A DNA stretch of 64,000 bases from Verrucomicrobiota bacterium (GTDB taxonomy: Bacteria > Verrucomicrobiota > Verrucomicrobiia > Limisphaerales > Fontisphaeraceae), in NCBI GenBank assembly GCA_037139415.1, contig JBAXGN010000006.1:1-64000 (forward strand). The letters are read 5' to 3'. Within the stretch, counting starts at the first letter, position 1, and each line of letters begins with the position of its first letter. The notes under the pieces were generated by a model. That model did not search any database. It saw only the letters and a list, made by a program, of their open reading frames with translations, and had not been told where the DNA came from. Position numbers and translations under genes: made by a program. Positions 1 to 64,000 of this stretch are shown here, one piece after another.

Positions 1-310
1 TCAAGGTGGCTCCGTAAGGGCCGGAATCCGGGCAGGTCGGCATCCGCTCCAGGAAAGATTCGTTCACCAGGTTGCTGACTTGAATGGCGGCATTCGGTTT
101 CAGATGGTGGCGCTCCCGGTACGCTTCACAGGCGGCCAGGAACTGCCGCTGGTTCAAAAAACAAGTATTACAAGGTTCGTAGGGGCTGCAATGTGTCCGT
201 GCTTTGACAAATTGGGGCACTATGATGGCCACGAGCAAACCGGCCGACGCGATGTATAAAACCACGCGCAGCCAAAACCCTTTGTCCCGCTTTTCTTTAA
301 CCTGGTTCAT
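1..310 (-). CDS. Prepilin-like membrane protein, 3' end cut by window edge
   Basis: An open frame starts with ATG at 310 and runs off the window at position 1, giving 103 residues without a stop. Residues 1-10 are charged (MNQVKEKRDK). They are followed by one hydrophobic segment (about 12-32) and a short soluble domain with paired cysteines (CSPYEPCNTC) and an asparagine/glutamine-rich stretch (FLNQRQFLAACEAYRE). Near the edge lies a Pro-Cys-Pro-type motif (MPTCPDSGPYG). This layout (one N-terminal helix, a 'N-R-Q' helix, then CP-x-x-G-x-Y) matches the small pseudopilin-like proteins common in Verrucomicrobiota and Planctomycetota. The classical GFTLIE cleavage site is absent. It lies downstream of the 485-940 gene on the same strand, across 174 bp. 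The family call is inference; the reading frame is directly seen. Confidence 0.6.
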   Translation of the reverse strand, partial: MNQVKEKRDKGFWLRVVLYIASAGLLVAIIVPQFVKARTHCSPYEPCNTCFLNQRQFLAACEAYRERHHLKPNAAIQVSNLVNESFLERMPTCPDSGPYGATL

Positions 311-484
311 TGGTTGCTTTCACTGGTCGCTTTGCGGTAAACGAGTGCGGTTGGTGCCCGGTTTGCAAAAGGTCGCGAGCAGATTGTTCAGGCAGACGCG
401 CTTGCCCGGCGTATAGGTGATCATAGTTTTAGCGCCGCAATACCCGGAGTTATGAGTACGAATCGTTTCGTTTGCTTATCCATT

Positions 485-940
485 TTACATTCCTTGGCCA
501 GGCGTTAAAGACACGGTACAAGTGAGGTTGGTGCCAAACTTGCGCGCATCATAGTTACCCTCGAAGAGCATGCTCAACGGCCTCTCCCAAGACTGGTAGT
601 TTGGTGCAGAAACCTGAAGTTTGCCTCCCAGGTGATAGATCTCAGTGGTTTTAGTCGGCCCCAAACTCCGACGCCAGGTATCGGTCCGTTTGGCAAACCA
701 ATGCGATATATGTGCCAAACCGTCATTGCCGGTTGCTTGAACCGCACGCCGTTCCACATTTTCAATGGTGACGGTGAACGGCCCCGAAACCGGCTGCCCG
801 TGTTGATCAAGAACCCGGATGTGGAAACAGAGGTCCCCGTAGCCAGTCGTGCTCGCTCCCCCGGGAATCACAAGATACCCGACCAGCAACAGCAGGGCGA
901 CGGAAACGCTTACCAGAAAAGTTTTCGACGGCCTCATCAT
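485..940 (-). CDS. Small secreted or membrane-anchored protein, carboxypeptidase-regulatory-like fold
   Basis: This is a 151-residue protein. Residues 6-26 form a strong hydrophobic segment (signal peptide or anchor), followed by a Gly/Ser/Thr linker. The body starts with FHIRVLDQHGQPVSGPFTVTIENV, the usual look of a carboxypeptidase-regulatory or Ig-like beta-sandwich in which 'D-x-x-G-x-P-V-x-G' opens the domain. No catalytic motif is visible. The start ATG at 940 is followed by a second Met. Upstream (941-1149) there is no gene, only part of a dispersed repeat. Role unknown; the fold is inferred from the pattern only. It may be co-transcribed with the pilin-like gene at 1-310. Confidence 0.6.
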   Translation of the reverse strand: MMRPSKTFLVSVSVALLLLVGYLVIPGGASTTGYGDLCFHIRVLDQHGQPVSGPFTVTIENVERRAVQATGNDGLAHISHWFAKRTDTWRRSLGPTKTTEIYHLGGKLQVSAPNYQSWERPLSMLFEGNYDARKFGTNLTCTVSLTPGQGM

Positions 941-1041
941 AAAACAGCGGAGGATGCGACCAACTGGTTCATGCCTTTAATTTTTGCTCCCAACCCACGG
1001 TAAGCGGACGCGGCCAGCCGTCGCAATGCTCCCCATAGCGA

Positions 1042-1105
1042 TGCATGGTCGGAGTATCATTGCTGAACTGATAAGAATTTGCTTTTGGCTCACTATGCAT
1101 CTAGA
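1042..1105 (-). repeat. Dispersed repeat, copy A (partial)
   Basis: The stretch reading ACTGATAAGAATTTGC, followed by a T-rich 'TTTTGGCTCA', matches the element seen more completely at 17630, 18753 and 20809. In minus orientation it contains a short frame beginning ATG CAT AGT GAG and passing through 'ANSYQF', comparable to 'TNSYQF' in copy C. This copy lacks the conserved CACTTGTCGCGTTGCGGTA half. It lies in the 209-bp space between the genes at 485-940 and 1150-2478. Confidence 0.5.
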
Positions 1106-1149
1106 CGAGCCTACACCCACCCCAGTTGGGGAATCAATTATTGGCCGGA

Positions 1150-2478
1150 TCAAACCTTCCAAGGGCTGCGGTAATCGCGCGTCAGCCATTTGGGATCGCT
1201 GGTGCTATCCGCGAACGCGAGCTTCTTGGGATCCCACTTGATCTTCTTGTTGTTGTAGTAGGCCTGGTTCATCAGGTGGCAGCAGATGGCTGAGCGGGCG
1301 CCGACCTGTTCGCTGGTGATCGGTTTCTTGCGGGACTTCACGCAGTCCATGAAATCAGCGATGTGGTTCTTGCTTTCGTAAAGCTTGATCTTGGCGTCCT
1401 TGAGGAACTCCTTTTCAGCAATTTGAACCTGGGCCGTGCAAGAGGTGTCTTTGTCTTCCTTGCCTTTATAGGAGGCGATGGTCTTGCCCTGGCGAACCAC
1501 CACGAACTTACCGCGGTTGACCATGACTTCGCCCTCGCTGCCGAAAAAGTGCACGCCGAAACCATCCGCGTGCTTGACCGTGATGCCGTTGGCATAAACC
1601 AACGTCGCGCCGCGCTTGGCCCCGGCCTGCTCCGGCGGCAAGGCTTCCACCGGGCCGCTGGCGTCCATGCCCAGGCCCCATTGCGCGATATCGAGATGGT
1701 GCGCGCCCCAGTCCGTGACCATGCCGCCGCCAAATTCCCGATAGGTGCGCCAGTGCGGGAAATGGTTATGGATGCCGCGCGGACTCAAGGTGGAGTTATA
1801 GGGCCGCATGGGGGCCGGGCCAACCCATAGGTTCCAGTCCAGCCCCGGTTCTGCGGCTTCTTCCGGCAGATCGCACGGCACCCCGGGATCGCCAAACTGG
1901 CATTCGACGCGGCTGATCTTGCCGATGGCGCCGTTCTGCACCAACTCGCAGGCGATGCGGAATTCCTTGCTGGACCGCTGCATGGAGCCGGTCTGCAACA
2001 CGCGCTTGTTGGCATCCACGGCGCTGAGCAGCGTGATGGATTCGTGCAGGTTGTGCGTGAGCGGTTTTTCGCAATAGACATCCTTGCCGGCGGTGAGCGC
2101 GGCCATGACGATGACGGTGTGCCAGTGGTCCGGCGTGGCAACGCAGACGGCATCAATATCCTTGCGGGCCATCAGTTCGCGGAAATCGTTGTACGATGCG
2201 CAGGCGCTCCCCTGTTCACCCTTCTTGCCGTAATTTTCGTCCACGCGTTTTTTGGCGGCTTCGCGGCGGGTGGTGTCCACGTCACACACGGCCAGCACTT
2301 TGGTTTCCTGGGAGAGGAAACCGCCCAACAAACCTTGCGCCTGTTTGCCCAAGCCGACGAAGCCCATCGTCAGTTTGCTGTTGGGTTTGGTATCCGCCGC
2401 CCAGATGCCAGAGGGCAGGATAAAGGGAACGCTGAGGGCAGCGGAGGTTTGGAAGAATGAACGACGTGAGAGTTGCAT
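1150..2478 (-). CDS. Gfo/Idh/MocA family oxidoreductase, Tat-exported
   Basis: The product is a predicted NAD(P)-dependent sugar or sugar-acid oxidoreductase of 442 residues. The start at 2478 is preferred over an upstream alternative because it opens directly with a twin-arginine signal (QLSRRSFFQTS, RR at 5-6) followed by a hydrophobic stretch to about residue 28. The Rossmann motif GFVGLGKQ is at 39-46, the cofactor/substrate motif CEKPL at 136-140, and DWGAHHLDIAQW in the C-terminal domain is typical of the family. Tat export suggests that the protein folds with its cofactor before reaching the periplasm. Verrucomicrobiota carry many such paralogues near carbohydrate-degrading enzymes. 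It is divergent from the large secreted protein at 2845. The substrate cannot be told from sequence. Confidence 0.9.
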   Translation of the reverse strand: MQLSRRSFFQTSAALSVPFILPSGIWAADTKPNSKLTMGFVGLGKQAQGLLGGFLSQETKVLAVCDVDTTRREAAKKRVDENYGKKGEQGSACASYNDFRELMARKDIDAVCVATPDHWHTVIVMAALTAGKDVYCEKPLTHNLHESITLLSAVDANKRVLQTGSMQRSSKEFRIACELVQNGAIGKISRVECQFGDPGVPCDLPEEAAEPGLDWNLWVGPAPMRPYNSTLSPRGIHNHFPHWRTYREFGGGMVTDWGAHHLDIAQWGLGMDASGPVEALPPEQAGAKRGATLVYANGITVKHADGFGVHFFGSEGEVMVNRGKFVVVRQGKTIASYKGKEDKDTSCTAQVQIAEKEFLKDAKIKLYESKNHIADFMDCVKSRKKPITSEQVGARSAICCHLMNQAYYNNKKIKWDPKKLAFADSTSDPKWLTRDYRSPWKV

Positions 2479-2844
2479 AGGGTTATTACTGGTTGGTTTA
2501 GTTGTTGTTCCGGGTTGCGTTTGGGAGACAGGCCACATACCGGGCCAACACCGCGCGCTGGCACCACCCGGTGCTGCAAGAGTTCGTGCTCGCAGTGTTT
2601 TCCATCGGCTCTAAATTTAAAGTCATGGCTGTCACGCGAAGGAGACTACTCCCCTTCCATTGGAAATGTCAAAACCTGAAAACGGAAACAGTCAGCGGCG
2701 GTGCAACCCTGGATAACGGATCGAGTCCGTTTTTTTGGATGGCAAAATTTTGAACCGGCATTATTGTATTCAGAAACCGTCAAAGCACAGTGGGACGGGC
2801 GCAGTCGTAATCAGCGCCATAAGCGATTTTAAACGAACAAGCCA
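2479..2844. other. Divergent intergenic region (366 bp)
   Basis: This region lies between two divergent genes and must hold both promoters. No convincing -35/-10 pair was found. It contains a terminator-like hairpin at 2715-2736 (listed separately), about 110 bp upstream of the + strand gene. Nothing else coding-like was seen. Confidence 0.5.
2715..2736 (+). terminator. Terminator-like hairpin in the leader of the 1158-residue gene
   Basis: AACGGA (2715-2720) pairs perfectly with TCCGTT (2726-2731) around a TCGAG loop, and a T run follows to 2736. No + strand gene ends upstream, so it would act on a leader transcript of the gene at 2845 or be fortuitous. The stem is short (6 bp). Confidence 0.3.
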
Positions 2845-5800
2845 ATGAGACCGGGCGGCATAAAACAGGGGAGCCTGATTTTTGGATGGATGCTGGCAGC
2901 AGGGGTGACTCTGCTAGGTGCTGGCAAAGCATCCGATATGCCGATCGCGCCGGTCCCCAGCACAATCACCAACGAGTGTTATTCACTCACTTTGGCTGAT
3001 GGCGGGGCGATGTTATTGACTCCAGGGATGTCGCCGCAGCGGATTATTCCGGAGTTCACCGTCCTGCTCAGCGAGCGGGACCCGGGGATATTCCGGAACT
3101 TTAATCATCCCAATCACCCCATCGCACCACGCCCGGCAGTCCGGTGGCGCAATGCCACCGAAACGGCGGAATCCTTGACCGCCTGGCTGGCTTCTCCGAC
3201 TGTGCACGCCGGCATTCAATACGACGCCTCAGTCAGGAATGATCCGGTGGAGGGTTTGGTTTGGGAGTACCGGGACAAGACCGGGCGAACGGCCGTGCGG
3301 GTAGCGGGGAAATCCGGCGAAGGGGCAACCCGGCCATTCACAGTCGGGGAGAAGCGGATCGTGCGGGCTGCCAAAATCAGTGTGACAGCTCAAACCATAA
3401 GCTGGGAATTTGCGCCACAACCGGAATTCGCATTGTCCGCGACGCTCACGCTGCCCGCCGGGAACGGCGATCCGGAACTTTCCCTGGTGCTGACACCCAA
3501 GCAGAGCCGGTTCTTTTCCGTGGCGTTTACCGGTGCGCCAGCGACGCCGCGCACGAACCTGGTGCGCGCCCCGCAAGAATGCGCCGGACCTTATGGGCGG
3601 CAGGGCGACTTTGTGCTCAGCGAGGCGGATCTCAAATTACCACGGGTCTTTACCGCAACGAAAGAGGGCTGCTTTGCCTTGGTGGCGGCCCCATCCGAAT
3701 GCCGGTTCCGCCTGCCCGCTCTGGAGGATTCCCGATTCGGGTTGATGCGGAGTTTTGACCAGGATGCGGTGCGCCCGGTCCTGATCGCCCCCTTGTTGGG
3801 CGGAGCGGAGTCACGGATGGTGGCCGGCAAGCCATGGAAGTTCACCATGCGTCTGGTGGCGAAGGCGGGGGATTGGAAAGTGCTGCAGCAGCATGTTGCA
3901 TGCGGAATTTTTGGCCTGCATGACGACCGGGATAACTCGGGCCCCGGCTCCCTCAACGCCACCTTGGAGCGCGTCATGGATTTCCTGGATGATCGCAACG
4001 GGCATAACTACGCGATGTGGAGCGACGAGCAGAAGTATTACGATTATTTCACCGACCAGACCGGCGTCTTCAAACCGTTCTCCCCGCTTTACGGGCTGGG
4101 GGCTGCGCTGGCCACGGACGACGAGGCGTTTTTCCGCCGCCGGGTCCGGCCTGCGATCGAATTCGCGCTGTCACGGCGGTATAATTTGTTTGCCCCGTTC
4201 GAGGGGGTGAACCGCCGGATTGTGAAGGCCGCTGCCAGTAATGTTGGGGCTCCTTATATCGGCTACGCCCAACTGATTTCGCTCCATGAAATGCTCCAGC
4301 AACGGTCGCCGGTATTGCGGGCATTGGCGGACCAGAAGCCGGTGGCCACCATTCCCGATTTTTTGGCGCGTTGGCGGATTACGGGTAAACCAGCCGACCT
4401 TGAGGCGGCCTGGAAATCCGCCGATGGCCTGCTGAAAACCGGCAACGCCGGGGCCGAGCACGCACTGTTTGATTACCTGGAATTATACGATGCCACCAAG
4501 GATGCCCGCGCGTTGCGCGCTGTGGTCGAAGCCGCCTATGAGCGCACCGTCTCCCTGAACCTTTACCCGATGCCACCCGCGACCCAAGTCACGGTGGATG
4601 CCAAGGGCGTCGCACCGGTGCATCGGCACTCCTTTGGGCGGCACAAAAACATTTGGGGGTTCCTGGAACCCGTCCCCGTTCCTGCACCGGAAGTCACGGT
4701 GCCCGCCTGGCGTATCGCGCGGCTTGGTCTGGCTTCCCCGGCGTATCCGATTGAATACTGGATGAACACGCATGGCGCGTTGCTGCGCGCAGCAGCGGTG
4801 GCGGGCGACGACTTCCTCCGCGACGTGGCCCGGTGGGGCATGGTCGGACGCTTCGGCAATTATCCCGGCGACAATCGTTCCCACGACTCGCTGATCGCCG
4901 AGCGGCCGGATGCCGTCGAGACTCCGCCGTGGAACTGGAATTTTGCCACGGTGAATCCCGGTCATGCCTGGGACTTTGCCGGAGCCATCATTGACTGGCT
5001 GGTCAGCGATGCGTTTCACCGTTCTGGAGGCGCCATTGATTTCCCGGCCCACAGCGCGGCGGGCAGCCAATTCCGCGTGCGCCTGTACGGTGCGGCACCG
5101 GGGCATTTCTACGGCGAGACCAACGTGCATCTCTGGCTGCCCAAGGGGTTACTCGCCAGCGACGACCGGGAACTCGATTGGCTCGCCGCGTATGGCAACG
5201 GCCAGCTTTACCTTGCGTTCTTGAACCAATCCAGTCACGAAACCCGCGCTCAGATCCACCTGAAACCGGAACTTGCCGTCTGCCCCGATGGTCCGGCCCG
5301 GCAATGGCGGAACAATCAAATCGCTGAACCGCTTTTCGTGCAGGACAATCGCTTTGGCCTGGCTGTCCCGGCCAAAGGCATCGTCGCCCTGACAATTCCT
5401 GCGGCTGTCAAACCACGCTTCCAGGCCAATCTTTTGGCGGCCGACAACCCGGCGTTGGGTGCGGGCAGCTTCCAGCAGTTCCAAACCTCCTTCGGCCAGG
5501 TTCACGCCATGCTTTTGCGTGCCGGAAAAGGCCTGACAAGTGCGTATATTTACACCGATGCCTCCGCCGAAGACGTCATCGCCGCCCGCCTGCTCTGGCG
5601 GCAGGGAGCAGGCGCATGGCATGAAATGACCGATGCCATCTTCCCCTACGAATTCTCGATTGAACTCAGTGATGACGGCGGCGATTTTCAATGTTGCTTT
5701 GAAGTGGAAGACACCCAACAGAAAATTCAGAATTCGCCGGTCCTCGTCCTGAAACTCACGGGCGGTCCCGCCGCACCGGCTGGTCCGCCGCCGTTGGCAT

Positions 5801-6321
5801 CCTCTCCTTTCATCGCCCCCTTCCCGCGCAAACGTTCGCCGGCTCCAGAAAGCTTCCGGGTCAGCGATGATTTTCTCGGCTACCTCAAGGGCGCGGCCAA
5901 TCCGCAACAACTCGGCTTGCGCGGCGGGCGCTTCTACCCCTATTCGACTCCGTTGGGTCGGCGGATCGCCTATGGTCTTGAGGTTTGGGACAAGGCGCTT
6001 TACGCCCAAGGCTGCACTCCCGCCGAAGCCACTGCCCGGCTGCGCGCCGAACTCGCCCAGTGCGCCGGAGAACTCACCGAACGGCTGGCCCGTCAACCCA
6101 ACCCGGTGAGCTACGACCGGCTCCCTGATTCACAGCGCGAACTCCTGCTAGACTTCGCCCTTTCCGAAACCACTGTGCGCATCCCTGCGAATGTTCTGGC
6201 GGCCATCCTTGCCAATGATTGGCGCGCCTTGAAAACCAATCACGCTTATATCCGCTACGCCGGCAACGCTCCCGACCACAACCGCAACCTGGCCTTTGCC
6301 CGGCGCTGGAAGCTGCTTTGA
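2845..6321 (+). CDS. Large secreted protein, possibly carbohydrate-active, with lysozyme-like C-terminus
   Basis: The product has 1158 residues with an N-terminal signal peptide (hydrophobic core about 11-27). The first ~340 residues look beta-rich. Residues about 350-800 are rich in aromatic/helical motifs (ERVMDFLDDRNGHNY, YWMNTHGALLRAAA, RFGNYPGDNRSHDSLIAE), as in alpha/alpha-barrel glycoside hydrolases and lyases. Residues about 840-1000 are again beta-rich. The last ~135 residues (RFYPYSTPLGRRIAYG, then TPAEATARLRAEL, then DSQRELLLDFALSE) recall the order of elements in GH24-type lysozymes, although the usual catalytic Glu is not evident. No family was recognised with certainty. Its position beside Gfo/Idh/MocA genes suggests a role in extracellular polysaccharide use. 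The function is inference. Confidence 0.75.
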   Translation: MRPGGIKQGSLIFGWMLAAGVTLLGAGKASDMPIAPVPSTITNECYSLTLADGGAMLLTPGMSPQRIIPEFTVLLSERDPGIFRNFNHPNHPIAPRPAVRWRNATETAESLTAWLASPTVHAGIQYDASVRNDPVEGLVWEYRDKTGRTAVRVAGKSGEGATRPFTVGEKRIVRAAKISVTAQTISWEFAPQPEFALSATLTLPAGNGDPELSLVLTPKQSRFFSVAFTGAPATPRTNLVRAPQECAGPYGRQGDFVLSEADLKLPRVFTATKEGCFALVAAPSECRFRLPALEDSRFGLMRSFDQDAVRPVLIAPLLGGAESRMVAGKPWKFTMRLVAKAGDWKVLQQHVACGIFGLHDDRDNSGPGSLNATLERVMDFLDDRNGHNYAMWSDEQKYYDYFTDQTGVFKPFSPLYGLGAALATDDEAFFRRRVRPAIEFALSRRYNLFAPFEGVNRRIVKAAASNVGAPYIGYAQLISLHEMLQQRSPVLRALADQKPVATIPDFLARWRITGKPADLEAAWKSADGLLKTGNAGAEHALFDYLELYDATKDARALRAVVEAAYERTVSLNLYPMPPATQVTVDAKGVAPVHRHSFGRHKNIWGFLEPVPVPAPEVTVPAWRIARLGLASPAYPIEYWMNTHGALLRAAAVAGDDFLRDVARWGMVGRFGNYPGDNRSHDSLIAERPDAVETPPWNWNFATVNPGHAWDFAGAIIDWLVSDAFHRSGGAIDFPAHSAAGSQFRVRLYGAAPGHFYGETNVHLWLPKGLLASDDRELDWLAAYGNGQLYLAFLNQSSHETRAQIHLKPELAVCPDGPARQWRNNQIAEPLFVQDNRFGLAVPAKGIVALTIPAAVKPRFQANLLAADNPALGAGSFQQFQTSFGQVHAMLLRAGKGLTSAYIYTDASAEDVIAARLLWRQGAGAWHEMTDAIFPYEFSIELSDDGGDFQCCFEVEDTQQKIQNSPVLVLKLTGGPAAPAGPPPLASSPFIAPFPRKRSPAPESFRVSDDFLGYLKGAANPQQLGLRGGRFYPYSTPLGRRIAYGLEVWDKALYAQGCTPAEATARLRAELAQCAGELTERLARQPNPVSYDRLPDSQRELLLDFALSETTVRIPANVLAAILANDWRALKTNHAYIRYAGNAPDHNRNLAFARRWKLL

Positions 6322-6516
6322 CGAAACCGGCATTGACCCTCAGGGCCGGACGAGCACCACGCGGGAGCCGAGGAAAGGGTACGGAACCACAGGCCCTCCC
6401 ACCTCGTAGTATTCGTAACGCACCAACGCGCTTGATGCAGCCCTGCATCACCATCCCAAGGCACTGGAGATAGTGATGGGAACAGTCGCCATTGGTCATC
6501 CAACCATGACAGTCAA

Positions 6517-7179
6517 TCAAATCCGCTCGATCAGTATTTCTTGCGGTAAGCGGACTTTGGGGGCGCGCGCGTAGTTATCGGTGGCCGAGCGGTAGCCCAA
6601 GGCGCACGCCACCACGGCTTGGTAACCGGAATTGTTCAGGCCAAGGATTTCATTATACTTGTCCGGGGCAAAGCCTTCCATGGGGCAGGCGTCCACCCCG
6701 ACCAAGGCGGCGGCGGTGAGCAGGTTGCCGAGCGCAATATAGGCTTGGCGTGCCGTCCAGTGATCCAGTTTTTGGGAAAGTGGTCCCTGGATTGAACCTA
6801 CCATCATGTCGCGGTAGCCCTTCAGTGAACCGGCATCCACCTTGCGCACGGCGGCAATCCGGTTGACATACTGATCCACATACTCCACCGGGACCTGGGT
6901 GCGGGCGGCGAACACCACGTAATGAGAGCAATCCACCACCTGTTTTTGGCCCCAGGAATGCGGTACCAATTTTTCTCGCACGAACGAATCGGTGATGATC
7001 AGGAATTTGTACGGTTGCAGCCCAAAGGAGGAGGGCGAAAGCACCAGGGCGCGTTCCAGATCCATCCAAAGTTCACCAGGAATTTTTCGGGCAGAATCAA
7101 AGGCTTTGGTGGCGTAGCGCCATTCCAAGGCGCCAATCAGTTGGCTCGGCGAGATGGCCGGGGTGTGGGCAGTACTCAT
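6517..7179 (-). CDS. Nitroreductase family NAD(P)H-dependent FMN oxidoreductase
   Basis: The protein has 220 residues, the usual length for NfsB-type nitroreductases. The N-terminal RYATKAFD resembles the FMN-phosphate-contacting 'RRSxRxF' region. PSSFGLQPYKFLII is the family motif S-S-x-x-x-Q-P-W/Y, and GVDACPMEGFAPDKYNEILGL is the conserved C-terminal 'G-x-x-x-x-P-x-x-G-F' stretch. Such enzymes reduce quinones, nitroaromatics or related substrates in the cytoplasm using FMN. The ATG at 7179 gives the expected N-terminus. It stands alone between convergent and divergent neighbours; nothing suggests an operon. Confidence 0.9.
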   Translation of the reverse strand: MSTAHTPAISPSQLIGALEWRYATKAFDSARKIPGELWMDLERALVLSPSSFGLQPYKFLIITDSFVREKLVPHSWGQKQVVDCSHYVVFAARTQVPVEYVDQYVNRIAAVRKVDAGSLKGYRDMMVGSIQGPLSQKLDHWTARQAYIALGNLLTAAALVGVDACPMEGFAPDKYNEILGLNNSGYQAVVACALGYRSATDNYARAPKVRLPQEILIERI

Positions 7180-7406
7180 AGTTATATTATGTTTCCATGT
7201 TGCTAACTTTTAAAAACCATTGCTGCCAATATAGCCTGCTTTTATAAAATGGCATGTTTCTTGTTGAATCCCGACGGACTGCCCGACACTGGGTGTTACA
7301 ATGCCTTGAGCCGTAATTCCGTATGACTGACAAGCCTTGGTGGTTAAAGGGTGTGGCGAACCAAGAAACTTGAATTATTGCGCCAAGAAAAACGTCAAGC
7401 AGTAGC

Positions 7407-8741
7407 ATGAAGCAAACACGTCGAACATTCTTTCGGGTCAGTGGAACCGCCGTAACCGCGTTTTCCATCGTCCCGCGCCATGTGCTGGCCGCCAGCGGGC
7501 AAACGCCACCCAGTGAAAAATTGAACATTGCCTCCATCGGTGTCGGCGGCATGGGGGCGGGCGATGTCGGTTCGGTGGGTGCCAGCAATAATCTGGTGGC
7601 GCTGTGCGACGCGGATCAGGTGCGGAGTGATGCCTCCCAGAAAAAATTCCCAAACGCGCGCCGGTACCAGGATTTCCGGAAGATGTTTGATGAGCAGGAA
7701 AAGAACATGGATGCCGTCACGGTATCCACGCCGGACCACACCCACGCGGTGGCGGTGATGGCCGCCATTAAACGCCGCAAGCATGTGTATTGTCAGAAAC
7801 CGTTGGCGCATTCGGTGTATGAGGTGCGTCAACTGATGAAGGCCGCCAAGGAGTACAAGGTGGTGACCCAGTTGGGCAACCAGGGGCACTCCTCGGATTC
7901 CATCCGCCAATGCTGCGAGATGATCTGGGCGGGCGCGGTTGGCAAGGTACACACCATTCATGCCGGGTGTTCGGCGGTGAATTCCGCCTTGGATCAGTTG
8001 CCCAAGCTGGCAGAAACCAACCCTGTGCCGCCCACGCTGAATTGGGATGTCTGGCTGGGGCCCGCGAAGCAGCGTCCGTATCATCCGTCCTATTTGCCGG
8101 GGCGCTGGCGCGGATGGACGCCCTTTGGCAATGGGACCATCGGGGATTGGACCTGCCATGTGATTGATCCCGTGTTCTGGGCGCTGGATCTGGGTGCGCC
8201 GTCCACCATCCAGGCGCAAGTAAAGGATTACGATCCCAAAACCCAGAGCGATGCTTTCCCCAAAGGGGACATCATCACCTATGAATTCCCAGCCAAAGGC
8301 CCGCGCGGCCCCGTCAAACTCGTGTGGCACAGCGGCACGGAGAAAATCCCGCGCCCGGCCGAGCTGGAAGCCGATCAGAAGTTGGATACCGGCGCGGTGG
8401 TCCTGGGGGACAAGGGAACCATGGTCTATGGGTCGCACGGTGCCAGCCATGTCCGGCTGATACCCGAGACGCGGATGGACGCCTATCAACGGCCCGAGAA
8501 AACCATCCCGCGCGTCAAAGAACACCACGCGGACTGGTTGAACGCAATCCGCTCTGGCGGCAAGGCCGGCTCCGATTTCGCTTACGGAGGACCGTTATCG
8601 GAAATCGCCATGCTGGGCGTGATCGCCCTCAAGTATCCGGGAAATAAGCTGGTTTGGGATGCGGACGCCATGCGCTTTACGAATTTCGCCGACGCCAACC
8701 AGCATCTCAACCCGCCCTATCGCGCCGGTTGGTCGTTGTAA
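7407..8741 (+). CDS. Gfo/Idh/MocA family oxidoreductase, Tat-exported
   Basis: The product has 444 residues. A twin-arginine signal (KQTRRTFFRVSG, RR at 5-6) leads into the Rossmann segment NIASIGVGGMGAGDV. The family motif usually read as EKP is QKP here (YCQKPLAHS), a variant common in exported verrucomicrobial and planctomycete paralogues. GDWTCHVIDPVFWALDLG corresponds to the 'GxHxxD' region of the substrate-binding domain. Residues about 190-230 carry the 'LNWDVWLGPAKQRPYHPSY' block typical of this exported subgroup. It is predicted to oxidise or isomerise a sugar derivative in the periplasm; the substrate is unknown. It converges with the large haem protein at 8779, with only 37 bp between the genes. 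Confidence 0.9.
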   Translation: MKQTRRTFFRVSGTAVTAFSIVPRHVLAASGQTPPSEKLNIASIGVGGMGAGDVGSVGASNNLVALCDADQVRSDASQKKFPNARRYQDFRKMFDEQEKNMDAVTVSTPDHTHAVAVMAAIKRRKHVYCQKPLAHSVYEVRQLMKAAKEYKVVTQLGNQGHSSDSIRQCCEMIWAGAVGKVHTIHAGCSAVNSALDQLPKLAETNPVPPTLNWDVWLGPAKQRPYHPSYLPGRWRGWTPFGNGTIGDWTCHVIDPVFWALDLGAPSTIQAQVKDYDPKTQSDAFPKGDIITYEFPAKGPRGPVKLVWHSGTEKIPRPAELEADQKLDTGAVVLGDKGTMVYGSHGASHVRLIPETRMDAYQRPEKTIPRVKEHHADWLNAIRSGGKAGSDFAYGGPLSEIAMLGVIALKYPGNKLVWDADAMRFTNFADANQHLNPPYRAGWSL

Positions 8742-8778
8742 ACGTTACCGGAATTCGACCAGGGTCGCCATCCGTCAT

Positions 8779-11430
8779 TTACAGGGACGGCGTTACAACG
8801 GCCGTTCCAGTGGAGGCGTGTGGCGCATTCCCGGCGCGCACTTCGGTCGGCGGCTTGTAATAGAAGGAATCCCAGTAGGCGCGGTCGGTGGCATAGATAT
8901 CCACAGGTGTATTGGGGCCCAAATCTTTGGGCAGGATGCCGAAGCGTTGCATTTCGCGAAGGTAATGTTCGTTGGGGCGGAAGCCGGGCATATCAAACCG
9001 CTTGCCTTGTTCCAGACGATCATGGGCATTTTGCAACATGGCGAGCATGGATTTGTAGAGCGGATCATTCTTATCCTTGAAGCTGACCTGCTTGCACAGT
9101 CCCAAGCCACCCGCCTCTTTGGCCAGCGGCGCACGCACGATCAAGGCGCGCTCCGGGTTTGAGATATTCTGGATTGATTCAAGGGCATGACCGTACCTTC
9201 CGAGAATGGTCAAGGCGGTGAACTCCTTGCCGAGGCGGTCTTTGTGCGTGACGGAGTGGCAGGAACCACAGCGCTGCATGACTTGCGGGCTGCCGCCCAC
9301 ACCCACGGGATAACTGCCACAGCCCAAGGAGGCATAGGTGCCGGGATACGTGGCGCTGGTTTCGATCCAAAGCCGTAACAATTTCATTTCATGCTCCGTG
9401 AGCTTGGCATTGTAATGGCTGCCATCCGCCAGTTTCATGAGGCGACTGGCCGCGCTGCCGTAGCTGTAAGGTTCCCGGTTGCCATGGGGTTGGTTCCGCC
9501 CATCGGTGACGAGTCCGCGCTGGTTGATCGTCCAATAGCTGATGGTGTACATCGAGGTTTTATCCCCGCACAAATCCACCTTGCCATCCCGCTTGTCCGA
9601 GTTGTGGCAACTGACGCAACGACGGTCCAGGATGGGCTGAATATCCCGTGGAAAATCCAACACGGACGGCACATCCTTGATGGGTTTGACCGGGACCGGC
9701 AATTTTTTCATGGCCATCAGGGAAAGGTTGTTGGGGAGCGCGGCCTGGGTGCGTTGCTCATGGCAGCCGACGCAACCCGTGGTTTCGCCGGGTTGCAGCG
9801 TGACGAAGCTATGCATGCGTTTGACCGAGCGGTCATTCTCATCCAGGGCCACAAAGAACAGGGAGCGCAAGGCCGGCAATTCCAGAAATGCCGAGCCATC
9901 CGGTTCCACCGGCGCTTCGCCAACGATTTCGGCCAGGGTGAACGAACCGCCAATGGTCAGCGGCTCCATGCCGCCGGAGAAGTTGACGGGCTTGGGCAGT
10001 TGCTGGAGCACCAACAGCTTCTTGATGCTGCCGCGCTTGACGCCCGACATGTTGCGCCCGGTATAAATGTCTTGCAGGAATAGCCGCCCCGTGGCTTGTG
10101 ACAATTCCACGCGGGCCGGAATGACGCGTTCCCGTTCGCGCGGCTGGATGGGCCGCGGTTCATGGCATTGCAACTGTTTCGGGTCGTCAGGCAGGGCGAA
10201 AATACGTTCCGCGTTGCCCTCGCCATCCATCACAAACAAACCCTTGGCGTGCGCCACTAGAAAACACGTTTCGGTGACGGGATAGGGATCCTTGTAGTCA
10301 CCGCTCTTGCTGACAGTGCGATAAGAAGTGGGATCATCCGGCCCGTTTGAGCCATCCAGAATGGTGATGGGGCCCAAGTGTTCCGGTCGGCCATGGCCGG
10401 GGGAAAAACTGGCGACAATCTTGGTGGTGCCGGGAATCGGCTTGGCATCCAGCATCACCATGCCTCCCTTCATATTACCGAAAAACACATTCTGGCTGGT
10501 GCCATCCGGGTTCATAGTCCAGAGATGGTGGAAATCCAACTGGCTGCGGTCCACGTATTCCCAACGCATGTAGAGAAGGCGGCCATCCGGTAACACCCAC
10601 GGGGTATTGTCGTGGTCGTTATTGGTGGACAACATGCGCACGTTTTTCCCATCCCCGTCGCACCGATGCAAGGTGGCCACACGCGTGTGCCAGCAATTCA
10701 CATAGCGGCGACAACGGGACGAGGTGAACACGATGGAGCCATCAGGACAATACGTGGGTTCAATGTCGTCGTCCGGCCCATCCGTCAACTGCCTCAGGCC
10801 GGTGCCATCCACGTTGATTTCGTAGAGATGGAAAGGATGCTCTCCGCCCTTGCGATAGGCAAAGAGGATCTTGTTGCCGTCATAGTGAACCTGCGGATCA
10901 CGGATACCCCCTTTGGGGTCCGCAAGAATATCCTTTACCGCGCCCGTGCGCAGATTCATGCGGCATAGCCGGCCACCTTCACCGTAGCCCCAATAAACCC
11001 CATCCTCTTTTTTGAATCCAAGAGTTTGCGCTTCCTCCGAGTAATCCGCATAATTTCCAAAGGTAACATACCAATGGTCGCGTCCCGGCACCCGCACTGC
11101 AAATACGATTTCCTCCGTATCCTTTAACGGGCCGGCCAGCATTTGCTTTAATAGCGGGCCGGGGTATTCCGCGGGGAACGTCATGCCGGGCGGAGTATAG
11201 GCCTTGCCCGCTTTGGCCGCCGGCTTGGCAGGCGCGGCAGTCACGGCTGTCTGCGGCTTGGCGGCGGCCGGTGCTTTGGCCGCAACCGCGTTGGTCTTAC
11301 TGGCGGAATTGAGCGGGCCGGGCGCCGACTGAACGGCGGCCGCCAATGCCACCACCGCACCCACGGTGAGCCAGCGCTTCCCGAGCTTCAAGTTTGCAAA
11401 CATTTTCATCGTGATACCCGCATTATTCAA
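8779..11430 (-). CDS. Three-haem c-type protein with TolB/PD40-like beta-propeller (hydrazine-synthase-alpha-like)
   Basis: The product has 883 residues from the first ATG; starts at 11409 or 11403 would place the signal peptide (about 18-36, KRWLTVGAVVALAAAVQS) closer to the N-terminus. An Ala/Pro/Lys linker follows. Residues about 90-450 contain repeated 'DG-x-I-x-F-x-S' elements (ILFAYRKGGEHPFHLYEINVDG, PDGSIVFTSSRC, PDGRLLYMRW, LWTMNPDGTS), as in PD40/TolB propellers. Three CxxCH haem sites follow: CVGCH (553-557), CVSCH (605-609) and CGSCH (721-725). This order resembles the family annotated as hydrazine synthase alpha-subunit middle domain, found in many bacteria that do not perform anammox. 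A periplasmic redox or sugar-oxidation role is inferred. Confidence 0.85.
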   Translation of the reverse strand: MNNAGITMKMFANLKLGKRWLTVGAVVALAAAVQSAPGPLNSASKTNAVAAKAPAAAKPQTAVTAAPAKPAAKAGKAYTPPGMTFPAEYPGPLLKQMLAGPLKDTEEIVFAVRVPGRDHWYVTFGNYADYSEEAQTLGFKKEDGVYWGYGEGGRLCRMNLRTGAVKDILADPKGGIRDPQVHYDGNKILFAYRKGGEHPFHLYEINVDGTGLRQLTDGPDDDIEPTYCPDGSIVFTSSRCRRYVNCWHTRVATLHRCDGDGKNVRMLSTNNDHDNTPWVLPDGRLLYMRWEYVDRSQLDFHHLWTMNPDGTSQNVFFGNMKGGMVMLDAKPIPGTTKIVASFSPGHGRPEHLGPITILDGSNGPDDPTSYRTVSKSGDYKDPYPVTETCFLVAHAKGLFVMDGEGNAERIFALPDDPKQLQCHEPRPIQPRERERVIPARVELSQATGRLFLQDIYTGRNMSGVKRGSIKKLLVLQQLPKPVNFSGGMEPLTIGGSFTLAEIVGEAPVEPDGSAFLELPALRSLFFVALDENDRSVKRMHSFVTLQPGETTGCVGCHEQRTQAALPNNLSLMAMKKLPVPVKPIKDVPSVLDFPRDIQPILDRRCVSCHNSDKRDGKVDLCGDKTSMYTISYWTINQRGLVTDGRNQPHGNREPYSYGSAASRLMKLADGSHYNAKLTEHEMKLLRLWIETSATYPGTYASLGCGSYPVGVGGSPQVMQRCGSCHSVTHKDRLGKEFTALTILGRYGHALESIQNISNPERALIVRAPLAKEAGGLGLCKQVSFKDKNDPLYKSMLAMLQNAHDRLEQGKRFDMPGFRPNEHYLREMQRFGILPKDLGPNTPVDIYATDRAYWDSFYYKPPTEVRAGNAPHASTGTAVVTPSL

Positions 11431-11529
11431 ACACTTTGGCTGTATTGGTTAAATACTTTCCCCGGTTCCCGCAGCTAGGCAAGCCAAAGGTACGGGTACT
11501 TACCATGGTTAGACTTAAACTGGACCAAC

Positions 11530-12342
11530 TTATTCATTGGGCAGGCGGTTACCACCGCCACCGCCTAGTCCGTTACCTTTTTTTCCGGCGAGAATGGCGG
11601 CGCCGAGCGCGCCGGTGAATTGCGGTTGCGGGACCAACTGCACCGGGCAGCCCAGGGCCTGCTCCAGCGCGCGCAGCATGCCCGGTTGCAAGGCCACGCC
11701 CCCCGTGAAATAGACCGGCGGCACAATGGCGCGGCCCACCAGCGTCGTCACGCGCATGGCAATGGCGTTCTGCACACCGGCGGCAATGTCCGGCGCGGAC
11801 ACGCCCTCGGCCAGCAGGCCGATGATTTCCGTTTCGGCAAAGACCACGCACATGCTGCTGATGGTGGCCGGGGCGCGGCTGGCCCGGCAAAGGGCGTCGA
11901 GTGCGGCAATGTCCACGCCGAGCCGCGAGGCGACAACTTCCAGGAACCGTCCGCTCCCGGCGGCGCAGCGATCGTTCATCGCAAAATCCCGCACCCGCCC
12001 GCCGTCTTCCAGACTGATGCTCTTGCTGTCCTGTCCGCCGATTTCAAGGATCGTGCGGGCCGCCGGCGCGAGGAAATAGACACCCTGCGCGTGGCAGGTG
12101 ATCTCGGTGATGGTGGTGTTCGCAAACCGGATGGCGTTGCGCCCGTAGCCGGTGGCAACGACCGGAATGCCGTCCCGCTCCACGCCCGCGTCGCGCAAGG
12201 CTTGCTGGAAAAGTTTTTCCGAGAGTTTCTGCTGCTCGACACCCTGGTCCGCGATGGCGGTGGCCAGGATTTTCGATTGCGCGGTGTCGAACACCACGAC
12301 CTTGATCGCCCGCGATCCTGCATCGATTCCCGCGCAAATCAT
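11530..12342 (-). CDS. 2-hydroxyacyl-CoA-dehydratase-type activase / DCCP reductase (BadF/BadG/HgdC ATPase family, YjiL-like)
   Basis: The 270-residue protein starts with the ASKHA ATPase phosphate motif GIDAGSRAIKVVVFD. IGGQDSK is at 101-107. The two cysteines that together bind the subunit-bridging [4Fe-4S] cluster of the homodimer are present in their usual contexts: NDRCAAGSGRF (C126) and SSMCVVFAETE (C165). VYFTGGVALQPG is the late nucleotide-binding motif. The family hydrolyses ATP to push one low-potential electron into a partner iron-sulfur protein. It lies 10 bp downstream of the partner gene at 12353-13543 and is surely in the same operon. The C-terminus is Gly-rich (GNGLGGGGGN), probably disordered. 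Confidence 0.9.
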   Translation of the reverse strand: MICAGIDAGSRAIKVVVFDTAQSKILATAIADQGVEQQKLSEKLFQQALRDAGVERDGIPVVATGYGRNAIRFANTTITEITCHAQGVYFLAPAARTILEIGGQDSKSISLEDGGRVRDFAMNDRCAAGSGRFLEVVASRLGVDIAALDALCRASRAPATISSMCVVFAETEIIGLLAEGVSAPDIAAGVQNAIAMRVTTLVGRAIVPPVYFTGGVALQPGMLRALEQALGCPVQLVPQPQFTGALGAAILAGKKGNGLGGGGGNRLPNE

Positions 12343-12352
12343 AAGGTTTGGT

Positions 12353-13543
12353 TCATAGGCGAGCCCGGACGGTTTCCATCAGCGCCTCCAGGCGCGCGGT
12401 GAGGCGCGCGGAATCGGCGGGGGAATAATCCGTGGTGATTTTCAAGTATGGGTGGTGCAAGGTATCCTCGGTGAACGTGCGCACGCGATAGGATTCCACA
12501 TCGTAAGTGAGGCAGGCCTGCCAGATGAGTTCAATCACGCAGTGGGGCCGGAATTGGGCCGCCAGCGCGCGTAGGGTATCGAAGCGCCCGGTGTTGGGGG
12601 TCATCACGGAGCAGGGCAGGTGATAATATTTGCGCGCGAGGCTCCGGATGGGGTCAGGGTCATCCTCCGCCACATCTTCCAGGATCGGTTTCAGGCCGGT
12701 GCAGTTCTCCTGGCAGACGACGATTGCGCCGCAGGCTTCAATGAGTTCCAGCACGCGCTCCGCCCCGTGAGCCATCGGCACACCGGTGAGCAACACGCGC
12801 ACCGGCGCTTTGCGCGGCGGGGCGGCGGGTTCATGAAGACCCTCATGGACGTGCCGCAGAATGGCCTCGTATTGCTCCAAGTCCGCCGAGATGCCCGAGA
12901 TGAGACTTTTGAGGTCCAGCAATTGCCGTCCCGAGAAGGGCGGGATGTCTAGCGCCATCAGCTCGGCGAGTTGCCGACGCAAGGCGCGCTCGCGATTCAT
13001 CACGCGGATGGCATCGCGCAGGCGGTCATCGGTAACTTGCACCTGGAACTGCGCTTCCAGAAACCGCATGAACTTCCGCAATTCCTCCGTCCAATGCTCC
13101 AGCGCCCCGGCGTCCTCGGATTTTTGCGGCAGTTCGAGCACGTACATGGGCTTGGTGGCGGCCATCAACTCGAACATCTTCTTTTTGCCATCGCACGTCG
13201 TCTCCGCGACTACCAGGCTGGCCCAGTTGAGAAATGGATTCGAGGCTTTAACCAGGTAACCGTAGGTGGATTTGATCAGGGGACACAGGTTGGCTGGCAA
13301 ATACTGTTCGGCGACGGCCACGGTCTCGGCGGACCCGCCGCATAGACATACCGGGACTCCCCCGGCTGCCATGATAATCTCCCGCGGAGTGAATTCGCAC
13401 ATTATGCCGACGATGGGTTGCCCCCGTGCATGGGCCGCCTCGGCGTAGTCGTAGCAATGATCCAACATGGCGTCAAAATAACGCCAGGGACTGGATTTCC
13501 CCGGCGAATCGAGGTGGGCCGGTGTGCACGTGGTATCAGTCAT
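12353..13543 (-). CDS. 2-hydroxyacyl-CoA dehydratase family protein, YjiM / double-cubane-cluster-protein type
   Basis: The 396-residue protein has the diagnostic blocks of this family: GIMCEFTPREIIMAAGGVPV (C49), CLCGGS (C66, C68), NLCPLIKSTYG (C87), AETTCDGKKKMFE (C117), CQENCTG (C277, C281) and IWQACLTYDVES (C344). From memory, these blocks match E. coli YjiM closely. A single catalytic protein is paired with a single activase, whereas true 2-hydroxyacyl-CoA dehydratases have separate alpha and beta subunits. The one-plus-one layout is that of double-cubane cluster proteins, which reduce small molecules at an [Fe8S9] cluster with ATP-driven electrons. The natural substrate is unknown. The protein is cytoplasmic and likely oxygen-sensitive. 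Confidence 0.85.
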   Translation of the reverse strand: MTDTTCTPAHLDSPGKSSPWRYFDAMLDHCYDYAEAAHARGQPIVGIMCEFTPREIIMAAGGVPVCLCGGSAETVAVAEQYLPANLCPLIKSTYGYLVKASNPFLNWASLVVAETTCDGKKKMFELMAATKPMYVLELPQKSEDAGALEHWTEELRKFMRFLEAQFQVQVTDDRLRDAIRVMNRERALRRQLAELMALDIPPFSGRQLLDLKSLISGISADLEQYEAILRHVHEGLHEPAAPPRKAPVRVLLTGVPMAHGAERVLELIEACGAIVVCQENCTGLKPILEDVAEDDPDPIRSLARKYYHLPCSVMTPNTGRFDTLRALAAQFRPHCVIELIWQACLTYDVESYRVRTFTEDTLHHPYLKITTDYSPADSARLTARLEALMETVRARL

Positions 13544-14031
13544 ACCTTGTTAGTTTGCCCGGCTGGGATTCACACTTCGTTTCATGCCGGAAGTGTACTC
13601 CCGACCGGTGATTTCGTAAAGCCCGGGTTTTGTCCCCTGTGACTGAGACCGCGTAGGCGACGACGTCAGACGCTGACTGAGCCCTCTTTCTGAACAAATT
13701 AACGTCTGCTTACGTCGGCTCCTACCATTGGAAAAACTGATAAGTCATTGGGGTGCACTACCACAAATATATATTGCGTTTTTTGCGCCTTTTCGCGGCT
13801 ATGAATGTGTTCTGTCCCGGCATCCTGGCAGTAATCACATGAGTTTGAGTTCTTTTTTGATGTAAGCGAGGGTTTCAGGGCGGAGACCGGCTTCGCCGCG
13901 GTGTGGCGGCAAGGGTGGACTGACGTCCGTATTGGAGGTTTTGGCCAGTTATTTGTCCCGGAGCGCGAAGTGGGTGAGGGGGAAGGTTGGAGGTTGAATT
14001 CCAACAGCTACGGTTTTCATCAACTCGTTCG
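13544..14031. other. Intergenic region with decayed sequence (488 bp)
   Basis: No convincing gene was found. A short repeat at 13774-13800 is shared with 24601-24628 (listed separately). On the minus strand, a coding-like tail ends at TGA 13835-13837 and includes HRGEAGLRPETLAYIKKEL; upstream it meets a stop near 13950, so it is probably the C-terminal scrap of a lost gene. A 101-codon minus-strand frame at 13699-14004 crosses both repeats and scrap and was not accepted. Confidence 0.4.
13774..13800 (-). repeat. Short A-rich dispersed repeat, copy 1
   Basis: Read on the minus strand, AGCCGCGAAAAGGCGCAAAA continues as AACGC. Copy 2 at 24601-24628 on the + strand reads AGTCGCAAAAAGGCACAAAA continuing as AACGC. 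The two differ at only a few positions and both lie between genes. Confidence 0.5.
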
Positions 14032-17000
14032 TCAAGGTTTATCGTTGCAAATAATCCGTTCCAACTTCTCCAGCCGCTGATTCAATAATTGAAGTTGGGT
14101 GTCCCGAGTTGTGATTTCCCGCTGCTGCTCCTTGAGCGCCTCGACCAACACCGGGATTAACATGCTGTAAGCAATTGAATAGTAACCCTCCGCATCCTGG
14201 GAAACTGCTTCCGGGACGATGTCCTTGATTTCCTGGGCTACAAAACCCAGTTGTGCTCTGTTATCGAAATGCATTTGGGGATTCTCCTTGGTACGCCAGT
14301 CGAACTGCACTCCACGCATGGCCTGGATCTTGTCCAAGGCTCCCGACAGCCGGACGACATTGGTTTTAAATCGGGCGTCCGAGAGATTGTTATAAGCACC
14401 AACTCCGGCTACGCTGCCATTAACCTGCAAAGAATAGGACGGGGCGGATACGCCAATGCCCACCGGGCCGTTGTTGACGCTCAACCCGCCCGTAATGCGG
14501 GCACCTCCGCTGGCCGTGAGGCCACCCCGCACATCGAGGCTATTTCCCACTTTCACCGCGTCCCGGGTTTGCAGCGAACCCACCTCCAGGAGTCCTGCCT
14601 CCAACTGTTGGACAAAGGCCCCGCCAAGGTCGAATGCCTGCAGGCTGCCGTCACTATAATTGACGACATAGGCATATCGTCCCGAAACCGCCAGGCCATG
14701 AGGTCCGTTGCCCGTGTTCACTGTACCCAGGCTGACCGCATAGTACGGAATGCTAATGTCGAAGAGTTGCAGCGTACTGCTGCCAAAATTCGCCACGTAG
14801 GCAAAGCGCCCGGCTACCACGATGGAATACGGTGTATTGCCGGTGCCCGCCGCGCCGATCATGGCGGGCGCGGCAGGATTGCCTACATCAAAGGTCCGTA
14901 GCAGGCTTCCCTGCAAGACGTACGCATAACGTCCCGATACCGCGATGCAAGTCGGCGAAACGACCACGGCAGAACCGACGACGACCGGCGCGGAAGCATT
15001 GCTCACATTGATGACTTGCAAAGCACCGGCATTGCAAAGCACATAAGCGTAACAGCCGGAAACCGCCACCGACACCGGCTGATTGGAGGTTCCCACCAAC
15101 CCCACGCTGGCAGGAGCCGCGGGATTGCCCACGTCGATGATTTGCAGGGTGTTGCTACCCAAGTTTGCAACATAGGCATAGTGCCCCGAAACCGCCAACG
15201 CATTGGGGCTACTGCCGGCGCCCATGTTGATTGAACCAACGCTAACCGGTGCGGATGGGTTGCTAACGTCGATGACTTGTAAGGTGTTGCCACCTGCGTT
15301 CGCCACATAGGCGTAGCGCCCCGCCACCGTGACAGCCCAGGGGCTATTACCCGTCGCCACCGTGCCTAGACTGGCCGGAGCGGCGGGCGTGTTCACGTCG
15401 AAAATCTGAAGCGTGTTGCTGGAAGAGTTTACCACGTAGGCGTAGCGGCCCGAAACCGCCACAGTACTGGGATTAGATCCAGCCCCAGTGCTTGTCGAGG
15501 CAAGTCCGGAGGCAGGCACATTTGGCGGCACGGTAAATGGAGCGACGAGATTGGTCGGACCGATGGCCAGCGAATTTGCATTGATGGCAGTCGGAAACAC
15601 AATGTTGAGGCTACTCAATCCTGCTCCGTTACCGATAAACGATCCCAAAAAATTACCCGCCGAAACTGTGCCATTATCCACGCTCAACCCTCCTGAAATT
15701 CGCGCACTTCCACTAACCGTCAGCCCACCACTAACATCGAGATTTTTACCCACCGACACTGTGTCGCGGGATTGCAGGGTCCCCGTGACTGTCGTTCCGG
15801 CTTCGAAGTGCTGCAAATACGCGCCACCCAATTCATACACCTGCAATGTATTGGATAGTATGTTGACCATGTAGGCATAGCGTCCGGCTACGGCCACCGC
15901 CATGGGGCCGCCGGTCCCGGTGCTGGTTGTTCCTGCGCTGGCCGGCGCGGCCGGATTACTGACATCAAAAACCTGAAGCGTGTTGGCACTGTAGCTGACA
16001 ATGTAGGCATACCGCCCCGCTACCGCAACACAATGCGCGTTGGCACCAATGCTAGCCGAACCGACACTGGCGGGCAGCGGATAGTTACTGAGATCAAAGA
16101 TTTGGAACCGGCCGCTGTTGCCCGTGACATAGGCATAACGTCCCGCCACCGCGATGGACAGCGGCATATTACTGGTTGTCACGGAGCCAAGGCTGACGGG
16201 GGCGGCGGGATTGGCCACATTGAATACTTGAAGGGTGTTGGAACCTGAATTGACCACATAGGCATATCTGCCATTCAAGGCGATGGCGGCGGGATTGCTG
16301 TCGGTGCCCACCGAGCCGACACTGATCGGTGCCGTCGGATTACCGACATCAAAGATGTTGAGGGTGTTGCCGCCGGAATAAAGCACGTACGCATAACGGC
16401 CGGCGACAGCGATGGACTGCGCGTTATTACCCACCCCCGCTGACCCTGCGAGGACGGGAGCAGAGGGGTTGCTTACGTCAACGATGCGCAGGTTGTTGCC
16501 TCCCATGTTCACTACGTACGCATAACGGCCGGCCACCGCCAGGGACGTGGGCAACCCTCCGCCACCACCGACTAAAACCCCACCCAAACCTATGGGATTG
16601 GCAGGCAGGCTGACATCGGAAATGCGAAGATAACCGCTTTGGTCCACCAGGTAGGCAAAGTTACCAACCACCGTCAAGGCCACCGGGGACAGCGCTGCTG
16701 AAATCGAAGACACGGCACTGGCTGGAAGGTTTGGCGGTACGGTCAGCGCCGAAATTTGATTGGTCCCTCCCACGGTCAGGGTGGCCCCATTGTTCGTCAC
16801 CACTGCCGCCGGCAGTTGGGCTAGTGATAGCGTACCGCTGATTTGAGTTGCCTGCAGCGATCCGCTTAACTGGGTCGCGGGCAGTGTGCCAGACAGATTG
16901 CCTGCCGCATTAGCAAACATCGCATAGGGGGTGGGAGTGATTTTTTGCCTGGGAGCCAGGATGGTGAAGGCCCCGCCACCATTGGTGCGGACGCCAATTT

Positions 17001-17457
17001 CCAACCACCGGTCCGGCCCGGTAAAGGTGGCGCCAAAATCGAGCGTGACCAGAAACACTCCATTGGTTACCGGCATTGCTGCATTCGTAATGACCGTGCC
17101 GACTTGGCCAACCCCGTTGCTGACACTGCACAGGGTGAAAGTCAGGTCGTAGATACCAGTGACGGGATTCGCGCTGTTGCTCAAGCGTCCTTGGTAGGTG
17201 AATGCGGTCCCTTGCGCCAAAAGCGGCAGTGGAAACGCGAGGGCCATGGTCGCCAGTGCAAGGAGTTGAATGCGGACAACCCATGCTGGTGATAGAAAAT
17301 CAGTTGCTCGCGCCCTTTCCGCTGCGATCTGCCGCTGTTTGGAGGTGGTGCGGGAGCCAACTGGGTCTTCCAAGCCTTCGTACACGCGTGTTGTCATAAA
17401 ACTCATGGAGTTGGTTTTACCTCCTGTCTCCGGACTGGCCGCGATGCGATTATTCAT
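14032..17457 (-). CDS. LVIVD-repeat beta-propeller surface protein with C-terminal S74 (tail-fibre chaperone) domain
   Basis: The frame encodes 1141 residues. A start at 17406 is also plausible: an AGGAGG lies 13 nt upstream of it, and it shortens the tail before the signal peptide (about residues 58-82). Next is the 'YQGRLSNSANPVTGIYDLTF' domain seen in verrucomicrobial fibre-like proteins. Two blocks of about seven LVIVD-type repeats follow (pattern GRYAYVVNxGxNTLQIFDVSNPAAPxxxGS). Each block ends in a short stalk: LGGAYLQHFEAG..GKNLDVSGGLTVSG and LGGAFVQQLEAG..GNSLDVRGGLTASG. The last ~110 residues (SDARFKTNVVRLSGALDKI, QLGFVAQEIKDIVPEAV, YSMLIPVLVEALKEQ) are a peptidase S74 intramolecular chaperone, which normally trimerises fibres and cleaves itself off. 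A cell-surface adhesive or fibre role is inferred. Confidence 0.85.
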   Translation of the reverse strand: MNNRIAASPETGGKTNSMSFMTTRVYEGLEDPVGSRTTSKQRQIAAERARATDFLSPAWVVRIQLLALATMALAFPLPLLAQGTAFTYQGRLSNSANPVTGIYDLTFTLCSVSNGVGQVGTVITNAAMPVTNGVFLVTLDFGATFTGPDRWLEIGVRTNGGGAFTILAPRQKITPTPYAMFANAAGNLSGTLPATQLSGSLQATQISGTLSLAQLPAAVVTNNGATLTVGGTNQISALTVPPNLPASAVSSISAALSPVALTVVGNFAYLVDQSGYLRISDVSLPANPIGLGGVLVGGGGGLPTSLAVAGRYAYVVNMGGNNLRIVDVSNPSAPVLAGSAGVGNNAQSIAVAGRYAYVLYSGGNTLNIFDVGNPTAPISVGSVGTDSNPAAIALNGRYAYVVNSGSNTLQVFNVANPAAPVSLGSVTTSNMPLSIAVAGRYAYVTGNSGRFQIFDLSNYPLPASVGSASIGANAHCVAVAGRYAYIVSYSANTLQVFDVSNPAAPASAGTTSTGTGGPMAVAVAGRYAYMVNILSNTLQVYELGGAYLQHFEAGTTVTGTLQSRDTVSVGKNLDVSGGLTVSGSARISGGLSVDNGTVSAGNFLGSFIGNGAGLSSLNIVFPTAINANSLAIGPTNLVAPFTVPPNVPASGLASTSTGAGSNPSTVAVSGRYAYVVNSSSNTLQIFDVNTPAAPASLGTVATGNSPWAVTVAGRYAYVANAGGNTLQVIDVSNPSAPVSVGSINMGAGSSPNALAVSGHYAYVANLGSNTLQIIDVGNPAAPASVGLVGTSNQPVSVAVSGCYAYVLCNAGALQVINVSNASAPVVVGSAVVVSPTCIAVSGRYAYVLQGSLLRTFDVGNPAAPAMIGAAGTGNTPYSIVVAGRFAYVANFGSSTLQLFDISIPYYAVSLGTVNTGNGPHGLAVSGRYAYVVNYSDGSLQAFDLGGAFVQQLEAGLLEVGSLQTRDAVKVGNSLDVRGGLTASGGARITGGLSVNNGPVGIGVSAPSYSLQVNGSVAGVGAYNNLSDARFKTNVVRLSGALDKIQAMRGVQFDWRTKENPQMHFDNRAQLGFVAQEIKDIVPEAVSQDAEGYYSIAYSMLIPVLVEALKEQQREITTRDTQLQLLNQRLEKLERIICNDKP

Positions 17458-17498
17458 AAATTGTAATAGCGTCTCTACCTGCAGAATTGCACCGATCT

Positions 17499-17527
17499 AC
17501 TATAAACTGCCATCATAGTCATGATAA
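17499..17527 (-). promoter_or_regulatory. Candidate promoter of the LVIVD/S74 gene
   Basis: On the minus strand, TTATCA (17527-17522) and TATAGT (17504-17499) are separated by 17 bp and would start transcription about 35 nt before the ATG at 17457. A perfect TTGACA lies slightly upstream (17543-17538) but has no good -10 at the right distance. Confidence 0.35.
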
Positions 17528-17629
17528 AAAATCCTTATGTCAAACAAATAATTGCAAAATCCGAGATTGCACGGTTGGAATGTGAAGCGATTGGTGCTCA
17601 ACGGTTTGCGTCATCGCCGTCGTTGTCAG

Positions 17630-17695
17630 AACCTGATGCTGATAGAAATTGCTTTTTGGCACATTTGATGCTTACATTTGTTGCGGTGCGGTAAG
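17630..17695 (-). repeat. Dispersed repeat, copy B
   Basis: Shares the core CTTTTTGGCACATTTGATGC and the tail TTGTTGCGGTGCGGTAA with copies C and D. It has a few substitutions and a one-base deletion relative to CACTTGTCGCGTTGCGGTA. Same orientation as copies A, C and D. Confidence 0.7.
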
Positions 17696-17859
17696 GACCG
17701 GCAGAAATATGAAGACAGGATGGACGGGATGGACGGCAGGGATAAGTCACCAGTGAACAGTAACCAGTAATCAGTAAAAAGGAATGGGAAGGATGGGACG
17801 CATGGGAGCGATGGGGCGGATAGGCGAACCCCTTTTAGAACCCCTTTTACGAAAGGGTG

Positions 17860-18712
17860 CTAATCGTCGAGTGGAGTAACTATATCCAATTGCTCTAGGA
17901 ACTGCCATATTGCGCGCTTCACGACCCGCGGCAGATTCACGCCATTGGGGTTATGGCTTATCCCCTTAATCCCTGTGGGCCTCACAAATGCCGCATCTGA
18001 TTTAGGCAATAACTGAACACGCTCAAAGCAAATGAGCTTGATTTTTGGCTTCTTATCAATCTCTCTCCGGTATCTGATGACATAGCACAAAACATGCGAT
18101 CTTGCTCGTTCTCGTGGCATCGCCACAAGCCTCTGCAAAGCCGGTTCACTCCCAAAATTGTGTGCCAGATTTTGGCCTGGTTTCAGACTATTGGCAAGCA
18201 TCTGCTCGCTAATCTCGTAAACCGGATTCGTCAATGCTCCGGTGCTATCCAAGGCGGCCTCTAACCGCATAAGCACCTGCAAATCACAGATTGCTACTGC
18301 ACCCACGTTCTTGAATGTGATCTTCGTCTGATTGGTGAAGAAAGCTTGGCTTAGACGTTCCAACTGAGAGGTTGTGTTATTTTCGAGGTCCAAGACATTT
18401 GCTATCGGGATACCGGATAAGTAATTTGTGACTAGTTTTATATTTATTTATCCCCGGAAGATCAAAAGCTAGCGGCTCGCATGAAAACTCAAGCCGCGGT
18501 TCAACCGATGACTCCATCTGCTCCTTAGCAATTTTGAGTGACTGGATCATCAATACGGCGATGATAACACCAACAACCGCACAAACCGCCTGAATGACGG
18601 CGCTGTCGTCTCTAAGCCATTGCAGTAGCTTTCTTTTAAGCCCTCCAAGACACTGCAGTAGCTTTCCCATAAGGTTTCCAAGACATTGCAGCAGCTTTCT
18701 CATAAGTATCAT
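17860..18712 (-). pseudogene. Frameshifted single-pass membrane protein gene
   Basis: Two minus-strand frames overlap by 17 bp and together read as one protein. The 5' part (from about 18712 or 18703) encodes three copies of an 11-residue amphipathic repeat (KLLQCLGNLMG, KLLQCLGGLKR, KLLQWLRDDSA), a transmembrane segment (VCAVVGVIIAVLMI) and VEPRLEFSCEPLAFDLPG. The frame then changes in an A/T-rich stretch near 18440-18460. The 3' part continues with LVTNYLSGIPIANVLDLENN to a stop at 17860. Both halves look coding and the junction reads smoothly, so one indel has probably broken the gene; an assembly error is possible. The domain order (membrane anchor plus soluble C-terminal part) recalls small uncharacterised bacterial membrane proteins. 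No function assigned. Confidence 0.5.
18616..18703 (-). repeat. Three tandem 33-bp repeats
   Basis: TGCAGTAGCTTTC-type units begin at 18621, 18654 and 18687, exactly 33 bp apart, and encode three 11-residue helical repeats at the N-terminus of the frameshifted membrane protein. Confidence 0.7.
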
Positions 18713-18752
18713 AATGGAAACCACCGGGACCTGTCCATCGCTGAATCCGAAC

Positions 18753-18820
18753 AGTATTGTTGAACTGATAGGAATTTGTTTTTTGGCACATTTGATGCTT
18801 TCACTTGTCGCGTTGCGGTA
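18753..18820 (-). repeat. Dispersed repeat, copy C (most complete)
   Basis: Reads GAACTGATAGGAATTTGTTT, then TTTGGCACATTTGATGCTTT, then CACTTGTCGCGTTGCGGTAG. In minus orientation an ATG followed by TGCCAAAAAACAAATTCC starts a frame reading MCQKTNSYQFNN. It overlaps the 5' region of the frameshifted gene ending at 17860. Confidence 0.75.
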
Positions 18821-18899
18821 GTGTGGCAAGGCGGCGCGATCCGAAGACGCGCTGAAAGAAGGAAAAATCAAACATAGTCATGCTAAACCCGAACAGCCG

Positions 18900-19148
18900 A
18901 AGGCTCGGCCGGGGCTCACGTTCCTACCGGACCAGACTCCGGTGAAATACCAGCCGTGTCCGTGGAAGAAAAATGCACTACGGCATTCCTACATTTCCTA
19001 CCGCGTGGCGGAGGTTCAGGATGTGCCGAAGGTGGCGCTGGAGGCGGGGAACTCGGGGCAAATGATTTTCCAGCATTATCGCGAGCTGGTGCAGGCAAAG
19101 GACGCGAAGGAATGGTTTGGCATCTTTCCCAATAAAACTGAGACCTGA
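18900..19148 (+). pseudogene. Tyrosine recombinase (phage-type integrase) C-terminal remnant
   Basis: The frame ending at TGA 19146-19148 contains NALRHSYISYR (the RHxxxY/H box of tyrosine recombinases), then VPKVALEAGNS, QMIFQHYREL (with the likely nucleophile Tyr) and AKEWFGIF. This is the last ~70 residues of an integrase of the kind common in Verrucomicrobiota. The catalytic N-terminal part, including the first Arg, is missing. The frame stays open upstream to about 18822 but is not recognisable there and overlaps repeat copy C. A hairpin terminator lies 30 bp downstream, as expected for a real gene end. It is probably the relic of an integrated element. Confidence 0.75.
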
Positions 19149-19456
19149 GGGCTGAAACGTGATGGTGGAAAGAAAATAGCCCGGACACTACTCCGGGCTT
19201 CTTCAACAACACTGTGTTTTCCGTTGGGTCACTACTCCCAACACCTTTAGATTAACACACCCGGGATTTTCGTCTTGTCACCAGTGCTGGGGACAAAAAC
19301 TTTACCAGGGATGCATCTGGTCAAGCCAAGCGGCGGAAAACTGATGACTGGCGCTGCATCGAGTCGGTGCGAATTGACCGCGATATGTTTGAACGCCAAT
19401 GGTGGGGTGATCCCTGAAAAATTTAACGCTGTAATGGTGTGTGGAAAGTAGAAATG
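19149..19456. other. Intergenic region (308 bp) with a coding-like scrap
   Basis: Holds the hairpin at 19178-19206. It also holds a + strand coding-like tail (about 19301-19417, ending TGA 19415-19417) with TDDWRCIESVRIDRDMFERQ followed by WWGDP, which looks like the C-terminus of a lost gene. No start codon or family could be assigned. Confidence 0.35.
19178..19206 (+). terminator. Hairpin terminator after integrase remnant
   Basis: AGCCCGGA (19178-19185) pairs with TCCGGGCT (19192-19199) around CACTAC and is followed by TTCTTC. On the opposite strand it is followed by ATTTTCTTT, so it could work in either direction. Confidence 0.45.
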
Positions 19457-19969
19457 TTATGACGGCGTGGACGATGGCGGCAGGCGAAGCTCATCCTGGG
19501 CCGGTGCCGCGATGCGACCGGGAGTAAAACCTTCGGAGAGCAACAGCACCCGAACGCTCACCTGGCCACGCTCGCGCAACCGGTCAGTCAGGCGCGACAG
19601 CGTGTTGCGGTCTTCCGTCAAAATAACGGGAATGCCATCATCCTCCGCCTGGGCCAGAATTTTCAGGTCGTTGATGATAATCGGGCGGCGGTCTTCAACG
19701 GGCGAAGCGCTGTCCTCGCGAACCGCCCGCAACAAGGCCGCCGCGCGAATCGCGTGCGGTAGATTGTAGGGCTGGATGCGGAAATTCTGGAGCGGCAAAT
19801 CACTGACCGGCTGCTTCACTTCAAATTCGCCAGCGGCAACCGTGGAAAGCCACATGGGAATGCGTTGCGTGAGGCAATGGCGAAAATATTCCAACGCCAC
19901 GGCATGATGCACCCGGCCCGGATCGGCAAACGTGATCAAAAAACTGGTGTCGAGCGAAACCTGAAGCAT
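19457..19969 (-). CDS. PIN-domain ribonuclease, VapC-like toxin
   Basis: The 170-residue protein opens with VSLDTSFLITFADP, the first acidic residue of the PIN active site followed by the usual hydrophobic strand. Further conserved elements are STVAAGEFE (second acidic position) and IINDLKILAQAE..VILTEDRNTL (third and fourth acidic positions, D-x-x-I-x-A ... T-x-D). PIN toxins cleave RNA with Mg2+. The C-terminus is longer than in classical VapC (about 130 residues). It starts 4 nt after the stop of the 291-residue gene upstream, so the two are translationally coupled like a toxin-antitoxin pair. The region is rich in mobile-element remnants. Confidence 0.75.
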   Translation of the reverse strand: MLQVSLDTSFLITFADPGRVHHAVALEYFRHCLTQRIPMWLSTVAAGEFEVKQPVSDLPLQNFRIQPYNLPHAIRAAALLRAVREDSASPVEDRRPIIINDLKILAQAEDDGIPVILTEDRNTLSRLTDRLRERGQVSVRVLLLSEGFTPGRIAAPAQDELRLPPSSTPS

Positions 19970-19973
19970 AGCG

Positions 19974-20849
19974 TCATTTATTCCCCCGGAGCGATTCCAC
20001 CCAACCCGCCGCCGACGTCACATCGCGCCATGCTTCGCGGCCTTTCTGCCAAAGATTCGCCAGCGCGCGTTCGTCCACTTCGGACGCATTGGCAAGAAAT
20101 TGAATCAGGCGGACATCGCGCAACGCCTTGGTGCGTATATGCTGCTCGGCCTGCACCCGAAGCGTGACGTCCTTGTAAAGCTGGTTTTCCTTTTCGCCGC
20201 CAAGCTGCTGTTCTGTGGCACTGATGCGCACGGTCTGGCCGGAATCCCCCAAAACCAAATGCACATTGGGGTCTTGCTTGCCGCCAGCGTTGACCACCTT
20301 GCCGGTCAAATACTTTTCCACACTCACCCAGGCATTCTCGCTGCCATGTTGAAACTGGCTGTTGTTCGCAATCCGCAGGGGACGCCGAACGGAATCGGTT
20401 TGAATGGAATAGGCGCGGCTGGGATACCGGCGGGTCCGCGATTGCCATTGCTCAATCACCTCGGCGCGGCGTGGCTGGATGGCGTCCAAATCTCCGGTAT
20501 CATCAAGTTTCGCCAGATCACTACGGACATCCGCCGCCAAAAGCTGGGCCACCAGGGCAATCAATTTTACCGAACCTTCTTCGATGCGAACGCGGGAATC
20601 GCTGAGGCTGGCGTCCTTCACATCACCCTTGATGAGTTTTTCGACCTCTTCCAAAAAGCCGCGCAAGGTCGGCAGATCCACCGTGGCCGGGGTCAACGGG
20701 CGGTTGTCGATCACATCATTGAGTGAAAACTCAAGCTCTGTCAGTTCACCGGGCATATTGTTCGCAACAAAAGTATCGTCCGCGCAATCGAGTTTCACAA
20801 GTGGATTTACAGATAGGAATTTTCTTTTTGGCACATTTGATGCATTCAC
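19974..20849 (-). CDS. Uncharacterised protein paired with PIN toxin, possible antitoxin
   Basis: The 291-residue frame starts at GTG 20849. The first ~18 residues (NASNVPKRKFL) are encoded by repeat copy D, so the natural start may be a later GTG, or Met33 (MPGELTELEFSLNDV). The body contains TLRGFLEEVEKLIKGD, SRVRIEEGSVKLIALVAQLL and a C-terminal helical part with TKALRDVRLIQFLANASEVDE. No DNA-binding motif of a known antitoxin class was recognised, and the protein is much larger than usual VapB antitoxins. Tight linkage to the PIN gene (4-nt spacing) suggests that it regulates or binds the toxin. This is inference from context only. Confidence 0.6.
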   Translation of the reverse strand: MNASNVPKRKFLSVNPLVKLDCADDTFVANNMPGELTELEFSLNDVIDNRPLTPATVDLPTLRGFLEEVEKLIKGDVKDASLSDSRVRIEEGSVKLIALVAQLLAADVRSDLAKLDDTGDLDAIQPRRAEVIEQWQSRTRRYPSRAYSIQTDSVRRPLRIANNSQFQHGSENAWVSVEKYLTGKVVNAGGKQDPNVHLVLGDSGQTVRISATEQQLGGEKENQLYKDVTLRVQAEQHIRTKALRDVRLIQFLANASEVDERALANLWQKGREAWRDVTSAAGWVESLRGNK

Positions 20850-20866
20850 TTGTCGCGTTGCGGTAA
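20809..20866 (-). repeat. Dispersed repeat, copy D
   Basis: Contains CTTTTTGGCACATTTGATGC, then ATTCACTTGTCGCGTTGCGG. It differs from copy C at only a few positions. It supplies the putative GTG start and N-terminus of the 19974-20849 frame. Confidence 0.75.
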
Positions 20867-21623
20867 AGGAGCATTGGTTTTGGCCCGCCTGCGTTTTCTT
20901 TCACGTTTTGTATTCATATACAGAGCTTAACCCCAGCGCGGAGGCGAAGCAAGTGCATAAATCAGGCTGGCGCGGGGCTGCAAACTGGAAGGGGACGAAA
21001 ATGAGCAGATGGTTGGCGGCAGGCTGCGTGCCTGGTCCCACCACCCTGTAGCAGTGGTCGCAGTGAGCCGATTTGAAGTTCTGGGGGCGGGCCTCAGTCC
21101 GTGAGGACGCTTTCGTAATCGGGGGTCGGATCCACGTCGTCGCACGACTCGTAGGTCCAATCCCCATCGACAGAACCGGGCGGTGGACGGGCGGATGAGG
21201 TGGTTGGCCCCGCCCAGACCCGAATGGCGCTTAGTTTAGGCGCTTGAAATTGCGGGGTTTGTTTTTCCAGTAGCGGTTGTTGTGCGAGGCCGCTTTAAAC
21301 TGATGGCGCGGCTTGGTGAGCCAGGGATAGGGTTTGGGCCGCCGTTTGACGGCGCGCGACTCTTGCCGGTGTGGACGATCCGGCAACTGGTCGCGCACCA
21401 AATTGAGGAGTAAATCCGCCCAGAGCGCCGCCCGCGAATCACGCCAAGGAGCGCGAGTGGGAAAATAAGAAAAAGACAGCAAGGACAGCAAGGACAGCAA
21501 GAATGGACCCGGACTGGGACGAATGGGAGGCATAGGAAAACTGATAGGAAATCGGATTTACCTCGTCCCCGCGTCTGGTATTTTACCGCTTGCCGCGAAC
21601 TGATTACGGAGTACAATTTACGC
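20850..21623. other. Decayed intergenic region (774 bp)
   Basis: No intact gene. It holds the IS4-type remnant at 21231-21470. In another minus-strand frame it holds an open, coding-like tail (about 21094-21300) that ends with DGDWTYESCDDVDPTPDYES and VLTD before a TGA at 21094. The tail has no start codon and is probably the 3' scrap of a lost gene. At 21470-21545 there is a purine-rich tract with three AAGGACAGC-type units. Confidence 0.4.
21231..21470 (-). pseudogene. IS4-family transposase C-terminal remnant
   Basis: The minus-strand frame ending at TAA 21231 reads WRDSRAALWADLLLNLVRDQ, then LPDRPHRQESRAVKRRPKPY, then PWLTKPRHQF. The 'RxEPRAVKRRPKPYPxLTKPRH' end is characteristic of IS4-type DDE transposases found in this phylum. 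The DDE core and the insertion-sequence ends are absent, so the element is dead. Confidence 0.65.
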
Positions 21624-22454
21624 GTGAACTGGATGACGGATCGTCACACATTTTTAGTAGCGGTGTTATTTTACGGGATTAGCCTGATTTATTCCGGGTT
21701 TCTGTTCAGGCGCGGGTTCCGGGAGGATAACCGTATTAATTACTGTGTCTTGTTGGGCGGGTTTGCGTTGCATACCCTGGCGCTATGGGCGCGCGGACAG
21801 CTCACCGGCCAATGTCCCTCCAAGAATCTGTATGAGGCCACCGTGTTTTCCAGTTGGGTGGTGGCAGCGGTCTGTTTGGCCGTCAGCTTGTGGCCCCGGT
21901 TGCGCTTCATGACGGTATTTGCCTCGCCGATCTTGTTTGCCATGGGTGTGTTTGCCTTGATGCCTTCATTGGATGTCCCGCCCGGCCATGTGGAGCCCAA
22001 GGACTTGGTTGCCACGAGTTTGCATGCAGCGCTGGTGTTGTTGTCGTACGGCGCGTTTGGGTTTGCCACGGTGGTCAGCATGATGTTCCTGGTGCAGGAG
22101 CACGACTTAAAGTTGCGCAAGGCGCGCGCTCTGTTTGCAATTCTGCCGCCCATTCAACGGTTGGAAACCATTATCACCGAGTTGACTGTGGTGGGGTTTT
22201 TCTTGCTGACGGTTGGTTTGGCGGTGGGGGCGATTGGGATTCAACCGGCGCCCGGCGCGCAGTTCAAAGGGGATTTGAAAATCATTTGGTCGGTGTTTGT
22301 ATGGGTGGTTTACCTGGCTTTGCTGATTCTGCACTGGCGCTTTGCGCAGCGCGGGAGGCGTTTTGCCTGGGGCGTGGCGGGCACCTTTATCTTTGTGATG
22401 TTGACATTCTGGGGGGCCAACCTGGCTTCCCGCATCCATAATCCAAATCCATAA
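21624..22454 (+). CDS. ccsA: Cytochrome c biogenesis protein CcsA/HemX family
   Basis: This is a 276-residue polytopic membrane protein with about eight hydrophobic segments. The start is GTG 21624, with an ATG three codons later (21633). The family domain (Cytochrom_C_asm) is seen in LHAALVLLSYGAFGFATVVS, where the conserved His lies, and in IQRLETIITELTVVGFFLLT. The usual tryptophan-rich WGxxW block of full CcsA is weak, as in HemX-type members encoded beside hemA. It is 3 bp upstream of hemA and clearly in one operon with hemA and hemC. It probably serves haem handling or cytochrome c assembly in the membrane. Confidence 0.85.
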   Translation: MNWMTDRHTFLVAVLFYGISLIYSGFLFRRGFREDNRINYCVLLGGFALHTLALWARGQLTGQCPSKNLYEATVFSSWVVAAVCLAVSLWPRLRFMTVFASPILFAMGVFALMPSLDVPPGHVEPKDLVATSLHAALVLLSYGAFGFATVVSMMFLVQEHDLKLRKARALFAILPPIQRLETIITELTVVGFFLLTVGLAVGAIGIQPAPGAQFKGDLKIIWSVFVWVVYLALLILHWRFAQRGRRFAWGVAGTFIFVMLTFWGANLASRIHNPNP

Positions 22455-22457
22455 CCC

Positions 22458-23516
22458 ATGTCTGTGGTTGTCATAGGGCTCAGTCATCGCACCGCTCCGG
22501 TGGAGTTGCGGGAGCGGTTTGCGTTTGCCGAGGCGTCCATTCCGGCAGCGCTTCAGGAACTGCGCACGATGGGGGCGGCGGATGAATCGGTGATCGTATC
22601 CACGTGCAATCGCGTGGAGATCTACGCGGCCACGACGATGGAAGCAGCACGGGCCATCGAAACGATGGTCAAATTTCTCCGGCAAAAAGCCGGGCACGAA
22701 GATCCGCTGACGGATGAGATCTACACCATGCCGGAGCCCCAGAGCCTCGAGCATCTGTTCAAGGTGGCGTGCGGGCTGGACTCCATGGTTTTGGGGGAAA
22801 CGGAAATTCTCGGGCAGCTCAAAAAGGCGTACGACCTGGCACTGCAAAGCGGCGGCACCGGATCGAAGTTGAACAAGGCATTCCAGCGCGCCTTCAACGC
22901 CGCCAAGTATGTGCGCACCCACACTAACATTCAGCGCGGCAGTGTGTCGGTGGCCTCTGTGGGGGTGGAGTTGGCGCAAAAAATCTTTTCCTCGTTGGGC
23001 GATCGGCAGGTCATGGTTTTGGGTGCCGGCGATACGAGCGAAAAGGCGGCGCGCGCGCTGTTGTCGCGGGGCGCTCATAGCGTCCTTGTTTCCAATCGCT
23101 CCTATGATCGGGCGTTGGCCTTGGCCACTGAATTGGGTGGCCGTGCCGTCCGCTTCGAGGAGTGGCACACGGAATTTGCCAATGTGGATATTGTGATCAG
23201 CAGCACGTCGGCGCCGCATTACATCCTGGACCGCAAGAAACTCGAGCCGCTCATGAAGTTGCGCGAGAATCGGCCATTGCTGCTGGTGGACATTGCAGTG
23301 CCGCGGGATATTGATCCCGAAGTCAATACCATGGATAACGTCTATCTCTATAATGTGGATGACTTGCAGGCGATTGCGGAGGATTACCTGCGGCAACGCA
23401 AGGATGAGATCGCCCAATGCGAGGAAATCATCCGGAACAAAGTCCGCGAGTTGCTGGACACCTCGCGCCGTCCCCCGTTGCCATCTGGAACCCATCTCGC
23501 TACCGAACATGAATAA
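22458..23516 (+). CDS. hemA: Glutamyl-tRNA reductase
   Basis: The enzyme reduces Glu-tRNA to glutamate-1-semialdehyde, the first step of C5-pathway haem synthesis. The 352 residues begin SVVVIGLSHRTAPVELRERF, the family signature. The catalytic Cys50 lies in VSTCNRVEIYA. GLDSMVLGETEILGQLKKAY and the NADPH-binding VLGAGDTSEKAARAL are present. The protein is shorter than the E. coli enzyme (418 residues), mostly at the C-terminal dimerisation helix. The stop overlaps the hemC start by 8 bp, implying coupled translation. The neighbours ccsA and hemC place it in a haem operon. Confidence 0.95.
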   Translation: MSVVVIGLSHRTAPVELRERFAFAEASIPAALQELRTMGAADESVIVSTCNRVEIYAATTMEAARAIETMVKFLRQKAGHEDPLTDEIYTMPEPQSLEHLFKVACGLDSMVLGETEILGQLKKAYDLALQSGGTGSKLNKAFQRAFNAAKYVRTHTNIQRGSVSVASVGVELAQKIFSSLGDRQVMVLGAGDTSEKAARALLSRGAHSVLVSNRSYDRALALATELGGRAVRFEEWHTEFANVDIVISSTSAPHYILDRKKLEPLMKLRENRPLLLVDIAVPRDIDPEVNTMDNVYLYNVDDLQAIAEDYLRQRKDEIAQCEEIIRNKVRELLDTSRRPPLPSGTHLATEHE

Positions 23517-24534
23517 TCGCCCCATTATCATTGCCACACGTGGAAGCGCGCTTGCCCTGGCCCAAGCCAACAACGTATTGGGTCTGTGCCGGGCGGCTTT
23601 TCCGGAGCGTGCGTTCGAGATTAAGATTATCAAGACCACCGGCGATAAGCTGCAAACGGCCAGTATGGCCAATCCCAACAGCAGTTTGCCCAAGGGATTG
23701 TTTACCAAGGAACTGGAGGTGGCGCTGCTCAATCAGCAGGCTGATCTCGCGGTTCACAGTCTAAAGGATCTTCCCACCGAGTTACCCGCCGGGCTGAAGT
23801 TGGGCGCGGTCGGGCCGCGGGCGGATGTGCGGGATGTGCTGGTTTATCGTGATGCAGATTGGGTGCAAAAGCAGAAAAGCGAAGGGCCACCCCAGGAATG
23901 GGTGGTCGGGCAACCTCAGCAACGCGGTTGTCCGCCCAAAACCCATCTGAAGGATTTGCCGCCCGGTTTCGTGGTGGCCACGAGCAGCGTGCGGCGCAAG
24001 GCGCAAATTCTTGCGAAACGGCCGGACCTCAACGTGGTGGAAATTCGCGGCAATGTGGCGACGCGTCTGCAAAAACTGCATGACCAGGCTGACATCGATG
24101 CGACCATCTTGGCGGCAGCCGGTCTCGAACGGCTGCACTTCACCATTGCTGCCAGTGGGCATTTGCACGGTGAGAACATCCCGGAGGGTCTATGTGCCAC
24201 CCGTCTGGATATCAGGGAAATGCTGCCAGCGGTGGGGCAGGGGGCGGTGGGAATTGAGATTCGCGAGGGCGATGAGCGGATGGAGGCGATTTGCGCGCGG
24301 CTGAATCACGAGCCAACCTGGGTGGCCGTGACCGCCGAACGTGCCTTCCTGATGGCGATGGGCGGCGGGTGCCAGACCCCAACGGCAGCCCATGCGCATG
24401 TCTCGGGAGCGACCGTACACATGGAGGCATTAAACACGATTGGATCCGCAGCGCATCGTGCGGAGGCGCGGCGTCCGCTGGCGGAGGCGGTGGAATTGGG
24501 GCAGTTTTTAGCCGCAGAGTTGAGCGGCAGGTAA
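23509..24534 (+). CDS. hemC: Hydroxymethylbilane synthase (porphobilinogen deaminase)
   Basis: The enzyme polymerises four porphobilinogens into hydroxymethylbilane. It has 341 residues from ATG 23509; the frame is open further upstream, but PIIIATRGSALALAQA is the true N-terminus. ADLAVHSLKDLPTELP and VATSSVRRKAQIL are family signatures, and the dipyrromethane cofactor Cys288 lies in GGGCQTPTAAHA. Between RDVLVYRDADW and LPPGFVVATSS an extra ~30 residues (KQKSEGPPQEWVVGQPQQRG and onward) are inserted compared with the ~310-residue standard. It is last in the ccsA-hemA-hemC operon. Confidence 0.95.
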   Translation: MNNRPIIIATRGSALALAQANNVLGLCRAAFPERAFEIKIIKTTGDKLQTASMANPNSSLPKGLFTKELEVALLNQQADLAVHSLKDLPTELPAGLKLGAVGPRADVRDVLVYRDADWVQKQKSEGPPQEWVVGQPQQRGCPPKTHLKDLPPGFVVATSSVRRKAQILAKRPDLNVVEIRGNVATRLQKLHDQADIDATILAAAGLERLHFTIAASGHLHGENIPEGLCATRLDIREMLPAVGQGAVGIEIREGDERMEAICARLNHEPTWVAVTAERAFLMAMGGGCQTPTAAHAHVSGATVHMEALNTIGSAAHRAEARRPLAEAVELGQFLAAELSGR

Positions 24535-24873
24535 TTCCAAATCGCTATCAAGCTGAGACTAATCTTCTACTGCCAAGACGCCAGGATAGAAGACACCATT
24601 AGTCGCAAAAAGGCACAAAAAACGCAAAAAAGGATGGTATGGTGTAGCTCAAGCCACGGGCTTATCAGAGTATATGCCACGGTTAATTATCCATCGCCCA
24701 TGGTGTCCGATTTCTGCTGCCAGTCTTGGCTAAATTCGCCCAAACTGAATAAAAGAAAACAGCGTTTAGCAATGGCACCGCTACCATTGCATTCAATCAC
24801 TTTAGATTTGGCCATTTTACACTATTCTGCCGCCTAGGACTGATTTTGGTATGCCACCTGCTTACCGAAAAGC
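24535..24873. other. Intergenic region (339 bp)
   Basis: Contains the second copy of the short A-rich repeat (24601-24628). No gene and no clear terminator for hemC were seen. A TGGCAC..TTGCA pair near 24773-24791 was checked as a sigma-54 promoter and rejected on spacing. Confidence 0.4.
24601..24628 (+). repeat. Short A-rich dispersed repeat, copy 2
   Basis: AGTCGCAAAAAGGCACAAAA followed by AACGCAAA, matching the minus-strand sequence at 13774-13800 with few differences. Confidence 0.5.
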
Positions 24874-26514
24874 ATGGGAAGTAGTGAAACAAGCTGCCCG
24901 TTGCACGATCATGCCGCCTGTCCCGCAGGCGGTGAGGCGTCCGTTTACCATCCTTCTGGGGCACAGGGATGTCGTGTGGTGGATGAATTGAGTCTGTTGT
25001 TCGACATTACCTATACGTTGGAAAGCAGCTTGGAATTGCGGAACGTCATACGTCCGGTTTTGCTACGGATGGCGGAGGTCCTGGGTTTGCGCCGCGGGAT
25101 GATAACGATTCTCAACCGTAATCGCGGCGATTGGGCCATCAGCGAGGCCGTCGGGTTACCCGTGGGCGAAGCGAAGGAGGATTATCTGCAACAATGCCGC
25201 GATATTCTCAACCAAGTGGTTAAAACAGGTCAGGCGGTCGTGGTGCCCGATATTCGGAACGAGCCAAGCCTGCGGCCTAGCCGCACAGGTGAGGGCGATG
25301 GCACGGGGGCGACACCCGAGACTGGCCTCATCGCGTTCCTGTGTGTTCCCATTAAATTTGGCGACGAAGTGGTGGGCGGTTTGAGCGTGGAACGGAGTGA
25401 AAATGCGCGTTCCAACTTGGCGGCGGATCGCCGTTTGCTTTCGCTCATTGCCAACTCGATCGCCCAGACCGTGCATTTCCACCGTGACACCCACGAGAAG
25501 CTGGATGCCTTGAAGGTGGAAAACGAGCGACTGCAAGAGCAAATTAAAAGCAGCTTTCGGCCACAGCACATTATTGGCAATTCCAACGCCATGCGCACGG
25601 TGTATCTGCACATCGAGCAAGTGGCCAACAGCATCACGACGGTCCTCATCCGGGGTGAAAGCGGCACCGGCAAAGAGCTGGTCGCGCGCGCGCTGCATGA
25701 GCAAAGCCCGAGAAAAAGCAAGGGGTTCGTCAAGTTTAATTGCGCGGCGTTGCCGGAATCTATCATAGAAAGCGAGTTGTTCGGCCATGAGCGCGGCGCA
25801 TTCACCGGGGCCATCGCCATGCGCAAGGGGCGTTTCGAGATCGCCAGTGGCGGCACCATGTTTCTGGATGAAATCGGCGATGTCACTCCGGCCACCCAGG
25901 TTAAATTACTGCGTATTCTGCAAGAGAAGGAGTTTGAACGCGTGGGTGGCCATACGCCCATCAAGTGTGACGTGCGTATCATCACCGCCACCAGCCGGAA
26001 CCTTGAGGAGATGATCGAACAAGGCAAGTTTCGGCCCGACCTGTATTACCGTCTGAATGTCTTTCCCATCTACCTGCCGCCGCTACGCGACCGCAAAGCC
26101 GACCTGCTGCTGCTGGCGGATGCGTTTGTGGAAAAGTTCAGCCGTGTGAACAACAAAAACGTGCGGCGCATTTCGACGGCGGCGATTGACCTGCTGATGA
26201 GCTACCACTGGCCGGGCAACGTGCGCGAATTGGAAAATTGCATCGAGCGCGCGGTGCTGCTTTGCCCCGGGCAATCCATTGAGGCGCATCATCTGCCGCC
26301 CACGCTGCAAAAGAAGGCCCCGACCGAAACTGGCCCGTCCGGCACCCTGGATACCGCGGTCGCCGCGCTCGAATATGAAATGATTGTGGCGGAACTCAAA
26401 AGTTGCGATGGCAACATGTCCAAAGCCGCGCGTAACCTGGGGTTGACCGAACGCCAAATGGGCCTGCGCATAAAAAAATACGGCGTGGACTTCAAACGTT
26501 TTCGTCCGGCTTAA
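24874..26514 (+). CDS. Sigma-54-dependent transcriptional activator with GAF domain (NifA-like architecture)
   Basis: The activator has 546 residues. A Cys/His-containing N-terminal tail (CPLHDHAACPAGGE) precedes a GAF sensor domain (about 35-200). The AAA+ sigma-54 activation domain has Walker A GESGTGKE (about 262-269), the sigma-54-contacting loop GAFTGA (about 308-313), and FLDEIGD as Walker B. A Fis-type helix-turn-helix closes the protein (MSKAARNLGLTERQMGLRIK). The order GAF-AAA-HTH is that of NifA, NorR-like and FhlA-like activators. The N-terminal cysteines might sense redox state, but that is speculation. It stands alone between the haem operon and argA; targets are unknown. Confidence 0.9.
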   Translation: MGSSETSCPLHDHAACPAGGEASVYHPSGAQGCRVVDELSLLFDITYTLESSLELRNVIRPVLLRMAEVLGLRRGMITILNRNRGDWAISEAVGLPVGEAKEDYLQQCRDILNQVVKTGQAVVVPDIRNEPSLRPSRTGEGDGTGATPETGLIAFLCVPIKFGDEVVGGLSVERSENARSNLAADRRLLSLIANSIAQTVHFHRDTHEKLDALKVENERLQEQIKSSFRPQHIIGNSNAMRTVYLHIEQVANSITTVLIRGESGTGKELVARALHEQSPRKSKGFVKFNCAALPESIIESELFGHERGAFTGAIAMRKGRFEIASGGTMFLDEIGDVTPATQVKLLRILQEKEFERVGGHTPIKCDVRIITATSRNLEEMIEQGKFRPDLYYRLNVFPIYLPPLRDRKADLLLLADAFVEKFSRVNNKNVRRISTAAIDLLMSYHWPGNVRELENCIERAVLLCPGQSIEAHHLPPTLQKKAPTETGPSGTLDTAVAALEYEMIVAELKSCDGNMSKAARNLGLTERQMGLRIKKYGVDFKRFRPA

Positions 26515-26785
26515 GGTTGGCAGCGGTCCCCGGTATATCGCGGTTCACATAGCCACCAATGGGTGGCGGTTGGTGGGTTTATTCCGTTCCGCCCCAGCTT
26601 GCTGCCAGTCCGTTTATCCGCAATATCGCGTTCGCCATGTTTCATTTTTTTCATTTTATGATTGAATATATTCCTTCACTGGTCTTAAAGCATAGCCTGC
26701 ATGGTTTGCCATGGGTGAATTGTGCTGCCAGCGGCCCAATAACTGGGAATAACCTGACAACGATAACTGTTACCGAAAGCGAAAC
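26515..26785. other. Intergenic region (271 bp) before argA
   Basis: Holds a hairpin at 26553-26576 (CCACCAA pairing with TTGGTGG, 10-base loop) followed by GTTTATT, a weak candidate terminator for the sigma-54 activator gene. The rest is AT-richer and presumably holds the argA promoter; no clear motif was found. Confidence 0.35.
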
Positions 26786-28066
26786 GTGAAACTGACTGAC
26801 CTGCGCGGGATACTGCAATACATTCCGCGATTTCGAGAGAAGACGTTCATCCTGGCTGTGGATGGGGTGATCGTCACGGGGGAAAACTTTGCCAATTTAC
26901 TGCTCGATGTGGCGGTGCTCCGCTCGCTCAGCATTCGCGTCGTGATTGTGCATGGCGCCTCGGCGCAGATCAAAGCCTTGGGCGAGGCGCAGAATGTCAC
27001 CCCCTCGGACCTCGAAGGTTCCGGGGTAACCGATGAGGCGACCTTGAACCTGTCGCTGACGGCCGCGAACCGGTTGACACACGAAATTCTGGAGGGGTTG
27101 TCCACGAATGATTTGCGGGCCGTGTGCCCCAACGCCATCATCGCTCACCCATTGGGCATTCTGCACAGTGTGGACCACCTCTTTACCGGCAAGGTCGAAC
27201 GGGTGGATGGCGAATTGCTGCAAACCCTGCTCGCCCAAGGCATCGTGCCGGTCATTCCGCCGCTTGGTTTTGACGGTGATGGCAAAACGTATCGGGTAAA
27301 TTCGGATCATGTCGCGGTGGCGGTCGGTGAATCGCTGAAGGCAGCCAAGCTCATCTTTATCACCAACGTGGATGGGCTGATCGTCAAGGGGCAGTTGGTC
27401 CGGCAAATCCTCGGCAGTGAATTGGATCAATTGTTGTCCAGCCGCAAATCGGAGGTTGCGCCGGAGTCGCAGTCCAAGGCGACGTTTGCCGCGCAAGCCA
27501 TTCGGGCCGGTGTGCCGCGGGTGCATATCATCAACGGCAAAGAGGATATGGGGTTGTTGGCGGAGGTGTTTTCCAACGAAGGTATTGGCACCCTGATTTA
27601 TGCCAACGAATACCAGCAGGTTCGGCGGGCCATGAAAAAGGACATTCGCCACATCCTGCTGTTGACCAAGCACTCGGTGGAAAGCGAGGAGTTACTCAAG
27701 CGGACGCGACCGATGATCGAAAAGCAGCTCAACGACTATTACATTTTTGAAATTGATAAGAATCCGGTGGCTTGCGTGGCGCTGCACCTGTATCCCGAAA
27801 AAAACATGGGGGAATTGGCCTGCCTGTTTGTGAGTCCCTCGCATGAAAACCAAGGGATCGGACAAAAGTTGGTGCAGTATCTTGAAAGCAAAGGGCGGGA
27901 GATGGGGTTGGACGCCATTTTTGCCTTGTCCACCCAGGCGTTTACGTATTTTCAATCCAAGGGCGGATTTGTGGAAGGCACGCCGGAAGATTTGCCGCCG
28001 TCGCGACGCGAGAAATACGAGCAAAGCGGACGCAAATCAAAGGTGTTGATCCGCAAGCTGAAATAA
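26786..28066 (+). CDS. argA: Amino-acid N-acetyltransferase (N-acetylglutamate synthase)
   Basis: The enzyme makes N-acetylglutamate from acetyl-CoA and glutamate, the entry to arginine synthesis. It has 426 residues from GTG 26786. The N-terminal amino-acid-kinase-like domain (1 to about 290) contains VVIVHGASAQIKA and VIPPLGFDGDGKTYRVNSDH. The C-terminal GNAT domain (about 300-420) contains ACLFVSPSHENQGIGQKLV, the acetyl-CoA loop. The length and domain order match classical ArgA (E. coli 443). It is monocistronic here, with no other arginine gene nearby. Arginine feedback through the kinase-like domain is known for the family. Confidence 0.92.
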   Translation: MKLTDLRGILQYIPRFREKTFILAVDGVIVTGENFANLLLDVAVLRSLSIRVVIVHGASAQIKALGEAQNVTPSDLEGSGVTDEATLNLSLTAANRLTHEILEGLSTNDLRAVCPNAIIAHPLGILHSVDHLFTGKVERVDGELLQTLLAQGIVPVIPPLGFDGDGKTYRVNSDHVAVAVGESLKAAKLIFITNVDGLIVKGQLVRQILGSELDQLLSSRKSEVAPESQSKATFAAQAIRAGVPRVHIINGKEDMGLLAEVFSNEGIGTLIYANEYQQVRRAMKKDIRHILLLTKHSVESEELLKRTRPMIEKQLNDYYIFEIDKNPVACVALHLYPEKNMGELACLFVSPSHENQGIGQKLVQYLESKGREMGLDAIFALSTQAFTYFQSKGGFVEGTPEDLPPSRREKYEQSGRKSKVLIRKLK

Positions 28067-28107
28067 GTTGGAGATAACCGGTCAGCGCAGCGTCGGTCCT
28101 CGCCTGA

Positions 28108-29109
28108 TTACCGGTTGACTTTGAGGATCATGGGCGGCTGATTGTTGACTTGGATGGTGACTTGGTCCTGGGCGATGTCGAGGCATTTAACGATACATTT
28201 TTGGCCGGCGGCAATGACTTCGGCGCTTTCATTCTTGAGGATTAACACCCCGTTAAGGAACACGCGGGAGCGCTCGCCGGCAATCATCACGCCGTTAATC
28301 TTAAACAGTTGGTTTTTGGCATCCTCGGCCTGGGGGGACAGTTTGGTTTCCGCGCCCGCGCCCGCGGTGGGGGACTTGGTGAGCACTGTGGTCTGCAAGC
28401 GCTGTTGCAGTTGCGTGAAGAGGTTGGTTTGTTGGTGGAACTTGACCATGGCTTGCGCAAATGCAGCCTGGCGTTTCAGGTCCAACTGGCGCACTTCCAC
28501 CAAGTTGCTGCGGCTGGTGGTTAGCACGCGCGTGACGATCGACTGGTACTGTTCGGCACTGGCGTGCAATTCAGGCGAGATGGCGACGACCCAGGTGGTG
28601 GCCTCCGTAAACCCTCGCTCTCGCGATTCGGCCCCGGGATTGCGCAGAATGGCGTATTTCATGGAATTGGTGAGGCGGGTAAACTCGGCATCCTTGTCGC
28701 GGATCAGGGCATTGGTGAGGGAACGGAATTGGTCCATGGCCAACGCCTTGCGCATGGCGGCGTGGTCCGCCAAGGCGGGAACTTGTTTGCCGATGACGGT
28801 GGCCATCTCTTGGGCCAGCTCAAAATAGGACGGCATGACATCGGGATGACGATTCAGGCCGGCGATGACGGTGTTGTATTGTTTCCAAGTCCAGTCATCC
28901 GGACCGTCGGAAACTTTGGATTCCGATTTCGCCGTGTTGCTTTTGGACGCCTTGGTGCCAGGTAAAGTGGCCACGGCCGGTTTGGTTTGGGCGGAGGCCG
29001 ACTTGATGGGGGGTGGATTTTCCGAGTTCGCCGGTTTTTTGCAGGCAGACAACGCCAACAACGCCCAGATTAGGGCGCTCGAAAAGAAAATCCAACCACG
29101 TTGTTTCAT
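28108..29109 (-). CDS. Predicted lipoprotein, unknown function
   Basis: The 333-residue protein has a lipoprotein signal with lipobox LSAC (Cys23). A low-complexity Lys/Ser/Thr/Pro linker runs to about residue 65. A helical middle part follows (about 70-250, with LTNSMKYAILRN and QLQQRLQTT). The C-terminal ~60 residues are beta-rich (VMIAGERSRVFLNGVLIL, then KCLDIAQDQVTIQVNNQPP) and recall the HR/PilP-like domain of secretion and pilus assembly lipoproteins, in which a short barrel reads 'I-x-I-x-G-x-x-R-V-F-L-N'. No family was firmly recognised. It converges with argA; an imperfect inverted repeat (AACCGGTCAG ... ACCGGTT, 28076-28116) spans the junction. Confidence 0.65.
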   Translation of the reverse strand: MKQRGWIFFSSALIWALLALSACKKPANSENPPPIKSASAQTKPAVATLPGTKASKSNTAKSESKVSDGPDDWTWKQYNTVIAGLNRHPDVMPSYFELAQEMATVIGKQVPALADHAAMRKALAMDQFRSLTNALIRDKDAEFTRLTNSMKYAILRNPGAESRERGFTEATTWVVAISPELHASAEQYQSIVTRVLTTSRSNLVEVRQLDLKRQAAFAQAMVKFHQQTNLFTQLQQRLQTTVLTKSPTAGAGAETKLSPQAEDAKNQLFKINGVMIAGERSRVFLNGVLILKNESAEVIAAGQKCIVKCLDIAQDQVTIQVNNQPPMILKVNR

Positions 29110-29249
29110 TGAGGAAAGGATGCCACAAAATCGGTGGTTGGCACGGAAAAAATGGGGGCATAATTCGCTTGATAAAATCGCGGATGGGCCGCAAGGTAAT
29201 TTGCCGACAGCAAATTCTATGAGAACTTGGCCGCGCAGAGATTGAAGCT

Positions 29250-30521
29250 ATGATGCCCCCCATGAAATATCCCGGAAGAAGTCATCCTCCCGGCGACGTT
29301 AAGTTGCCGCCGCGCTATATGCGCAAGCTCGCCCCCCCGGTCGGCAGCGAAAGTTGGATCAAACCGTGGGCGCAATTGCGGACTTTTAATTTTCATCCGT
29401 CGCTTTTCCCTGCCATGGTTGGCGCGGTATCGCCTGAAGCCACACCGGGCGGGTTGGTGGCGGTGTATGACAAGGAGGGAAAGCACTTTGGCACCGGCAT
29501 GTTCAATCCCACCGCGCGCGTGCCGCTGCGGGTGTTTCATCACGGGCCGGAGCCGGTGGGGGAAGACCACTTGGATCGTTCCGTGGAGCAAGCGCTGGCC
29601 ATGCGCTTGGACATATTCAAGTTACCGGAGCAAACGGATGCGTTTCGGGTGATCAACTCGGATGGGGACGCGTTGGGCGGCTTGATCATAGACCGCTATG
29701 CCGACGTATTGAGCATTGAAGTGCATAGTCTGGGCATTTACCAGCGTCTGCCGCGCTGGCTGCCCATGCTGCACGCGCGCCTGGGCACCAAACGCATCCG
29801 GTTGACGGTGGATTCGTATGTCGCCAAGGTGGAGGGCATCCGCGATTTGCCGGAGATACCGAGCGACGCGGTGCGCAAGGTGCATGTGCGCGAGCATGGG
29901 TTGCGTTACGAGGTGGATTTCGCGGAGGGCCACAAGACCGGCTTTTTCTGCGATCAACGGGATAACCGTCTAAAGTTCGCCCGGATGGTGCAGGGCCGGC
30001 GGGTGTTGGACTTGTGCTGTTATACTGGTGGCTTTTCCGTGGGCGCGGCGGTGTTGGGCAAGTCGGAGGATGTCACCGGGGTGGATTTGGACGAGGACGC
30101 CATCGCTCAGGCGCGACGCAACGGGAACCTGAACCACCAGAACCGGATTCAATGGGTGCATGCAGACGCGTTCACGTATGCGCGGCAGATGTACAAGAAC
30201 GGCCAACGCTGGCCGGTGGTGATGTTGGACCCACCCAAGCTGATGGAGAGCCGTGAAACGGAATGGGAGGGCTGGCGCAAGTACGAGGACCTGAATGGAC
30301 TGGGCATTGCGCTGGTGGAACCGGGCGGTTTGCTGGTAACCTGTTCGTGCTCCGGGCTGGTTTCAATGGAGGAGTTTGAGCACGTGGTGATTCGTGCTGC
30401 GCATAAGCAGCACCGGCGCTTGCAAATTTTCGACCGGACCGGCGCCGGGCCGGACCACCCGATGATGTCGAACTGCCCGGAGAGCCAGTACTTGAAAGTG
30501 ATCTGGAGTTTGGTGCGCTGA
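29250..30521 (+). CDS. Class I SAM-dependent rRNA methyltransferase, RlmI-like
   Basis: The 423-residue protein has a PUA-like N-terminal domain (about 30-110), then an EEHEE-type domain with GDALGGLIIDRYADVLSIEV. The SAM-binding Rossmann domain contains VLDLCCYTGGFSVGAAV (motif I), VTGVDLDEDAIAQARRN and VVMLDPPKLMES (motif IV, DPPK). TCSCSG is the conserved late motif holding the cysteine of the 23S m5C1962 family. Together these indicate a 5-methylcytosine rRNA methyltransferase related to RlmI; the exact target base is inferred. The gene is monocistronic, 64 bp upstream of a pseudopilin gene. Confidence 0.88.
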   Translation: MMPPMKYPGRSHPPGDVKLPPRYMRKLAPPVGSESWIKPWAQLRTFNFHPSLFPAMVGAVSPEATPGGLVAVYDKEGKHFGTGMFNPTARVPLRVFHHGPEPVGEDHLDRSVEQALAMRLDIFKLPEQTDAFRVINSDGDALGGLIIDRYADVLSIEVHSLGIYQRLPRWLPMLHARLGTKRIRLTVDSYVAKVEGIRDLPEIPSDAVRKVHVREHGLRYEVDFAEGHKTGFFCDQRDNRLKFARMVQGRRVLDLCCYTGGFSVGAAVLGKSEDVTGVDLDEDAIAQARRNGNLNHQNRIQWVHADAFTYARQMYKNGQRWPVVMLDPPKLMESRETEWEGWRKYEDLNGLGIALVEPGGLLVTCSCSGLVSMEEFEHVVIRAAHKQHRRLQIFDRTGAGPDHPMMSNCPESQYLKVIWSLVR

Positions 30522-30585
30522 AAAGCACCTTAATAACGGTTGCAATTTCAGCGGGTATCGGTTATGTTCAACATAAGATTGGGAC

Positions 30586-31428
30586 ATGAACAACCGCGAT
30601 CGTAACGGAACCACGGCAGACAAACACGTGGGGCGAGGGTGCTGTACCGGCCACAACGGATCGGCGCTCGGGTTCACGCTCATTGAGTTGCTGGTTGTGA
30701 TTGCCATAATAGCGATTCTCGCAAGCCTGCTGTTGCCCGCGATGGCTGGCGCCAAAGCTCGAGGAATTTCCATTACCTGCCTGAACAATCTTAAGCAGTT
30801 GCAGTATTGTTGGCACATGTACGCCCATGATAATGAGGACGTGATACCGCCGAATAATTTCGTTTTCGGAGTGGTGATGGGCACCACCAACGGGCCATCC
30901 CTTAAGGAGAGTGATATGTCCTGGTTTAGTGGTATCGCACCCCAGGACACCAACGTAATCACTGCTGGCAACTCACTCTTGTTCAACTATAATCAAAGCC
31001 AGTCCATTTATCATTGCCCGGCTGATCAATCCACAGTGGACGGCTTCCCGCAGGTACTACGCAATCGCAGCTACAACGTTAGTAATAGCGCAAATTGCCA
31101 CGCCGCCGATGGCTTTCGCCTATACAACGAGATTTCAAATCCGGCCAGCTTGTTCACGTTCATTGACACCCACGAGGATACCATCTGGGATACCACGTTC
31201 GGCGTGATCAGCCAGACTGATTTTTGGCGTGATTACTGGTTGGATATCCCGGCGGATCGCCACATGCAAGGGGCGAACATCGCCTTTGCCGACGGTCATG
31301 CGGAACATTGGAAGTGGCGGGTGCCAAAACCCGGGATGGCCATTTTTTGCCAACGTGCTTATAATAACGATGACTTGCAGGATTTGCGCCGTCTCCAGCA
31401 GCATATCAAGGGCGCCGGTGGTAACTGA
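30586..31428 (+). CDS. Prepilin-type pseudopilin, H-X9-DG type
   Basis: The protein has 280 residues. A 29-residue charged leader ends at Gly29 and the mature N-terminus is [20 protein letters not shown], with the invariant Glu at +5 (E34), so it is a substrate for prepilin peptidase. [21 protein letters not shown] is the standard 'C-x-N-N-L-K-Q' helix of the DUF1559-type family. The C-terminal [19 protein letters not shown] carries the H-x9-DG signature. Such proteins are numerous in Verrucomicrobiota and Planctomycetota and are thought to form part of type II secretion or pilus-like fibres. The gene is monocistronic. Confidence 0.9.
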
Positions 31429-31455
31429 CGGGCGGCGGCACGGGTTTTGAGAAAA

Positions 31456-32454
31456 TTACTTGAGCAGGCGTCGCGCGGCGGTGCGCACGGCGTCGGCAAG
31501 TTCGGCAGGGGATAACACGCGGCAATGCCCCCCCCAGCTTAGCACCCAGCGTTCGATCTCCACCAAGCTCGACAACTGCATCCGTAATTCCAGGCCACCC
31601 TCGGCCAAAGCCGTGAGCTGTTGCGATTCATGCCATTTCTTTTCGCGCACGATCTGGGCCACCGAGGCATCAAAGTGCAGCACCACCTCATAGCGGCCCG
31701 CTCCGGTGTGAACACCAAAGCTGTCGCGCAGCCGTTTTTCGAGGGAGAAGCGGGCGGGACGCGCGAACGTCTGCCCGGTATGCCGCACGGATTGCATTCG
31801 CGCTGGAACGAACGTCCGAATATCCTTGCGCAAATGATCATACGCGAAGAGAAACCACTCTCCGTTGATGTTGGCGAGGTGATACGGGTCCACCACGCGC
31901 GTTTCCGCCTCCGGGGCGCCCGGTTTTTTGTACTTCAATTCGAGCTGCCGCTGGTGGGCGGTGGCGTCCGCCAGCAGCTTGAAAACCTCCAGATTGAGAA
32001 TTGGTTCGGCGCGATGCCGGAAGGAGATGGTCTGCCCCAAATCGGCCAGGTTGATGGAAATGGTATCCGGCAGGGCGGAAGCGACTTTTTTAATGGCTCC
32101 CAACAGCGGTTTTTCAAAGTTCGTGCCGCGATATTGTTCCAGTGCCTTTTCCGCCACCACCAATGCGAATAACTCACCTTCAGTGATTTGCAGGGAGGGA
32201 AAGGAGGTTACTTCCTGCGTGTAATAAAACCCGTTGCGAGCGGGGTCAAAATCAATGGGTAACTCCATGCGGTCCCGCATGAAGGCCAAGTCGCGGGAGA
32301 TGGTTTTATAGCTGACCTCGAGTTGCGCGGCCAAGGTGTATGCATTGGGAAAACGGCCGGCCACCAATTCCTGGTGAACACGCTGCATGCGCTCCAAGGG
32401 CGGACGCGATCCCGCCCGAATCATGGGTTTGAAACTTTTGGAGGCGTGTTTCAC
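31456..32454 (-). CDS. WYL-domain transcriptional regulator
   Basis: The protein has 332 residues from GTG 32454; ATG 32424 is an alternative start. The N-terminal winged HTH (LAAQLEVSYKTISRDLAFMR) is of the DeoR/HTH_11 type. The WYL domain reads VVDPYHLANINGEWFLFAYD, where the W-Y-L positions are W-F-L/F. WYL domains often bind nucleic-acid ligands or nucleotides and control stress or defence genes. It lies 50 bp downstream of rho on the same strand, so it may be co-transcribed with rho. The target is unknown. Confidence 0.88.
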   Translation of the reverse strand: MKHASKSFKPMIRAGSRPPLERMQRVHQELVAGRFPNAYTLAAQLEVSYKTISRDLAFMRDRMELPIDFDPARNGFYYTQEVTSFPSLQITEGELFALVVAEKALEQYRGTNFEKPLLGAIKKVASALPDTISINLADLGQTISFRHRAEPILNLEVFKLLADATAHQRQLELKYKKPGAPEAETRVVDPYHLANINGEWFLFAYDHLRKDIRTFVPARMQSVRHTGQTFARPARFSLEKRLRDSFGVHTGAGRYEVVLHFDASVAQIVREKKWHESQQLTALAEGGLELRMQLSSLVEIERWVLSWGGHCRVLSPAELADAVRTAARRLLK

Positions 32455-32504
32455 GGATCAACGTAACCGACCCGGGGTTCGGCGGATGGAGCCGTGGAAC
32501 CGGT

Positions 32505-33641
32505 CTATTGCCCGCGTTCAAGCCGGGTCAGCAATTCGTCGTTGGTCTTGTGCTTTTTGCAGGCGGCCAACAGCGTTTCCATGGCTTCCACTGGATTGAG
32601 GTCCACCATCATGCGGCGGAGCTTGCGCACGGCTTCGATCTGGTTGGGCGGGAATAATTTTTCCTCTTTGCGGGTGCCGCTCTTGGGAATATCAATTGCC
32701 GGGAACAGGCGGCGATCGGAGAGTTTACGGTCCAGAATCAATTCCATGTTACCGGTGCCCTTAAATTCCTGAAAGATCAGTTCATCCATGCGGCTGCCGG
32801 TATCCACCAACGCGGTGGCAATGATGGTCAGCGAGCCGCCGCCTTCAATTTTACGGGCGGAGGCAAACATCTTGCGGGGGATTTCCAGCGCACGGGCATC
32901 CACACCGCCGGTCATCGTGCGTCCGCTGCCGCCATGCACACTGTTGTAAGCGCGGGCGACGCGGGTGAGCGAATCAAGCAGCACAAACACATCCTTGCCC
33001 GACTCCACCAAGCGCCGGCAACGTTCAATCATGAACCGGGAGAGGCGCACATGGGTTTCCAAATCCTGATCATTGGAAGAGGCCACCACTTCCGCTTTGA
33101 CGGAGCGTTGGAAATCGGTCACTTCCTCGGGGCGTTCGTCAATCAGCAGCACCAGCACCTGGACTTCGGGGTGATTCGCGGCCACTGCGTTGGCAATCTG
33201 CTTGAGTACCGTGGTTTTGCCCGTGCGCGGCGGAGCCACAATCAACCCGCGGGTACCCTTGCCAATCGGGGTCACCAAGTCAATGATGCGGCTCTCGAGC
33301 AGGTCGGGGGTAGTTTCCAATTTGAATTTCTCGATGGGATCAATGGTGGTCAAGTTTTCATACCGGACTGATTTGGTATAATCGGAAAACGGCATCCCGT
33401 TCACCTTGTCCACCGTTTTCAACTGCGGACTGCTGCCGCGATGCGGGGGTTGCAAAGCACCTTCCACTTGGCACCCTTCCCGCAGGAAGCTCTTCTTGAT
33501 GGTGTCCGGGGTGACGAAAATATCGGTCGGCTTGGGCTGAAAATGCCCCTGTTGTGACCGCAGGAACCCGAAGCCCTTTTCGGAAATTTCAAGAAAACCG
33601 GAACCTGTTTCCGGTATGTTGGCGCTTTGCGCTGTACTCAT
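32505..33641 (-). CDS. rho: Transcription termination factor Rho
   Basis: Rho is the RNA-dependent hexameric ATPase helicase that ends transcription. The 378-residue product is read from ATG 33641; an upstream in-frame extension looks non-coding. The cold-shock-like RNA-binding domain (GFLEISEKGFGFLRSQQGHF) is at the N-terminus. The P-loop APPRTGKTTVLKQIA, the DERPEEVTDFQRS segment and the Q-loop GGSGRTMTGGVDARAL follow. The N-terminal helix bundle (about 45 residues) present in E. coli Rho is missing or very short, so the protein is at the small end of the family. The untranslated leader is long (about 320 bp), as in Rho genes that attenuate their own transcription. Confidence 0.93.
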   Translation of the reverse strand: MSTAQSANIPETGSGFLEISEKGFGFLRSQQGHFQPKPTDIFVTPDTIKKSFLREGCQVEGALQPPHRGSSPQLKTVDKVNGMPFSDYTKSVRYENLTTIDPIEKFKLETTPDLLESRIIDLVTPIGKGTRGLIVAPPRTGKTTVLKQIANAVAANHPEVQVLVLLIDERPEEVTDFQRSVKAEVVASSNDQDLETHVRLSRFMIERCRRLVESGKDVFVLLDSLTRVARAYNSVHGGSGRTMTGGVDARALEIPRKMFASARKIEGGGSLTIIATALVDTGSRMDELIFQEFKGTGNMELILDRKLSDRRLFPAIDIPKSGTRKEEKLFPPNQIEAVRKLRRMMVDLNPVEAMETLLAACKKHKTNDELLTRLERGQ

Positions 33642-33961
33642 ATTTGTTACTTTTTTATGCAAACGTTGGTGTCGTCTTGGGTTTAAAAAAACTACCCTTC
33701 GAACTCTTGAATGAATCATGGAACAAACTGGCGAACCGAATAGCTTAAAAAACGAGCCCGCCGCCAGATATTGACCTGCGACGTGCCCAAGCTAACGCCA
33801 TTTAACGTGGCGTGCAACTAAATTTTTCCAGAATTTTGCGAGGCTAGTCACAAGCCCCCGTTGAGATTGGTCGCAATTTGACCGGATTAACACTACCAAA
33901 ACAGCCTACGGCAGCCTTGATTCGCCCAAAGGTTCACCTTGGGGGTGAGACTCGCAAGGGG
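33642..33961. other. Rho leader and cysK downstream region (320 bp)
   Basis: No gene. An inverted repeat ACGCCA (33795-33800) / TGGCGT (33808-33813) with a 7-base loop lies in the probable rho leader. The sequence just before rho is T/A-rich on the coding strand. No clear promoter or cysK terminator was identified. Confidence 0.4.
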
Positions 33962-34945
33962 TTAAGCCCCCACTTCCGCCCGTGCCTCGGCAGCGAGTGG
34001 CGTGCTCAGATAACGCTCTCCCGTTGAACAGGCGATGGTAACAATCAATTTGCCCTTATTTTCTGGCAATTTGGCCAGTTCGATTGCTGCCCAGACATTG
34101 GCGCCGGTGGAAATTCCTACCAAGATACCCTCTTCCTTTGCCAGTCGTCTTGCCATTGCAAATGCGTCATCATTAGCTACTTGCACGCATTCAACAATTT
34201 GAGGATTGCCTTTGCTGTCTTTCAAATGGAGGTTTTTGGGCACGAATCCGGCACCCGTACCCTGAATCTTGTGCGGGCCTGGTTTGATTGGCTGTCCGGC
34301 CAGCGTCTGGGAGATCACCGGAGAGTCCTTGGGTTCCACAGCGACCGCTTTGAAACTGGCACGCAGCGGTTTGATGGTTTCCGTGATGCCGGTGATGGTG
34401 CCGCCAGTGCCCACCGCCGAAACTAAAATATCCACTTTACCATCTGTGTCTTCCCAAATTTCCTTGGCGGTCGTTTGGCGATGGATTTCCGGGTTGGCAG
34501 GATTATCAAATTGCATTGGTATCCAGGCATTTTTCGTTTCCTTGGCAATTTGTTCGGCTCGGGAAATAGCACCGCGCATGCCCTCAGCGCCGGGCGTCAG
34601 GACCAGTTTCGCACCAAGCATTGCCAGCAGCGTGCGCCGCTCCAGCGACATGGTTTCTGGCATGGTCAGGATCAATTTATACCCTCTGGCGGCGCAGACG
34701 AAAGCCAGGGCGATCCCGGTATTTCCGCTGGTGGGCTCGACAATGACGGTGTCCTTGGTGACTAAGCCACGCTTCTCCGCATCAGCAATCATGGACATGC
34801 CAATGCGATCTTTGACACTGCCCAAGGGATTAAAAAACTCGCATTTCAGTAAAATGGTGGCTGGCAGACCAGCCGTAACCTTGTTCAGGCGCACCAAAGG
34901 GGTGCGACCAACCGTTTCCACAATGTCGTTATAAATCTTACCCAT
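33962..34945 (-). CDS. cysK: Cysteine synthase A (O-acetylserine sulfhydrylase)
   Basis: The PLP enzyme joins O-acetylserine and sulfide to make cysteine. It has 327 residues from ATG 34945. The PLP-binding Lys45 is in [11 protein letters not shown], the substrate loop is [11 protein letters not shown], and the phosphate-binding loop is [11 protein letters not shown]. The C-terminal end lies close to the usual position for CysK. It is 71 bp downstream of the HTH-metallo-hydrolase gene on the same strand and perhaps co-transcribed, which would link sulfur metabolism with a thiol-type hydrolase. Confidence 0.95.
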
Positions 34946-35016
34946 AAGTGTTACATTAGTTATCTGATTGACTTGGTTAAAGTTGGTGTGGATTCGTATT
35001 TTTGCAAGTTTCTTTT

Positions 35017-35838
35017 TCACCAAAACGGATTATTCGTTTTCTCCTGTTCCACGGTGGTAAACGGACCATGCCCGGGACAGATCAAGGTTTCGTCAGGAAG
35101 CGAAAAAATCTGCTGGCGAACCTTGGCACGCGCCAATTCTCCGACCCCTGGGGCCTTGCCCATGGAGCCAGCGAAGAGGGCGTCTCCCACGATGGCCAAA
35201 TTCGGCGCGTCTTCGGGCCAGTTGCCAACGATATAGGTGACGCCGTCTTCCGCGTGTCCGGGCGTATCACGATTGGTGATGCGCAAGCTGCCGAGATGGA
35301 GAAAGTCATTCGCCCGGTTGCGGTGCTGAGGCAGCGCCTCTTTGGCGCCGGTATGCAATAACGCGCGCGGGAACTTTTCCCGGATGGCTGGCAGGCATTG
35401 TTGGTGGTCGAAGTGCGAATGGGTAATGAAGAGGTGTTTCAGTTGCAGGTCATTTTCCTGGATGGCCTGGAAAATCGGTTCGGGAGTCAAGCCGGTGTCA
35501 AACAATGCGGCTTCCCGGGTGACCTCATCCCAAATCAAATAGCAATGCACGCGGAAACCGTCATCACCGGTGGTAAGGCGGCGCATTTCCCGCCAGATGG
35601 ATAAATCAGGCTCCGGTGGGGTCCAGCCGTCGGCAATGCGCTGAAGCTTTTCGGGATTTAATCCCAGCAGTTTGGCGGCGTTGGCCAGCTTGGCGTGTTT
35701 GGGAAGATCGCCATTTTCCTCGAATATCTGCAATTCCGGCAAGGGCAGTCCGATGGCTTGGGCGACCGCCTCGGCGGTTACCCCATTCATCTGGCGCGCT
35801 TTGCGAATGATATCACCCACATGATCTTCCAAATTCAT
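35017..35838 (-). CDS. HTH-metallo-beta-lactamase-fold fusion hydrolase
   Basis: The 273-residue protein has two domains. Residues 1-70 form an XRE-like helix-turn-helix ([20 protein letters not shown] then [14 protein letters not shown], with [19 protein letters not shown]). Residues about 80-270 form a metallo-beta-lactamase hydrolase with the zinc motif THSHFDHQ (H140, H142, D144, H145), [15 protein letters not shown] (third His) and [10 protein letters not shown] (last His), similar to glyoxalase II and persulfide dioxygenases. A DNA-binding domain fused to such an enzyme is unusual. It is upstream of cysK. The substrate is unknown; a low-molecular-weight thioester or persulfide is a guess from family and context. 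Confidence 0.85.
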
Positions 35839-35947
35839 GGAGAGGAATTTAGCGTGAAGTGAGGTTTCGTCCAGTCTGGAGATGCGGAGAAATGCACTTT
35901 TATCAAAGCGCCGCCTTGAAAAAGTGAATTACTGCCATTGGGGGGGA

Positions 35948-37816
35948 TTAAGGCTGGCGGAAGGTTTTGCCTGCTTTGTACAATTCCATCAGGGTTCGGT
36001 TATTTTCCACGAGGGGAGTTACGCCCTGTTCCACGGAGATATCCACTGCCCGTTGAGCGGTTTTCACTGCCTGCTTGAAGTCGCCGGTCTCCGCATAAGC
36101 GGCGGCCAAGGTCCCGACCATGGACGGATAGCGGTAGCCCGTCAGGGAACAGGCATGGAGGGCGTGGCGAACCGCTTCGGCGCCATTGCGCACGCGGCTG
36201 TCTTTGGCGGTTGCCAAGCTCCACGCCAGATTGTTCAGCGCCTCTGGATAATCAGGGTGCAACTTTACGGCTTGGGTCAAATGCAGCACCACGTTGACTT
36301 TGTTGGTGGTAACGGCGTCCAGAAAGGAACCTAACGCAAACTGGGCGGCGGCTGATTGGGGGCGTATTTTGACGGCTCCCAGAAAGCAGGCATACGTTTC
36401 CTCGGGTTTGTTTTCCTGCGCGCTCAATTCGCCAACATTCAGAATGCATTGGACGCGATTCGGCGATATTTTTGCCGATGCCAGGAACGCTTTTTTGGCC
36501 TCGTCGGTACGCCCTTCCGCCATGAGTGCTTTGCCCCAGAAAAGCAGCGCGGTGGCGTTATACTGGGTCCGGTCATTGGCGTGGGTAAACAAGGCGCGGC
36601 TGTTGCTCCAGTAACGAAGTTGGTAGTGGTTCAAGCAGACGCACGCGATTATCAGGCCGGTGCCTGCCAACCCCCAGAGGGTGGCTTGGTGTGGTTGCTG
36701 TTCCGCGCGATCCCGCAGCCACCAGCTCACCAGGATTACCATGCCGATCAGCGGGTAATACATGAAATGATCCGCCAACGGTTGTTCGCTAATTTGCACC
36801 AGGCCGATGACTGGCAGCAACAGCGCAAACAACCAAAGCCATCCGGCCCGCAAGAAGGGCTGGCGCTGCGCATACGAGAATAGGAAGGCGGTGAGCGAGA
36901 CCAACGAGAAAGCCGCAATCAGTGCCACCACCACCGAGATGGGCGGCCAGGGATAGACCACGACGAGCGGGTCCGGCCAGAATACCTTGCCCACATACCG
37001 CAGGGATGCCAGCGGGGTGTTAAGTAACCGTGTGAAAAATGGCACGGATAAGACGTCCTCAGAAGCTTTATAAAAACGCACCGCTTGCACCGACAGAAGC
37101 AGCGCGACGCCGGAGAGGATCAGGAAGGGGATTTTTTCCATCCAGAAGTGGCGCCATCCGGGCGCGTGGTCGCCGTGAGTCTGGGAGTTCCCCCGATTCA
37201 ACGGCCAGGCATCCAGCACCAGCAGCCCGAGCGGCAACGTCAACAGCCAAGGATTGGCCATCAGGGCTAGGGCGAAACACAGCACCGCCAGGATGTATTG
37301 CAACCATCGGGTTTTGGTTCCCCGCGTGTATCCGGCATAGCACCAGACACACCCGAGGGCAAAGAAGAGGCCCAGCACCTGTTTGCGTTCGGCCACCCAG
37401 GCCACCGATTCGATATTCAGCGGATGCACCGCGAACAGGCCCGCAGCCAGCGCGCTGGTCCACAGATGACCGGTTAACCGGAACAGCAGCCAGAACAGCA
37501 ACACCACATTGGCGGAGTGGAGAATGATGTTGATCGCGTGCTGGCCAAACGGGCCGCTGCCAAACCATTGGCAACCGAGCATCCAGGAAATTCGTGTGAG
37601 CGGCTGCCATACCCCGCCATCAAAAGAACGCCACGCCCAAGCCAGGCTTCCCTCGTGAACGCCGCTGAGAACAATCAAGTTGTTGCTGACGGACTCCGGA
37701 TCAAGGCAGTTCAGATAATCGAAGCCCAAGAGCGGCCAGTATAATGCCAGCACGGCCACCAGCAGCGCAACGCTGAGCAGCCAGGGCCATAGACGTGTTT
37801 TCAATGGGTCAGCCAT
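35948..37816 (-). CDS. Polytopic membrane protein with TPR domain, TMTC-like GT-C glycosyltransferase
   Basis: The product has 622 residues. About ten hydrophobic segments fill residues 10-400. The loop after the first helix contains FDYLNCLDPESVSNN, in the position where GT-C enzymes carry an acidic catalytic motif. HPLNIESVAWVAERKQVLGL is the signature of TMTC/DUF1736-type proteins. The C-terminal ~200 residues contain tetratricopeptide repeats (ALLFWGKALMAEGRTDEAKK, SAAAQFALGSFLDAV, HPDYPEALNNLAWSLATAKD). TMTC relatives transfer mannose in animals; bacterial members are uncharacterised. It is divergent from a GT61 glycosyltransferase, which supports a role in surface glycan or glycoprotein synthesis. 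Confidence 0.8.
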   Translation of the reverse strand: MADPLKTRLWPWLLSVALLVAVLALYWPLLGFDYLNCLDPESVSNNLIVLSGVHEGSLAWAWRSFDGGVWQPLTRISWMLGCQWFGSGPFGQHAINIILHSANVVLLFWLLFRLTGHLWTSALAAGLFAVHPLNIESVAWVAERKQVLGLFFALGCVWCYAGYTRGTKTRWLQYILAVLCFALALMANPWLLTLPLGLLVLDAWPLNRGNSQTHGDHAPGWRHFWMEKIPFLILSGVALLLSVQAVRFYKASEDVLSVPFFTRLLNTPLASLRYVGKVFWPDPLVVVYPWPPISVVVALIAAFSLVSLTAFLFSYAQRQPFLRAGWLWLFALLLPVIGLVQISEQPLADHFMYYPLIGMVILVSWWLRDRAEQQPHQATLWGLAGTGLIIACVCLNHYQLRYWSNSRALFTHANDRTQYNATALLFWGKALMAEGRTDEAKKAFLASAKISPNRVQCILNVGELSAQENKPEETYACFLGAVKIRPQSAAAQFALGSFLDAVTTNKVNVVLHLTQAVKLHPDYPEALNNLAWSLATAKDSRVRNGAEAVRHALHACSLTGYRYPSMVGTLAAAYAETGDFKQAVKTAQRAVDISVEQGVTPLVENNRTLMELYKAGKTFRQP

Positions 37817-38088
37817 TCGTCATAAGGATTCCGATATTTGCTGTTTAGAAGCAAGGAGAAAGACAGCGGAAAACGTTGCAGTCTGGGATTTGAGACTTGA
37901 CGGGGCAGGGGTGCCACAATAGTTTGCCGCGCATGGCCGTTATTGCAAGCCAGTGTTTCCTTGCCCCAAGTTTCGGCAAGGCTATGGAAAAGCGCCCCGC
38001 TGCCACAGTATTGGCGGCGGGTGGTGGTTTTACCGGCGCGTGGTTCATGCTGGTTTTGTGACTGGGTCTGGCACGCCAATTTTCATCT

Positions 38089-39273
38089 ATGGGTCTTATC
38101 GTCAAACTCCGCACGCGCCTTCGGCGGTATCGCAAACTGGCGCTGGCCTGGAATAAATTTCATACGACGTTGCGCAAGTATTGGCTGCAAAGTTTCGCTA
38201 TGCGGGCGTTGCGCAAGGTTTCCCCGGTAAATTCCCGGTTCGGCCCCGTTAAAGGCGTCTTTTCAGCGTATGAGGAGCTTCGTCAGGGGCGTTTGCGCGG
38301 GCGCATTCTGCTCCACGAGCAACCCACCCCGCCAGCCGCTCCGGATTCGTTGCGAAAACGCTGTCGCTTTGATAAGAAACAGGATGAGTGCCAGCCGTGG
38401 CCCATTTTTTGGAGTTACCATCCCGAAGCCCGTTTGGTGACTCAAACGCTGGCGTTACAGGATAATCAGAAGCGACTCTGCCTCGAGGCGGTCTTTCGGG
38501 ATCATTTGCCATACGACCCGGCTTATCAGTATCTGGTCTTGCCGAAGCCGGTGCGGTTGAAAGGGAACTGGACCAGTGTGGTTTCCCGGTGGCAGGACGG
38601 CTTTGGGCACTGGTTTTTTGATGTGGTCCCCCGGTTGGCACTGTTGGCCGAGTTCCCGCCCGACACGCAAATCCTGGCACCGCCTGAACTACCTGGTTAC
38701 CAATGGGAAACGTTGCGCTGGCTGGGTTTGGCCGAACGCGTGCGGCCTACCCCCGAGCGGCACCTGATCTTGGAACATTATTATTTCAGTCCGCCAACCA
38801 TTCTCACCGGTTGTTATAATCCGTATGGGGTGTTTTTTTTGCGGCGCAGTTTTTTATGCCGGGCCGCCCGTGATTACGAGCCGCCACGCCGTTTTTTTGT
38901 GCGGCGGGTGGGTAAAACCCGGGGGATGCTGAATGAAGACGAGGTGGCGGCCTACCTAGAGCGGGCCGGATGGGCCATTGTGAACCCCGAAGGCATGCCG
39001 ATGGAGAAGCAGATCAAATTATTTGCTGAGGCGGAGGCTGTTTGTGCTGCCCATGGTGCAGCCTTAACCCACTTGGTCTGGGCTCGCCCCGGCTGCCGGG
39101 TTTATGAAATCTGCGTGGATAACTATTTAAACGGCTGTTTTGAAGGTCTCGCGGAAGCGGTGGGGAGCCACTACCGCTTCATGGTATGCCCCGGCGACCG
39201 GGAAAATCAGTTTCACGTCAGTTTGGCCGAGTTGGAGAAGCTGTTGTTGCCAGAGGACCGCCCAACCCGTTAG
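38089..39273 (+). CDS. Glycosyltransferase family 61 protein
   Basis: The 394-residue protein has the DUF563/GT61 blocks: RWQDGFGHWFFDVVPRLALL (the G-x-x-H/N-W motif after the start of the catalytic domain), YYFSPPTILTGCYNPYG, RRFFVRRVGKTRGMLNEDEV and AHGAALTHLVWARPG. GT61 enzymes transfer sugars such as xylose or GlcNAc to glycans or proteins and are common in bacterial surface-polysaccharide loci. There is no signal peptide; the N-terminus is basic. Adjacent genes encode a TMTC-like membrane protein and RmlC/RmlD-like enzymes, consistent with one surface-sugar region. The acceptor is unknown. Confidence 0.87.
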   Translation: MGLIVKLRTRLRRYRKLALAWNKFHTTLRKYWLQSFAMRALRKVSPVNSRFGPVKGVFSAYEELRQGRLRGRILLHEQPTPPAAPDSLRKRCRFDKKQDECQPWPIFWSYHPEARLVTQTLALQDNQKRLCLEAVFRDHLPYDPAYQYLVLPKPVRLKGNWTSVVSRWQDGFGHWFFDVVPRLALLAEFPPDTQILAPPELPGYQWETLRWLGLAERVRPTPERHLILEHYYFSPPTILTGCYNPYGVFFLRRSFLCRAARDYEPPRRFFVRRVGKTRGMLNEDEVAAYLERAGWAIVNPEGMPMEKQIKLFAEAEAVCAAHGAALTHLVWARPGCRVYEICVDNYLNGCFEGLAEAVGSHYRFMVCPGDRENQFHVSLAELEKLLLPEDRPTR

Positions 39274-39368
39274 CTCGGTTTCCAGACGTGGATCCGTTTA
39301 TCCCCGGTCATTTACGAGCGGGGTGCCCTTTCAACTTCGTCTCACTGCCAGAGGCCAGTTTGGGGCGC

Positions 39369-39857
39369 TCAGCCGTCGCACCGGACGTTCCAATCGTACG
39401 GGATATCATTTTCAAAGGGCGGGATTCGATATTCATCCGGCGCTTTATAATCATATAGCTCGGTGCAGGTGTTCACAATAATCGCTTCCGTCTCCCCAAT
39501 GCCCTTAAACCCGTGGACTACCCCGTTGGGAATCTTGACGAGGATTGGATTATGCTCGCCCAGGAAGAATTCATTGACCATTTTGTAAGTCGGGCCGGCC
39601 TCGCGATAATCACACAAGACCAATTTGATCATCCCCTTTACCACGGCGAAATTATCAATTTGCTGTTTGTGATAATGCCACGCTTTGACCACTCCGGGAT
39701 AGGCGGTGGTAATATAAACCTGGCCAAACTTCACGAAATCCGGGTCGTCACAGCGTAATATTTCCATCAAACGTCCGCGTTCGTCAGCGATCACTTTCAA
39801 GTTCTTGACGACGACGCCCTCAATTCTTTTCCGGTCGGGTAGTTTAAATTGCTTCAT
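39369..39857 (-). CDS. dTDP-4-dehydrorhamnose 3,5-epimerase family (RmlC-like) protein
   Basis: The 162-residue cupin is slightly shorter than RmlC (about 180). VVVKNLKVIADERGRLMEIL is the first strand pair with the 'D-x-R-G' motif. KAWHYHKQQIDNFAVVKG holds the metal/active-site His cluster, and IPNGVVHGFKGI matches the 'P-x-G-x-x-H-G-F' strand. The usual late catalytic Tyr/Asp region is represented by YDYKAPDEYRIPPFEND. It overlaps functionally with, and lies 14 bp downstream of, an RmlD-like reductase, so the pair probably makes a deoxysugar nucleotide. The exact sugar is not determinable because rmlA and rmlB are absent here. Confidence 0.85.
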   Translation of the reverse strand: MKQFKLPDRKRIEGVVVKNLKVIADERGRLMEILRCDDPDFVKFGQVYITTAYPGVVKAWHYHKQQIDNFAVVKGMIKLVLCDYREAGPTYKMVNEFFLGEHNPILVKIPNGVVHGFKGIGETEAIIVNTCTELYDYKAPDEYRIPPFENDIPYDWNVRCDG

Positions 39858-39871
39858 AGAATTTGTTCACG

Positions 39872-40756
39872 TTAAATCGGTTTTTCGCCCAGCACGATGC
39901 CGACACCTTCCCTGACGCCCACGGTGTAAATGCCCAGCCGGGTGTTGATTTTGTTTAGATTATAGGTGGTGTTCGCCGGACGCGGAGCGATGGAGGGGAA
40001 AAAAGAGGAGGGGACTGGTTGGATGAGGGACCGCGGCGCCTTTACGGCATCCGCGACCGCATAGGCGAAATCAACGGTGGGAATAATATCCTTCCCGGCG
40101 ACGTTGAAAATCTCGCCATAAGCCTGTTGGCGGATCGCTTCCCAAACCACTTTGGCGCAGTCCGCGTTATATAACGGCTGGGTGATGATATCATTGACCA
40201 CCTGGCAGGTTTGTCCGGCGCGGAACTTATCGCGCCATACGGTCACCCAGTTACCCCGGCGACCTTGATTGGGGATGCCATACATCAAGATGGGCCGGAT
40301 AATGATCCAATCTATCTTGCTGTATTTCACGGCATACTCCGCCCCGGCCTTCGAGATGCCATAATAGTTTATGGGCGATAACAAATCATCATCCGAATAC
40401 GGGGCCTTGTGTCCGTCAAAGACGGCGTTGGTGGAGATATTGACCAGCTTGCAGTTAATATCCGCGCACAATTTTATCAAATCAATGGTGGCGCTCAGGT
40501 TGATGTTGATCGCCTCATGGTGGTTCTTTTGGGCGTAATCAACATTACCGATGGCCGCGCAATGAATGATGATGTCCGGCTTGATGCTGTAGATTAAATC
40601 CAGTCCGGCTCCCGTGGTCAGATTAAGGCTGTACCAGTTGCCAATGGCGTCGGGATGGTGATTGCAGGTGAATTTGTGTAATTCATGCTCGGCGGGCGCT
40701 AATGCGATTAACGCCTTGCCAAGCAATCCTGCCGCGCCGGTGATTACGATTTTCAC
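39872..40756 (-). CDS. NAD-dependent epimerase / dTDP-4-dehydrorhamnose reductase-like SDR
   Basis: The 294-residue extended SDR begins KIVITGAAGLLGKALIAL, the NAD(P)-binding Rossmann motif (T-G-x-x-G-x-x-G). NISTNAVFDG is the S/T position. The catalytic Tyr and Lys are in YYGISKAGAEY. The C-terminal part (IFNVAGKDIIPTVDFAYAVA) resembles the RmlD substrate domain. It is directly upstream of the RmlC-like cupin in the same operon. The 'RmlD' label is by homology; other 4-keto-sugar reductases or epimerases fit as well. Confidence 0.85.
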   Translation of the reverse strand: MKIVITGAAGLLGKALIALAPAEHELHKFTCNHHPDAIGNWYSLNLTTGAGLDLIYSIKPDIIIHCAAIGNVDYAQKNHHEAININLSATIDLIKLCADINCKLVNISTNAVFDGHKAPYSDDDLLSPINYYGISKAGAEYAVKYSKIDWIIIRPILMYGIPNQGRRGNWVTVWRDKFRAGQTCQVVNDIITQPLYNADCAKVVWEAIRQQAYGEIFNVAGKDIIPTVDFAYAVADAVKAPRSLIQPVPSSFFPSIAPRPANTTYNLNKINTRLGIYTVGVREGVGIVLGEKPI

Positions 40757-41115
40757 GTGGGTGGTTTGAATTAACGAATCAATGCTTCCGCTTCGCCACC
40801 CGGTGGTCCGCCACTTCGGTGCGTTGCTGCTGCGTTACGGTATGCTGTCTGGTCGCCATTGTGTGCCAATTACCAAAAATGCGGATGCCGCAATTCTGGG
40901 CATCCCGGTTAGTGATGGGAAGGTGCGAGTGTCACGGCCTCGGGGTTTCGTCACCCGAGGTGCTGTGGGGCAAGCGCGGCACTTCCCGTTCACGATCCGG
41001 TTGGCAAACTAGCTTTGTCCTGATCGGGCGTCAATTCCAAACTCTAAAGCTGGGAGTTGCGGTTGGTTTGAAGAAACGATTGCGGATTGCTGGAATTCCC
41101 CTTAAACTTCACTTT
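40757..41115. other. Intergenic region (359 bp) before the 2-oxoacid dehydrogenase operon
   Basis: The frame upstream of the E1 alpha start stays open to 40819, but its translation is Cys/Arg-rich and non-homologous, so this is untranslated sequence. A TTGCGG/TAAACT pair about 17 bp apart near 41080-41108 is a weak promoter candidate. Nothing else was seen. Confidence 0.4.
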
Positions 41116-42159
41116 ATGCAAGGTTCGAGTGGCGCATCCACCAACGCTGGCCCCGAGGCAGCGCGACAACGGTACCTCCAGGCATATCGCTGGATGTGCC
41201 TGGCGCGGGTATTGGAAGAAACCATGGCCAGTTTGTATCGCGGCGGGGCGATCCATGGTGGCGTGTTCATGGGGCGCGGCCAGGAGGCGCTCAGCGTGGC
41301 GCTGGGCATCCGTCTCAAACGCGGGGATGTCTATGCCCCTTTGATCCGGGATCAGGCGGGACGCCTGGCCTTTGGCGAAACCGTTCTGGACGCGCTGCGC
41401 ACCGCTTTGGGTTCTGCTGCCGGGCCGATGCGCGGGCGCGACGGGAATGTCCACCGTGGACGCCCGCGGGAGGGACTCTACCCGATGATCAGCCATTTGG
41501 GGGCCATGATTTCAGTGGTCAGCGGGGCGCTGATGGCCCGGCGGATGATCGGTGAAGCCGGGGTCGTGGGGGCGACGTGCATTGGGGATGGTGGCACTTC
41601 CACTGGCGCGTTTCACGAGGCCATGAACCAGGCCACAGTGGAAAAGTTACCCCTGGTGGTTGTGATTGCTGATAATCAGTACGCCTATTCCACCCCCGCC
41701 AGCAAGCAATACGCCTGCCGTTCTTTGGTGGATCGGGCGATTGGCTATGGGTTGAAGGGGGAAGTGGTGGATGGCACCGATCTGGCCGCTTGTCTTGAAA
41801 TGATCGGCGGGGCGGTGGAACGCGCCCGGGCCGGGCAGGGGCCGCAGATGATTGTCGGACACCTGCTGAGATTGTGCGGCCACGGCGAGCATGATGATGC
41901 CAGTTATGTGGACCCGGCGCTGAAACAATCCGCCGCTGGTCGCGATTGTCTTAAAGTCGCAGAAGACTATCTATGCCAACAAGATATGGCGACGCGGGAA
42001 GAGATTGACCGTTGGCGGGTGGAAGCCGTAAAGCAAGTGAATGCGGCGGTGGCCGTGGTGCAGCGCGAAAGCGCGCCGGATCCGTTCCGCGAGGAATGGT
42101 GTGCACTATCCAACCGGCGATTGTTGGACCTGCAACACAATGGAGGGCTGGCGACATGA
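41116..42159 (+). CDS. 2-oxoacid dehydrogenase E1 component, alpha subunit
   Basis: This is the thiamine-diphosphate-dependent decarboxylase subunit of a pyruvate/acetoin/branched-chain-type complex. It has 347 residues from ATG 41116. MCLARVLEETMASLYRGGAI and the phosphorylation-loop-like region with GREGLYPMISHLG are family features. The TPP/Mg2+ motif is GDGGTSTGAFHEAMNQATVE ending in DNQYAYST. The stop overlaps the E1 beta start (ATGA), so the subunits are translated in a coupled way. The closest well-known layout is pdhA-pdhB-pdhC or acoA-acoB-acoC; the substrate cannot be decided, and the CDS lacks the long N-terminal mitochondrial-type extension. Confidence 0.9.
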   Translation: MQGSSGASTNAGPEAARQRYLQAYRWMCLARVLEETMASLYRGGAIHGGVFMGRGQEALSVALGIRLKRGDVYAPLIRDQAGRLAFGETVLDALRTALGSAAGPMRGRDGNVHRGRPREGLYPMISHLGAMISVVSGALMARRMIGEAGVVGATCIGDGGTSTGAFHEAMNQATVEKLPLVVVIADNQYAYSTPASKQYACRSLVDRAIGYGLKGEVVDGTDLAACLEMIGGAVERARAGQGPQMIVGHLLRLCGHGEHDDASYVDPALKQSAAGRDCLKVAEDYLCQQDMATREEIDRWRVEAVKQVNAAVAVVQRESAPDPFREEWCALSNRRLLDLQHNGGLAT

Positions 42160-43121
42160 GCATCACGTATCTGGAGGCGATCCGCAGCGCCATGGCAAAG
42201 ACTTTGGCGGATGATCCGCGGGTTTTTATCTACGGTCAGGATGTCGGCCAGTTGGGTGGCGCATTCAAGGCCACCAAAGGACTTCAAAAAGAGTTTCCCG
42301 GGCGGGTGATGGACGCGCCCATTAGTGAGGATGCCATCTTGGGGTCTGCCATCGGTGCCGCGATTGAGGGGATGCGGCCGATCATCGAGATTCAATTTGC
42401 GGATTTTTCCACGGTGGCCTTCAACCAGATTGTGAACCAGGCCGCCACGTTGTACTGGCGCACCGGGGTGCCTTGCCCGATTGTGGTGCGGTTGCCCAGC
42501 GGTGGCACTTCCGGCAGTGGTCCGTTTCACAGCCAGAACCTGGAATCCATTTATGCCCATTTTCCCGGGCTGATTGTGATGACCCCCGCCACGGTGGAGG
42601 ACGCCTACAGCATGTTGATTGAGGCGGTGGCTATTGATGATCCGGTGATTTTCTGCGAACACAAGTTTCTCTATTATCATCTAAAGGCGGCCAAACTGCC
42701 CACGGAGGCGTTGCCGGTGGGTAAAGCCCGGATTGCGCGGCCGGGCCGGGATCTTACGCTGGTGACCTTTAGCGCCATGCTGCATGAGGCCCTGGCGGTT
42801 GCCGAGGAGTTTGCCACGGAAGGGACGGAACTGGAAGTGGTGGATCTGCGCACGGTCAAGCCTTTGGACACGGATACGATCATTGCCTCTGTGGCGCGCA
42901 CGGGGCGGCTGCTGGTGGTGGGCGAGGGCTGGCCTTGGGGTGGGGTCACCGCCGAGGTCGTGGCCCGGGTCGCCACGGAAGGTTTTGGATTATTGGATGC
43001 TCCGCCCCAGCGACTTACCGCCAAAGATACCCCGGTGCCGTTTCACCCCAACCTTTGGGCGGCGCACCGGCCCACCGCTCGCAGCATCGCCGCCGCTGTT
43101 CGTAACTTATTAAAACTCTAA
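42156..43121 (+). CDS. 2-oxoacid dehydrogenase E1 component, beta subunit
   Basis: The 321-residue subunit completes the E1 active site. The start at ATG 42156 overlaps the alpha-subunit stop. SITYLEAIRSAMAKTLADDP is the canonical beginning (most family members start 'x-x-T-x-x-E-A-I'). YGQDVGQLGGAFKATKGL, MDAPISEDAILGSAIGAA and the C-terminal LVVGEGWPWGGVTAEVVA with VARTGRLLVV all match. It sits between E1 alpha and E2, with 7 bp to E2, forming an E1alpha-E1beta-E2 operon. No E3 gene follows. Confidence 0.93.
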   Translation: MSITYLEAIRSAMAKTLADDPRVFIYGQDVGQLGGAFKATKGLQKEFPGRVMDAPISEDAILGSAIGAAIEGMRPIIEIQFADFSTVAFNQIVNQAATLYWRTGVPCPIVVRLPSGGTSGSGPFHSQNLESIYAHFPGLIVMTPATVEDAYSMLIEAVAIDDPVIFCEHKFLYYHLKAAKLPTEALPVGKARIARPGRDLTLVTFSAMLHEALAVAEEFATEGTELEVVDLRTVKPLDTDTIIASVARTGRLLVVGEGWPWGGVTAEVVARVATEGFGLLDAPPQRLTAKDTPVPFHPNLWAAHRPTARSIAAAVRNLLKL

Positions 43122-43128
43122 ACGAACC

Positions 43129-44349
43129 ATGCCGCAAATTCCCATTATCATGCCGCAACTGGGCGAGTCCATCGCCGAGGCGACCATCATTCAACTGTTG
43201 GTGCCGGCTGGCGCCGAGGTCGAGATGCACCAGGACGTGCTCGAGGTCGAAACCAGCAAGGCCACCACGACGGTGACCAGCCCCTGCCGGGGACGCATCG
43301 TCAAATGGCAGGTGCAGTTGAACGAGAGTTATCCGGTCGGCGAAACGCTCGGGTATGTGGAGGCCACCCAAGAGGAGATCGCCTCCCAAGGACTCGATAA
43401 TCCCAAACCGGAAGTGGAACAGTCGCCGATTGATCATCCCGCTGCCCAAGCCGTTCCAATACCGGCTTTGGATGGCCCCCCAGTTGTGCGCCGTTCGGTG
43501 GAACCGCGGATCAAGGGATTACCCGTGCCCGCCAGCGCCGTGGGTGCCAGCTACATGTCTCCGCGGCTCAAGGCCCGGATGCAGGAACTGGGATTACACG
43601 CGGCGGATATGGCGGGGATTGCCGGGAGCGGCGCCGGTGGCCGGGTGACGATTGAAGATTTTGAGCGCTACATCGCGCACTTGGAAAAACAGAAGCTGAC
43701 CGAGGCATCATCCATGCGCGTGGCGGTGGCGGATGCCATGCGGCGGAGTTGGACGCGCCCGATCGCCACCGTGGGGGTCATGGCGGAGTTGGATAACTTG
43801 TTGGAACACCGCAAGCGCTTCAACCCGAGGCCCGGCCCGGCTTTGTACGCGCTCCGTGCCCTGGCGCGCGCGCTCTCCGAAGATCGCGCTCCGGCGGGAC
43901 GCCTGGTGGGCAGCAAAATCGTGCATCCGCCGGCCATTGACATTGGTTTTGCGGTGGAAGCGGAAGACGGTGTGTTGGTGCCGGTGATTCGCAACGCCGA
44001 CCGTCAATCGTTGCGCGAACTTGGGCCGATCTACAATCAGCTCGTGGAGCAGGCACGCAAACGCAGCCTGCCGGTACAGGCCACGGGTGGCTCCGTGGCG
44101 ACGGTAACCAATTTCGGTACCTTTGGCTTGGTTTGGGCAACGCCCATCCCGCTGCCGGAACAAACCTTGGTGTTGGGCTTGGGTGTGGGTCGCAAAATGC
44201 CGAAATGGGATGAAGCGACCCAACAATTCCTGCCGGCGACCTGTGCCTACTTGACCTTGAGTTTTGACCATCGGGTACTGGATGGCGGAGCGGCGGGGCG
44301 GTTGCTTACCCGCGTGGTTGCCCTGATGGAAGAGCCGGAGCAGTTATAA
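43129..44349 (+). CDS. Dihydrolipoamide acyltransferase (E2 component)
   Basis: The 406-residue E2 has three modules. An N-terminal lipoyl domain (about 1-80) has the lipoyl-lysine in EVETSKATTTVTSP. A peripheral-subunit-binding domain (about 140-180) reads SPRLKARMQELGLHAADMAG ... GGRVTIEDFERY. A catalytic acyltransferase core runs from about 195 to 406, with SFDHRVLDGGAAGRLL carrying the HxxxDG motif. The core is a little shorter than in E. coli E2. It is the last gene of the operon; a shared hairpin (44348-44376) follows 6 bp after the stop. Confidence 0.92.
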   Translation: MPQIPIIMPQLGESIAEATIIQLLVPAGAEVEMHQDVLEVETSKATTTVTSPCRGRIVKWQVQLNESYPVGETLGYVEATQEEIASQGLDNPKPEVEQSPIDHPAAQAVPIPALDGPPVVRRSVEPRIKGLPVPASAVGASYMSPRLKARMQELGLHAADMAGIAGSGAGGRVTIEDFERYIAHLEKQKLTEASSMRVAVADAMRRSWTRPIATVGVMAELDNLLEHRKRFNPRPGPALYALRALARALSEDRAPAGRLVGSKIVHPPAIDIGFAVEAEDGVLVPVIRNADRQSLRELGPIYNQLVEQARKRSLPVQATGGSVATVTNFGTFGLVWATPIPLPEQTLVLGLGVGRKMPKWDEATQQFLPATCAYLTLSFDHRVLDGGAAGRLLTRVVALMEEPEQL

Positions 44350-44376
44350 AAAAACCGGCGGAGTCGCCTCCGCCGG
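44348..44376 (-). terminator. Intrinsic terminator of rpoD (shared hairpin with E2 operon)
   Basis: CCGGCGGAG (44355-44363) pairs perfectly with CTCCGCCGG (44368-44376) around TCGC. Read on the minus strand it is followed by seven T's (44354-44348), a strong terminator about 25 bp after the rpoD stop. Read on the + strand it is followed by the weaker GTCTTAAATT. Confidence 0.85.
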
Positions 44377-44401
44377 GTCTTAAATTCGGGGTTTTAACCA
44401 A

Positions 44402-46372
44402 TCAAGAAGCCGTCGCTGCTGCTGCTGCCGCTGGAGCCGTCGTAGCCGCAGCTTCGGATGTCTCGATGAAACCCTGCAGTTGGCGCAACCGGGTGGGGTG
44501 ACGCATCTTGCGCAACGCTTTGGCTTCGATTTGGCGGATGCGCTCACGAGTGACCTTGAACTGTTTGCCCACTTCTTCCAAGGTGCGTGAATAACCATCT
44601 GCCAGGCCAAAGCGTAATTCCAGAACCTTGCGTTCACGTTCCGTCAGGCTGGTCAACACATCGTTTAATTTGTCCTTCAACAAACTATAGCTGGTCATGT
44701 CCGACGGATTCTCCGCCGCTTTGTCTTCGATGAAATCGCCAAAGTTGGTATCATCGCTGTCGCCGACGGGCGATTGCAGGGAAATGGGCTGTTGCGCCAT
44801 CTTCAAGACCGCGCGCACACGCTCCACGGGCATCTGCATTTCATCCGCGATTTCCTCCGGTGTCGCCTCGCGTCCGAAATCCTGCACCAACTGCTTTTGC
44901 ACGCGCATCAGCTTGTTGATGGTTTCGATCATGTGTACCGGAATGCGGATCGTGCGCGCCTGATCGGCAATGGAGCGGGTGATGGCCTGGCGAATCCACC
45001 AGGTGGCGTAGGTCGAAAATTTGTAACCGCGGCGGTATTCAAATTTTTCCACGGCTTTCATCAGGCCCATGTTGCCTTCCTGAATGAGATCCAGGAACGA
45101 CAGGCCCCGGTTGGTGTATTTTTTCGCGATGGAAATCACCAGCCGCAAGTTCGCCTCGACCATCTCGGTCTTGGCCTGCATGGCTTTGCGCGAGAAGTGC
45201 TGCAACTGCTTGAACGCATCGCTGTATTGGGCCCCATGCATGCGCACCAGTTCTTCCAGCGACTGTATTTTCCGTTGCTCGGATTGAATGATGGCGGCGA
45301 ATTGCGGATTTTTTTTCTGCGCTTCAAGCTCGCGAATGGCGCGCCAGCCGCTTTGGAATTTGTCGTGGATGTTTTCCGCTACCTGGGACATCTCTTCAAC
45401 GACCTTTTGCTTGTAAAAAAACTTGGGAAACGTGGCTTGCAGCCGGGCATCCGCGCGTTTCAAATCCTTTTGCGTCTTCTCCTGCTTGTTTTTTTGCACG
45501 CTGGTCTGCAACTCGGCGTATTTATCGTCCACGGTCTGGTCCATGAGGCGCACGGTCTTCACCAGCCGGCGCAAATCCTTGAGGTGGTTTTCGCGGCCTT
45601 CAATTTTTTTATCCACAATCACCCGGTCAAACCGTTCCTTGGGTGGTTCGGAAATCAATTTTTCTGCCAGCGCGATGTGCTCTTTGCCTGCGAAGCCGAA
45701 ACTGTAAACGACTCGTTTGACTTCGTTTTCGGCGTCCTCGATGCGTTTGGAAATTTCCACTTCCTGCTCGCGGGTCAGCAGCGGCACCTGGCCCATCTGC
45801 TTGAGGTACATGCGCACCGGGTCGTCCAAAATGTCCAGTCGGCTCTTATCCTCCTCTTCCTCAGGCTCGGGTTGTTTGACCCGGTCCACCTCGGCCTGGT
45901 CCACAATTTCAATCTCCAAGGTGCGCAGCCGGGTGTAGATGTCATCCAGCTCATCGGGATTCACCACCGATTCCGGGAGCACATCGTTGATATCACCATA
46001 GGTGAGGTAACCCTGTTCCTGCGCCAGCCGTACCAGTTCCTTGACCTTTTCGGTCAGATCAACGCCGGATTGGCTCTTAAAGTGACTGATATGGGAAGCG
46101 TTATCGGCGGTGGCAAATGTGACCGCGCGGGCGTGCGCTTCGGCCATTTGCTCTTCCGTCATGTGTTCCGCAACCACCGGTTTGCCCTTGGCGTCCAGCA
46201 AGACCGCCTTGGAGACGGCCTTAGGAGCGATTTTGGATGCCACCTTGGGCGCATCCTTTGGGGCGACCGCTTTGGGCGCCTTTTCAGGCGCGGCTTTAGC
46301 GGGTTTTGGCGCGACCACTGGATGTTTCAAATCGGGTTTCTGTGCTAGCTTCTTAGCCTTAGTTTTTACCAT
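44402..46372 (-). CDS. rpoD: RNA polymerase primary sigma factor RpoD (sigma-70)
   Basis: The 656-residue primary sigma factor has a distinctive N-terminal ~60-residue Lys/Ala/Pro-rich tail ([20 protein letters not shown]) before the region 1.1-like segment. Region 1.2 reads [22 protein letters not shown]. Region 2 is [20 protein letters not shown] followed by [20 protein letters not shown] and [20 protein letters not shown]. Region 3 and region 4 ([40 protein letters not shown]) complete it. A large non-conserved insert lies between 1.2 and 2. It is monocistronic, with a strong terminator downstream and a ~490-bp upstream gap. Confidence 0.96.
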
Positions 46373-46864
46373 ATATCTATCTGATTCTCTACACGTACCG
46401 AGTGTTTACAAAAAGAGCAGAAAACCATGCCACCAGCCCGGTCATAAGTCAACTGGTTATCCCATATTTTTTCGTTGCCGCAAAAATAGGACGGTGCGGG
46501 ATTTTGCCTTGCTTGCGGGCTACTTTGGTTAGGCGCGGACCAACGTAAGCGTGTCACACATCAAAGGAGGCACGAAAATGGCATGCATTTGACATCGCTG
46601 TGTGTGGGGGGATTCATGGGAACACGTACGGTTTTTGGACACCATGAGCAACTACCCAATCAAATTGCGTCCGGAGTTTCAATCCTGGATGAAATCAGTC
46701 AGGTCATCTTCGATTTTGATGCCACCCTCTGCTGGCGGCGGCTTGCCGGCTTCGTTGGCAGCCATAATGCAGATATTGCTGGGCACGGCTGAAAACAAAG
46801 TAGTGCCAATGATAAAAAAGGTGCTTTACAAGCAGACGATCTTGGGTACTATTTTTGAAAATTT
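46373..46864. other. Divergent intergenic region (492 bp) between rpoD and a lipoprotein gene
   Basis: It should hold the rpoD promoter(s). At 46565-46570 an AGGAGG lies 7 bases before ATG 46578, which starts only a 4-codon frame (MACI) ending at TGA 46590. A longer frame from ATG 46583 (69 codons) and one with ATG inside 46602-46880 (MSNYPIKLRPEFQSWMKSVR) overlap here. Neither has a recognisable family, so no gene is called. The region has the look of a decayed small gene. Confidence 0.35.
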
Positions 46865-47317
46865 ATGCGATCTCGTTTAATTTGGTTGTCAGTGATGGCG
46901 GCTTTGGCGGCGGCCATGACCGGTTGTTCCGGCCCGGAAAAGAAGCTGGGACGCGGGTTGACTAACGCGGGTGAAATCACCCGGTTGGGTGAATTCCGCC
47001 GATCCATGGAGCAGACCGCGCTGTTCAATGGGCCGGAGGCCGCCTATTCCACCGGTGCCATTCGTGGTCTTAACCGCACCTTGGTGCGCACGGGGATCGG
47101 GCTTTATGAAATCATCACGTTCCCGTTGCCCAGCTATGAACCCACGATGAAGCCATACGCCACTGGAAAATACTCGGTCAATCCGGCGTATCCAGACAGC
47201 TTCCGCCCCGGCTTGATCGAAGATACGACGTTTTCGCCGGATACCTCGCTGGGTTTTGGCGGTGGCGATGTCGTGCCGTTTATTCCTGGCAGCCGGTTCC
47301 GGGTGTTTGACAACTAA
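46865..47317 (+). CDS. Exosortase-system-associated lipoprotein, TIGR04073-like
   Basis: The 150-residue lipoprotein has the lipobox MTGC (Cys21). Mature sequence blocks CSGPEKKLGRGLTN, LGEFRRSMEQTALF, GLNRTLVRTGIGLYEIITFP and the C-terminal DTSLGFGGGDVVPFIPGSRF with RVFD match, from memory, the TIGR04073 family described as exosortase-system-associated. These occur only in genomes that also have PEP-CTERM/exosortase sorting. No exosortase or PEP-CTERM protein is in this window. A strong intrinsic terminator follows 17 bp after the stop. Confidence 0.75.
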   Translation: MRSRLIWLSVMAALAAAMTGCSGPEKKLGRGLTNAGEITRLGEFRRSMEQTALFNGPEAAYSTGAIRGLNRTLVRTGIGLYEIITFPLPSYEPTMKPYATGKYSVNPAYPDSFRPGLIEDTTFSPDTSLGFGGGDVVPFIPGSRFRVFDN

Positions 47318-47334
47318 GCAACCCCCTTTTCATG

Positions 47335-47369
47335 GGCGCCAGCGTGGCACGTTGGCGCCTTTTTTATTT
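47335..47369 (+). terminator. Intrinsic terminator abutting ispE
   Basis: GGCGCCAGCG (47335-47344) pairs with CGTTGGCGCC (47350-47359; one G-U) around TGGCA and is followed by TTTTTTATTT. The T tract ends only two bases before the ispE ATG at 47372. Confidence 0.85.
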
Positions 47370-47371
47370 CC

Positions 47372-48253
47372 ATGCGCGTTTCCCTCGCTTCTCCCTGCAA
47401 GGTCAACCTGATCTTGAACATCCTCGGCAAGCGGCCGGATGGATTTCATGAACTCGAAACCGTGATGCAACCCGTGCCGCTGCACGATGGCTTGCATTTT
47501 GAAACGGCCAGCCACAGCGTGGCCTTGACCTGCGATCATCCTGACTTGCCCACCGGCCCTGATAATTTGGTGCATCGTGCCGCCACCGCATTTTTGGCTG
47601 AGGCGGGCATTACCGGGGGCGTGCGCATTCATCTGGAAAAGCGGATTCCCATGGCTGCCGGCCTGGGCGGCGGCAGCGGTAATGCGGCGACCACCCTGCT
47701 TGGGTTGAATCAACTTTTCGGCCAGCCGTTGAAGGCGCAACAACTTCACGCGCTCGCGGCGGCGCTGGGGTCGGATGTGCCCTTCTTTCTCCAAACCAAC
47801 CCGGCGCTGGCCACCGGGCGGGGGGAAAAGGTCGAGTCTTTGGAGACTTTTCCGGTACTGAACCAGTTGGCGCTGCTTTTGATTCATCCCGGTTTCGGCA
47901 TTGCCACCGCTTGGGCCTATAGGGAGTTGGCACGTTTCCCCGAGGCGCTTCAGGGTCGTCCGGGGCGCGCCCGCCACTTGATTTCGCTCCTGCGCCAGGG
48001 GGATTTGCGGGCGGCCAGCGCCGAATTTTATAATTCCCTGGAAGCTCCCGCTTTGAACAAATACCCGGTGCTGGGCTTATACCAGGAATTCTTGAAAGCG
48101 CACGGTGCGGTGGCCAGTTTGATGTCTGGCAGCGGTTCCACCACGTTTGCCCTGATCCCCACCGTGTCCCAAGCCAGGGAGGTGGAGGATCAGTTCAAAG
48201 CCCGGTTTGGCACGGCCGGGTGGACGGCGGTGGTGGCGTTGTCCGGCACCTGA
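47372..48253 (+). CDS. ispE: 4-diphosphocytidyl-2-C-methyl-D-erythritol kinase
   Basis: This GHMP kinase of the MEP isoprenoid pathway has 293 residues. The N-terminus VSLASPCKVNLILNILGKRP with DGFHELETVM is the family signature (usually PAKVNL..DGYHEL). PMAAGLGGGSGNAATTLLGL is the ATP-binding glycine-rich motif, and MSGSGSTTFALI is the C-terminal GHMP motif. The start codon sits directly after a strong terminator, leaving no room for a normal ribosome-binding site after the T tract. Expression must come from read-through, a promoter overlapping the hairpin, or leaderless translation. A small TPR gene follows after 51 bp. Confidence 0.94.
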   Translation: MRVSLASPCKVNLILNILGKRPDGFHELETVMQPVPLHDGLHFETASHSVALTCDHPDLPTGPDNLVHRAATAFLAEAGITGGVRIHLEKRIPMAAGLGGGSGNAATTLLGLNQLFGQPLKAQQLHALAAALGSDVPFFLQTNPALATGRGEKVESLETFPVLNQLALLLIHPGFGIATAWAYRELARFPEALQGRPGRARHLISLLRQGDLRAASAEFYNSLEAPALNKYPVLGLYQEFLKAHGAVASLMSGSGSTTFALIPTVSQAREVEDQFKARFGTAGWTAVVALSGT

Positions 48254-48304
48254 ATTTTGGTGGTCTCTCGGTTCCGGTATCGTCCGCCCAATATTTATTT
48301 TGCC

Positions 48305-48838
48305 ATGAGTTGCCCGCCAAACGAGTTAACGGTACCGCCGCCCGATCGTCATTATCTGGATGCCACGGTGGGTTGGCTGATGCTCGGCAATTACCCGGAA
48401 GCGTGGGGGGAATTTCAACAGATCGCGCCCGGCTTTCGTCAGCATCCCGAGGTGCTCGAAACGGAATGGCGGCTGTTGGCGGCGGAGAAACGCTGGGAAG
48501 ACAGTCTGCGCGTTGCCGGGCAGTTGATTCAGCTTTATCCCGCAGACGTCTCCGGTTGGATTGATCGTTCCTTTGCCCTGCATGAACTCAAGCGCACCCG
48601 GGATGCCTGGGAGCACTTGCTGCCGGTGGTGGATCGCTTTCCGAACGAACCCGTCATCCCGTACAACCTGGCCTGCTACGCCTGTCAAATGGGTGATTTT
48701 GCGGTGGCCCGCCGCTGGTTGAAGCGGGCCTTTGAGCTGGAAAAGCAGATGGAGAGCAAGGTGTTTCGTGGCGGGCAGGCGTTGGATGATCCCGATCTCC
48801 AGCCATTATGGAATGAAATTCCGGACCTGTTGGAGTAG
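48305..48838 (+). CDS. Small tetratricopeptide-repeat protein
   Basis: The 177-residue protein starts at ATG 48305 (in-frame upstream codons look untranslated). It is built of helix-turn-helix TPR units: YLDATVGWLMLGNYPEAWGE, TEWRLLAAEKRWEDSLRVAG, GWIDRSFALHELKRTRDAWE, IPYNLACYACQMGDFAVARR. No enzymatic domain or export signal. TPR proteins usually scaffold other proteins. It is likely co-transcribed with ispE upstream and gcvT downstream. Function not known; the ending DDPDLQPLWNEIPDLL resembles the typical C-terminal cap. Confidence 0.85.
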   Translation: MSCPPNELTVPPPDRHYLDATVGWLMLGNYPEAWGEFQQIAPGFRQHPEVLETEWRLLAAEKRWEDSLRVAGQLIQLYPADVSGWIDRSFALHELKRTRDAWEHLLPVVDRFPNEPVIPYNLACYACQMGDFAVARRWLKRAFELEKQMESKVFRGGQALDDPDLQPLWNEIPDLLE

Positions 48839-48913
48839 GGGCGGATGCGGCGGGTTGGATACGGTGGAATTTTCGCATTGAGTTTTCCGATTTTGGTGGC
48901 ACTAATTACTTCC

Positions 48914-50074
48914 ATGTTGAAACGCACACCGTTGTTTGCGGCCCACCAAAAACTGGGGGGCAAGTTAATTGAGTTCGGCGGCTGGGAAATGCCAGTCCAA
49001 TACACCAGTATTATGGACGAGCACCATTGCGTCCGGCGCGCGGCGGGGTTGTTCGATATCAGCCACATGGGCGAAGTGCTTGTCGGGGGGCCCGGAGCGG
49101 TGGATTTCCTCAATGGCGTGTTGACCAATGATCTCCGCAAACTCGAGGTGGGGCAGGGGCAGTACACGCTGATGTGCAACGAGCAGGGTGGCGTGTTGGA
49201 CGACCTGTATGCGTATCGGGTGGGCGAACGGGATTATTGCCTGATCGTCAATGCCTCCCGGATTGAAGTGGATGTGGCCTGGTTGGTGGCGCAGTGGGAT
49301 AAGTTTCCGCGCCGCGCCATTGTGAAATTGGAGAATGTTTCGGCCAAAGCCGGGGCGGTGGCCGTGCAAGGTCCACGCGTGGCGGAATTTGTGGATGCCT
49401 GTTTCCCGGGGCCCTCCCAGGGTGGCCGGTCCGTGGCCCGCGCCACGGAATTAAAGAAAAACCAAGTCACCCGGTTTGAAAGCCGGGGCATCCCGATCTG
49501 GGTCGCACGCACGGGATACACCGGGGAGGATGGCTTCGAGGTGTTCACCGCCACTGGATTGATTGAACAAATCTGGAACAAGCTGCTCGAACTGGGCAAG
49601 CCGTTCGGCATTAAACCGACGGGCCTGGGCGCGCGGGACACGTTGCGCACGGAGATGGGGTATCCGTTGTACGGCCACGAGTTGGACGAACAAACCACCC
49701 CGATCGAAGCGGGTTTGGGCCGGTTCGTCTCGCTCGATAAAGGGGAGTTCATTGGCCGGGCGGTGCTGGCCGGGCAGGTGGCCGGCGGCATCAAGAAACA
49801 ATGCGTTGCCTTTCGCATGGTGGACAAGTCGGCGCCGCCGCGCCCGCAATATCCGATCTGGAGCACGGATGGCGCGGCCGCGCCCGTGGGGGTTGTGGTC
49901 AGCGGCACGCAAAGCCCGTCCTTGAATGTCGGCCTCGGCATGGGCTATGTCCCGCCCGCCGTTGCCAAACTGGGCACCCGGATTGATATCGAAATCCGTG
50001 GCAAACGGTTTGCCGCGGAGGTTGCCGCCAAGCCGCTGTATCAACGCCCCCCCGCCGGACTCCCCCATCGTTGA
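48914..50074 (+). CDS. gcvT: Aminomethyltransferase (glycine cleavage system T protein)
   Basis: The enzyme takes the aminomethyl group from lipoyl-H protein and makes methylene-tetrahydrofolate and ammonia. It has 386 residues from ATG 48914. LKRTPLFAAHQKLGGKLIEF, GLFDISHMGEV, FGIKPTGLGARDTLRTEMGY and PLYGHELDEQTTPIEAGLGR are GcvT hallmarks. The C-terminal barrel (VGLGMGYVPPAVAKLGTRID) is present. GcvH follows 56 bp downstream. GcvP is not in the window, so the rest of the system must be elsewhere or just outside. Confidence 0.95.
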   Translation: MLKRTPLFAAHQKLGGKLIEFGGWEMPVQYTSIMDEHHCVRRAAGLFDISHMGEVLVGGPGAVDFLNGVLTNDLRKLEVGQGQYTLMCNEQGGVLDDLYAYRVGERDYCLIVNASRIEVDVAWLVAQWDKFPRRAIVKLENVSAKAGAVAVQGPRVAEFVDACFPGPSQGGRSVARATELKKNQVTRFESRGIPIWVARTGYTGEDGFEVFTATGLIEQIWNKLLELGKPFGIKPTGLGARDTLRTEMGYPLYGHELDEQTTPIEAGLGRFVSLDKGEFIGRAVLAGQVAGGIKKQCVAFRMVDKSAPPRPQYPIWSTDGAAAPVGVVVSGTQSPSLNVGLGMGYVPPAVAKLGTRIDIEIRGKRFAAEVAAKPLYQRPPAGLPHR

Positions 50075-50130
50075 TCCACCAAGGCACATTTTTAATTAAT
50101 TATTTAACACTGTTTCCCATTAACAAAACT

Positions 50131-50517
50131 ATGAGCAGCAAAATTCCCGCCGACCTGAAATACACCAAATCCCACGAATGGGTGCGCGTCAGTGGCGACC
50201 TCGCCACGGTGGGCATCACGGATCACGCGCAACAGGAGTTGACCGATGTGGTGTTCGTGGAACTGCCGGCGGTTGGCCGCACCGTATCCGCAGGCGGCGC
50301 CTGTGCGGTCGTTGAGTCGGTAAAAACCGCCAGCGATATTTATTCGCCGGTCAGTGGCGTGGTGGTGGAAAACAACCCGGAGGTCGTGGGGAATCCAGCC
50401 TTGGTGAACACCGCGCCCTACGAGGCGGGCTGGTTCTTTAAAGTTAAAATGGCCAAACCGGATGAGGTCAAGGGGCTGATGACCGCGGCCCAATATACGG
50501 CTCAGATTGGCGAATGA
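50131..50517 (+). CDS. gcvH: Glycine cleavage system H protein
   Basis: This 128-residue lipoyl carrier starts at ATG 50131. The lipoylated lysine is in VVESVKTASDIYSPVSGVVV. LKYTKSHEWVRV and TVGITDHAQQELTDVVFVEL are the standard GcvH N-terminal blocks, and NTAPYEAGWFFKVKM the C-terminal one. It shuttles the aminomethyl intermediate between GcvP, GcvT and the dihydrolipoamide dehydrogenase. It lies in one operon with gcvT and converges with the response-regulator gene at 50540; a G+C palindrome (GGCCGG/CCGGCC, 50521-50534) sits between them without a T tract. Confidence 0.95.
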   Translation: MSSKIPADLKYTKSHEWVRVSGDLATVGITDHAQQELTDVVFVELPAVGRTVSAGGACAVVESVKTASDIYSPVSGVVVENNPEVVGNPALVNTAPYEAGWFFKVKMAKPDEVKGLMTAAQYTAQIGE

Positions 50518-50539
50518 TCCGGCCGGTGCCGGCCCGCCG

Positions 50540-52003
50540 TCATTCAACCTCGGAGAGTTTTCGGTACAGGGTGGCCAGGCTGATGCCCAGCAGTCTGGCC
50601 GTCTGCTCCTTGTCTCCGCCTGCGGCCGCCAAGGCACGATTCAGATACGCGCCTTCCTGTTCGCGGATGAAGTCCTTGAGGGTGCCAAGGGCGGTGCCGG
50701 TGGCCGGGGAATTGGCCCTCGCCGGTTGCTGCTCAGCGGAAGTTTTAAGCGAGGCTCCCGTGGACGGAGCCGCGCCGGGCAGGGTGACGGTTTCCGCCAA
50801 ATCTGCGGAGCCGTTGGTTTTGGGGGCCAGCAGTTGCAGCGTTCCCGGCAAATCGGCGACCTGGATGGTCTCCGTTTCGCTCAAGGCGCAGGCGCGCTCG
50901 ATGGCATTCTCCAACTCGCGGACGTTTCCGGGCCACGCATACGCGTTGAACGTTTCCATGGTCGTCCGGGTGATCTGAAAGGGGCGTCCGGTGCGGGCGT
51001 GGACTTTGTCGCGCAGAAAATGGCCAACCAGCAAGGGAATATCGTCCATTCGTTCCCGCAGGGAAGGGAGGCGGATGGGGATGACGTTCAGGCGATAATA
51101 CAAATCCTCGCGGAACGTGCCGTCCTTAAGCCGTTTTTCCAAGGGCTCGTTGGTGGCCGCGACGACGCGCACATTCACATGCACCGGCATGTTATCCCCC
51201 ACGCGCCGCACTTCCCGCTCCTGCAACACGCGCAACAGGCGGCTTTGCAGCAGCGCGGGCATCGCGCCGATTTCATCCAGAAAGATGGTGCCGCCATCCG
51301 CTTCCTGAAACAGTCCTTTCTTATCGTTAATGGCCCCGGTAAACGCGCCTTTGCGATGGCCGAACAACTCGGATTCGAGCAGGTTTTCCGGGAGGGCGCT
51401 GCAATTGACCGGCACAAAGGGGGCGAATTGGCGCCGGCTGTTGAAGTGCAGCGCGCGCGCGACCAGTTCTTTGCCCGTGCCGCTTTCCCCCAACAGCAGC
51501 ACGGTGCTATCCGTGTCCGCCACGCGCTCCACCATTTTATAAACCTCCTGCATTTTTTGCGCGGTGCCAATGATCTGGCTGAATTGGTAGCGTTTGCGGA
51601 GTTGTTTGCGCAGAAACAGATTCTCGCTGACGACATCGCCATACGAGAGCGCCCGCTGGACGCACAGCTTCAGGTCATCCAGTTTGAATGGTTTTTCCAG
51701 GTAGTCGTAGGCACCCCGTTTCATGGCCTCGACGGCGGTTTCCACCGAGCCAAAACCCGTGATGACAATGACGGTCGCCGGGGGATTCAAGGCGCGGGCT
51801 TTTTGGAGAATTTCCAGCCCGTGCGCGCGGGTTTTATCGAGATAGAGATCGGTGATGACCAACTCCGGGGACTGAGCTTCAATGGCCTCCATGGCCGCCG
51901 GGCCGTTGCTGAACGGCAATACTTCATGTCCTTCGGCACGAAGCAATTCGGAGACCATCTGCACCATGGTCACTTCGTCGTCCACCAGCAAGACCTTGGC
52001 CAT
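50540..52003 (-). CDS. Sigma-54-dependent response regulator (NtrC/PilR family)
   Basis: The 487-residue regulator has a receiver domain (1 to about 120, phospho-acceptor Asp52 in [14 protein letters not shown] at the switch). A sigma-54 AAA+ domain runs from about 140 to 375 with Walker A GESGTGKE and the sigma-54 loop GAFTGA. A Pro/Ala-rich linker leads to a Fis-type HTH at the C-terminus ([20 protein letters not shown]). It acts on sigma-54 promoters after phosphorylation by a histidine kinase not encoded here. It is 12 bp downstream of the pilC-like gene in the same operon, so control of pilus or secretion genes is likely (PilR-like). Confidence 0.92.
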
Positions 52004-52015
52004 GCGCAGCTTGTT

Positions 52016-53221
52016 TTAATGATTGATGATGTCGCTCATCTTGAAGATGGGCAAAAACATGCAGATCGCAATGCCGCCGACCACCACGCCCAGGAATACG
52101 ATGAGCAATGGTTCAATGAGCGACGTCAGGCCGCCGAGGGTCGTTTCAATCTCTTCATCCAGAAAATCCGCAATGCGCTCCAGCATGGCGTCCACCTTGC
52201 CCGTCTGTTCGCCGGCGGTCATCATGCGGATGATCATCGAGGGGAACAACGGGCTCTTGGCAAACGCGCCCGACATGCTTTCCCCGCGCTCAATATCCGA
52301 AGCGGCGGTGCGAATGGCTTTTTCCATGCCCACATGGCCCACCGTGTTGGAGACGATGTTCAACACTTCCAGGATAGGGACACCGCTACGCACCAGGGAG
52401 GCGAGAGTCCGGGTGAACCGGGCCAGGCAGATTTTATGGGCGATGCTGCCAAAGATGGGCATTTTAATGCGAATCCGGTCCCAAAACTCACGGCCCGGTT
52501 TGGTTTTGATATAAGCCAACCAACCCCAGGTGGCCGCGCCAAGGATACCAGCAATGATGACAATCCAATTTTTGACAAAATCACTGACCTCGATAAGAAA
52601 TTCCGTCGGCGCCGGCAGTTTGGCGTTGAAGCCGGAGTAAATTTCCTTGAATACGGGCACCACCTTGTAGAGCAGAAAGATCACAATCCCGATGGCGACC
52701 GTGGTCACCGCCGTGGGATACATCATGGACGATTTTACCTTTTTTTGCAGGCGGGCCGTATTCTCTTGATACGTGGCCAGCCGGCCGAGAATTTCCGCGA
52801 GCAACCCGCCGCGCTCGCCCGCGCCGACCATGCAGACATAGAGCCGATTGAACGCTTTGGGATGTTTGGAGAGGGCTTCCGAGAAGTTATCGCCGCTTTC
52901 CACGCGGGCGGTGACATCCTTGATCACATCGCGCATGACCTTGTTATTGGTCTGCTCCGCGAGCGCCTGGAGGCACTGCACAATGGCCAAACCGGCATCA
53001 ATCATCGTCGCCAACTGCCGGGTGAAGATCACGAGATCCTCCAATTTGACGCTGCCGCCGGCCGTTTTGCCTTTTTTGGCCACCTTTTCCTGGATATTCA
53101 CCACCAGGAGATTGCGGTTCAGCAACGCCGCGACGGCCGCTTGCTCGGTCGAGGCATCAATGCTGCCCTTCATCTCTCTGCTTGATGCCGGATCCCGCGC
53201 AATATATGTGTATGAAGGCAT
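52016..53221 (-). CDS. pilC: Type IV pilus / type II secretion inner-membrane protein (PilC/GspF)
   Basis: The 401-residue polytopic protein is the platform for pilus or secretion-fibre assembly. The two T2SSF domains are visible: the first with VIFTRQLATMIDAGLAIVQC and VCMVGAGERGGLLAEIL, the second with LARFTRTLASLVRSGVPILE and RMMTAGEQTGKVDAMLERIA. Three transmembrane stretches (SSMMYPTAVTTVAIGIVIFL, NWIVIIAGILGAATWGWLA and PLLIVFLGVVVGGIAICMFL) match family topology. The N-terminal PSYTYIARD is typical. A sigma-54 response regulator follows. The pilus ATPase pilB is not adjacent. Confidence 0.92.
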   Translation of the reverse strand: MPSYTYIARDPASSREMKGSIDASTEQAAVAALLNRNLLVVNIQEKVAKKGKTAGGSVKLEDLVIFTRQLATMIDAGLAIVQCLQALAEQTNNKVMRDVIKDVTARVESGDNFSEALSKHPKAFNRLYVCMVGAGERGGLLAEILGRLATYQENTARLQKKVKSSMMYPTAVTTVAIGIVIFLLYKVVPVFKEIYSGFNAKLPAPTEFLIEVSDFVKNWIVIIAGILGAATWGWLAYIKTKPGREFWDRIRIKMPIFGSIAHKICLARFTRTLASLVRSGVPILEVLNIVSNTVGHVGMEKAIRTAASDIERGESMSGAFAKSPLFPSMIIRMMTAGEQTGKVDAMLERIADFLDEEIETTLGGLTSLIEPLLIVFLGVVVGGIAICMFLPIFKMSDIINH

Positions 53222-53349
53222 AAATATCTAATGCCAGTAGCCTAGCAGTGCTGGTCGCAGTGCGCAAGCCCAATCACGGGCTGAATTTTCCGCCGGCAAA
53301 AGCTGGACCGCTGCCACCATCGGCAGCGCAAAAAAAGCATAAATATGTT

Positions 53350-53377
53350 TTGACAAACCGGGGGCCGGCTTTTAAAT
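53350..53377 (+). promoter_or_regulatory. Promoter of tRNA-Ala
   Basis: A perfect -35 TTGACA (53350-53355) and a -10 TTAAAT (53372-53377) are separated by 16 bp and would start transcription about 8 bp before the tRNA. The bases between -10 and tRNA are pyrimidine-rich rather than a GC-rich discriminator. Confidence 0.6.
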
Positions 53378-53391
53378 TTCCCTCTCTGGTT

Positions 53392-53467
53392 GGGGTCGTA
53401 GCTCAGTTGGTAGAGCACCACAATGGCATTGTGGGGGTCACAGGTTCGAATCCTGCCGGCTCCACCA
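53392..53467 (+). tRNA. tRNA-Ala (anticodon GGC)
   Basis: A 76-nt cloverleaf. The acceptor stem GGGGTCG pairs with CGGCTCC and includes the G3:U70 pair that marks alanine tRNAs. The D stem is GCTC/GAGC. The anticodon stem CCACA/TGTGG has the loop ATGGCAT, so the anticodon is GGC (reads GCC and GCU). The T arm has the TTCGAAT loop with an A-C mismatch at the outer end of the stem. CCA is encoded at the 3' end. It is not embedded in an operon with rRNA. Confidence 0.95.
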
Positions 53468-53500
53468 ATCAATTTTCGACGGCTTTTTGGACTAACGTCA

Positions 53501-53548
53501 CCCAAGGTCGCCCCTGTTTACAGGGTGAGGCTTTGGGTTTATCTTTTT
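53501..53548 (+). terminator. Probable terminator of tRNA-Ala transcript
   Basis: CCCTG (53512-53516) pairs with CAGGG (53521-53525) around TTTA, with an outer CCCAA/TTGGG pairing (53501-53505 with 53533-53537) and then TTTATCTTTTT. The stem is imperfect in the middle. Confidence 0.5.
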
Positions 53549-53735
53549 AGGCAGGTCGAACATTGGCAAGGCTGGATATGGATACTATTTCGATTAGCGC
53601 GTCCGATTGGGGCGCAGGCAGGATGCGCGGCATGGTGCCGCAACCAATGTTGGCTCACGCAGTTTCGGTGTTGGTGAGCCGGGTGAGTGTCCACGCCAAC
53701 ACGCAGGCAGACCATGGGGCGAGTATTTACAATTG

Positions 53736-54230
53736 ATGCAAACCATTCTTCCAACCTCCTCCCCTACTTTGGCTGATTTTTCCAGCCCCCGCTTGATGCT
53801 TTCGGATTTGCGGGCGACGGATTCCAGCTCGGCGATTGGCGCGCTGGCCCAAGTGCTGGCGGGCGAGGGGTGCGTGCCTGAGGCCGCCGCGTTTACCGAG
53901 GCGGTGATGAAGCGCGAGACGGTTTGCAGTACGGTTTTTCCACCTTGTTGGGCGTTGCCCCATGCGCGAATCAAGGCGATTTCACGGGTCACCCTGGCGC
54001 TGGGCCGGTTGCAAAAACCGATCAAGTGGGGGGCCGAGGACCTGCCGGTGCGCCTGATCTTTCTGTTTGCGGTGCCGGAAAATGACACCGTGACCTACAT
54101 GTCCATCATTTCCGCGTTGGCGCGACTCAATGCGGACGCGCGCGCCACCGAATCCTTGCTCAACGCGGCGGACCCATTGGCCGTGCTCGCCCAGGTTCCG
54201 CTGCGGAGACCCCGGCCCAGCCGGTCCTGA
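53736..54230 (+). CDS. PTS EIIA type-2 (fructose/nitrogen-regulatory) domain protein
   Basis: The 164-residue protein starts at ATG 53736 (earlier in-frame codons look non-coding). It has the EIIA-2 fold: LRATDSSSAIGALAQVLAGE, AFTEAVMKRETVCSTVFPPC and the active-site His in WALPHARIKAISRV, then VRLIFLFAVPENDTVTYMSI. The His would accept phosphate from HPr, but EI and HPr genes are not in the window. EIIA-Ntr-type proteins often regulate transport or stress. It is 16 bp upstream of a SulP transporter gene, so it probably modulates that transporter. The IIB and IIC domains are absent. Confidence 0.88.
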   Translation: MQTILPTSSPTLADFSSPRLMLSDLRATDSSSAIGALAQVLAGEGCVPEAAAFTEAVMKRETVCSTVFPPCWALPHARIKAISRVTLALGRLQKPIKWGAEDLPVRLIFLFAVPENDTVTYMSIISALARLNADARATESLLNAADPLAVLAQVPLRRPRPSRS

Positions 54231-54246
54231 CCGTTTTATACTCTCT

Positions 54247-56100
54247 ATGAAGTTCGACATCGCCTTTCGTCCCAAACTGGTAGATACCATCAAAGGGTAT
54301 TCTTCCAAGGATTTCGTCCCTGACCTGATTGCCGGCTTGACGGTTGGCATCGTTGCCCTGCCGCTGGCCATGGCGTTCGCCATCGCCTCGGGAGTCAAAC
54401 CGGAAGCGGGTATTTTCACCGCCGTCATCGCTGGTTTTCTGATTTCCGCGCTGGGCGGCTCCAAAGTCTGCATCGGTGGTCCCACCGGCGCATTCATCGT
54501 GATTCTGTACGGGATTGGCATTAAATACGGTCTGGATAACCTGCTGATCTGCACGATGATGGCCGGCCTGCTGTTATTTGCGATGGGGTTGTCCGGCATG
54601 GGCACCATGATCAAGTACATTCCCTATCCGGTGACGATGGGGTTCACCAGCGGCATCGCGGTGCTCATTTTTTCCACGCAGATCAAGGATTTCTTTGGCT
54701 TGCAGGTGGAAAAAGTGCCTTCGGAATTTTTTGAGAAGATGGCGGTGTTGTATAAACATGTTGGCACGATGGATGTGACCACGTGCGCGCTGGCGGCGCT
54801 CTCGCTGCTCATTATTCTCGCCTGGCCCAAAGCCTGGCAGCGCCGCGTGCCGGGTTCCATTGTTGCCCTGGTGTTGGGCACCGCGGCCGTGGCGCTGGTG
54901 AATCTGCCTGTGGAAACCATCGGCAGCCGCTTCGGCGGCATTCCCCAGGGGTTGCCTAAACCCCATTTTCCGGAACTTGCCTGGGCCAACATTCAAAACC
55001 TGTTTGCGCCGGCTTTGACCATTGCCTTGCTGGCGGCCATTGAATCCCTGCTCTGCGCGGTGGTGGCGGATGGCATGATTGACGACCGCCACGATTCCAA
55101 TCAGGAACTTATGGCCCAGGGGATCGCCAACATCATCACCCCGCTGTTTGGCGGCATTGCCGCCACCGGCGCCATCGCCCGCACCGCGACGAATGTCAAG
55201 AGCGGCGCCCGCACGCCCGTGGCCGGCATCATTCACGCGGGGACCTTGCTGGCCATCATTCTTGTGGCTGCGCCGCTGGCCAAATACATACCCCTGGCGG
55301 TCTTGAGCGCGGTGTTGGTGAATGTGGCGCTGCACATGGGCGAATGGCACAATTTTGGGCGTCTGCCCAAGTGGCCGCGCTCGGATGCCCTGGTGTTTCT
55401 CAGCGCCTTTGTGCTCACGGTCATTGTGGATCTGACCGTCGCGGTCGAAATCGGCATGGTGCTGGCGGCGCTGTTGTTCATCAAGCGCTCCTCGGAAACG
55501 ACGCAGATCACCGCCGTGGACGAAACCACGGAAACCGAGGGTTCGCAGCATTCCCTCGTTGGCAAGGAAATTCCCAAAGGGGTGATGATTTACCGCATCT
55601 TTGGCGCGTTCTTTTTTGGGGCGGCGGATAAGTTGGAAAGCGCGCTCAAGCGCCTCAAGGAGGAGCCCGAGGTGTTGATTCTGCGCATGCGCAAGGTGGT
55701 GGCCATGGATGCCACGGGGTTGAACGCGCTCGAGGATTTGTACGAGCGATTACGTAAAAAAGGCAAACACATCATTATTAATGCGCCTCATACCCAACCC
55801 TTGATGGTTATGGAAAAAGCCGGGTTCATTGAGCGGTTGGGACCGGAAAACGTCTGTCCCGATGTGGATACCTCGTTGGCGCGCGCGCGTGAAATTCTGG
55901 GCTTGCCTCCGGTGGTGGTGCCGCCCGATCCGTTGCACAAGGAAAAACAAAATCTGGAAGCGGTGCGGGCGGAGTTAGCCTCGGCCTTGAAGCGGGTGGA
56001 TGGGGTCCTGGAATCGCCCTCGCTGAATCGCTCCCTGGGTGAGCTGCCCGCCCGCGACAGCTCGGCGTCGGCAGATGGTTCCAGCCCCGTGCCAAAGTAA
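54247..56100 (+). CDS. SulP family anion transporter with STAS domain
   Basis: The 617-residue transporter starts at ATG 54247, since KFDIAFRPKLVDTIKGYSSK opens the family N-terminus. About 11-12 membrane helices include LIAGLTVGIVALPLAMAFAI and GGPTGAFIVILYGIGIKYG. IATTGAIARTATN-like sequence (TGAIARTATNVKSGARTPVA) is the conserved post-helix loop. The cytoplasmic STAS domain (about 440-560: GVMIYRIFGAFFFGAADKLE, VVAMDATGLNALEDLYERL) follows. Substrates of the family are sulfate, bicarbonate or other anions. The C-terminal ~55 residues are low-complexity. It is co-transcribed with the EIIA gene. Confidence 0.92.
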   Translation: MKFDIAFRPKLVDTIKGYSSKDFVPDLIAGLTVGIVALPLAMAFAIASGVKPEAGIFTAVIAGFLISALGGSKVCIGGPTGAFIVILYGIGIKYGLDNLLICTMMAGLLLFAMGLSGMGTMIKYIPYPVTMGFTSGIAVLIFSTQIKDFFGLQVEKVPSEFFEKMAVLYKHVGTMDVTTCALAALSLLIILAWPKAWQRRVPGSIVALVLGTAAVALVNLPVETIGSRFGGIPQGLPKPHFPELAWANIQNLFAPALTIALLAAIESLLCAVVADGMIDDRHDSNQELMAQGIANIITPLFGGIAATGAIARTATNVKSGARTPVAGIIHAGTLLAIILVAAPLAKYIPLAVLSAVLVNVALHMGEWHNFGRLPKWPRSDALVFLSAFVLTVIVDLTVAVEIGMVLAALLFIKRSSETTQITAVDETTETEGSQHSLVGKEIPKGVMIYRIFGAFFFGAADKLESALKRLKEEPEVLILRMRKVVAMDATGLNALEDLYERLRKKGKHIIINAPHTQPLMVMEKAGFIERLGPENVCPDVDTSLARAREILGLPPVVVPPDPLHKEKQNLEAVRAELASALKRVDGVLESPSLNRSLGELPARDSSASADGSSPVPK

Positions 56101-56116
56101 ATTGCGGATTGTGAAA

Positions 56117-57760
56117 TCAGGGGCCGGCTTTTTTATAAACGCGGAACACGGTCCGGTTCAGGCGTTGCTGCTCCCAGATCAGCTTCCACGGACCTGCTGG
56201 CAGCAGGGCTGGATCAAGCCGGCTCGCGTAATTGACTTGGAGAAAGAAGAAGGCGCAATTGCCAATGTCATTCTTTTTGACTTCCACCCGCCGGGTTTTA
56301 ATCCCGGCATAATAATGGAGCATGGCGCGTTCCGTGTCATCGATTCCACGGCTGGCCACCAGGCTGCCGGCCGGCAAGATTTCCCGCAAGGGACTGAATA
56401 GGCCGCGGTAACTATTCCGGGCGTTTTGCATGGGCAGAAACAAGGTCATAAGCAGGAGGTACGCGCCGATTGCCCCTGCCGTATAGTTCAGGACCAGCGC
56501 CAGCGTATCGGTGCGGTCCGTCTGCCAGAAGCGCCACGCCAGCAGGAGGGTGGCGAACAGGGCAAGCGCGAATGGGATTGCATGGAAGGCAGGTTGGTAC
56601 GCGTTGAACCCGGCGTACACGTTGGCCCATAGCGGGGCGGGGACCTGCCACAATTCGGCCAGCCAGCCCCCCCAAAGCGCGACGAAGACCACACCGAAAA
56701 ACACGGTAAGCAGGAGGTGCGCCCGGCGAATCCAAGTTTCTGGAATGAAGTCGAAGGCCTTGGCCCCGGCGAGTGCCAGCAGCAGAACGATGGGCTGGGC
56801 GTACAGCAGGCGCGCGTCACTGGCCATGGATAGGACGCCCAGAATGACCACCAAGGGTAATAGGGTCAGTTGCAGATCCACGCGTTGCCAGATTTCCCGG
56901 CGCCCACGCCACCACGTCCAGAGCGCGAACGGGAGTGCGGGCAGCGTGAAATTCGGCAGGTTTCGCAGATAGAAAAACGATTCATTCGGCGGCCCCAGGT
57001 GGCCGGTGCCGCTTTTGACTCCCAGGAAACGTCCGAAATTATTCACCCAGAACCATTGGTGAAACAGTTCGGGGGAACGGGCGTAAAGCAGGGTTGGCCA
57101 GAGGATCACCCACGGCAACGCTGCCAGGGCCATGCCCGCGAGCAGGCGCAGGTAATTGCGCGTGCGCCAGGTGCGAAACAACACCGGTAGCAGCAGGGTG
57201 GAGGCCCCGATCAATCCCGGACCGATCAGGCCTTTGGCCATCAGCGCAACCCCAACTCCGGTTCCCGCCACGATCCCGCCCAGCCAGGGCCGTCGCTGGC
57301 TGAGCGCCAGTCCGCAAAACCCCAGGGCAAACCCGCTGAGCAGCGCCATATCCGTGATCAGCATGTGAAAATTGTGCAGGGTGGCGCCATTGCCGATCAG
57401 CAGCAGCGCCGCCAGCCAGGCTTTGCCGGGGCCATACAACTCCCGTGCCGCCACCAGCAGTGCCACCAAGGTGATGGCGTGAAAGAACAACAACGCCAGG
57501 CGCGCCCCTTCGTGGAGCGCGAGCAACGGGGAGAAAACTTTGGCGGTGAGCGCTGCCAGGGCGTAAAGCAGCGGCGGTTTCTCCATGAACGGTTCCCCCG
57601 CCAGGGTCGGCACCACCACATCCCCGCTTTCCACGATCGAGAGCACCATGCCAAAGCTATAGGTTTCATCCGGCTTCCACGGGTCACGGCCAATCGTGCC
57701 TGGAAAAATCCAGGCCGCCAGCAGCAGGCTGAGGAGCCCCAAGTTCAACCAATTTCGCAT
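56117..57760 (-). CDS. ArnT/PMT-like GT-C glycosyltransferase, membrane-embedded
   Basis: The 547-residue protein has about 12 hydrophobic segments. The first periplasmic loop reads PGTIGRDPWKPDETYSFGMV (acidic D/E catalytic position after helix 1), followed by GDVVVPTLAGEPFMEKPPLL, both typical of ArnT-type lipid-linked sugar transferases. KPPLLYALAA is the 'K-P-P' motif. The C-terminus contains a small periplasmic region with VVASRGIDDTERAMLHYYAG. Such enzymes move a sugar from an undecaprenyl-phosphate carrier onto lipid A, proteins or glycans. The acceptor is unknown. It converges with the SulP gene across 16 bp. Confidence 0.88.
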   Translation of the reverse strand: MRNWLNLGLLSLLLAAWIFPGTIGRDPWKPDETYSFGMVLSIVESGDVVVPTLAGEPFMEKPPLLYALAALTAKVFSPLLALHEGARLALLFFHAITLVALLVAARELYGPGKAWLAALLLIGNGATLHNFHMLITDMALLSGFALGFCGLALSQRRPWLGGIVAGTGVGVALMAKGLIGPGLIGASTLLLPVLFRTWRTRNYLRLLAGMALAALPWVILWPTLLYARSPELFHQWFWVNNFGRFLGVKSGTGHLGPPNESFFYLRNLPNFTLPALPFALWTWWRGRREIWQRVDLQLTLLPLVVILGVLSMASDARLLYAQPIVLLLALAGAKAFDFIPETWIRRAHLLLTVFFGVVFVALWGGWLAELWQVPAPLWANVYAGFNAYQPAFHAIPFALALFATLLLAWRFWQTDRTDTLALVLNYTAGAIGAYLLLMTLFLPMQNARNSYRGLFSPLREILPAGSLVASRGIDDTERAMLHYYAGIKTRRVEVKKNDIGNCAFFFLQVNYASRLDPALLPAGPWKLIWEQQRLNRTVFRVYKKAGP

Positions 57761-58373
57761 GGCTTCAGTCTGGCAAAATCAGGGTTAAGTCGCCAATAAA
57801 AAAAGTCGAGCGCCCCCGCTAGCGCAGGGCTGCATCCAGCTCGGTTTGGTTCGAGCTGGAAGCGGCGGCTCGGATGTTCCCAGTGCCGCGGAATCACCCG
57901 GAATAAAGTAAAGCGATTAAGTTGATTCCCTCAGCCGGATAATGAAAATCCTCTCCCCGAGGGAGAGTAGCACTGTTGGGTATTGCACAACGGTCATTCA
58001 AGGTCTTATTTACTCAAAAATCGAACATCAAGTCCAGTGCTTAAATCGTTGTATTGGAATAGTATTCGCAATAACCGATGCATGTGTTAGAGTATCCAGG
58101 AGAATTATACGCACATCCATTAACACTGATCCACAGGAAATATTCACTGGGTTTTGCACAAACCATTGCAATGATCAAGCAAACTCAATTTCACACATTA
58201 CTTTCTCCGTGTATTCCTTGGTTAGTCCTTTTGGTTCCAGTTCTACCGGGCTGGATTTCTTGCGCCTGGTCGGTATTCGATTTTTGGACTTTGGATTCGA
58301 TCCTTACTCACAACTCTGCTTCCTCCTCACCTGTCATTGACACTCCATCTGCCGCCAGCTACTTTTTCCACCT
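57761..58373. other. AT-richer intergenic region at the left edge of the accessory block (613 bp)
   Basis: No gene accepted. CTCTCCC/GGGAGAG (57951-57967) forms a 7-bp hairpin. From about 57980 on, the sequence is AT-richer than the preceding core and holds degenerate TTTTGGACTTTGGATTCG-type sequence at 58280-58300. Two long frames (57942-58340 and 58078-58377) have no family resemblance and are considered fortuitous. The promoter of the downstream block must lie here; none was recognised. Confidence 0.4.
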
Positions 58374-59029
58374 ATGAGCGTCCAATTGAACCGTGAGGAG
58401 CAGAGCCTTCGCGCCGAAATCGAGGTTCGCGTTGAAAAAGCCCGGCAAGCTTTTGCCAAGTCGCATATCAGTGATGAAGTAGCGTTGTGGATTTCGGAGG
58501 CCGGTAAAAAAGCCCATCGCCTGCACCTGATGCTAAAAAACGTGGTTTGGAGCCCAAGCACCACGCTTACATGATCAAGAACCGGGGTATGCAGCCGGAC
58601 AATCCCGATTATTACCAGCACTTCCACCCGCTGGAGGATTTGCTCAAGTTTTTGGAAGATCCATCAGCCAATGACGATCCGGTTGACCAAACCATTGGCG
58701 GATCTTTCACCTTCCGCGTTTACTCCCGACGCTGGAAACGCGAAGACCAATATAGAATCAAGCGTACTGCCGACGGCTGGGAAGTCGCCCATATCGCCAT
58801 CAATGGTCCGTGCGACAAGGGAGGCAAACCCTTTCTTTTCCGGAATTTTGATCAAGATTCCATTCAGTATCCTGCTGGTCTCGCCGGCTGGCTTGAGTGG
58901 CTCTGGACGCGGGCGTCCGAAGATGGCCTTTCCAAAGACGCCGTGCAACAGGCCATTAATCAACTCGCCGCCTGGGTGTCCGCCACTGAAAAAGGCTCTC
59001 CACAAGGAGGCGTCTGGAAAGGATATTGA
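58374..59029 (+). CDS. Unknown protein encoded in two frames joined by a -1 slippery site
   Basis: The first frame starts at ATG 58374 (SVQLNREEQSLRAEIEVRVE) and would stop at 58574. The second frame (-1) carries the rest: RGLEPKHHAYMIKNRGMQPD, FHPLEDLLKFLEDP, SRRWKREDQYRIKRTADGW, CDKGGKPFLFRNFDQDSIQY, then GVWKGY and TGA at 59027-59029. Joined at the A-AAA-AAC heptamer (58535-58541) they make one 218-residue protein; the sequence reads smoothly through HRLHLMLKN/RGLEPKHH. Either programmed -1 frameshifting makes the full product, or one A has been lost from a seven-A run. The C-terminal block reminds me of proteins often carried by integron cassettes; this is memory only. The stop overlaps the cyclase-like gene start by one base. 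Confidence 0.7.
58535..58565 (+). promoter_or_regulatory. Candidate -1 programmed ribosomal frameshift site
   Basis: The zero-frame codons CTA AAA AAC create A-AAA-AAC (58535-58541), a canonical X-XXY-YYZ heptamer. Directly after it, CGTGGT (58541-58546) pairs with ACCACG (58560-58565) and TTGG (58547-58550) with CCAA (58554-58557), giving a 10-bp hairpin with a 3-base loop and a 2-base bulge. The spacer to the heptamer is essentially zero, shorter than the usual 5-9 nt. Confidence 0.55.
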
Positions 59030-59718
59030 TGCGACCAGCTTCAAAATACGGCGTTGTCACCTTCCTCGACGTGCTTGGGTGGAAGGGTGTTTACGACCGC
59101 CACCCCGATGCTATTGACAGCCTCGCCCGCCTCATTGAAGGGGTCCACGCCCGCGCCACCGAAAAACAGCGCGGGCGCATACTAGGTGAAGTCCTGGTGA
59201 AAAGCATTTCCGACACCATAGCCATGTTCACCTTCTGCTCGGACACCGAAATTTTGACAACCATTGAGGTCCATGGCGAACTTTGCCAGTGGCTCATTCC
59301 GGAGTCCATCGAAGCGGAAATCCCTGTACGTGGGGCTACTGCCTACGGCGAATTTGAGATTCGCGACAACATTTTCGTGGGTAAAGCCGTGGATGAAGCG
59401 GCAGCATGGCATGAGCAAGCTGACTGGATTGGCGTCCATCTCCCCCCGCCTGCTGAATACGTTTTCAGTCCCCAAAATCCTTCTGCGGCTTGGCTGCACT
59501 ACAATCCTCCAAACAAAAACCGGCTTGCTTGGACGTCCCATTGCGTGAATTGGACAGCAGGTTGGCTAAATCGAGATCAGAAAGTAGCCCAAATAAAAGC
59601 CAAATTTCGTCGTCTAGGCCCCATCGTTCCAGACATCGCTGCCAAATTCGCCAACACCCTTTCCTTTATTGCTGCTATGTCCGCCCCCAATCTGATCACG
59701 CAGCAGAGGAGAGGCTAA
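59029..59718 (+). CDS. Class III nucleotide-cyclase-like protein, Pycsar-cyclase (PycC)-like
   Basis: The 229-residue protein starts at ATG 59029, whose A is the last base of the preceding TGA; AAAGGA six bases upstream is a fair ribosome-binding site. VVTFLDVLGWKG (Asp14) and VKSISDTIAMF (Asp62) sit where class III adenylate/guanylate/uridylate cyclases carry the two metal-binding aspartates. PVRGATAYGEFEI (R101-G102) then FVGKAVDEAAAWHEQADWIG match the pattern I know from small single-domain cyclases of Pycsar anti-phage systems. The protein lacks a transmembrane or receptor domain. If active, it would make a cyclic mononucleotide second messenger on infection. Activity and base choice are not predictable by eye. 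Next gene: SIR2-TPR, 16 bp away. Confidence 0.6.
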   Translation: MRPASKYGVVTFLDVLGWKGVYDRHPDAIDSLARLIEGVHARATEKQRGRILGEVLVKSISDTIAMFTFCSDTEILTTIEVHGELCQWLIPESIEAEIPVRGATAYGEFEIRDNIFVGKAVDEAAAWHEQADWIGVHLPPPAEYVFSPQNPSAAWLHYNPPNKNRLAWTSHCVNWTAGWLNRDQKVAQIKAKFRRLGPIVPDIAAKFANTLSFIAAMSAPNLITQQRRG

Positions 59719-59734
59719 GGTCCTATTTCTTGTT

Positions 59735-61618
59735 ATGAGTACTAAATCAGAATTCAACTCGAAGCACCCAGGCGTCCTCGTTTCAACGGAGGAAGCGGTG
59801 AGAACGGTCGCTATGCTATTGCAAAAGCGACAGCCCGTTCTGTTTCTTTGCGGGGCAGGCATCTCCTATGCACCACCGGCTTGCGCCCCGCTCTGGCCTT
59901 CCCTTCGCGATGGTCTGCTCACTGCATTTTTGCAGCGCCTGGCAAACACTGGACACCTAACCGATGACGAAGTGCGTACAACTCTCGAGTCTGTGGCAAA
60001 TCTGGCGAAGAAAAACAAGCTATGGATCAAACCGGAAGTCGCGATGCAATGGTTCCACCGCACTTTCCATGATGAATTGTATGGAGCTTTCTCAGTTCTT
60101 CAGCAAGGATCTCCAAATTCAAATCATCAGATTCTCGCCGCATTGGCAAAAAACGGATCCATTTCGAGCTTGCTTACAACCAATTTCGATCTGTATTTGG
60201 AAAATGCCCTTACCCAGGCGCAGGCGGACTTTAGGATTTTCGTAGGCGAATCACCAACGGTAGATACGTTGTCGTTAACGCACTTTATGCCGGCGACTCA
60301 TCGCACGGGAGTTTTTCGGCTCGTCAAAGTCCATGGTACTTTGACACACCCAGAAACCATTCAGGTCACACTGGAACAGGTCGGACATCCGTTTTCCCCC
60401 ATCATCTCTGAACGACTGGCAGGCTTACTTCATGGTATGCATGTGGTTGTCGTCGGCTACAGTGGAAATGACTATGACTTATTCCCCTTCTTGCAGGCGG
60501 AAGCCCCCCGGATGGCGTCTCTTATGTGGCTTTGCCGAGAAATCGAGGAGTTGCATCCGGAAGTACCAAAGCTGCGTTGCCCGGTTTGCGTGACGACAGG
60601 GGATGTAAATCATTTTTTTCGGAGGATTTCTACGGTTTTGAAACTGGCACCGGTAAGGCAATCAAAGACACTGCACTACCAGCAAAAAATCCCTATTGCC
60701 ACTGATCTGCTTGAAAAATGGGCATCCAATCGTGACGAGTTGCGCGTGGCATACACGCTGTCTTCGTTTGCCAGGCACATTGGCCTCTCCGAATTCTCCC
60801 AGAGCATGTGTCGCATAGGAAAGAATCTCTGCACTGCCTGGGAATGCCGGTTTCTTAACGTCCAGGCACTCGCATTGCGCAGGAAATCACCGAAAGACGC
60901 GATGAAACTATATCTTCACGCTGAACACCTGGCACGCTCCTTCAGGAGTGCTGTTCCTGCTACCTACAGCAATATCACAGGCAACATCGGTTCATTATTG
61001 CATGAGTCAGGGCGGCATCGGGAAGCGCTTCGGTGGCTGCACATAAGTAGCCGCTGGGCGAAACGGGTGAAGAATAGGCGGACAACATACGACAATAATG
61101 ACGACATTGGCAATTGTCTGCGGGCAGTAGGGTGTGCCAAAACCGCTGTCCGTTATCATCTCCGAGCCATCCGGCATCACAAAGCGAACAGCAACCTCAT
61201 CGCCCTGTCACTTGCTCTCAACAATCTGGGACTCGCTTACGAGGACCTAAACAACTATCGAGCAGCTTATCGGGTGTTGACCGAAAGCGTTGGACTCAAG
61301 TTCAAGGAAACTGCTGATATTCCAGCCTTGATTCGTGGGCTGCTCGCTCTAGGAATCGCAAGTTCGCGTTTGGGAAAACAGGATGAAGCATTGAAGCATT
61401 TTAGAGATGGACTGAAGTTGTCGTCTGTCGTGAAAGACGACGTGACCGCCACTCATATCCAGTACGAACTTTCGGCTCTTTATCACCGGAAGGGCGATAA
61501 GACTCTAGCTTGGCGTTGCTTCAATATAGCTGAGCGCATGGCCCGTAGGACACCACTGTGGAACAAAGACCGCTACCGCATGAAGCAGATTAAAGAGATC
61601 CAAGTACTATTCCGCTGA
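59735..61618 (+). CDS. SIR2-domain NADase-like protein with TPR C-terminus, candidate defence effector
   Basis: The 627-residue protein has an N-terminal SIR2-like domain (about 20-310). LFLCGAGISYA (GAGIS at 40-44) binds NAD, LLTTNFDLYLE gives Asn150 and Asp152, VKVHGTL gives the catalytic-type His200, and VVVGYSGNDYDLF is the late family motif. All key NADase residues are kept. Residues about 400-610 are tandem TPR units (NITGNIGSLLHESGRHREAL, LNNLGLAYEDLNNYRAAYRV, LGIASSRLGKQDEALKHFRD), typical sensor or scaffold modules. SIR2 effectors of Thoeris, DSR and SPARSA deplete NAD+ after phage sensing. Here it follows the cyclase-like gene and may answer its messenger or sense phage proteins through the TPRs. 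This is a hypothesis. Confidence 0.8.
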   Translation: MSTKSEFNSKHPGVLVSTEEAVRTVAMLLQKRQPVLFLCGAGISYAPPACAPLWPSLRDGLLTAFLQRLANTGHLTDDEVRTTLESVANLAKKNKLWIKPEVAMQWFHRTFHDELYGAFSVLQQGSPNSNHQILAALAKNGSISSLLTTNFDLYLENALTQAQADFRIFVGESPTVDTLSLTHFMPATHRTGVFRLVKVHGTLTHPETIQVTLEQVGHPFSPIISERLAGLLHGMHVVVVGYSGNDYDLFPFLQAEAPRMASLMWLCREIEELHPEVPKLRCPVCVTTGDVNHFFRRISTVLKLAPVRQSKTLHYQQKIPIATDLLEKWASNRDELRVAYTLSSFARHIGLSEFSQSMCRIGKNLCTAWECRFLNVQALALRRKSPKDAMKLYLHAEHLARSFRSAVPATYSNITGNIGSLLHESGRHREALRWLHISSRWAKRVKNRRTTYDNNDDIGNCLRAVGCAKTAVRYHLRAIRHHKANSNLIALSLALNNLGLAYEDLNNYRAAYRVLTESVGLKFKETADIPALIRGLLALGIASSRLGKQDEALKHFRDGLKLSSVVKDDVTATHIQYELSALYHRKGDKTLAWRCFNIAERMARRTPLWNKDRYRMKQIKEIQVLFR

Positions 61619-61953
61619 ATAACCTCGATGCGCAATTACGTTGGAATGCGTGCCGCACCTCCCCCAACCATTTGTAATCCCAGTTCTACTTTTCCAACTC
61701 CACGGCGGGAGAAGATGATTGTTAATGCGCTATTTTTTTGTTTTATTGTGATTTTCATTTTTCTTCATTTTCGTCTCGCCTCCATGGGCTGACTTTGGCA
61801 GGATGTTGCTATGCCAATGTTTCATCCTATGAACTATGAAGGTTGAACGAAAAGACCGCATGAATAAACTGGTGATGCCAGTTTCCAAGCCGCTTTTCTC
61901 TGCTTCGCACTTTAGCTGTCCACCTGTGCCATCAGATTGAATCCAAAAACATT
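61619..61953. other. Gap (335 bp) between SIR2 gene and radical SAM gene
   Basis: An AT-rich run (61720-61770) and a TGGCA/TTGCT pair (61795-61810) lie here; the latter misses sigma-54 spacing by one base. A 34-codon ORF (61836-61940) ends 13 bp before the radical SAM start. The gap suggests that a separate transcript starts here. Confidence 0.4.
61836..61940 (+). CDS. Possible short peptide upstream of radical SAM enzyme
   Basis: A 34-residue frame (KVERKDRMNKLVMPVSKPLF, then SASHFSCPPVPSD) ends at TGA 61938-61940, 13 bp before the radical SAM ATG. An internal ATG (61860) would give 26 residues. It contains one Cys and a Pro-rich end. Radical SAM enzymes often modify a peptide encoded just upstream, but no ribosome-binding site or known precursor signature is visible, so it may be chance. 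Confidence 0.25.
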   Translation: MKVERKDRMNKLVMPVSKPLFSASHFSCPPVPSD

Positions 61954-62949
61954 ATGCGGCTCCCCGTGCCATCATATCACTCTGCTAACGCTATAGCTCA
62001 ATCCGTCGCGCCGATTCGTGCTGCATCCCATTCGAATTTGAAGATCCGGGTGGGACCTGACGGGGTCCACCTGTTTAACCGCAGGCACGGCATAAATATC
62101 CTTGCGGACGAAATCCTCCTTCCACCGACTGAGTGGTCCAAGGCACCGCGGCAAGTGTCGATTGCGTTGACAAACACCTGTGACCTCTCTTGCCCGTTCT
62201 GCTTCACTTCAAAGATGCCAGCGACTTTACCTTTGAATCAACTCTTGGATTGGTTGCGGGAACTCGACAGGAATGGGTGCTTAGGAGTTGGCTTTGGAGG
62301 CGGAGAACCAACGCTGTACCGCCAGCTTCCTGATCTCTGTCGGCAGACAACGCATGCTACTGGTTTGGCGGTAACTCTTACTACTCATGGACACCACTTG
62401 GATTATGATCTTATCCGTGCCCTCACCGGCAACGTGCATTTTGTCCGGGTCAGCATGGACGGTGTAGGCCAAACGTATGAGGCTCTCCGTGGCCGCCCCT
62501 TTGCAGAGTTGTGTTCCAAGCTCCAATACCTCCGCGATTTGGCCCCGTTCGGGATCAACTTCCTTGTCAACTCTCGGACGGTCTCTGATTTAGACGCCGC
62601 TACGGATTTGTCAGCGAAAATTGGCGCATCAGAGTTTCTTCTTCTGCCTGAATTCCCAACCGCCACTACCTCAGGCATTGATCCTGGTACAGCTACGGCT
62701 CTACAAAATTGGATTCAACGTTACCGGGGGCCTCTTGTATTAACGGTAGCCGAGGCAGGGGCGGATGGTCTTCCGACTTGCAATCCACTTCCGGAGGAGA
62801 CAGGGCTAAATGCATATGCCCATATTGACGCGACCGGGACATTGAAACGAACTTCGTTTGACGGCCACGGTGTGACGATACGTGCCGTAGGTATCATGCA
62901 TGCTCTTTCCGAACTCCAAGAACTAACATCAACCAAAGAAACACTATGA
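61954..62949 (+). CDS. Radical SAM enzyme of unknown substrate
   Basis: The 331-residue enzyme has the [4Fe-4S]/SAM motif CDLSCPFC (C76, C80, C83) in ALTNTCDLSCPFCF. The GGE-type motif is GVGFGGGEPTLYRQLPDLC, and HFVRVSMDGVGQTYEALRGR and FGINFLVNSRTVSDLDA continue the barrel. Upstream of the motif, LKIRVGPDGVHLFNRRHGIN and ADEILLPP form a short N-terminal strand region. No SPASM cysteine cluster is seen in the C-terminus. The stop overlaps the next start (ATGA, 62946-62949), so it is the first gene of a coupled trio. It is not obviously viperin, and it could modify a peptide, tRNA or nucleotide; the substrate is unknown. Confidence 0.8.
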   Translation: MRLPVPSYHSANAIAQSVAPIRAASHSNLKIRVGPDGVHLFNRRHGINILADEILLPPTEWSKAPRQVSIALTNTCDLSCPFCFTSKMPATLPLNQLLDWLRELDRNGCLGVGFGGGEPTLYRQLPDLCRQTTHATGLAVTLTTHGHHLDYDLIRALTGNVHFVRVSMDGVGQTYEALRGRPFAELCSKLQYLRDLAPFGINFLVNSRTVSDLDAATDLSAKIGASEFLLLPEFPTATTSGIDPGTATALQNWIQRYRGPLVLTVAEAGADGLPTCNPLPEETGLNAYAHIDATGTLKRTSFDGHGVTIRAVGIMHALSELQELTSTKETL

Positions 62950-63365
62950 AAATCTGGCATGGATACGGCTCAGAGCACTCAATGAACTTGGTCATGATCG
63001 GCCACTTCAAAGATACTGTATCCGCCCAAAAAGCGAAGAGCGCAATTGACGAGCTTACTGATGTAATGGGCGCGCCGGAGAACAGCCAGCGTGACGCGGA
63101 GAAATACTCCGATGGCGCGAGGACTGTTCTGGAGAAACTCCAGTTTTACAGCCCCGGTCCCGCTGAACTCGACCAGTTTACATACGACATTCGCTCCGAA
63201 ACAAAGGGCAAGACAGTCGTGATTACGACCGACGAAATTGAGGTTTCAGCATTCCTAAAACTCCTGCTGAACCAGGGGGCACGAGTAGAAGTGTACTCCG
63301 CGCACAACCATCCAGGTACCGGCGAAGGCCGCCGAACGAGTGGAGAGGAACCACCCAATGGTTAA
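62946..63365 (+). CDS. Small conserved protein of unknown function
   Basis: The 139-residue protein starts with KIWHGYGSEHSMNLVMIGHF, a striking opening I associate with a domain of unknown function (possibly DUF6375; recall only). A helical part follows (TVSAQKAKSAIDELTDVMGA, EKYSDGARTVLEKLQF). A beta-alpha end follows: YDIRSETKGKTVVITTDEIE and SAFLKLLLNQGARVEVYSAH. No catalytic motif was recognised. It overlaps both neighbours (4 bp with radical SAM, 8 bp with the downstream gene), so the three products are likely made in stoichiometric or coupled amounts. Its role in the suspected system is unknown. Confidence 0.7.
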   Translation: MKIWHGYGSEHSMNLVMIGHFKDTVSAQKAKSAIDELTDVMGAPENSQRDAEKYSDGARTVLEKLQFYSPGPAELDQFTYDIRSETKGKTVVITTDEIEVSAFLKLLLNQGARVEVYSAHNHPGTGEGRRTSGEEPPNG

Positions 63366-64000
63366 TTGGACAGAATTCGAAAAACTCCCAGGAAGTCAGC
63401 AGCACAATTTCGAAATCCTTTGTCGCTCACTGATATTGGTTCACTATGCCCGCTACGGGCGCTTCGCAGCGTTGGCAAATCAGCCGGGCGTAGAGTTTCA
63501 TCTTGAGCTACGGAGCGCCTGCACACTCGGCGAGGCGAATCAATGGTTTGGGTGGCAGTGTCGATGGTACGATTTGCCGGTAGGCAACCAGTTAGGAGCC
63601 GCACGCCGACAGCAGATAAGCGAGGCATTGGTAAAAACGAAGAAGTCCCTGCCGGGCCTAACCGATTGGGTTCTCTGGACGCGCCACACCCTTACCAAAA
63701 GCGATCAGGAATGGTTTTACGGCCAAACGACTGACTTTCGACTCCACCTCTGGAACTCTGCCGACGTTGAGCACCATCTTTCCGGCGATGGAGAATTACT
63801 CAAGCATACGTACCTCGGCGAGCTTGTTTTGACGTCCCAGATCTTGGAGCAGTCCCACACCGCATCCGTGGCGCAAATCGGCCGACGATGGCTCCCTGAA
63901 GCGCATCAGGCCGTTGAAGCAGAGCGTTTGCTCCGGCAAATGCTCGGGGAAGCGGACTCGTGGGACCAACTAGCTGCCATCAGCGCTGCCACCCGCAAGG
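63358..64000 (+). CDS. Large protein with possible restriction-endonuclease-like N-terminal domain, 3' end cut by window edge
   Basis: The frame starts at ATG 63358 and is open to the end of the window (214 residues seen). FEILCRSLILVHYARYGRFA and LANQPGVEFHLELRS are followed by FGWQCRWYDLPVGNQLGAAR, RQQISEALVKTKKSLPGLTD and WVLWTRHTLTKSDQEWFYG. The order 'helix - GVE/D-x-x - Q-x-K/R' is that of Mrr-like PD-(D/E)xK nucleases, where QxK is replaced here by Q-x-R. The family is long and probably continues into an NTPase or effector domain outside the window. It overlaps the small gene upstream by 8 bp. The nuclease reading is inference; conservation in a defence context is suspected. Confidence 0.65.
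   Translation, partial: MVNWTEFEKLPGSQQHNFEILCRSLILVHYARYGRFAALANQPGVEFHLELRSACTLGEANQWFGWQCRWYDLPVGNQLGAARRQQISEALVKTKKSLPGLTDWVLWTRHTLTKSDQEWFYGQTTDFRLHLWNSADVEHHLSGDGELLKHTYLGELVLTSQILEQSHTASVAQIGRRWLPEAHQAVEAERLLRQMLGEADSWDQLAAISAATRK

Follow-up and report, generated by a model that had tools for sequence, protein, structure and literature searches.

The closest described relatives of the gene pair reported here are the double-cubane cluster protein (DCCP) and its reductase (DCCP-R) from Carboxydothermus hydrogenoformans (PDB 6eno, 7yyl and 7yzm), which likewise combine a single catalytic subunit bearing six ligand cysteines with an activase, and the YjiM/YjiL pair of E. coli, encoded by adjacent genes. 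Activases of this family hand ATP-driven electrons to a cluster protein. The class I benzoyl-CoA reductase BzdNO and the 2-hydroxyisocaproyl-CoA dehydratase HadBC, with their activases, share the superfamily and the Fe-S chemistry, but they use CoA esters. DCCP forms a homodimer, and ligands of the distal cluster are missing from HadC and MbdN. Methylthio-alkane reductase (MarHDK) cleaves C-S bonds reductively in an ATP-driven reaction, but it belongs to an unrelated protein family and offers a functional analogy only. What double-cubane proteins do in the cell is stated as unknown in the sections of a 2025 paper on which we draw (PMC11971306); they are ATP-driven reductases that are compared with nitrogenase. 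These sections also report that the C. hydrogenoformans DCCP reduces acetylene, hydrazine and azide, activities which carry no information on selenium. A link between DCCP and selenium is already in print as a hint: DCCP is described as "provisionally linked to selenium metabolism" in extracts of a preprint on mlp gene clusters (PMC10418091). In an excerpted STRING table, the partners of selenium genes include a 2-hydroxyglutaryl-CoA dehydratase subunit as well as a CoA-substrate-specific activase (PMC5322559).

We analysed a gene pair in the window, by which we mean the whole 64,000-nucleotide stretch of DNA from a Verrucomicrobiota bacterium. Both genes are intact open reading frames starting with ATG, and 10 nt separate the stop of the first from the ATG of the second:

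12353..13543, minus strand: DCCP, catalytic reductase, 396 aa (NF040772, PF06050, AlphaFold2 model)
11530..12342, minus strand: ASKHA-type activase (DCCP reductase, DCCP-R), 270 aa (TIGR00241, PDB matches)

The 396-aa protein scores 406.3 bits against the NCBI double_cubane equivalog NF040772 (cut-off 350) and 324 bits against PF06050, which covers most of its length. The 270-aa protein reaches 242.3 bits against the activase profile TIGR00241 (cut-off 125.4) and 196 bits against PF01869. All four scores are well beyond chance. The nearest PDB chains of the larger protein are those of DCCP (7yyl/6eno), while the smaller one matches the activases of HAD, MBR and DCCP, and its sequence identifies it as the predicted activase of the 396-aa DCCP. 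No dedicated second subunit lies beside the 396-aa gene in the window, and a scan for promoters and terminators gave nothing better than shuffled sequences.

In the available account of BzdN, the [8Fe-9S] ligands are Cys36, 73, 100, 263, 293 and 327 (PMC11971306). Six cysteines of the 396-aa protein align with them:

13397..13399, minus strand: Cys49 codon, predicted [8Fe-9S] ligand, aligned with BzdN Cys36; Cys in 87/87 DCCPs
13283..13285, minus strand: Cys87 codon, predicted [8Fe-9S] ligand, aligned with BzdN Cys73; 87/87 DCCPs
13193..13195, minus strand: Cys117 codon, predicted [8Fe-9S] ligand, aligned with BzdN Cys100; 87/87 DCCPs
12701..12703, minus strand: Cys281 codon, predicted [8Fe-9S] ligand, aligned with BzdN Cys263; 87/87 DCCPs
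12611..12613, minus strand: Cys311 codon, predicted [8Fe-9S] ligand, aligned with BzdN Cys293; 87/87 DCCPs
12512..12514, minus strand: Cys344 codon, predicted [8Fe-9S] ligand, aligned with BzdN Cys327; 87/87 DCCPs

The activase carries two cysteines which, going by HgdC, we take to be the ligands of an intersubunit [4Fe-4S] cluster:

11965..11967, minus strand: activase Cys126 codon, expected intersubunit [4Fe-4S] ligand; Cys in 53/53 activases
11848..11850, minus strand: activase Cys165 codon, expected intersubunit [4Fe-4S] ligand; Cys in 53/53 activases

The alignment also shows all six [8Fe-9S] ligand cysteines in YjiM and in DCCP 6eno, four in HadC and three in MbdN. An earlier, sequence-only reading of this locus had described a catalytic protein that keeps all the expected cysteines and had proposed mapping them onto the DCCP structure; aligned with the BzdN ligands and with 6eno, all six are indeed in place.

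The AlphaFold2 model of the 396-aa protein, built from 20 sequences, has a pLDDT of 86.4. Its best PDB match is DCCP 7yzm (TM 0.90, query-normalised), followed by BzdN, MbdN and HadC, so that the modelled fold appears to be that of the C. hydrogenoformans DCCP, at 31% identity. We also built a tree of 56 rows, a hand-picked subset in which BzdN, MbdN, HadC and H320 (see below) have long branches and a number of joins carry an uncertainty flag. In this tree, the window DCCP clade is sister to YjiM (support 97/89) and separate from the C. hydrogenoformans DCCP 6eno, which lies further out with another clade, H461, between; BzdN, MbdN and HadC fall outside this group on their long branches. The E. 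coli proteins YjiM and YjiL are 39% and 42% identical to the window pair. Equivalog score, tree, fold and ligand cysteines together make the 396-aa protein a DCCP. The sequence-only reading had called the pair a YjiM/YjiL (double-cubane) type with one catalytic subunit and one activase, and both points hold at the locus, as does the grouping with YjiM and then DCCP, rather than with HadC, BzdN or MbdN, in the phylogeny that it had asked for. This assignment is of a known kind; to it the analysis adds a selenium setting and a module that appears to share one activase, both set out below.

Of the carbohydrate-rich region that the sequence-only reading describes, we looked at five neighbours of the pair, one of which is a Gfo/Idh/MocA oxidoreductase. 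An HZS-alpha-like gene adjoins the activase, and was weighed as a functional partner because DCCP reduces hydrazine; it is absent among the representatives of recurrent neighbour clusters, and we consider its position incidental. The window holds no selA, selB, selD or tRNA-Sec.

In relatives, the pair belongs to a larger module. Out of 218 confirmed relatives in species genomes we took the best 80, with identities of 57-69% and many of them on short contigs. Their record titles assign them to Verrucomicrobiota, Planctomycetota, Sumerlaeota, Armatimonadota, Lentisphaerota, Myxococcota and further groups. Together with nine stretches of the window's own and related genomes and the window itself, these 80 loci gave 90 sources, which we searched with eight tBLASTn queries. 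Matches occurred in 89 of the 90, with DCCP in 86, the activase in 64, a methyltransferase (MT) in 59, and two further proteins, H320 and H461, in 53 each; selA was matched in 35, selB in 34 and selD in 33. Coverage and intact-frame filters kept 85/86 DCCP, 53/64 activase, 57/59 MT, 52/53 H320 and 49/53 H461 matches. Where DCCP and activase occur in the same stretch, they are always on the same strand (66/66). MT, H320 and/or H461 lie between them in 44 of these 66 stretches, while in the remaining 22 no module gene intervenes. Several recurrent neighbour clusters proved, from their position and opposite strand, to be antisense shadows of module genes and were ignored.

MT is a SAM-dependent, Cys-rich protein of the Methyltransf_11 family (Cys59 in 57/57, Cys60 in 56/57 and Cys131 in 57/57). 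H320 and H461 are both PF06050 proteins, two diverged HGD-D subunits that form their own clades in the tree. The three proximal cluster cysteines are present in 52/52 H320 proteins of the main set, whereas the distal ones are mostly absent; the H320 of locus L120 has all six ligand cysteines and that of L119 five of six. In H461, Cys136 and Cys165 align with Cys87 and Cys117 of the DCCP, a nearly invariant Cys409 lies near Cys344, and the distal ligands are absent. The H461 model (pLDDT 87.1) is closest in fold to DCCP and the HAD alpha subunit, and also to the BzdO alpha subunit. H320 and H461 would therefore appear to make up a two-subunit enzyme of the dehydratase/benzoyl-CoA-reductase type, resembling BzdNO and HadBC in design. 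This module may set the window's relatives apart from the C. hydrogenoformans system. We found no description of an MT-DCCP-H320-H461-activase module in the open-licence PMC literature that we searched, including the parts available of PMC5029168, PMC9312934, PMC11097638 and PMC13188914.

In locus L015, an ABC transporter lies upstream of MT-DCCP; its three components resemble SaoX, SaoP and SaoA, each with a score under the cut-off, and permease relatives occur in L023, L041 and L067. This transporter is possibly an importer.

In the window's own genome (7.9 Mb, 98% complete), the module is split. There are three PF06050 genes: the DCCP on contig C6, and H320 and H461 side by side on contig C62, with MT ahead of them. 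The 270-aa protein of the window is the only TIGR00241 activase in the genome. In genome G036, the split falls elsewhere, with DCCP and MT on one contig and the activase and H320/H461 on another. Given the single activase in the window's genome and the arrangement in G036, one shared activase is the simplest reading, and the same activase appears to serve both the DCCP and the H320/H461 enzyme. Here, the sequence-only reading is not supported as worded: it had seen a two-gene unit unlike the two-subunit dehydratases, whereas in most relatives with both genes in the stretch (44/66) MT and/or the subunits of a dehydratase-like pair stand between DCCP and activase, and the genome itself holds an HGD-D pair on C62 with no second activase.

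These extra genes might suggest that the 396-aa protein is part of a 2-hydroxyacyl-CoA dehydratase or a benzoyl-CoA reductase and has a CoA ester as its substrate, with a C62 HGD-D gene supplying the second subunit. The shared Pfam family, the two HGD-D genes elsewhere in a genome with one activase, and the closeness of the modelled H461 fold to DCCP and the HAD/BzdO alpha subunits would all fit. However, the protein scores far below the equivalog cut-offs for BzdN (73.5 vs 453.8 bits), BcrC (66.6 vs 421.15) and HadC (55.5 vs 700), retains the six double-cubane ligands, unlike HadC and MbdN, and groups with YjiM and DCCP in the tree. Nor did we recognise a CoA ligase, a CoA transferase or an acyl-CoA gene among the annotated recurrent neighbour clusters, which are part of the whole. 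We regard a role on CoA esters as improbable and treat the protein as a DCCP in what follows.

Selenium genes recur beside the module. At least one of selA, selB and selD occurs in 47 of the 80 loci (the best 80 of 218 relatives); of the loci in this set that are flanked by 7 kb or more on each side, 22/31 have a sel gene and 9/31 have none. ARAGORN found tRNA-SeC in 13 of 25 stretches, a hand-chosen set in which most already had a selA, selB or selD match, and in none of ten further stretches. The gene orders are varied. L120 has a single run, selA-selD-MT-H320-H461-DCCP-ACT (where ACT is the activase), and L119 has the same genes with selA-selB divergent. Many Planctomycetota carry selB-selA divergent from MT-DCCP-H320-H461-ACT-selD, and the order in L008, L022 and L052 is DCCP-ACT-selA-selB-selD. 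The linked SelD is long, with a Cys-rich N-terminus (six cysteines, each in 27 or 28 of the 28 full-length copies) and a C-terminal CxxC in 28/28, the copy from the window's genome among them. Two copies were scanned against Pfam, and in both a CMD (AhpD-like) domain makes up the C-terminal part. We consider the selenium link of the module well supported.

We also considered selenocysteine within the module itself. The eight tBLASTn queries gave ten in-frame stops, most of which fall where an alignment ends or in a diverged stretch of a single sequence. One, in L020, falls at the SelD active site, a position at which Sec is known. The in-frame stop in the H320 of L106 sits where the compared relatives have no cysteine, and hence we do not count H320 among the selenoproteins; in the H461 of G225, where a stop had also been flagged, the ORF as read is uninterrupted over 469 aa.

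Co-occurrence across genomes was assessed with Fisher tests, all of whose p values ignore phylogeny. Here and below, a genome counts as having DCCP or selA when its match passes the cut-off. Among 193 Verrucomicrobiota genomes at least 90% complete, seven have DCCP, ten selA and six both (p 2.2e-8, phylogeny ignored; p 3.6e-7 without the window's genome, likewise ignoring phylogeny). H461 occurs in 5/193, all of which have DCCP and selA. In the 39 nearest genomes, a same-order set, DCCP occurs in five, selA in 13 and both in four (p 0.035, or 0.084 without the window's own genome, both ignoring phylogeny); in the fifth DCCP genome, G006, selD and tRNA-SeC adjoin the DCCP gene. The association is weak among 195 Planctomycetota genomes because selA is so common there: 11 have DCCP, 124 selA and ten both (p 0.046, or 0.066 without the centre genome, phylogeny again ignored). 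In five of these ten (G232, G248, G284, G403 and G405), the DCCP gene shares a contig with selA and is less than 10 kb away from it. Eight loci were chosen for a check of the genomes that they come from, and selA is present in all eight. In the phylum samples, the DCCP genomes without selA above the cut-off are G152, whose DCCP is of another type (29% identity), and G276. Many genomes have selA without DCCP, and therefore the module is not required for selenocysteine. In the window's genome, selA is on contig C149 and selD on C29, neither of which carries the DCCP; a search of C149 whole, C29 1-34000 and C62 24000-37982 gave no selB and no tRNA-Sec.

It is also conceivable that the DCCP substrate is unrelated to selenium, for instance a small multiply bonded molecule or a compound to be detoxified, and that the sel neighbours reflect a shared anaerobic lifestyle or joint horizontal transfer. 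The acetylene, hydrazine and azide reduction reported for the known DCCP, in sections that leave its physiological relevance unclear (PMC11971306), would suit such a role. So would the 9/31 well-flanked loci without sel genes in the set of the best 80 of 218 relatives, the window's own neighbours, which are not sel genes, and E. coli, where yjiM and yjiL adjoin yjiN, ytiA and yjiK and the stretch examined contains no sel gene. However, the linkage recurs in varied gene orders in several phyla, and selA is present in 6/7 Verrucomicrobiota DCCP genomes vs 10/193 overall. We judge a substrate outside selenium metabolism unlikely, though worth keeping in view. The sequence-only reading had left the substrate unknown; the gene neighbourhoods suggest selenium and so narrow the question.

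On balance, we lean slightly towards an ATP-driven reductase whose role is to release or salvage the selenide that SelD uses, working with MT and the HGD-D enzyme and sharing one activase between them. The observations behind a selenium module are the gene linkage, the co-occurrence and the single activase in the window's genome, while the reaction of DCCP on selenium is what we infer from them. A homodimeric activase with a [4Fe-4S] cluster would hydrolyse ATP and deliver electrons, one at a time and at very low potential, to the [8Fe-9S] double cubane. Judging from sequence, ligand residues and fold, the 396-aa protein that carries this cluster would then reduce a small substrate. The DCCP would act in selenium metabolism alongside the Cys-rich SAM methyltransferase and the heterodimeric HGD-D enzyme, all with one activase. 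Its most likely job may be to free selenide reductively from an organic or methylated selenium compound by C-Se cleavage, and this selenide would probably feed the long, Cys-rich SelD. As a guess, MT could make the intermediate that carries the methyl group, or else a more readily cleaved selenonium.

The C-Se cleavage proposal draws on an analogy with the mlp clusters. According to the preprint extracts, many selenium-type clusters carry DCCP/DCCPR, while the methyl-sulfur (non-selenium) ones carry MarHDK, a nitrogenase-like C-S-cleaving enzyme (PMC10418091). In these extracts, the type I mlp clusters, read as recycling methyl-selenide, resemble our module in linking DCCP and DCCPR to selenium genes. 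However, they encode corrinoid methyltransferases (Mlps), a corrinoid protein and RACE, in place of the SAM methyltransferase and heterodimeric HGD-D enzyme found here; among the recurrent neighbours that we annotated, no Mlp (UroD-type) methyltransferase and no RACE appears. That DCCP occurs with corrinoid methyltransferases in type I clusters (PMC10418091, as extracted) might suggest that it reactivates a corrinoid protein or another selenoenzyme, in the manner of the RACo/RACE activators. Yet no corrinoid protein was recognised among the annotated recurrent neighbours, and the methyltransferase here is of the SAM-dependent Methyltransf_11 type; we find reactivation hardly credible.

The DCCP or the HGD pair could also serve as a chalcogen-loading device, binding selenide (for example as a bridging atom) and either handing it on or using it as a selenium cofactor. 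The cluster of relatives bears an additional sulfide, and the sections cited describe one relative, 4-thiouridine monophosphate desulfidase, as an enzyme that transfers sulfur (PMC11971306). The long SelD, with its Cys-rich N-terminus (28/28 full-length copies) and, in the two copies scanned, an AhpD-like domain, might likewise be expected of such a device. However, the ATP-driven activase is retained throughout, which indicates electron supply rather than transfer. Loading in any form seems to us very improbable, and selenide as the bridging atom of the double-cubane cluster is barely plausible.

More speculatively, the pair may be one arm of a selenium-assimilation pathway spread through Planctomycetota-Verrucomicrobiota and their neighbours, in which one activase drives two low-potential enzymes, the homodimeric double-cubane reductase and a heterodimeric, dehydratase-like radical enzyme, that cleave C-Se bonds with the help of MT and pass selenide to the long, specialised SelD. 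This wider picture is possible rather than probable; if true, it would provide the first physiological substrate class for double-cubane proteins. The recurrent tie to selA, selB, selD and tRNA-Sec across phyla already yields a short list of candidate selenium substrates for DCCP. Dehydratases and benzoyl-CoA reductases have been proposed to descend from DCCP-like ancestors, and the module with one activase is also useful for this question: the H320 of L120 keeps all six ligands, and most H320 proteins have lost the distal ones.

Four annotated features lie around the gene pair for the double-cubane cluster protein (DCCP) and its activase, or further along the window:

6517-7179, minus strand: nitroreductase-family protein (Pfam)
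8779-11430, minus strand: 883-aa protein whose gene immediately follows that of the activase, on its downstream side
14032-17457, minus strand: 1141-aa protein that carries LVIVD repeats and ends in a Peptidase_S74 endosialidase chaperone domain at the C-terminus (Pfam)
53392-53464, plus strand: tRNA gene, the sole Rfam match at the gathering threshold across the window

In Pfam, the 883-aa protein combines a hydrazine synthase alpha middle domain with PD40 propeller repeats, together with a weak cytochrome c7 match; no counterpart of this protein was seen among the recurrent neighbours of DCCP. A Pfam search at E 0.001 returned no match for the 1158-aa open reading frame at 2845-6321 (plus strand).

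Among the loci of DCCP relatives, L015 carries an ABC transporter (3835-6614) upstream of its methyltransferase and DCCP genes. Its parts match SaoX, SaoP and SaoA, each below the cut-off, and relatives of its permease are present in three further loci (L023, L041 and L067). A NapH-like Fer4_5 membrane ferredoxin protein is found near the module in 13 loci (L025, 16442-17164, and 12 others). For the E. coli pair yjiL and yjiM (1423-3351 of the E. coli stretch, L118), the section of one study on the LysR-type regulator YgfI places both among the changed genes, alongside hyc and hyp genes and with negative values (PMC9068703).

Linkage of the module to a long form of SelD was found in L106 (7916-9508), L125 (3805-5376) and 26 further loci. 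The N-terminus of the long SelD has six conserved cysteines, each kept in 27 or 28 of the 28 copies, and a CxxC stands at the C-terminus in all 28, the region of the latter being a CMD/AhpD-like domain in both copies scanned with Pfam (n=2). An in-frame stop in the SelD of L020 (3871-4893, minus strand) falls at the active-site position (CAG*ASK) and is probably a selenocysteine. The H320 gene (an HGD-D subunit) of genome G006 contains a single in-frame TGA (L106, 4878-5741, plus strand) at a site that is non-Cys in the relatives compared, and this may reflect a sequencing error, decay or recoding.

In L112 (genome G035), a 682-aa protein around 723-1766 (minus strand) is activase-like at its N-terminus and DCCP-like over the remainder, with all six ligand cysteines kept; it is apparently a fused activase-DCCP. 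Another activase match lies upstream, at 1890-2669, and may be this protein's own N-terminal part. Many Verrucomicrobiota genomes also contain open frames of roughly 690-770 aa, one per genome, whose match to the double-cubane model is confined to model positions ~110-372 at about 25-52 bits. These frames represent another HGD-D-like family.

Follow-up and report, generated by a model that had tools for sequence, protein, structure and literature searches.

The window, by which we mean the whole 64-kb stretch of DNA that was analysed, holds near its end a pair of genes of which the first, carrying a PF21648 domain, is broken by a change of reading frame, and the second, with a predicted class III nucleotide-cyclase fold, is intact. 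The coordinates of these genes, of the features at the frame change and of the neighbouring genes are given in Table 1. The first 55 residues encoded by the 5' part resemble those of related proteins, and the remaining 11 are out-of-frame residues that precede the stop. The two open frames overlap from 58505 to 58574, and a heptamer of the slippery type lies inside this overlap. As the preliminary description of the locus had stated, the heptamer stands in the correct zero-frame register and the two adjacent frames can be joined without a gap, in which case the product would have 218 aa, against 66 aa for frame 0 alone. The description did not mention that the frame-0 stop overlaps a -1-frame ATG.

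Table 1. Features of the PF21648 and cyclase-fold gene pair, the frame change and the downstream genes (window positions unless a locus is named)
Feature	Position	Strand	Remarks
PF21648 and class III cyclase-fold gene pair	58374-59718		also at loci L002, L003, L004, L005, L006, L011, L012, L013, L019
5' part of broken gene	58374..58574	+	frame-0 ORF, 66 aa, stop TGA 58572-58574
A AAA AAC	58535..58541	+	frame-0 reading CTA AAA AAC; six A's (58535-58540) and C (58541); frame-change point and putative one-base indel site
Predicted bulged hairpin	58541..58565	+	10 bp, 2-nt bulge, about -9.7 kcal/mol
3' part of broken gene	58541..59029	+	-1 frame, open from after a stop at 58505 through TGA 59027-59029; 162 residues, carries PF21648 (M1E1E6-like) domain
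ATGA	58571..58574	+	frame-0 stop overlapping the -1-frame ATG at 58571
Partner gene, class III nucleotide-cyclase-fold	59029..59718	+	intact, 229 aa; start overlaps stop of broken gene (TGATG)
SIR2_2 and TPR protein	59735-61618		intact, 627 aa; next gene 3' of the pair; SIR2-type defence matches in PADLOC
Viperin-like radical SAM protein, then at once DUF6375 protein	61954-63365		PADLOC pVip, E 2e-17
Avs-like protein	63340-64000 and L021:5341-9678		1445 aa; Avs2-like N-terminal match, weak NACHT match; open past window edge
OLD-type ATPase gene	L021:11724-13106		after the Avs-like gene

The frame break among relatives

Nine independent relatives of the broken gene were compared, of which five are loci from the genome_contigs scan, three come from whole genomes (G531, G514 and G606) and one from viral_contigs. 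This count was reached once duplicates had been removed (L007 and L009 duplicate L002 and L004 and were not counted), and the copy in L014, a remnant with three stops, was left out of the intact set. The record titles of the relatives name Limisphaerales, Verrucomicrobia, Lentisphaerae, Zixiibacteriota and Ignavibacterium, and the five relatives from genome_contigs share 54-67% identity with the 3' half of the window gene. A closer relative was found neither in 57 related genomes nor among the viral_contigs, where a gapped DNA pattern was used, and the phage and plasmid collections gave distant partial matches only.

All nine relatives pass through the site in a single uninterrupted frame without internal stops, and A AAA AAC stands at the junction in none of them. 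A run of six A's within 30 nt of the site is missing in eight of the nine. At the codons of the break the distant relative L012 reads CTC AAA AAA ACG, seven A's kept in one frame. L019 has other in-register heptamers at the site (T TTA AAG and A AAG GGC), yet its gene is unbroken. Only in the window gene is the family profile matched in two pieces, positions 1-58 (E 4e-14) and 55-217 (E 5e-86), and these meet at the A run. The preliminary description had read the site as a canonical frameshift signal that joins the two halves of a gene, and had named an alignment of homologues as the check, in which relatives uniformly in one frame with AAAAAAA would speak against a regulated switch. All nine relatives proved to be in one frame, with the seven A's present in L012, and the alignment goes against the switch. 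It leaves the canonical signal unsupported as a working one while lending support to the alternative offered in the same description, namely the loss of one base from the A run or an error. An overlap of two genes by design was also considered and is ruled out by the one continuous frame of the relatives.

Among the genes compared, the break is private to the window gene, and neither of its halves has decayed further. Identity between the window gene and L002 is 0.60 in the N-terminal half and 0.66 in the C-terminal half, and that between intact pairs ranges from 0.31 to 0.60 and from 0.52 to 0.74, respectively. With both halves conserved to the degree seen in intact relatives, the break is either recent or spurious, and an indel of recent origin or an error in the consensus would fit. 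We consider it very probable that the frame break is a private one-base loss in the A run, by mutation or by consensus error, and not programmed recoding. The ancestral state would have been a continuous gene of about 218 codons, encoding a helical N-terminal domain followed by a PF21648 M1E1E6-like C-terminal domain. One base would have been lost near codon 56, from a short run of A's, and translation would now stop at residue 66. In our judgement the loss is probably a genuine recent mutation, most likely one that inactivates the gene; the base would then be truly missing in the cell, and the full-length product would be lost.

The slippery heptamer, the hairpin and other accounts of the break

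The loss of one A from CTA AAA AAA C is enough to leave A AAA AAC in register. A deletion alone therefore yields a heptamer at the junction, and the coincidence of the two is no independent evidence for recoding. Across 16,199 codons in 34 intact ORFs of the window, 73 in-register X_XXZ_ZZN heptamers were counted, and three of these are A_AAA_AAC itself. The 10-bp hairpin said to follow at once is present as a prediction, but it is neither exceptionally stable nor conserved. The 60 nt that start at 58541 have a folding z of -0.29, and the 24-nt hairpin segment alone has one of -2.0; about 10% of 26-nt coding windows in the 64-kb window fold at <= -8 kcal/mol, and none of the five relatives that were folded has a counterpart hairpin at the same place. 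A stimulatory structure would be expected some 5-8 nt downstream and to be conserved; in E. coli such structures generally start 5-8 nt past the slippery site (PMC4066793), whereas this hairpin begins on the last base of the heptamer, with a spacer of 0, which bears out the earlier remark that its spacing is shorter than in proven cases. We judge the hairpin to be incidental.

If this lineage alone used programmed or otherwise productive -1 ribosomal frameshifting at the heptamer to make products of 66 and 218 aa, this would account for the register of the heptamer, the open -1 frame and the hairpin downstream, and both halves look constrained, as in a gene that is still productive. The nearest relatives compared are all below 90% identity, which would be consistent with recoding confined to the species, and some IS elements very probably make use of heptamers of this kind, although A_AAA_AAC is named as one of low efficiency in E. 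coli (PMC4066793). Together with this low efficiency, the zero spacer, the unremarkable folding z, the missing counterpart hairpins and the unbroken frame of every relative make such frameshifting very improbable. We give even less credence to the A-run break as a leaky or reversible off-switch of a two-gene cyclic-nucleotide-type defence module in this lineage.

Within the preferred explanation of a one-base loss, one sub-case is that the A run was misread in sequencing, assembly or consensus calling and that the gene is intact in the organism. The position of the break inside a homopolymer, the undecayed halves and an assembly of 378 contigs are all compatible with it, but runs of six or seven A's are easy for short-read chemistry. 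The window also holds more than 60 A/T runs of at least six bases, and codon-periodicity decoding, a method that misses short N-terminal pieces, revealed no other frame switch in its long coding blocks. The sole direct switch, at 42151/42152, falls where one open frame of about 900 bases adjoins another of that size, and it was taken for a boundary between neighbouring genes. The clean coding blocks elsewhere in the window thus provide a mild argument against a high error rate, and we regard an error as unlikely, if still a serious contender.

A real indel might also be partly tolerated. Translation would end at the frame-0 TGA and re-initiate at the overlapping ATG to yield a product of 152 aa that retains the complete PF21648 domain, and the cyclase-fold gene would still be translated. 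Such an outcome is suggested by the ATGA overlap, by the location of the PF21648 domain wholly downstream of the break and by the model of a relative, in which the helical N-terminal part is separate from the beta/alpha C-terminal part. However, the ATG is the invariant internal methionine M67 of the relatives, and the stop/start overlap is therefore a coincidence of the shift. Moreover, all relatives conserve the N-terminal half, which is probably required, and a Shine-Dalgarno sequence was not found at the usual distance; we hold re-initiation to be improbable. Phase variation, with A's gained and lost reversibly, is scarcely credible: the break does lie at a homopolymer, but six or seven A's are short for a phase-variable tract, and the A6 run is missing from eight of the nine relatives. 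Rescue of a poly-A frame by transcriptional slippage, which was weighed as well, has been documented at 11 A's, against the six present here, and the same length counts against phase variation (PMC4256274).

The PF21648 protein, its partner and their surroundings

The 3' half of the broken gene matches the Pfam family PF21648, M1E1E6-like integron cassette protein, with 30.8 bits (cut-off 27; E 3.5e-7), and the family profile matches PDB 3fy6 (E 1e-6). In an AlphaFold2 model of the intact relative L002, residues ~1-100 form a helical N-terminal part predicted with confidence; the C-terminal part that follows is of the beta/alpha type and modelled with lower confidence. A Foldseek search with the model of the intact PF21648 relative, the C-terminal part of which is of low confidence, returned nothing significant. 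As judged from the model, the break would come where the second N-terminal helix ends, and would leave in the 66-aa product a helical fragment that is incomplete. The family also shows some variation in architecture. In L012 (1489-2538) and L013 (1108-2172) the PF21648-like C-terminal part is tandemly duplicated within one protein. The remnant of the PF21648 domain in L014 (1331-1645) belongs to a genome that gave no cyclase-fold match, and it is apparently an independent decayed copy. Distant relatives with the C-terminal domain alone, annotated as hypothetical, occur in Burkholderia phage BgManors32 (OK665842.1: 56497-56805) and on many Priestia megaterium plasmids.

The model of the partner protein has a mean pLDDT of 67, and Foldseek ranks 1-49 are all nucleotidyl cyclases (best E 4e-4), while none of the cyclase models in Pfam, NCBIfam and PADLOC matches the gene. 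Two aspartates, D14 and D62, are invariant in all ten sequences and, from their position in the motif, are probably the two metal-binding residues. The cyclase-fold gene lies directly 3' of the PF21648 gene in the window and in all nine relatives. Among 388 sampled genomes of the phylum, each of the five strong cyclase-fold matches (E < 1e-90) adjoins a PF21648 gene.

The pair is seen in several phyla, mostly in restriction or defence surroundings. Near it are type I restriction specificity genes in L004 and L011, a PD-(D/E)XK nuclease gene also in L004, DarT and macro-domain genes in L002 and an Mrr-like gene in L003, and in the window, where it belongs to a defence island, it is followed by the SIR2-type, viperin-like and Avs-like genes listed in Table 1. 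An integrase gene lies near the pair in L019 (5001-6325), a phage-like IMG/VR contig, which suggests that the pair is mobile. PADLOC models matched neither of the two window genes of the pair. Its position makes the pair a candidate for an uncharacterised defence module. That it represents an undescribed two-gene module of the cyclic-nucleotide type, leaving any switch aside, is a tentative proposal to which we give somewhat less than an even chance. A PF21648 protein and a cyclase-fold protein encoded side by side, next to restriction, DarT, Mrr and Avs-like genes, could form a signalling defence module, and this conserved pair is more interesting than the frameshift itself.

Comparison with known systems

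As a frameshift, the case matters little. The lesson is that a one-base loss in an A run mimics a canonical slippery site, and that a check of conservation is needed. For Antonov et al. (2013), conservation of the site is a requirement for a programmed frameshift, and singletons supported by homology count as indels or sequencing errors (PMC3711429). The window gene resembles this class of singleton frameshifted genes, young pseudogenes or errors, in every respect that we compared: its homologues are intact and in one frame, the break occurs in one genome only, the site is not conserved and the indel lies in a homopolymer; we see no notable difference. The likeness to -1 frameshifting of the dnaX and IS911/IS3 type consists in an X XXY YYZ heptamer in register, an open -1 frame and a downstream hairpin. 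Unlike in those systems, however, neither site nor structure is conserved here, the spacer is 0 and not 5-8 nt, the heptamer is of low efficiency and the relatives are in one frame. The partner gene, a putative cyclase, shares its predicted fold and two aspartates at the expected metal positions with class III nucleotidyl cyclases, one of which is the uridylate cyclase 8jsz from Anabaena; it differs from them in having no Pfam, NCBIfam or PADLOC cyclase match and no recognised gene for a cyclic-nucleotide-binding effector beside it. The broken gene itself is linked to the M1E1E6-like proteins by its above-cut-off Pfam match and by the profile match to 3fy6. In contrast to 3fy6, which has 126 aa and consists of the domain alone, the family described here adds a helical N-terminal domain of ~100 residues and is paired with a cyclase-fold gene.
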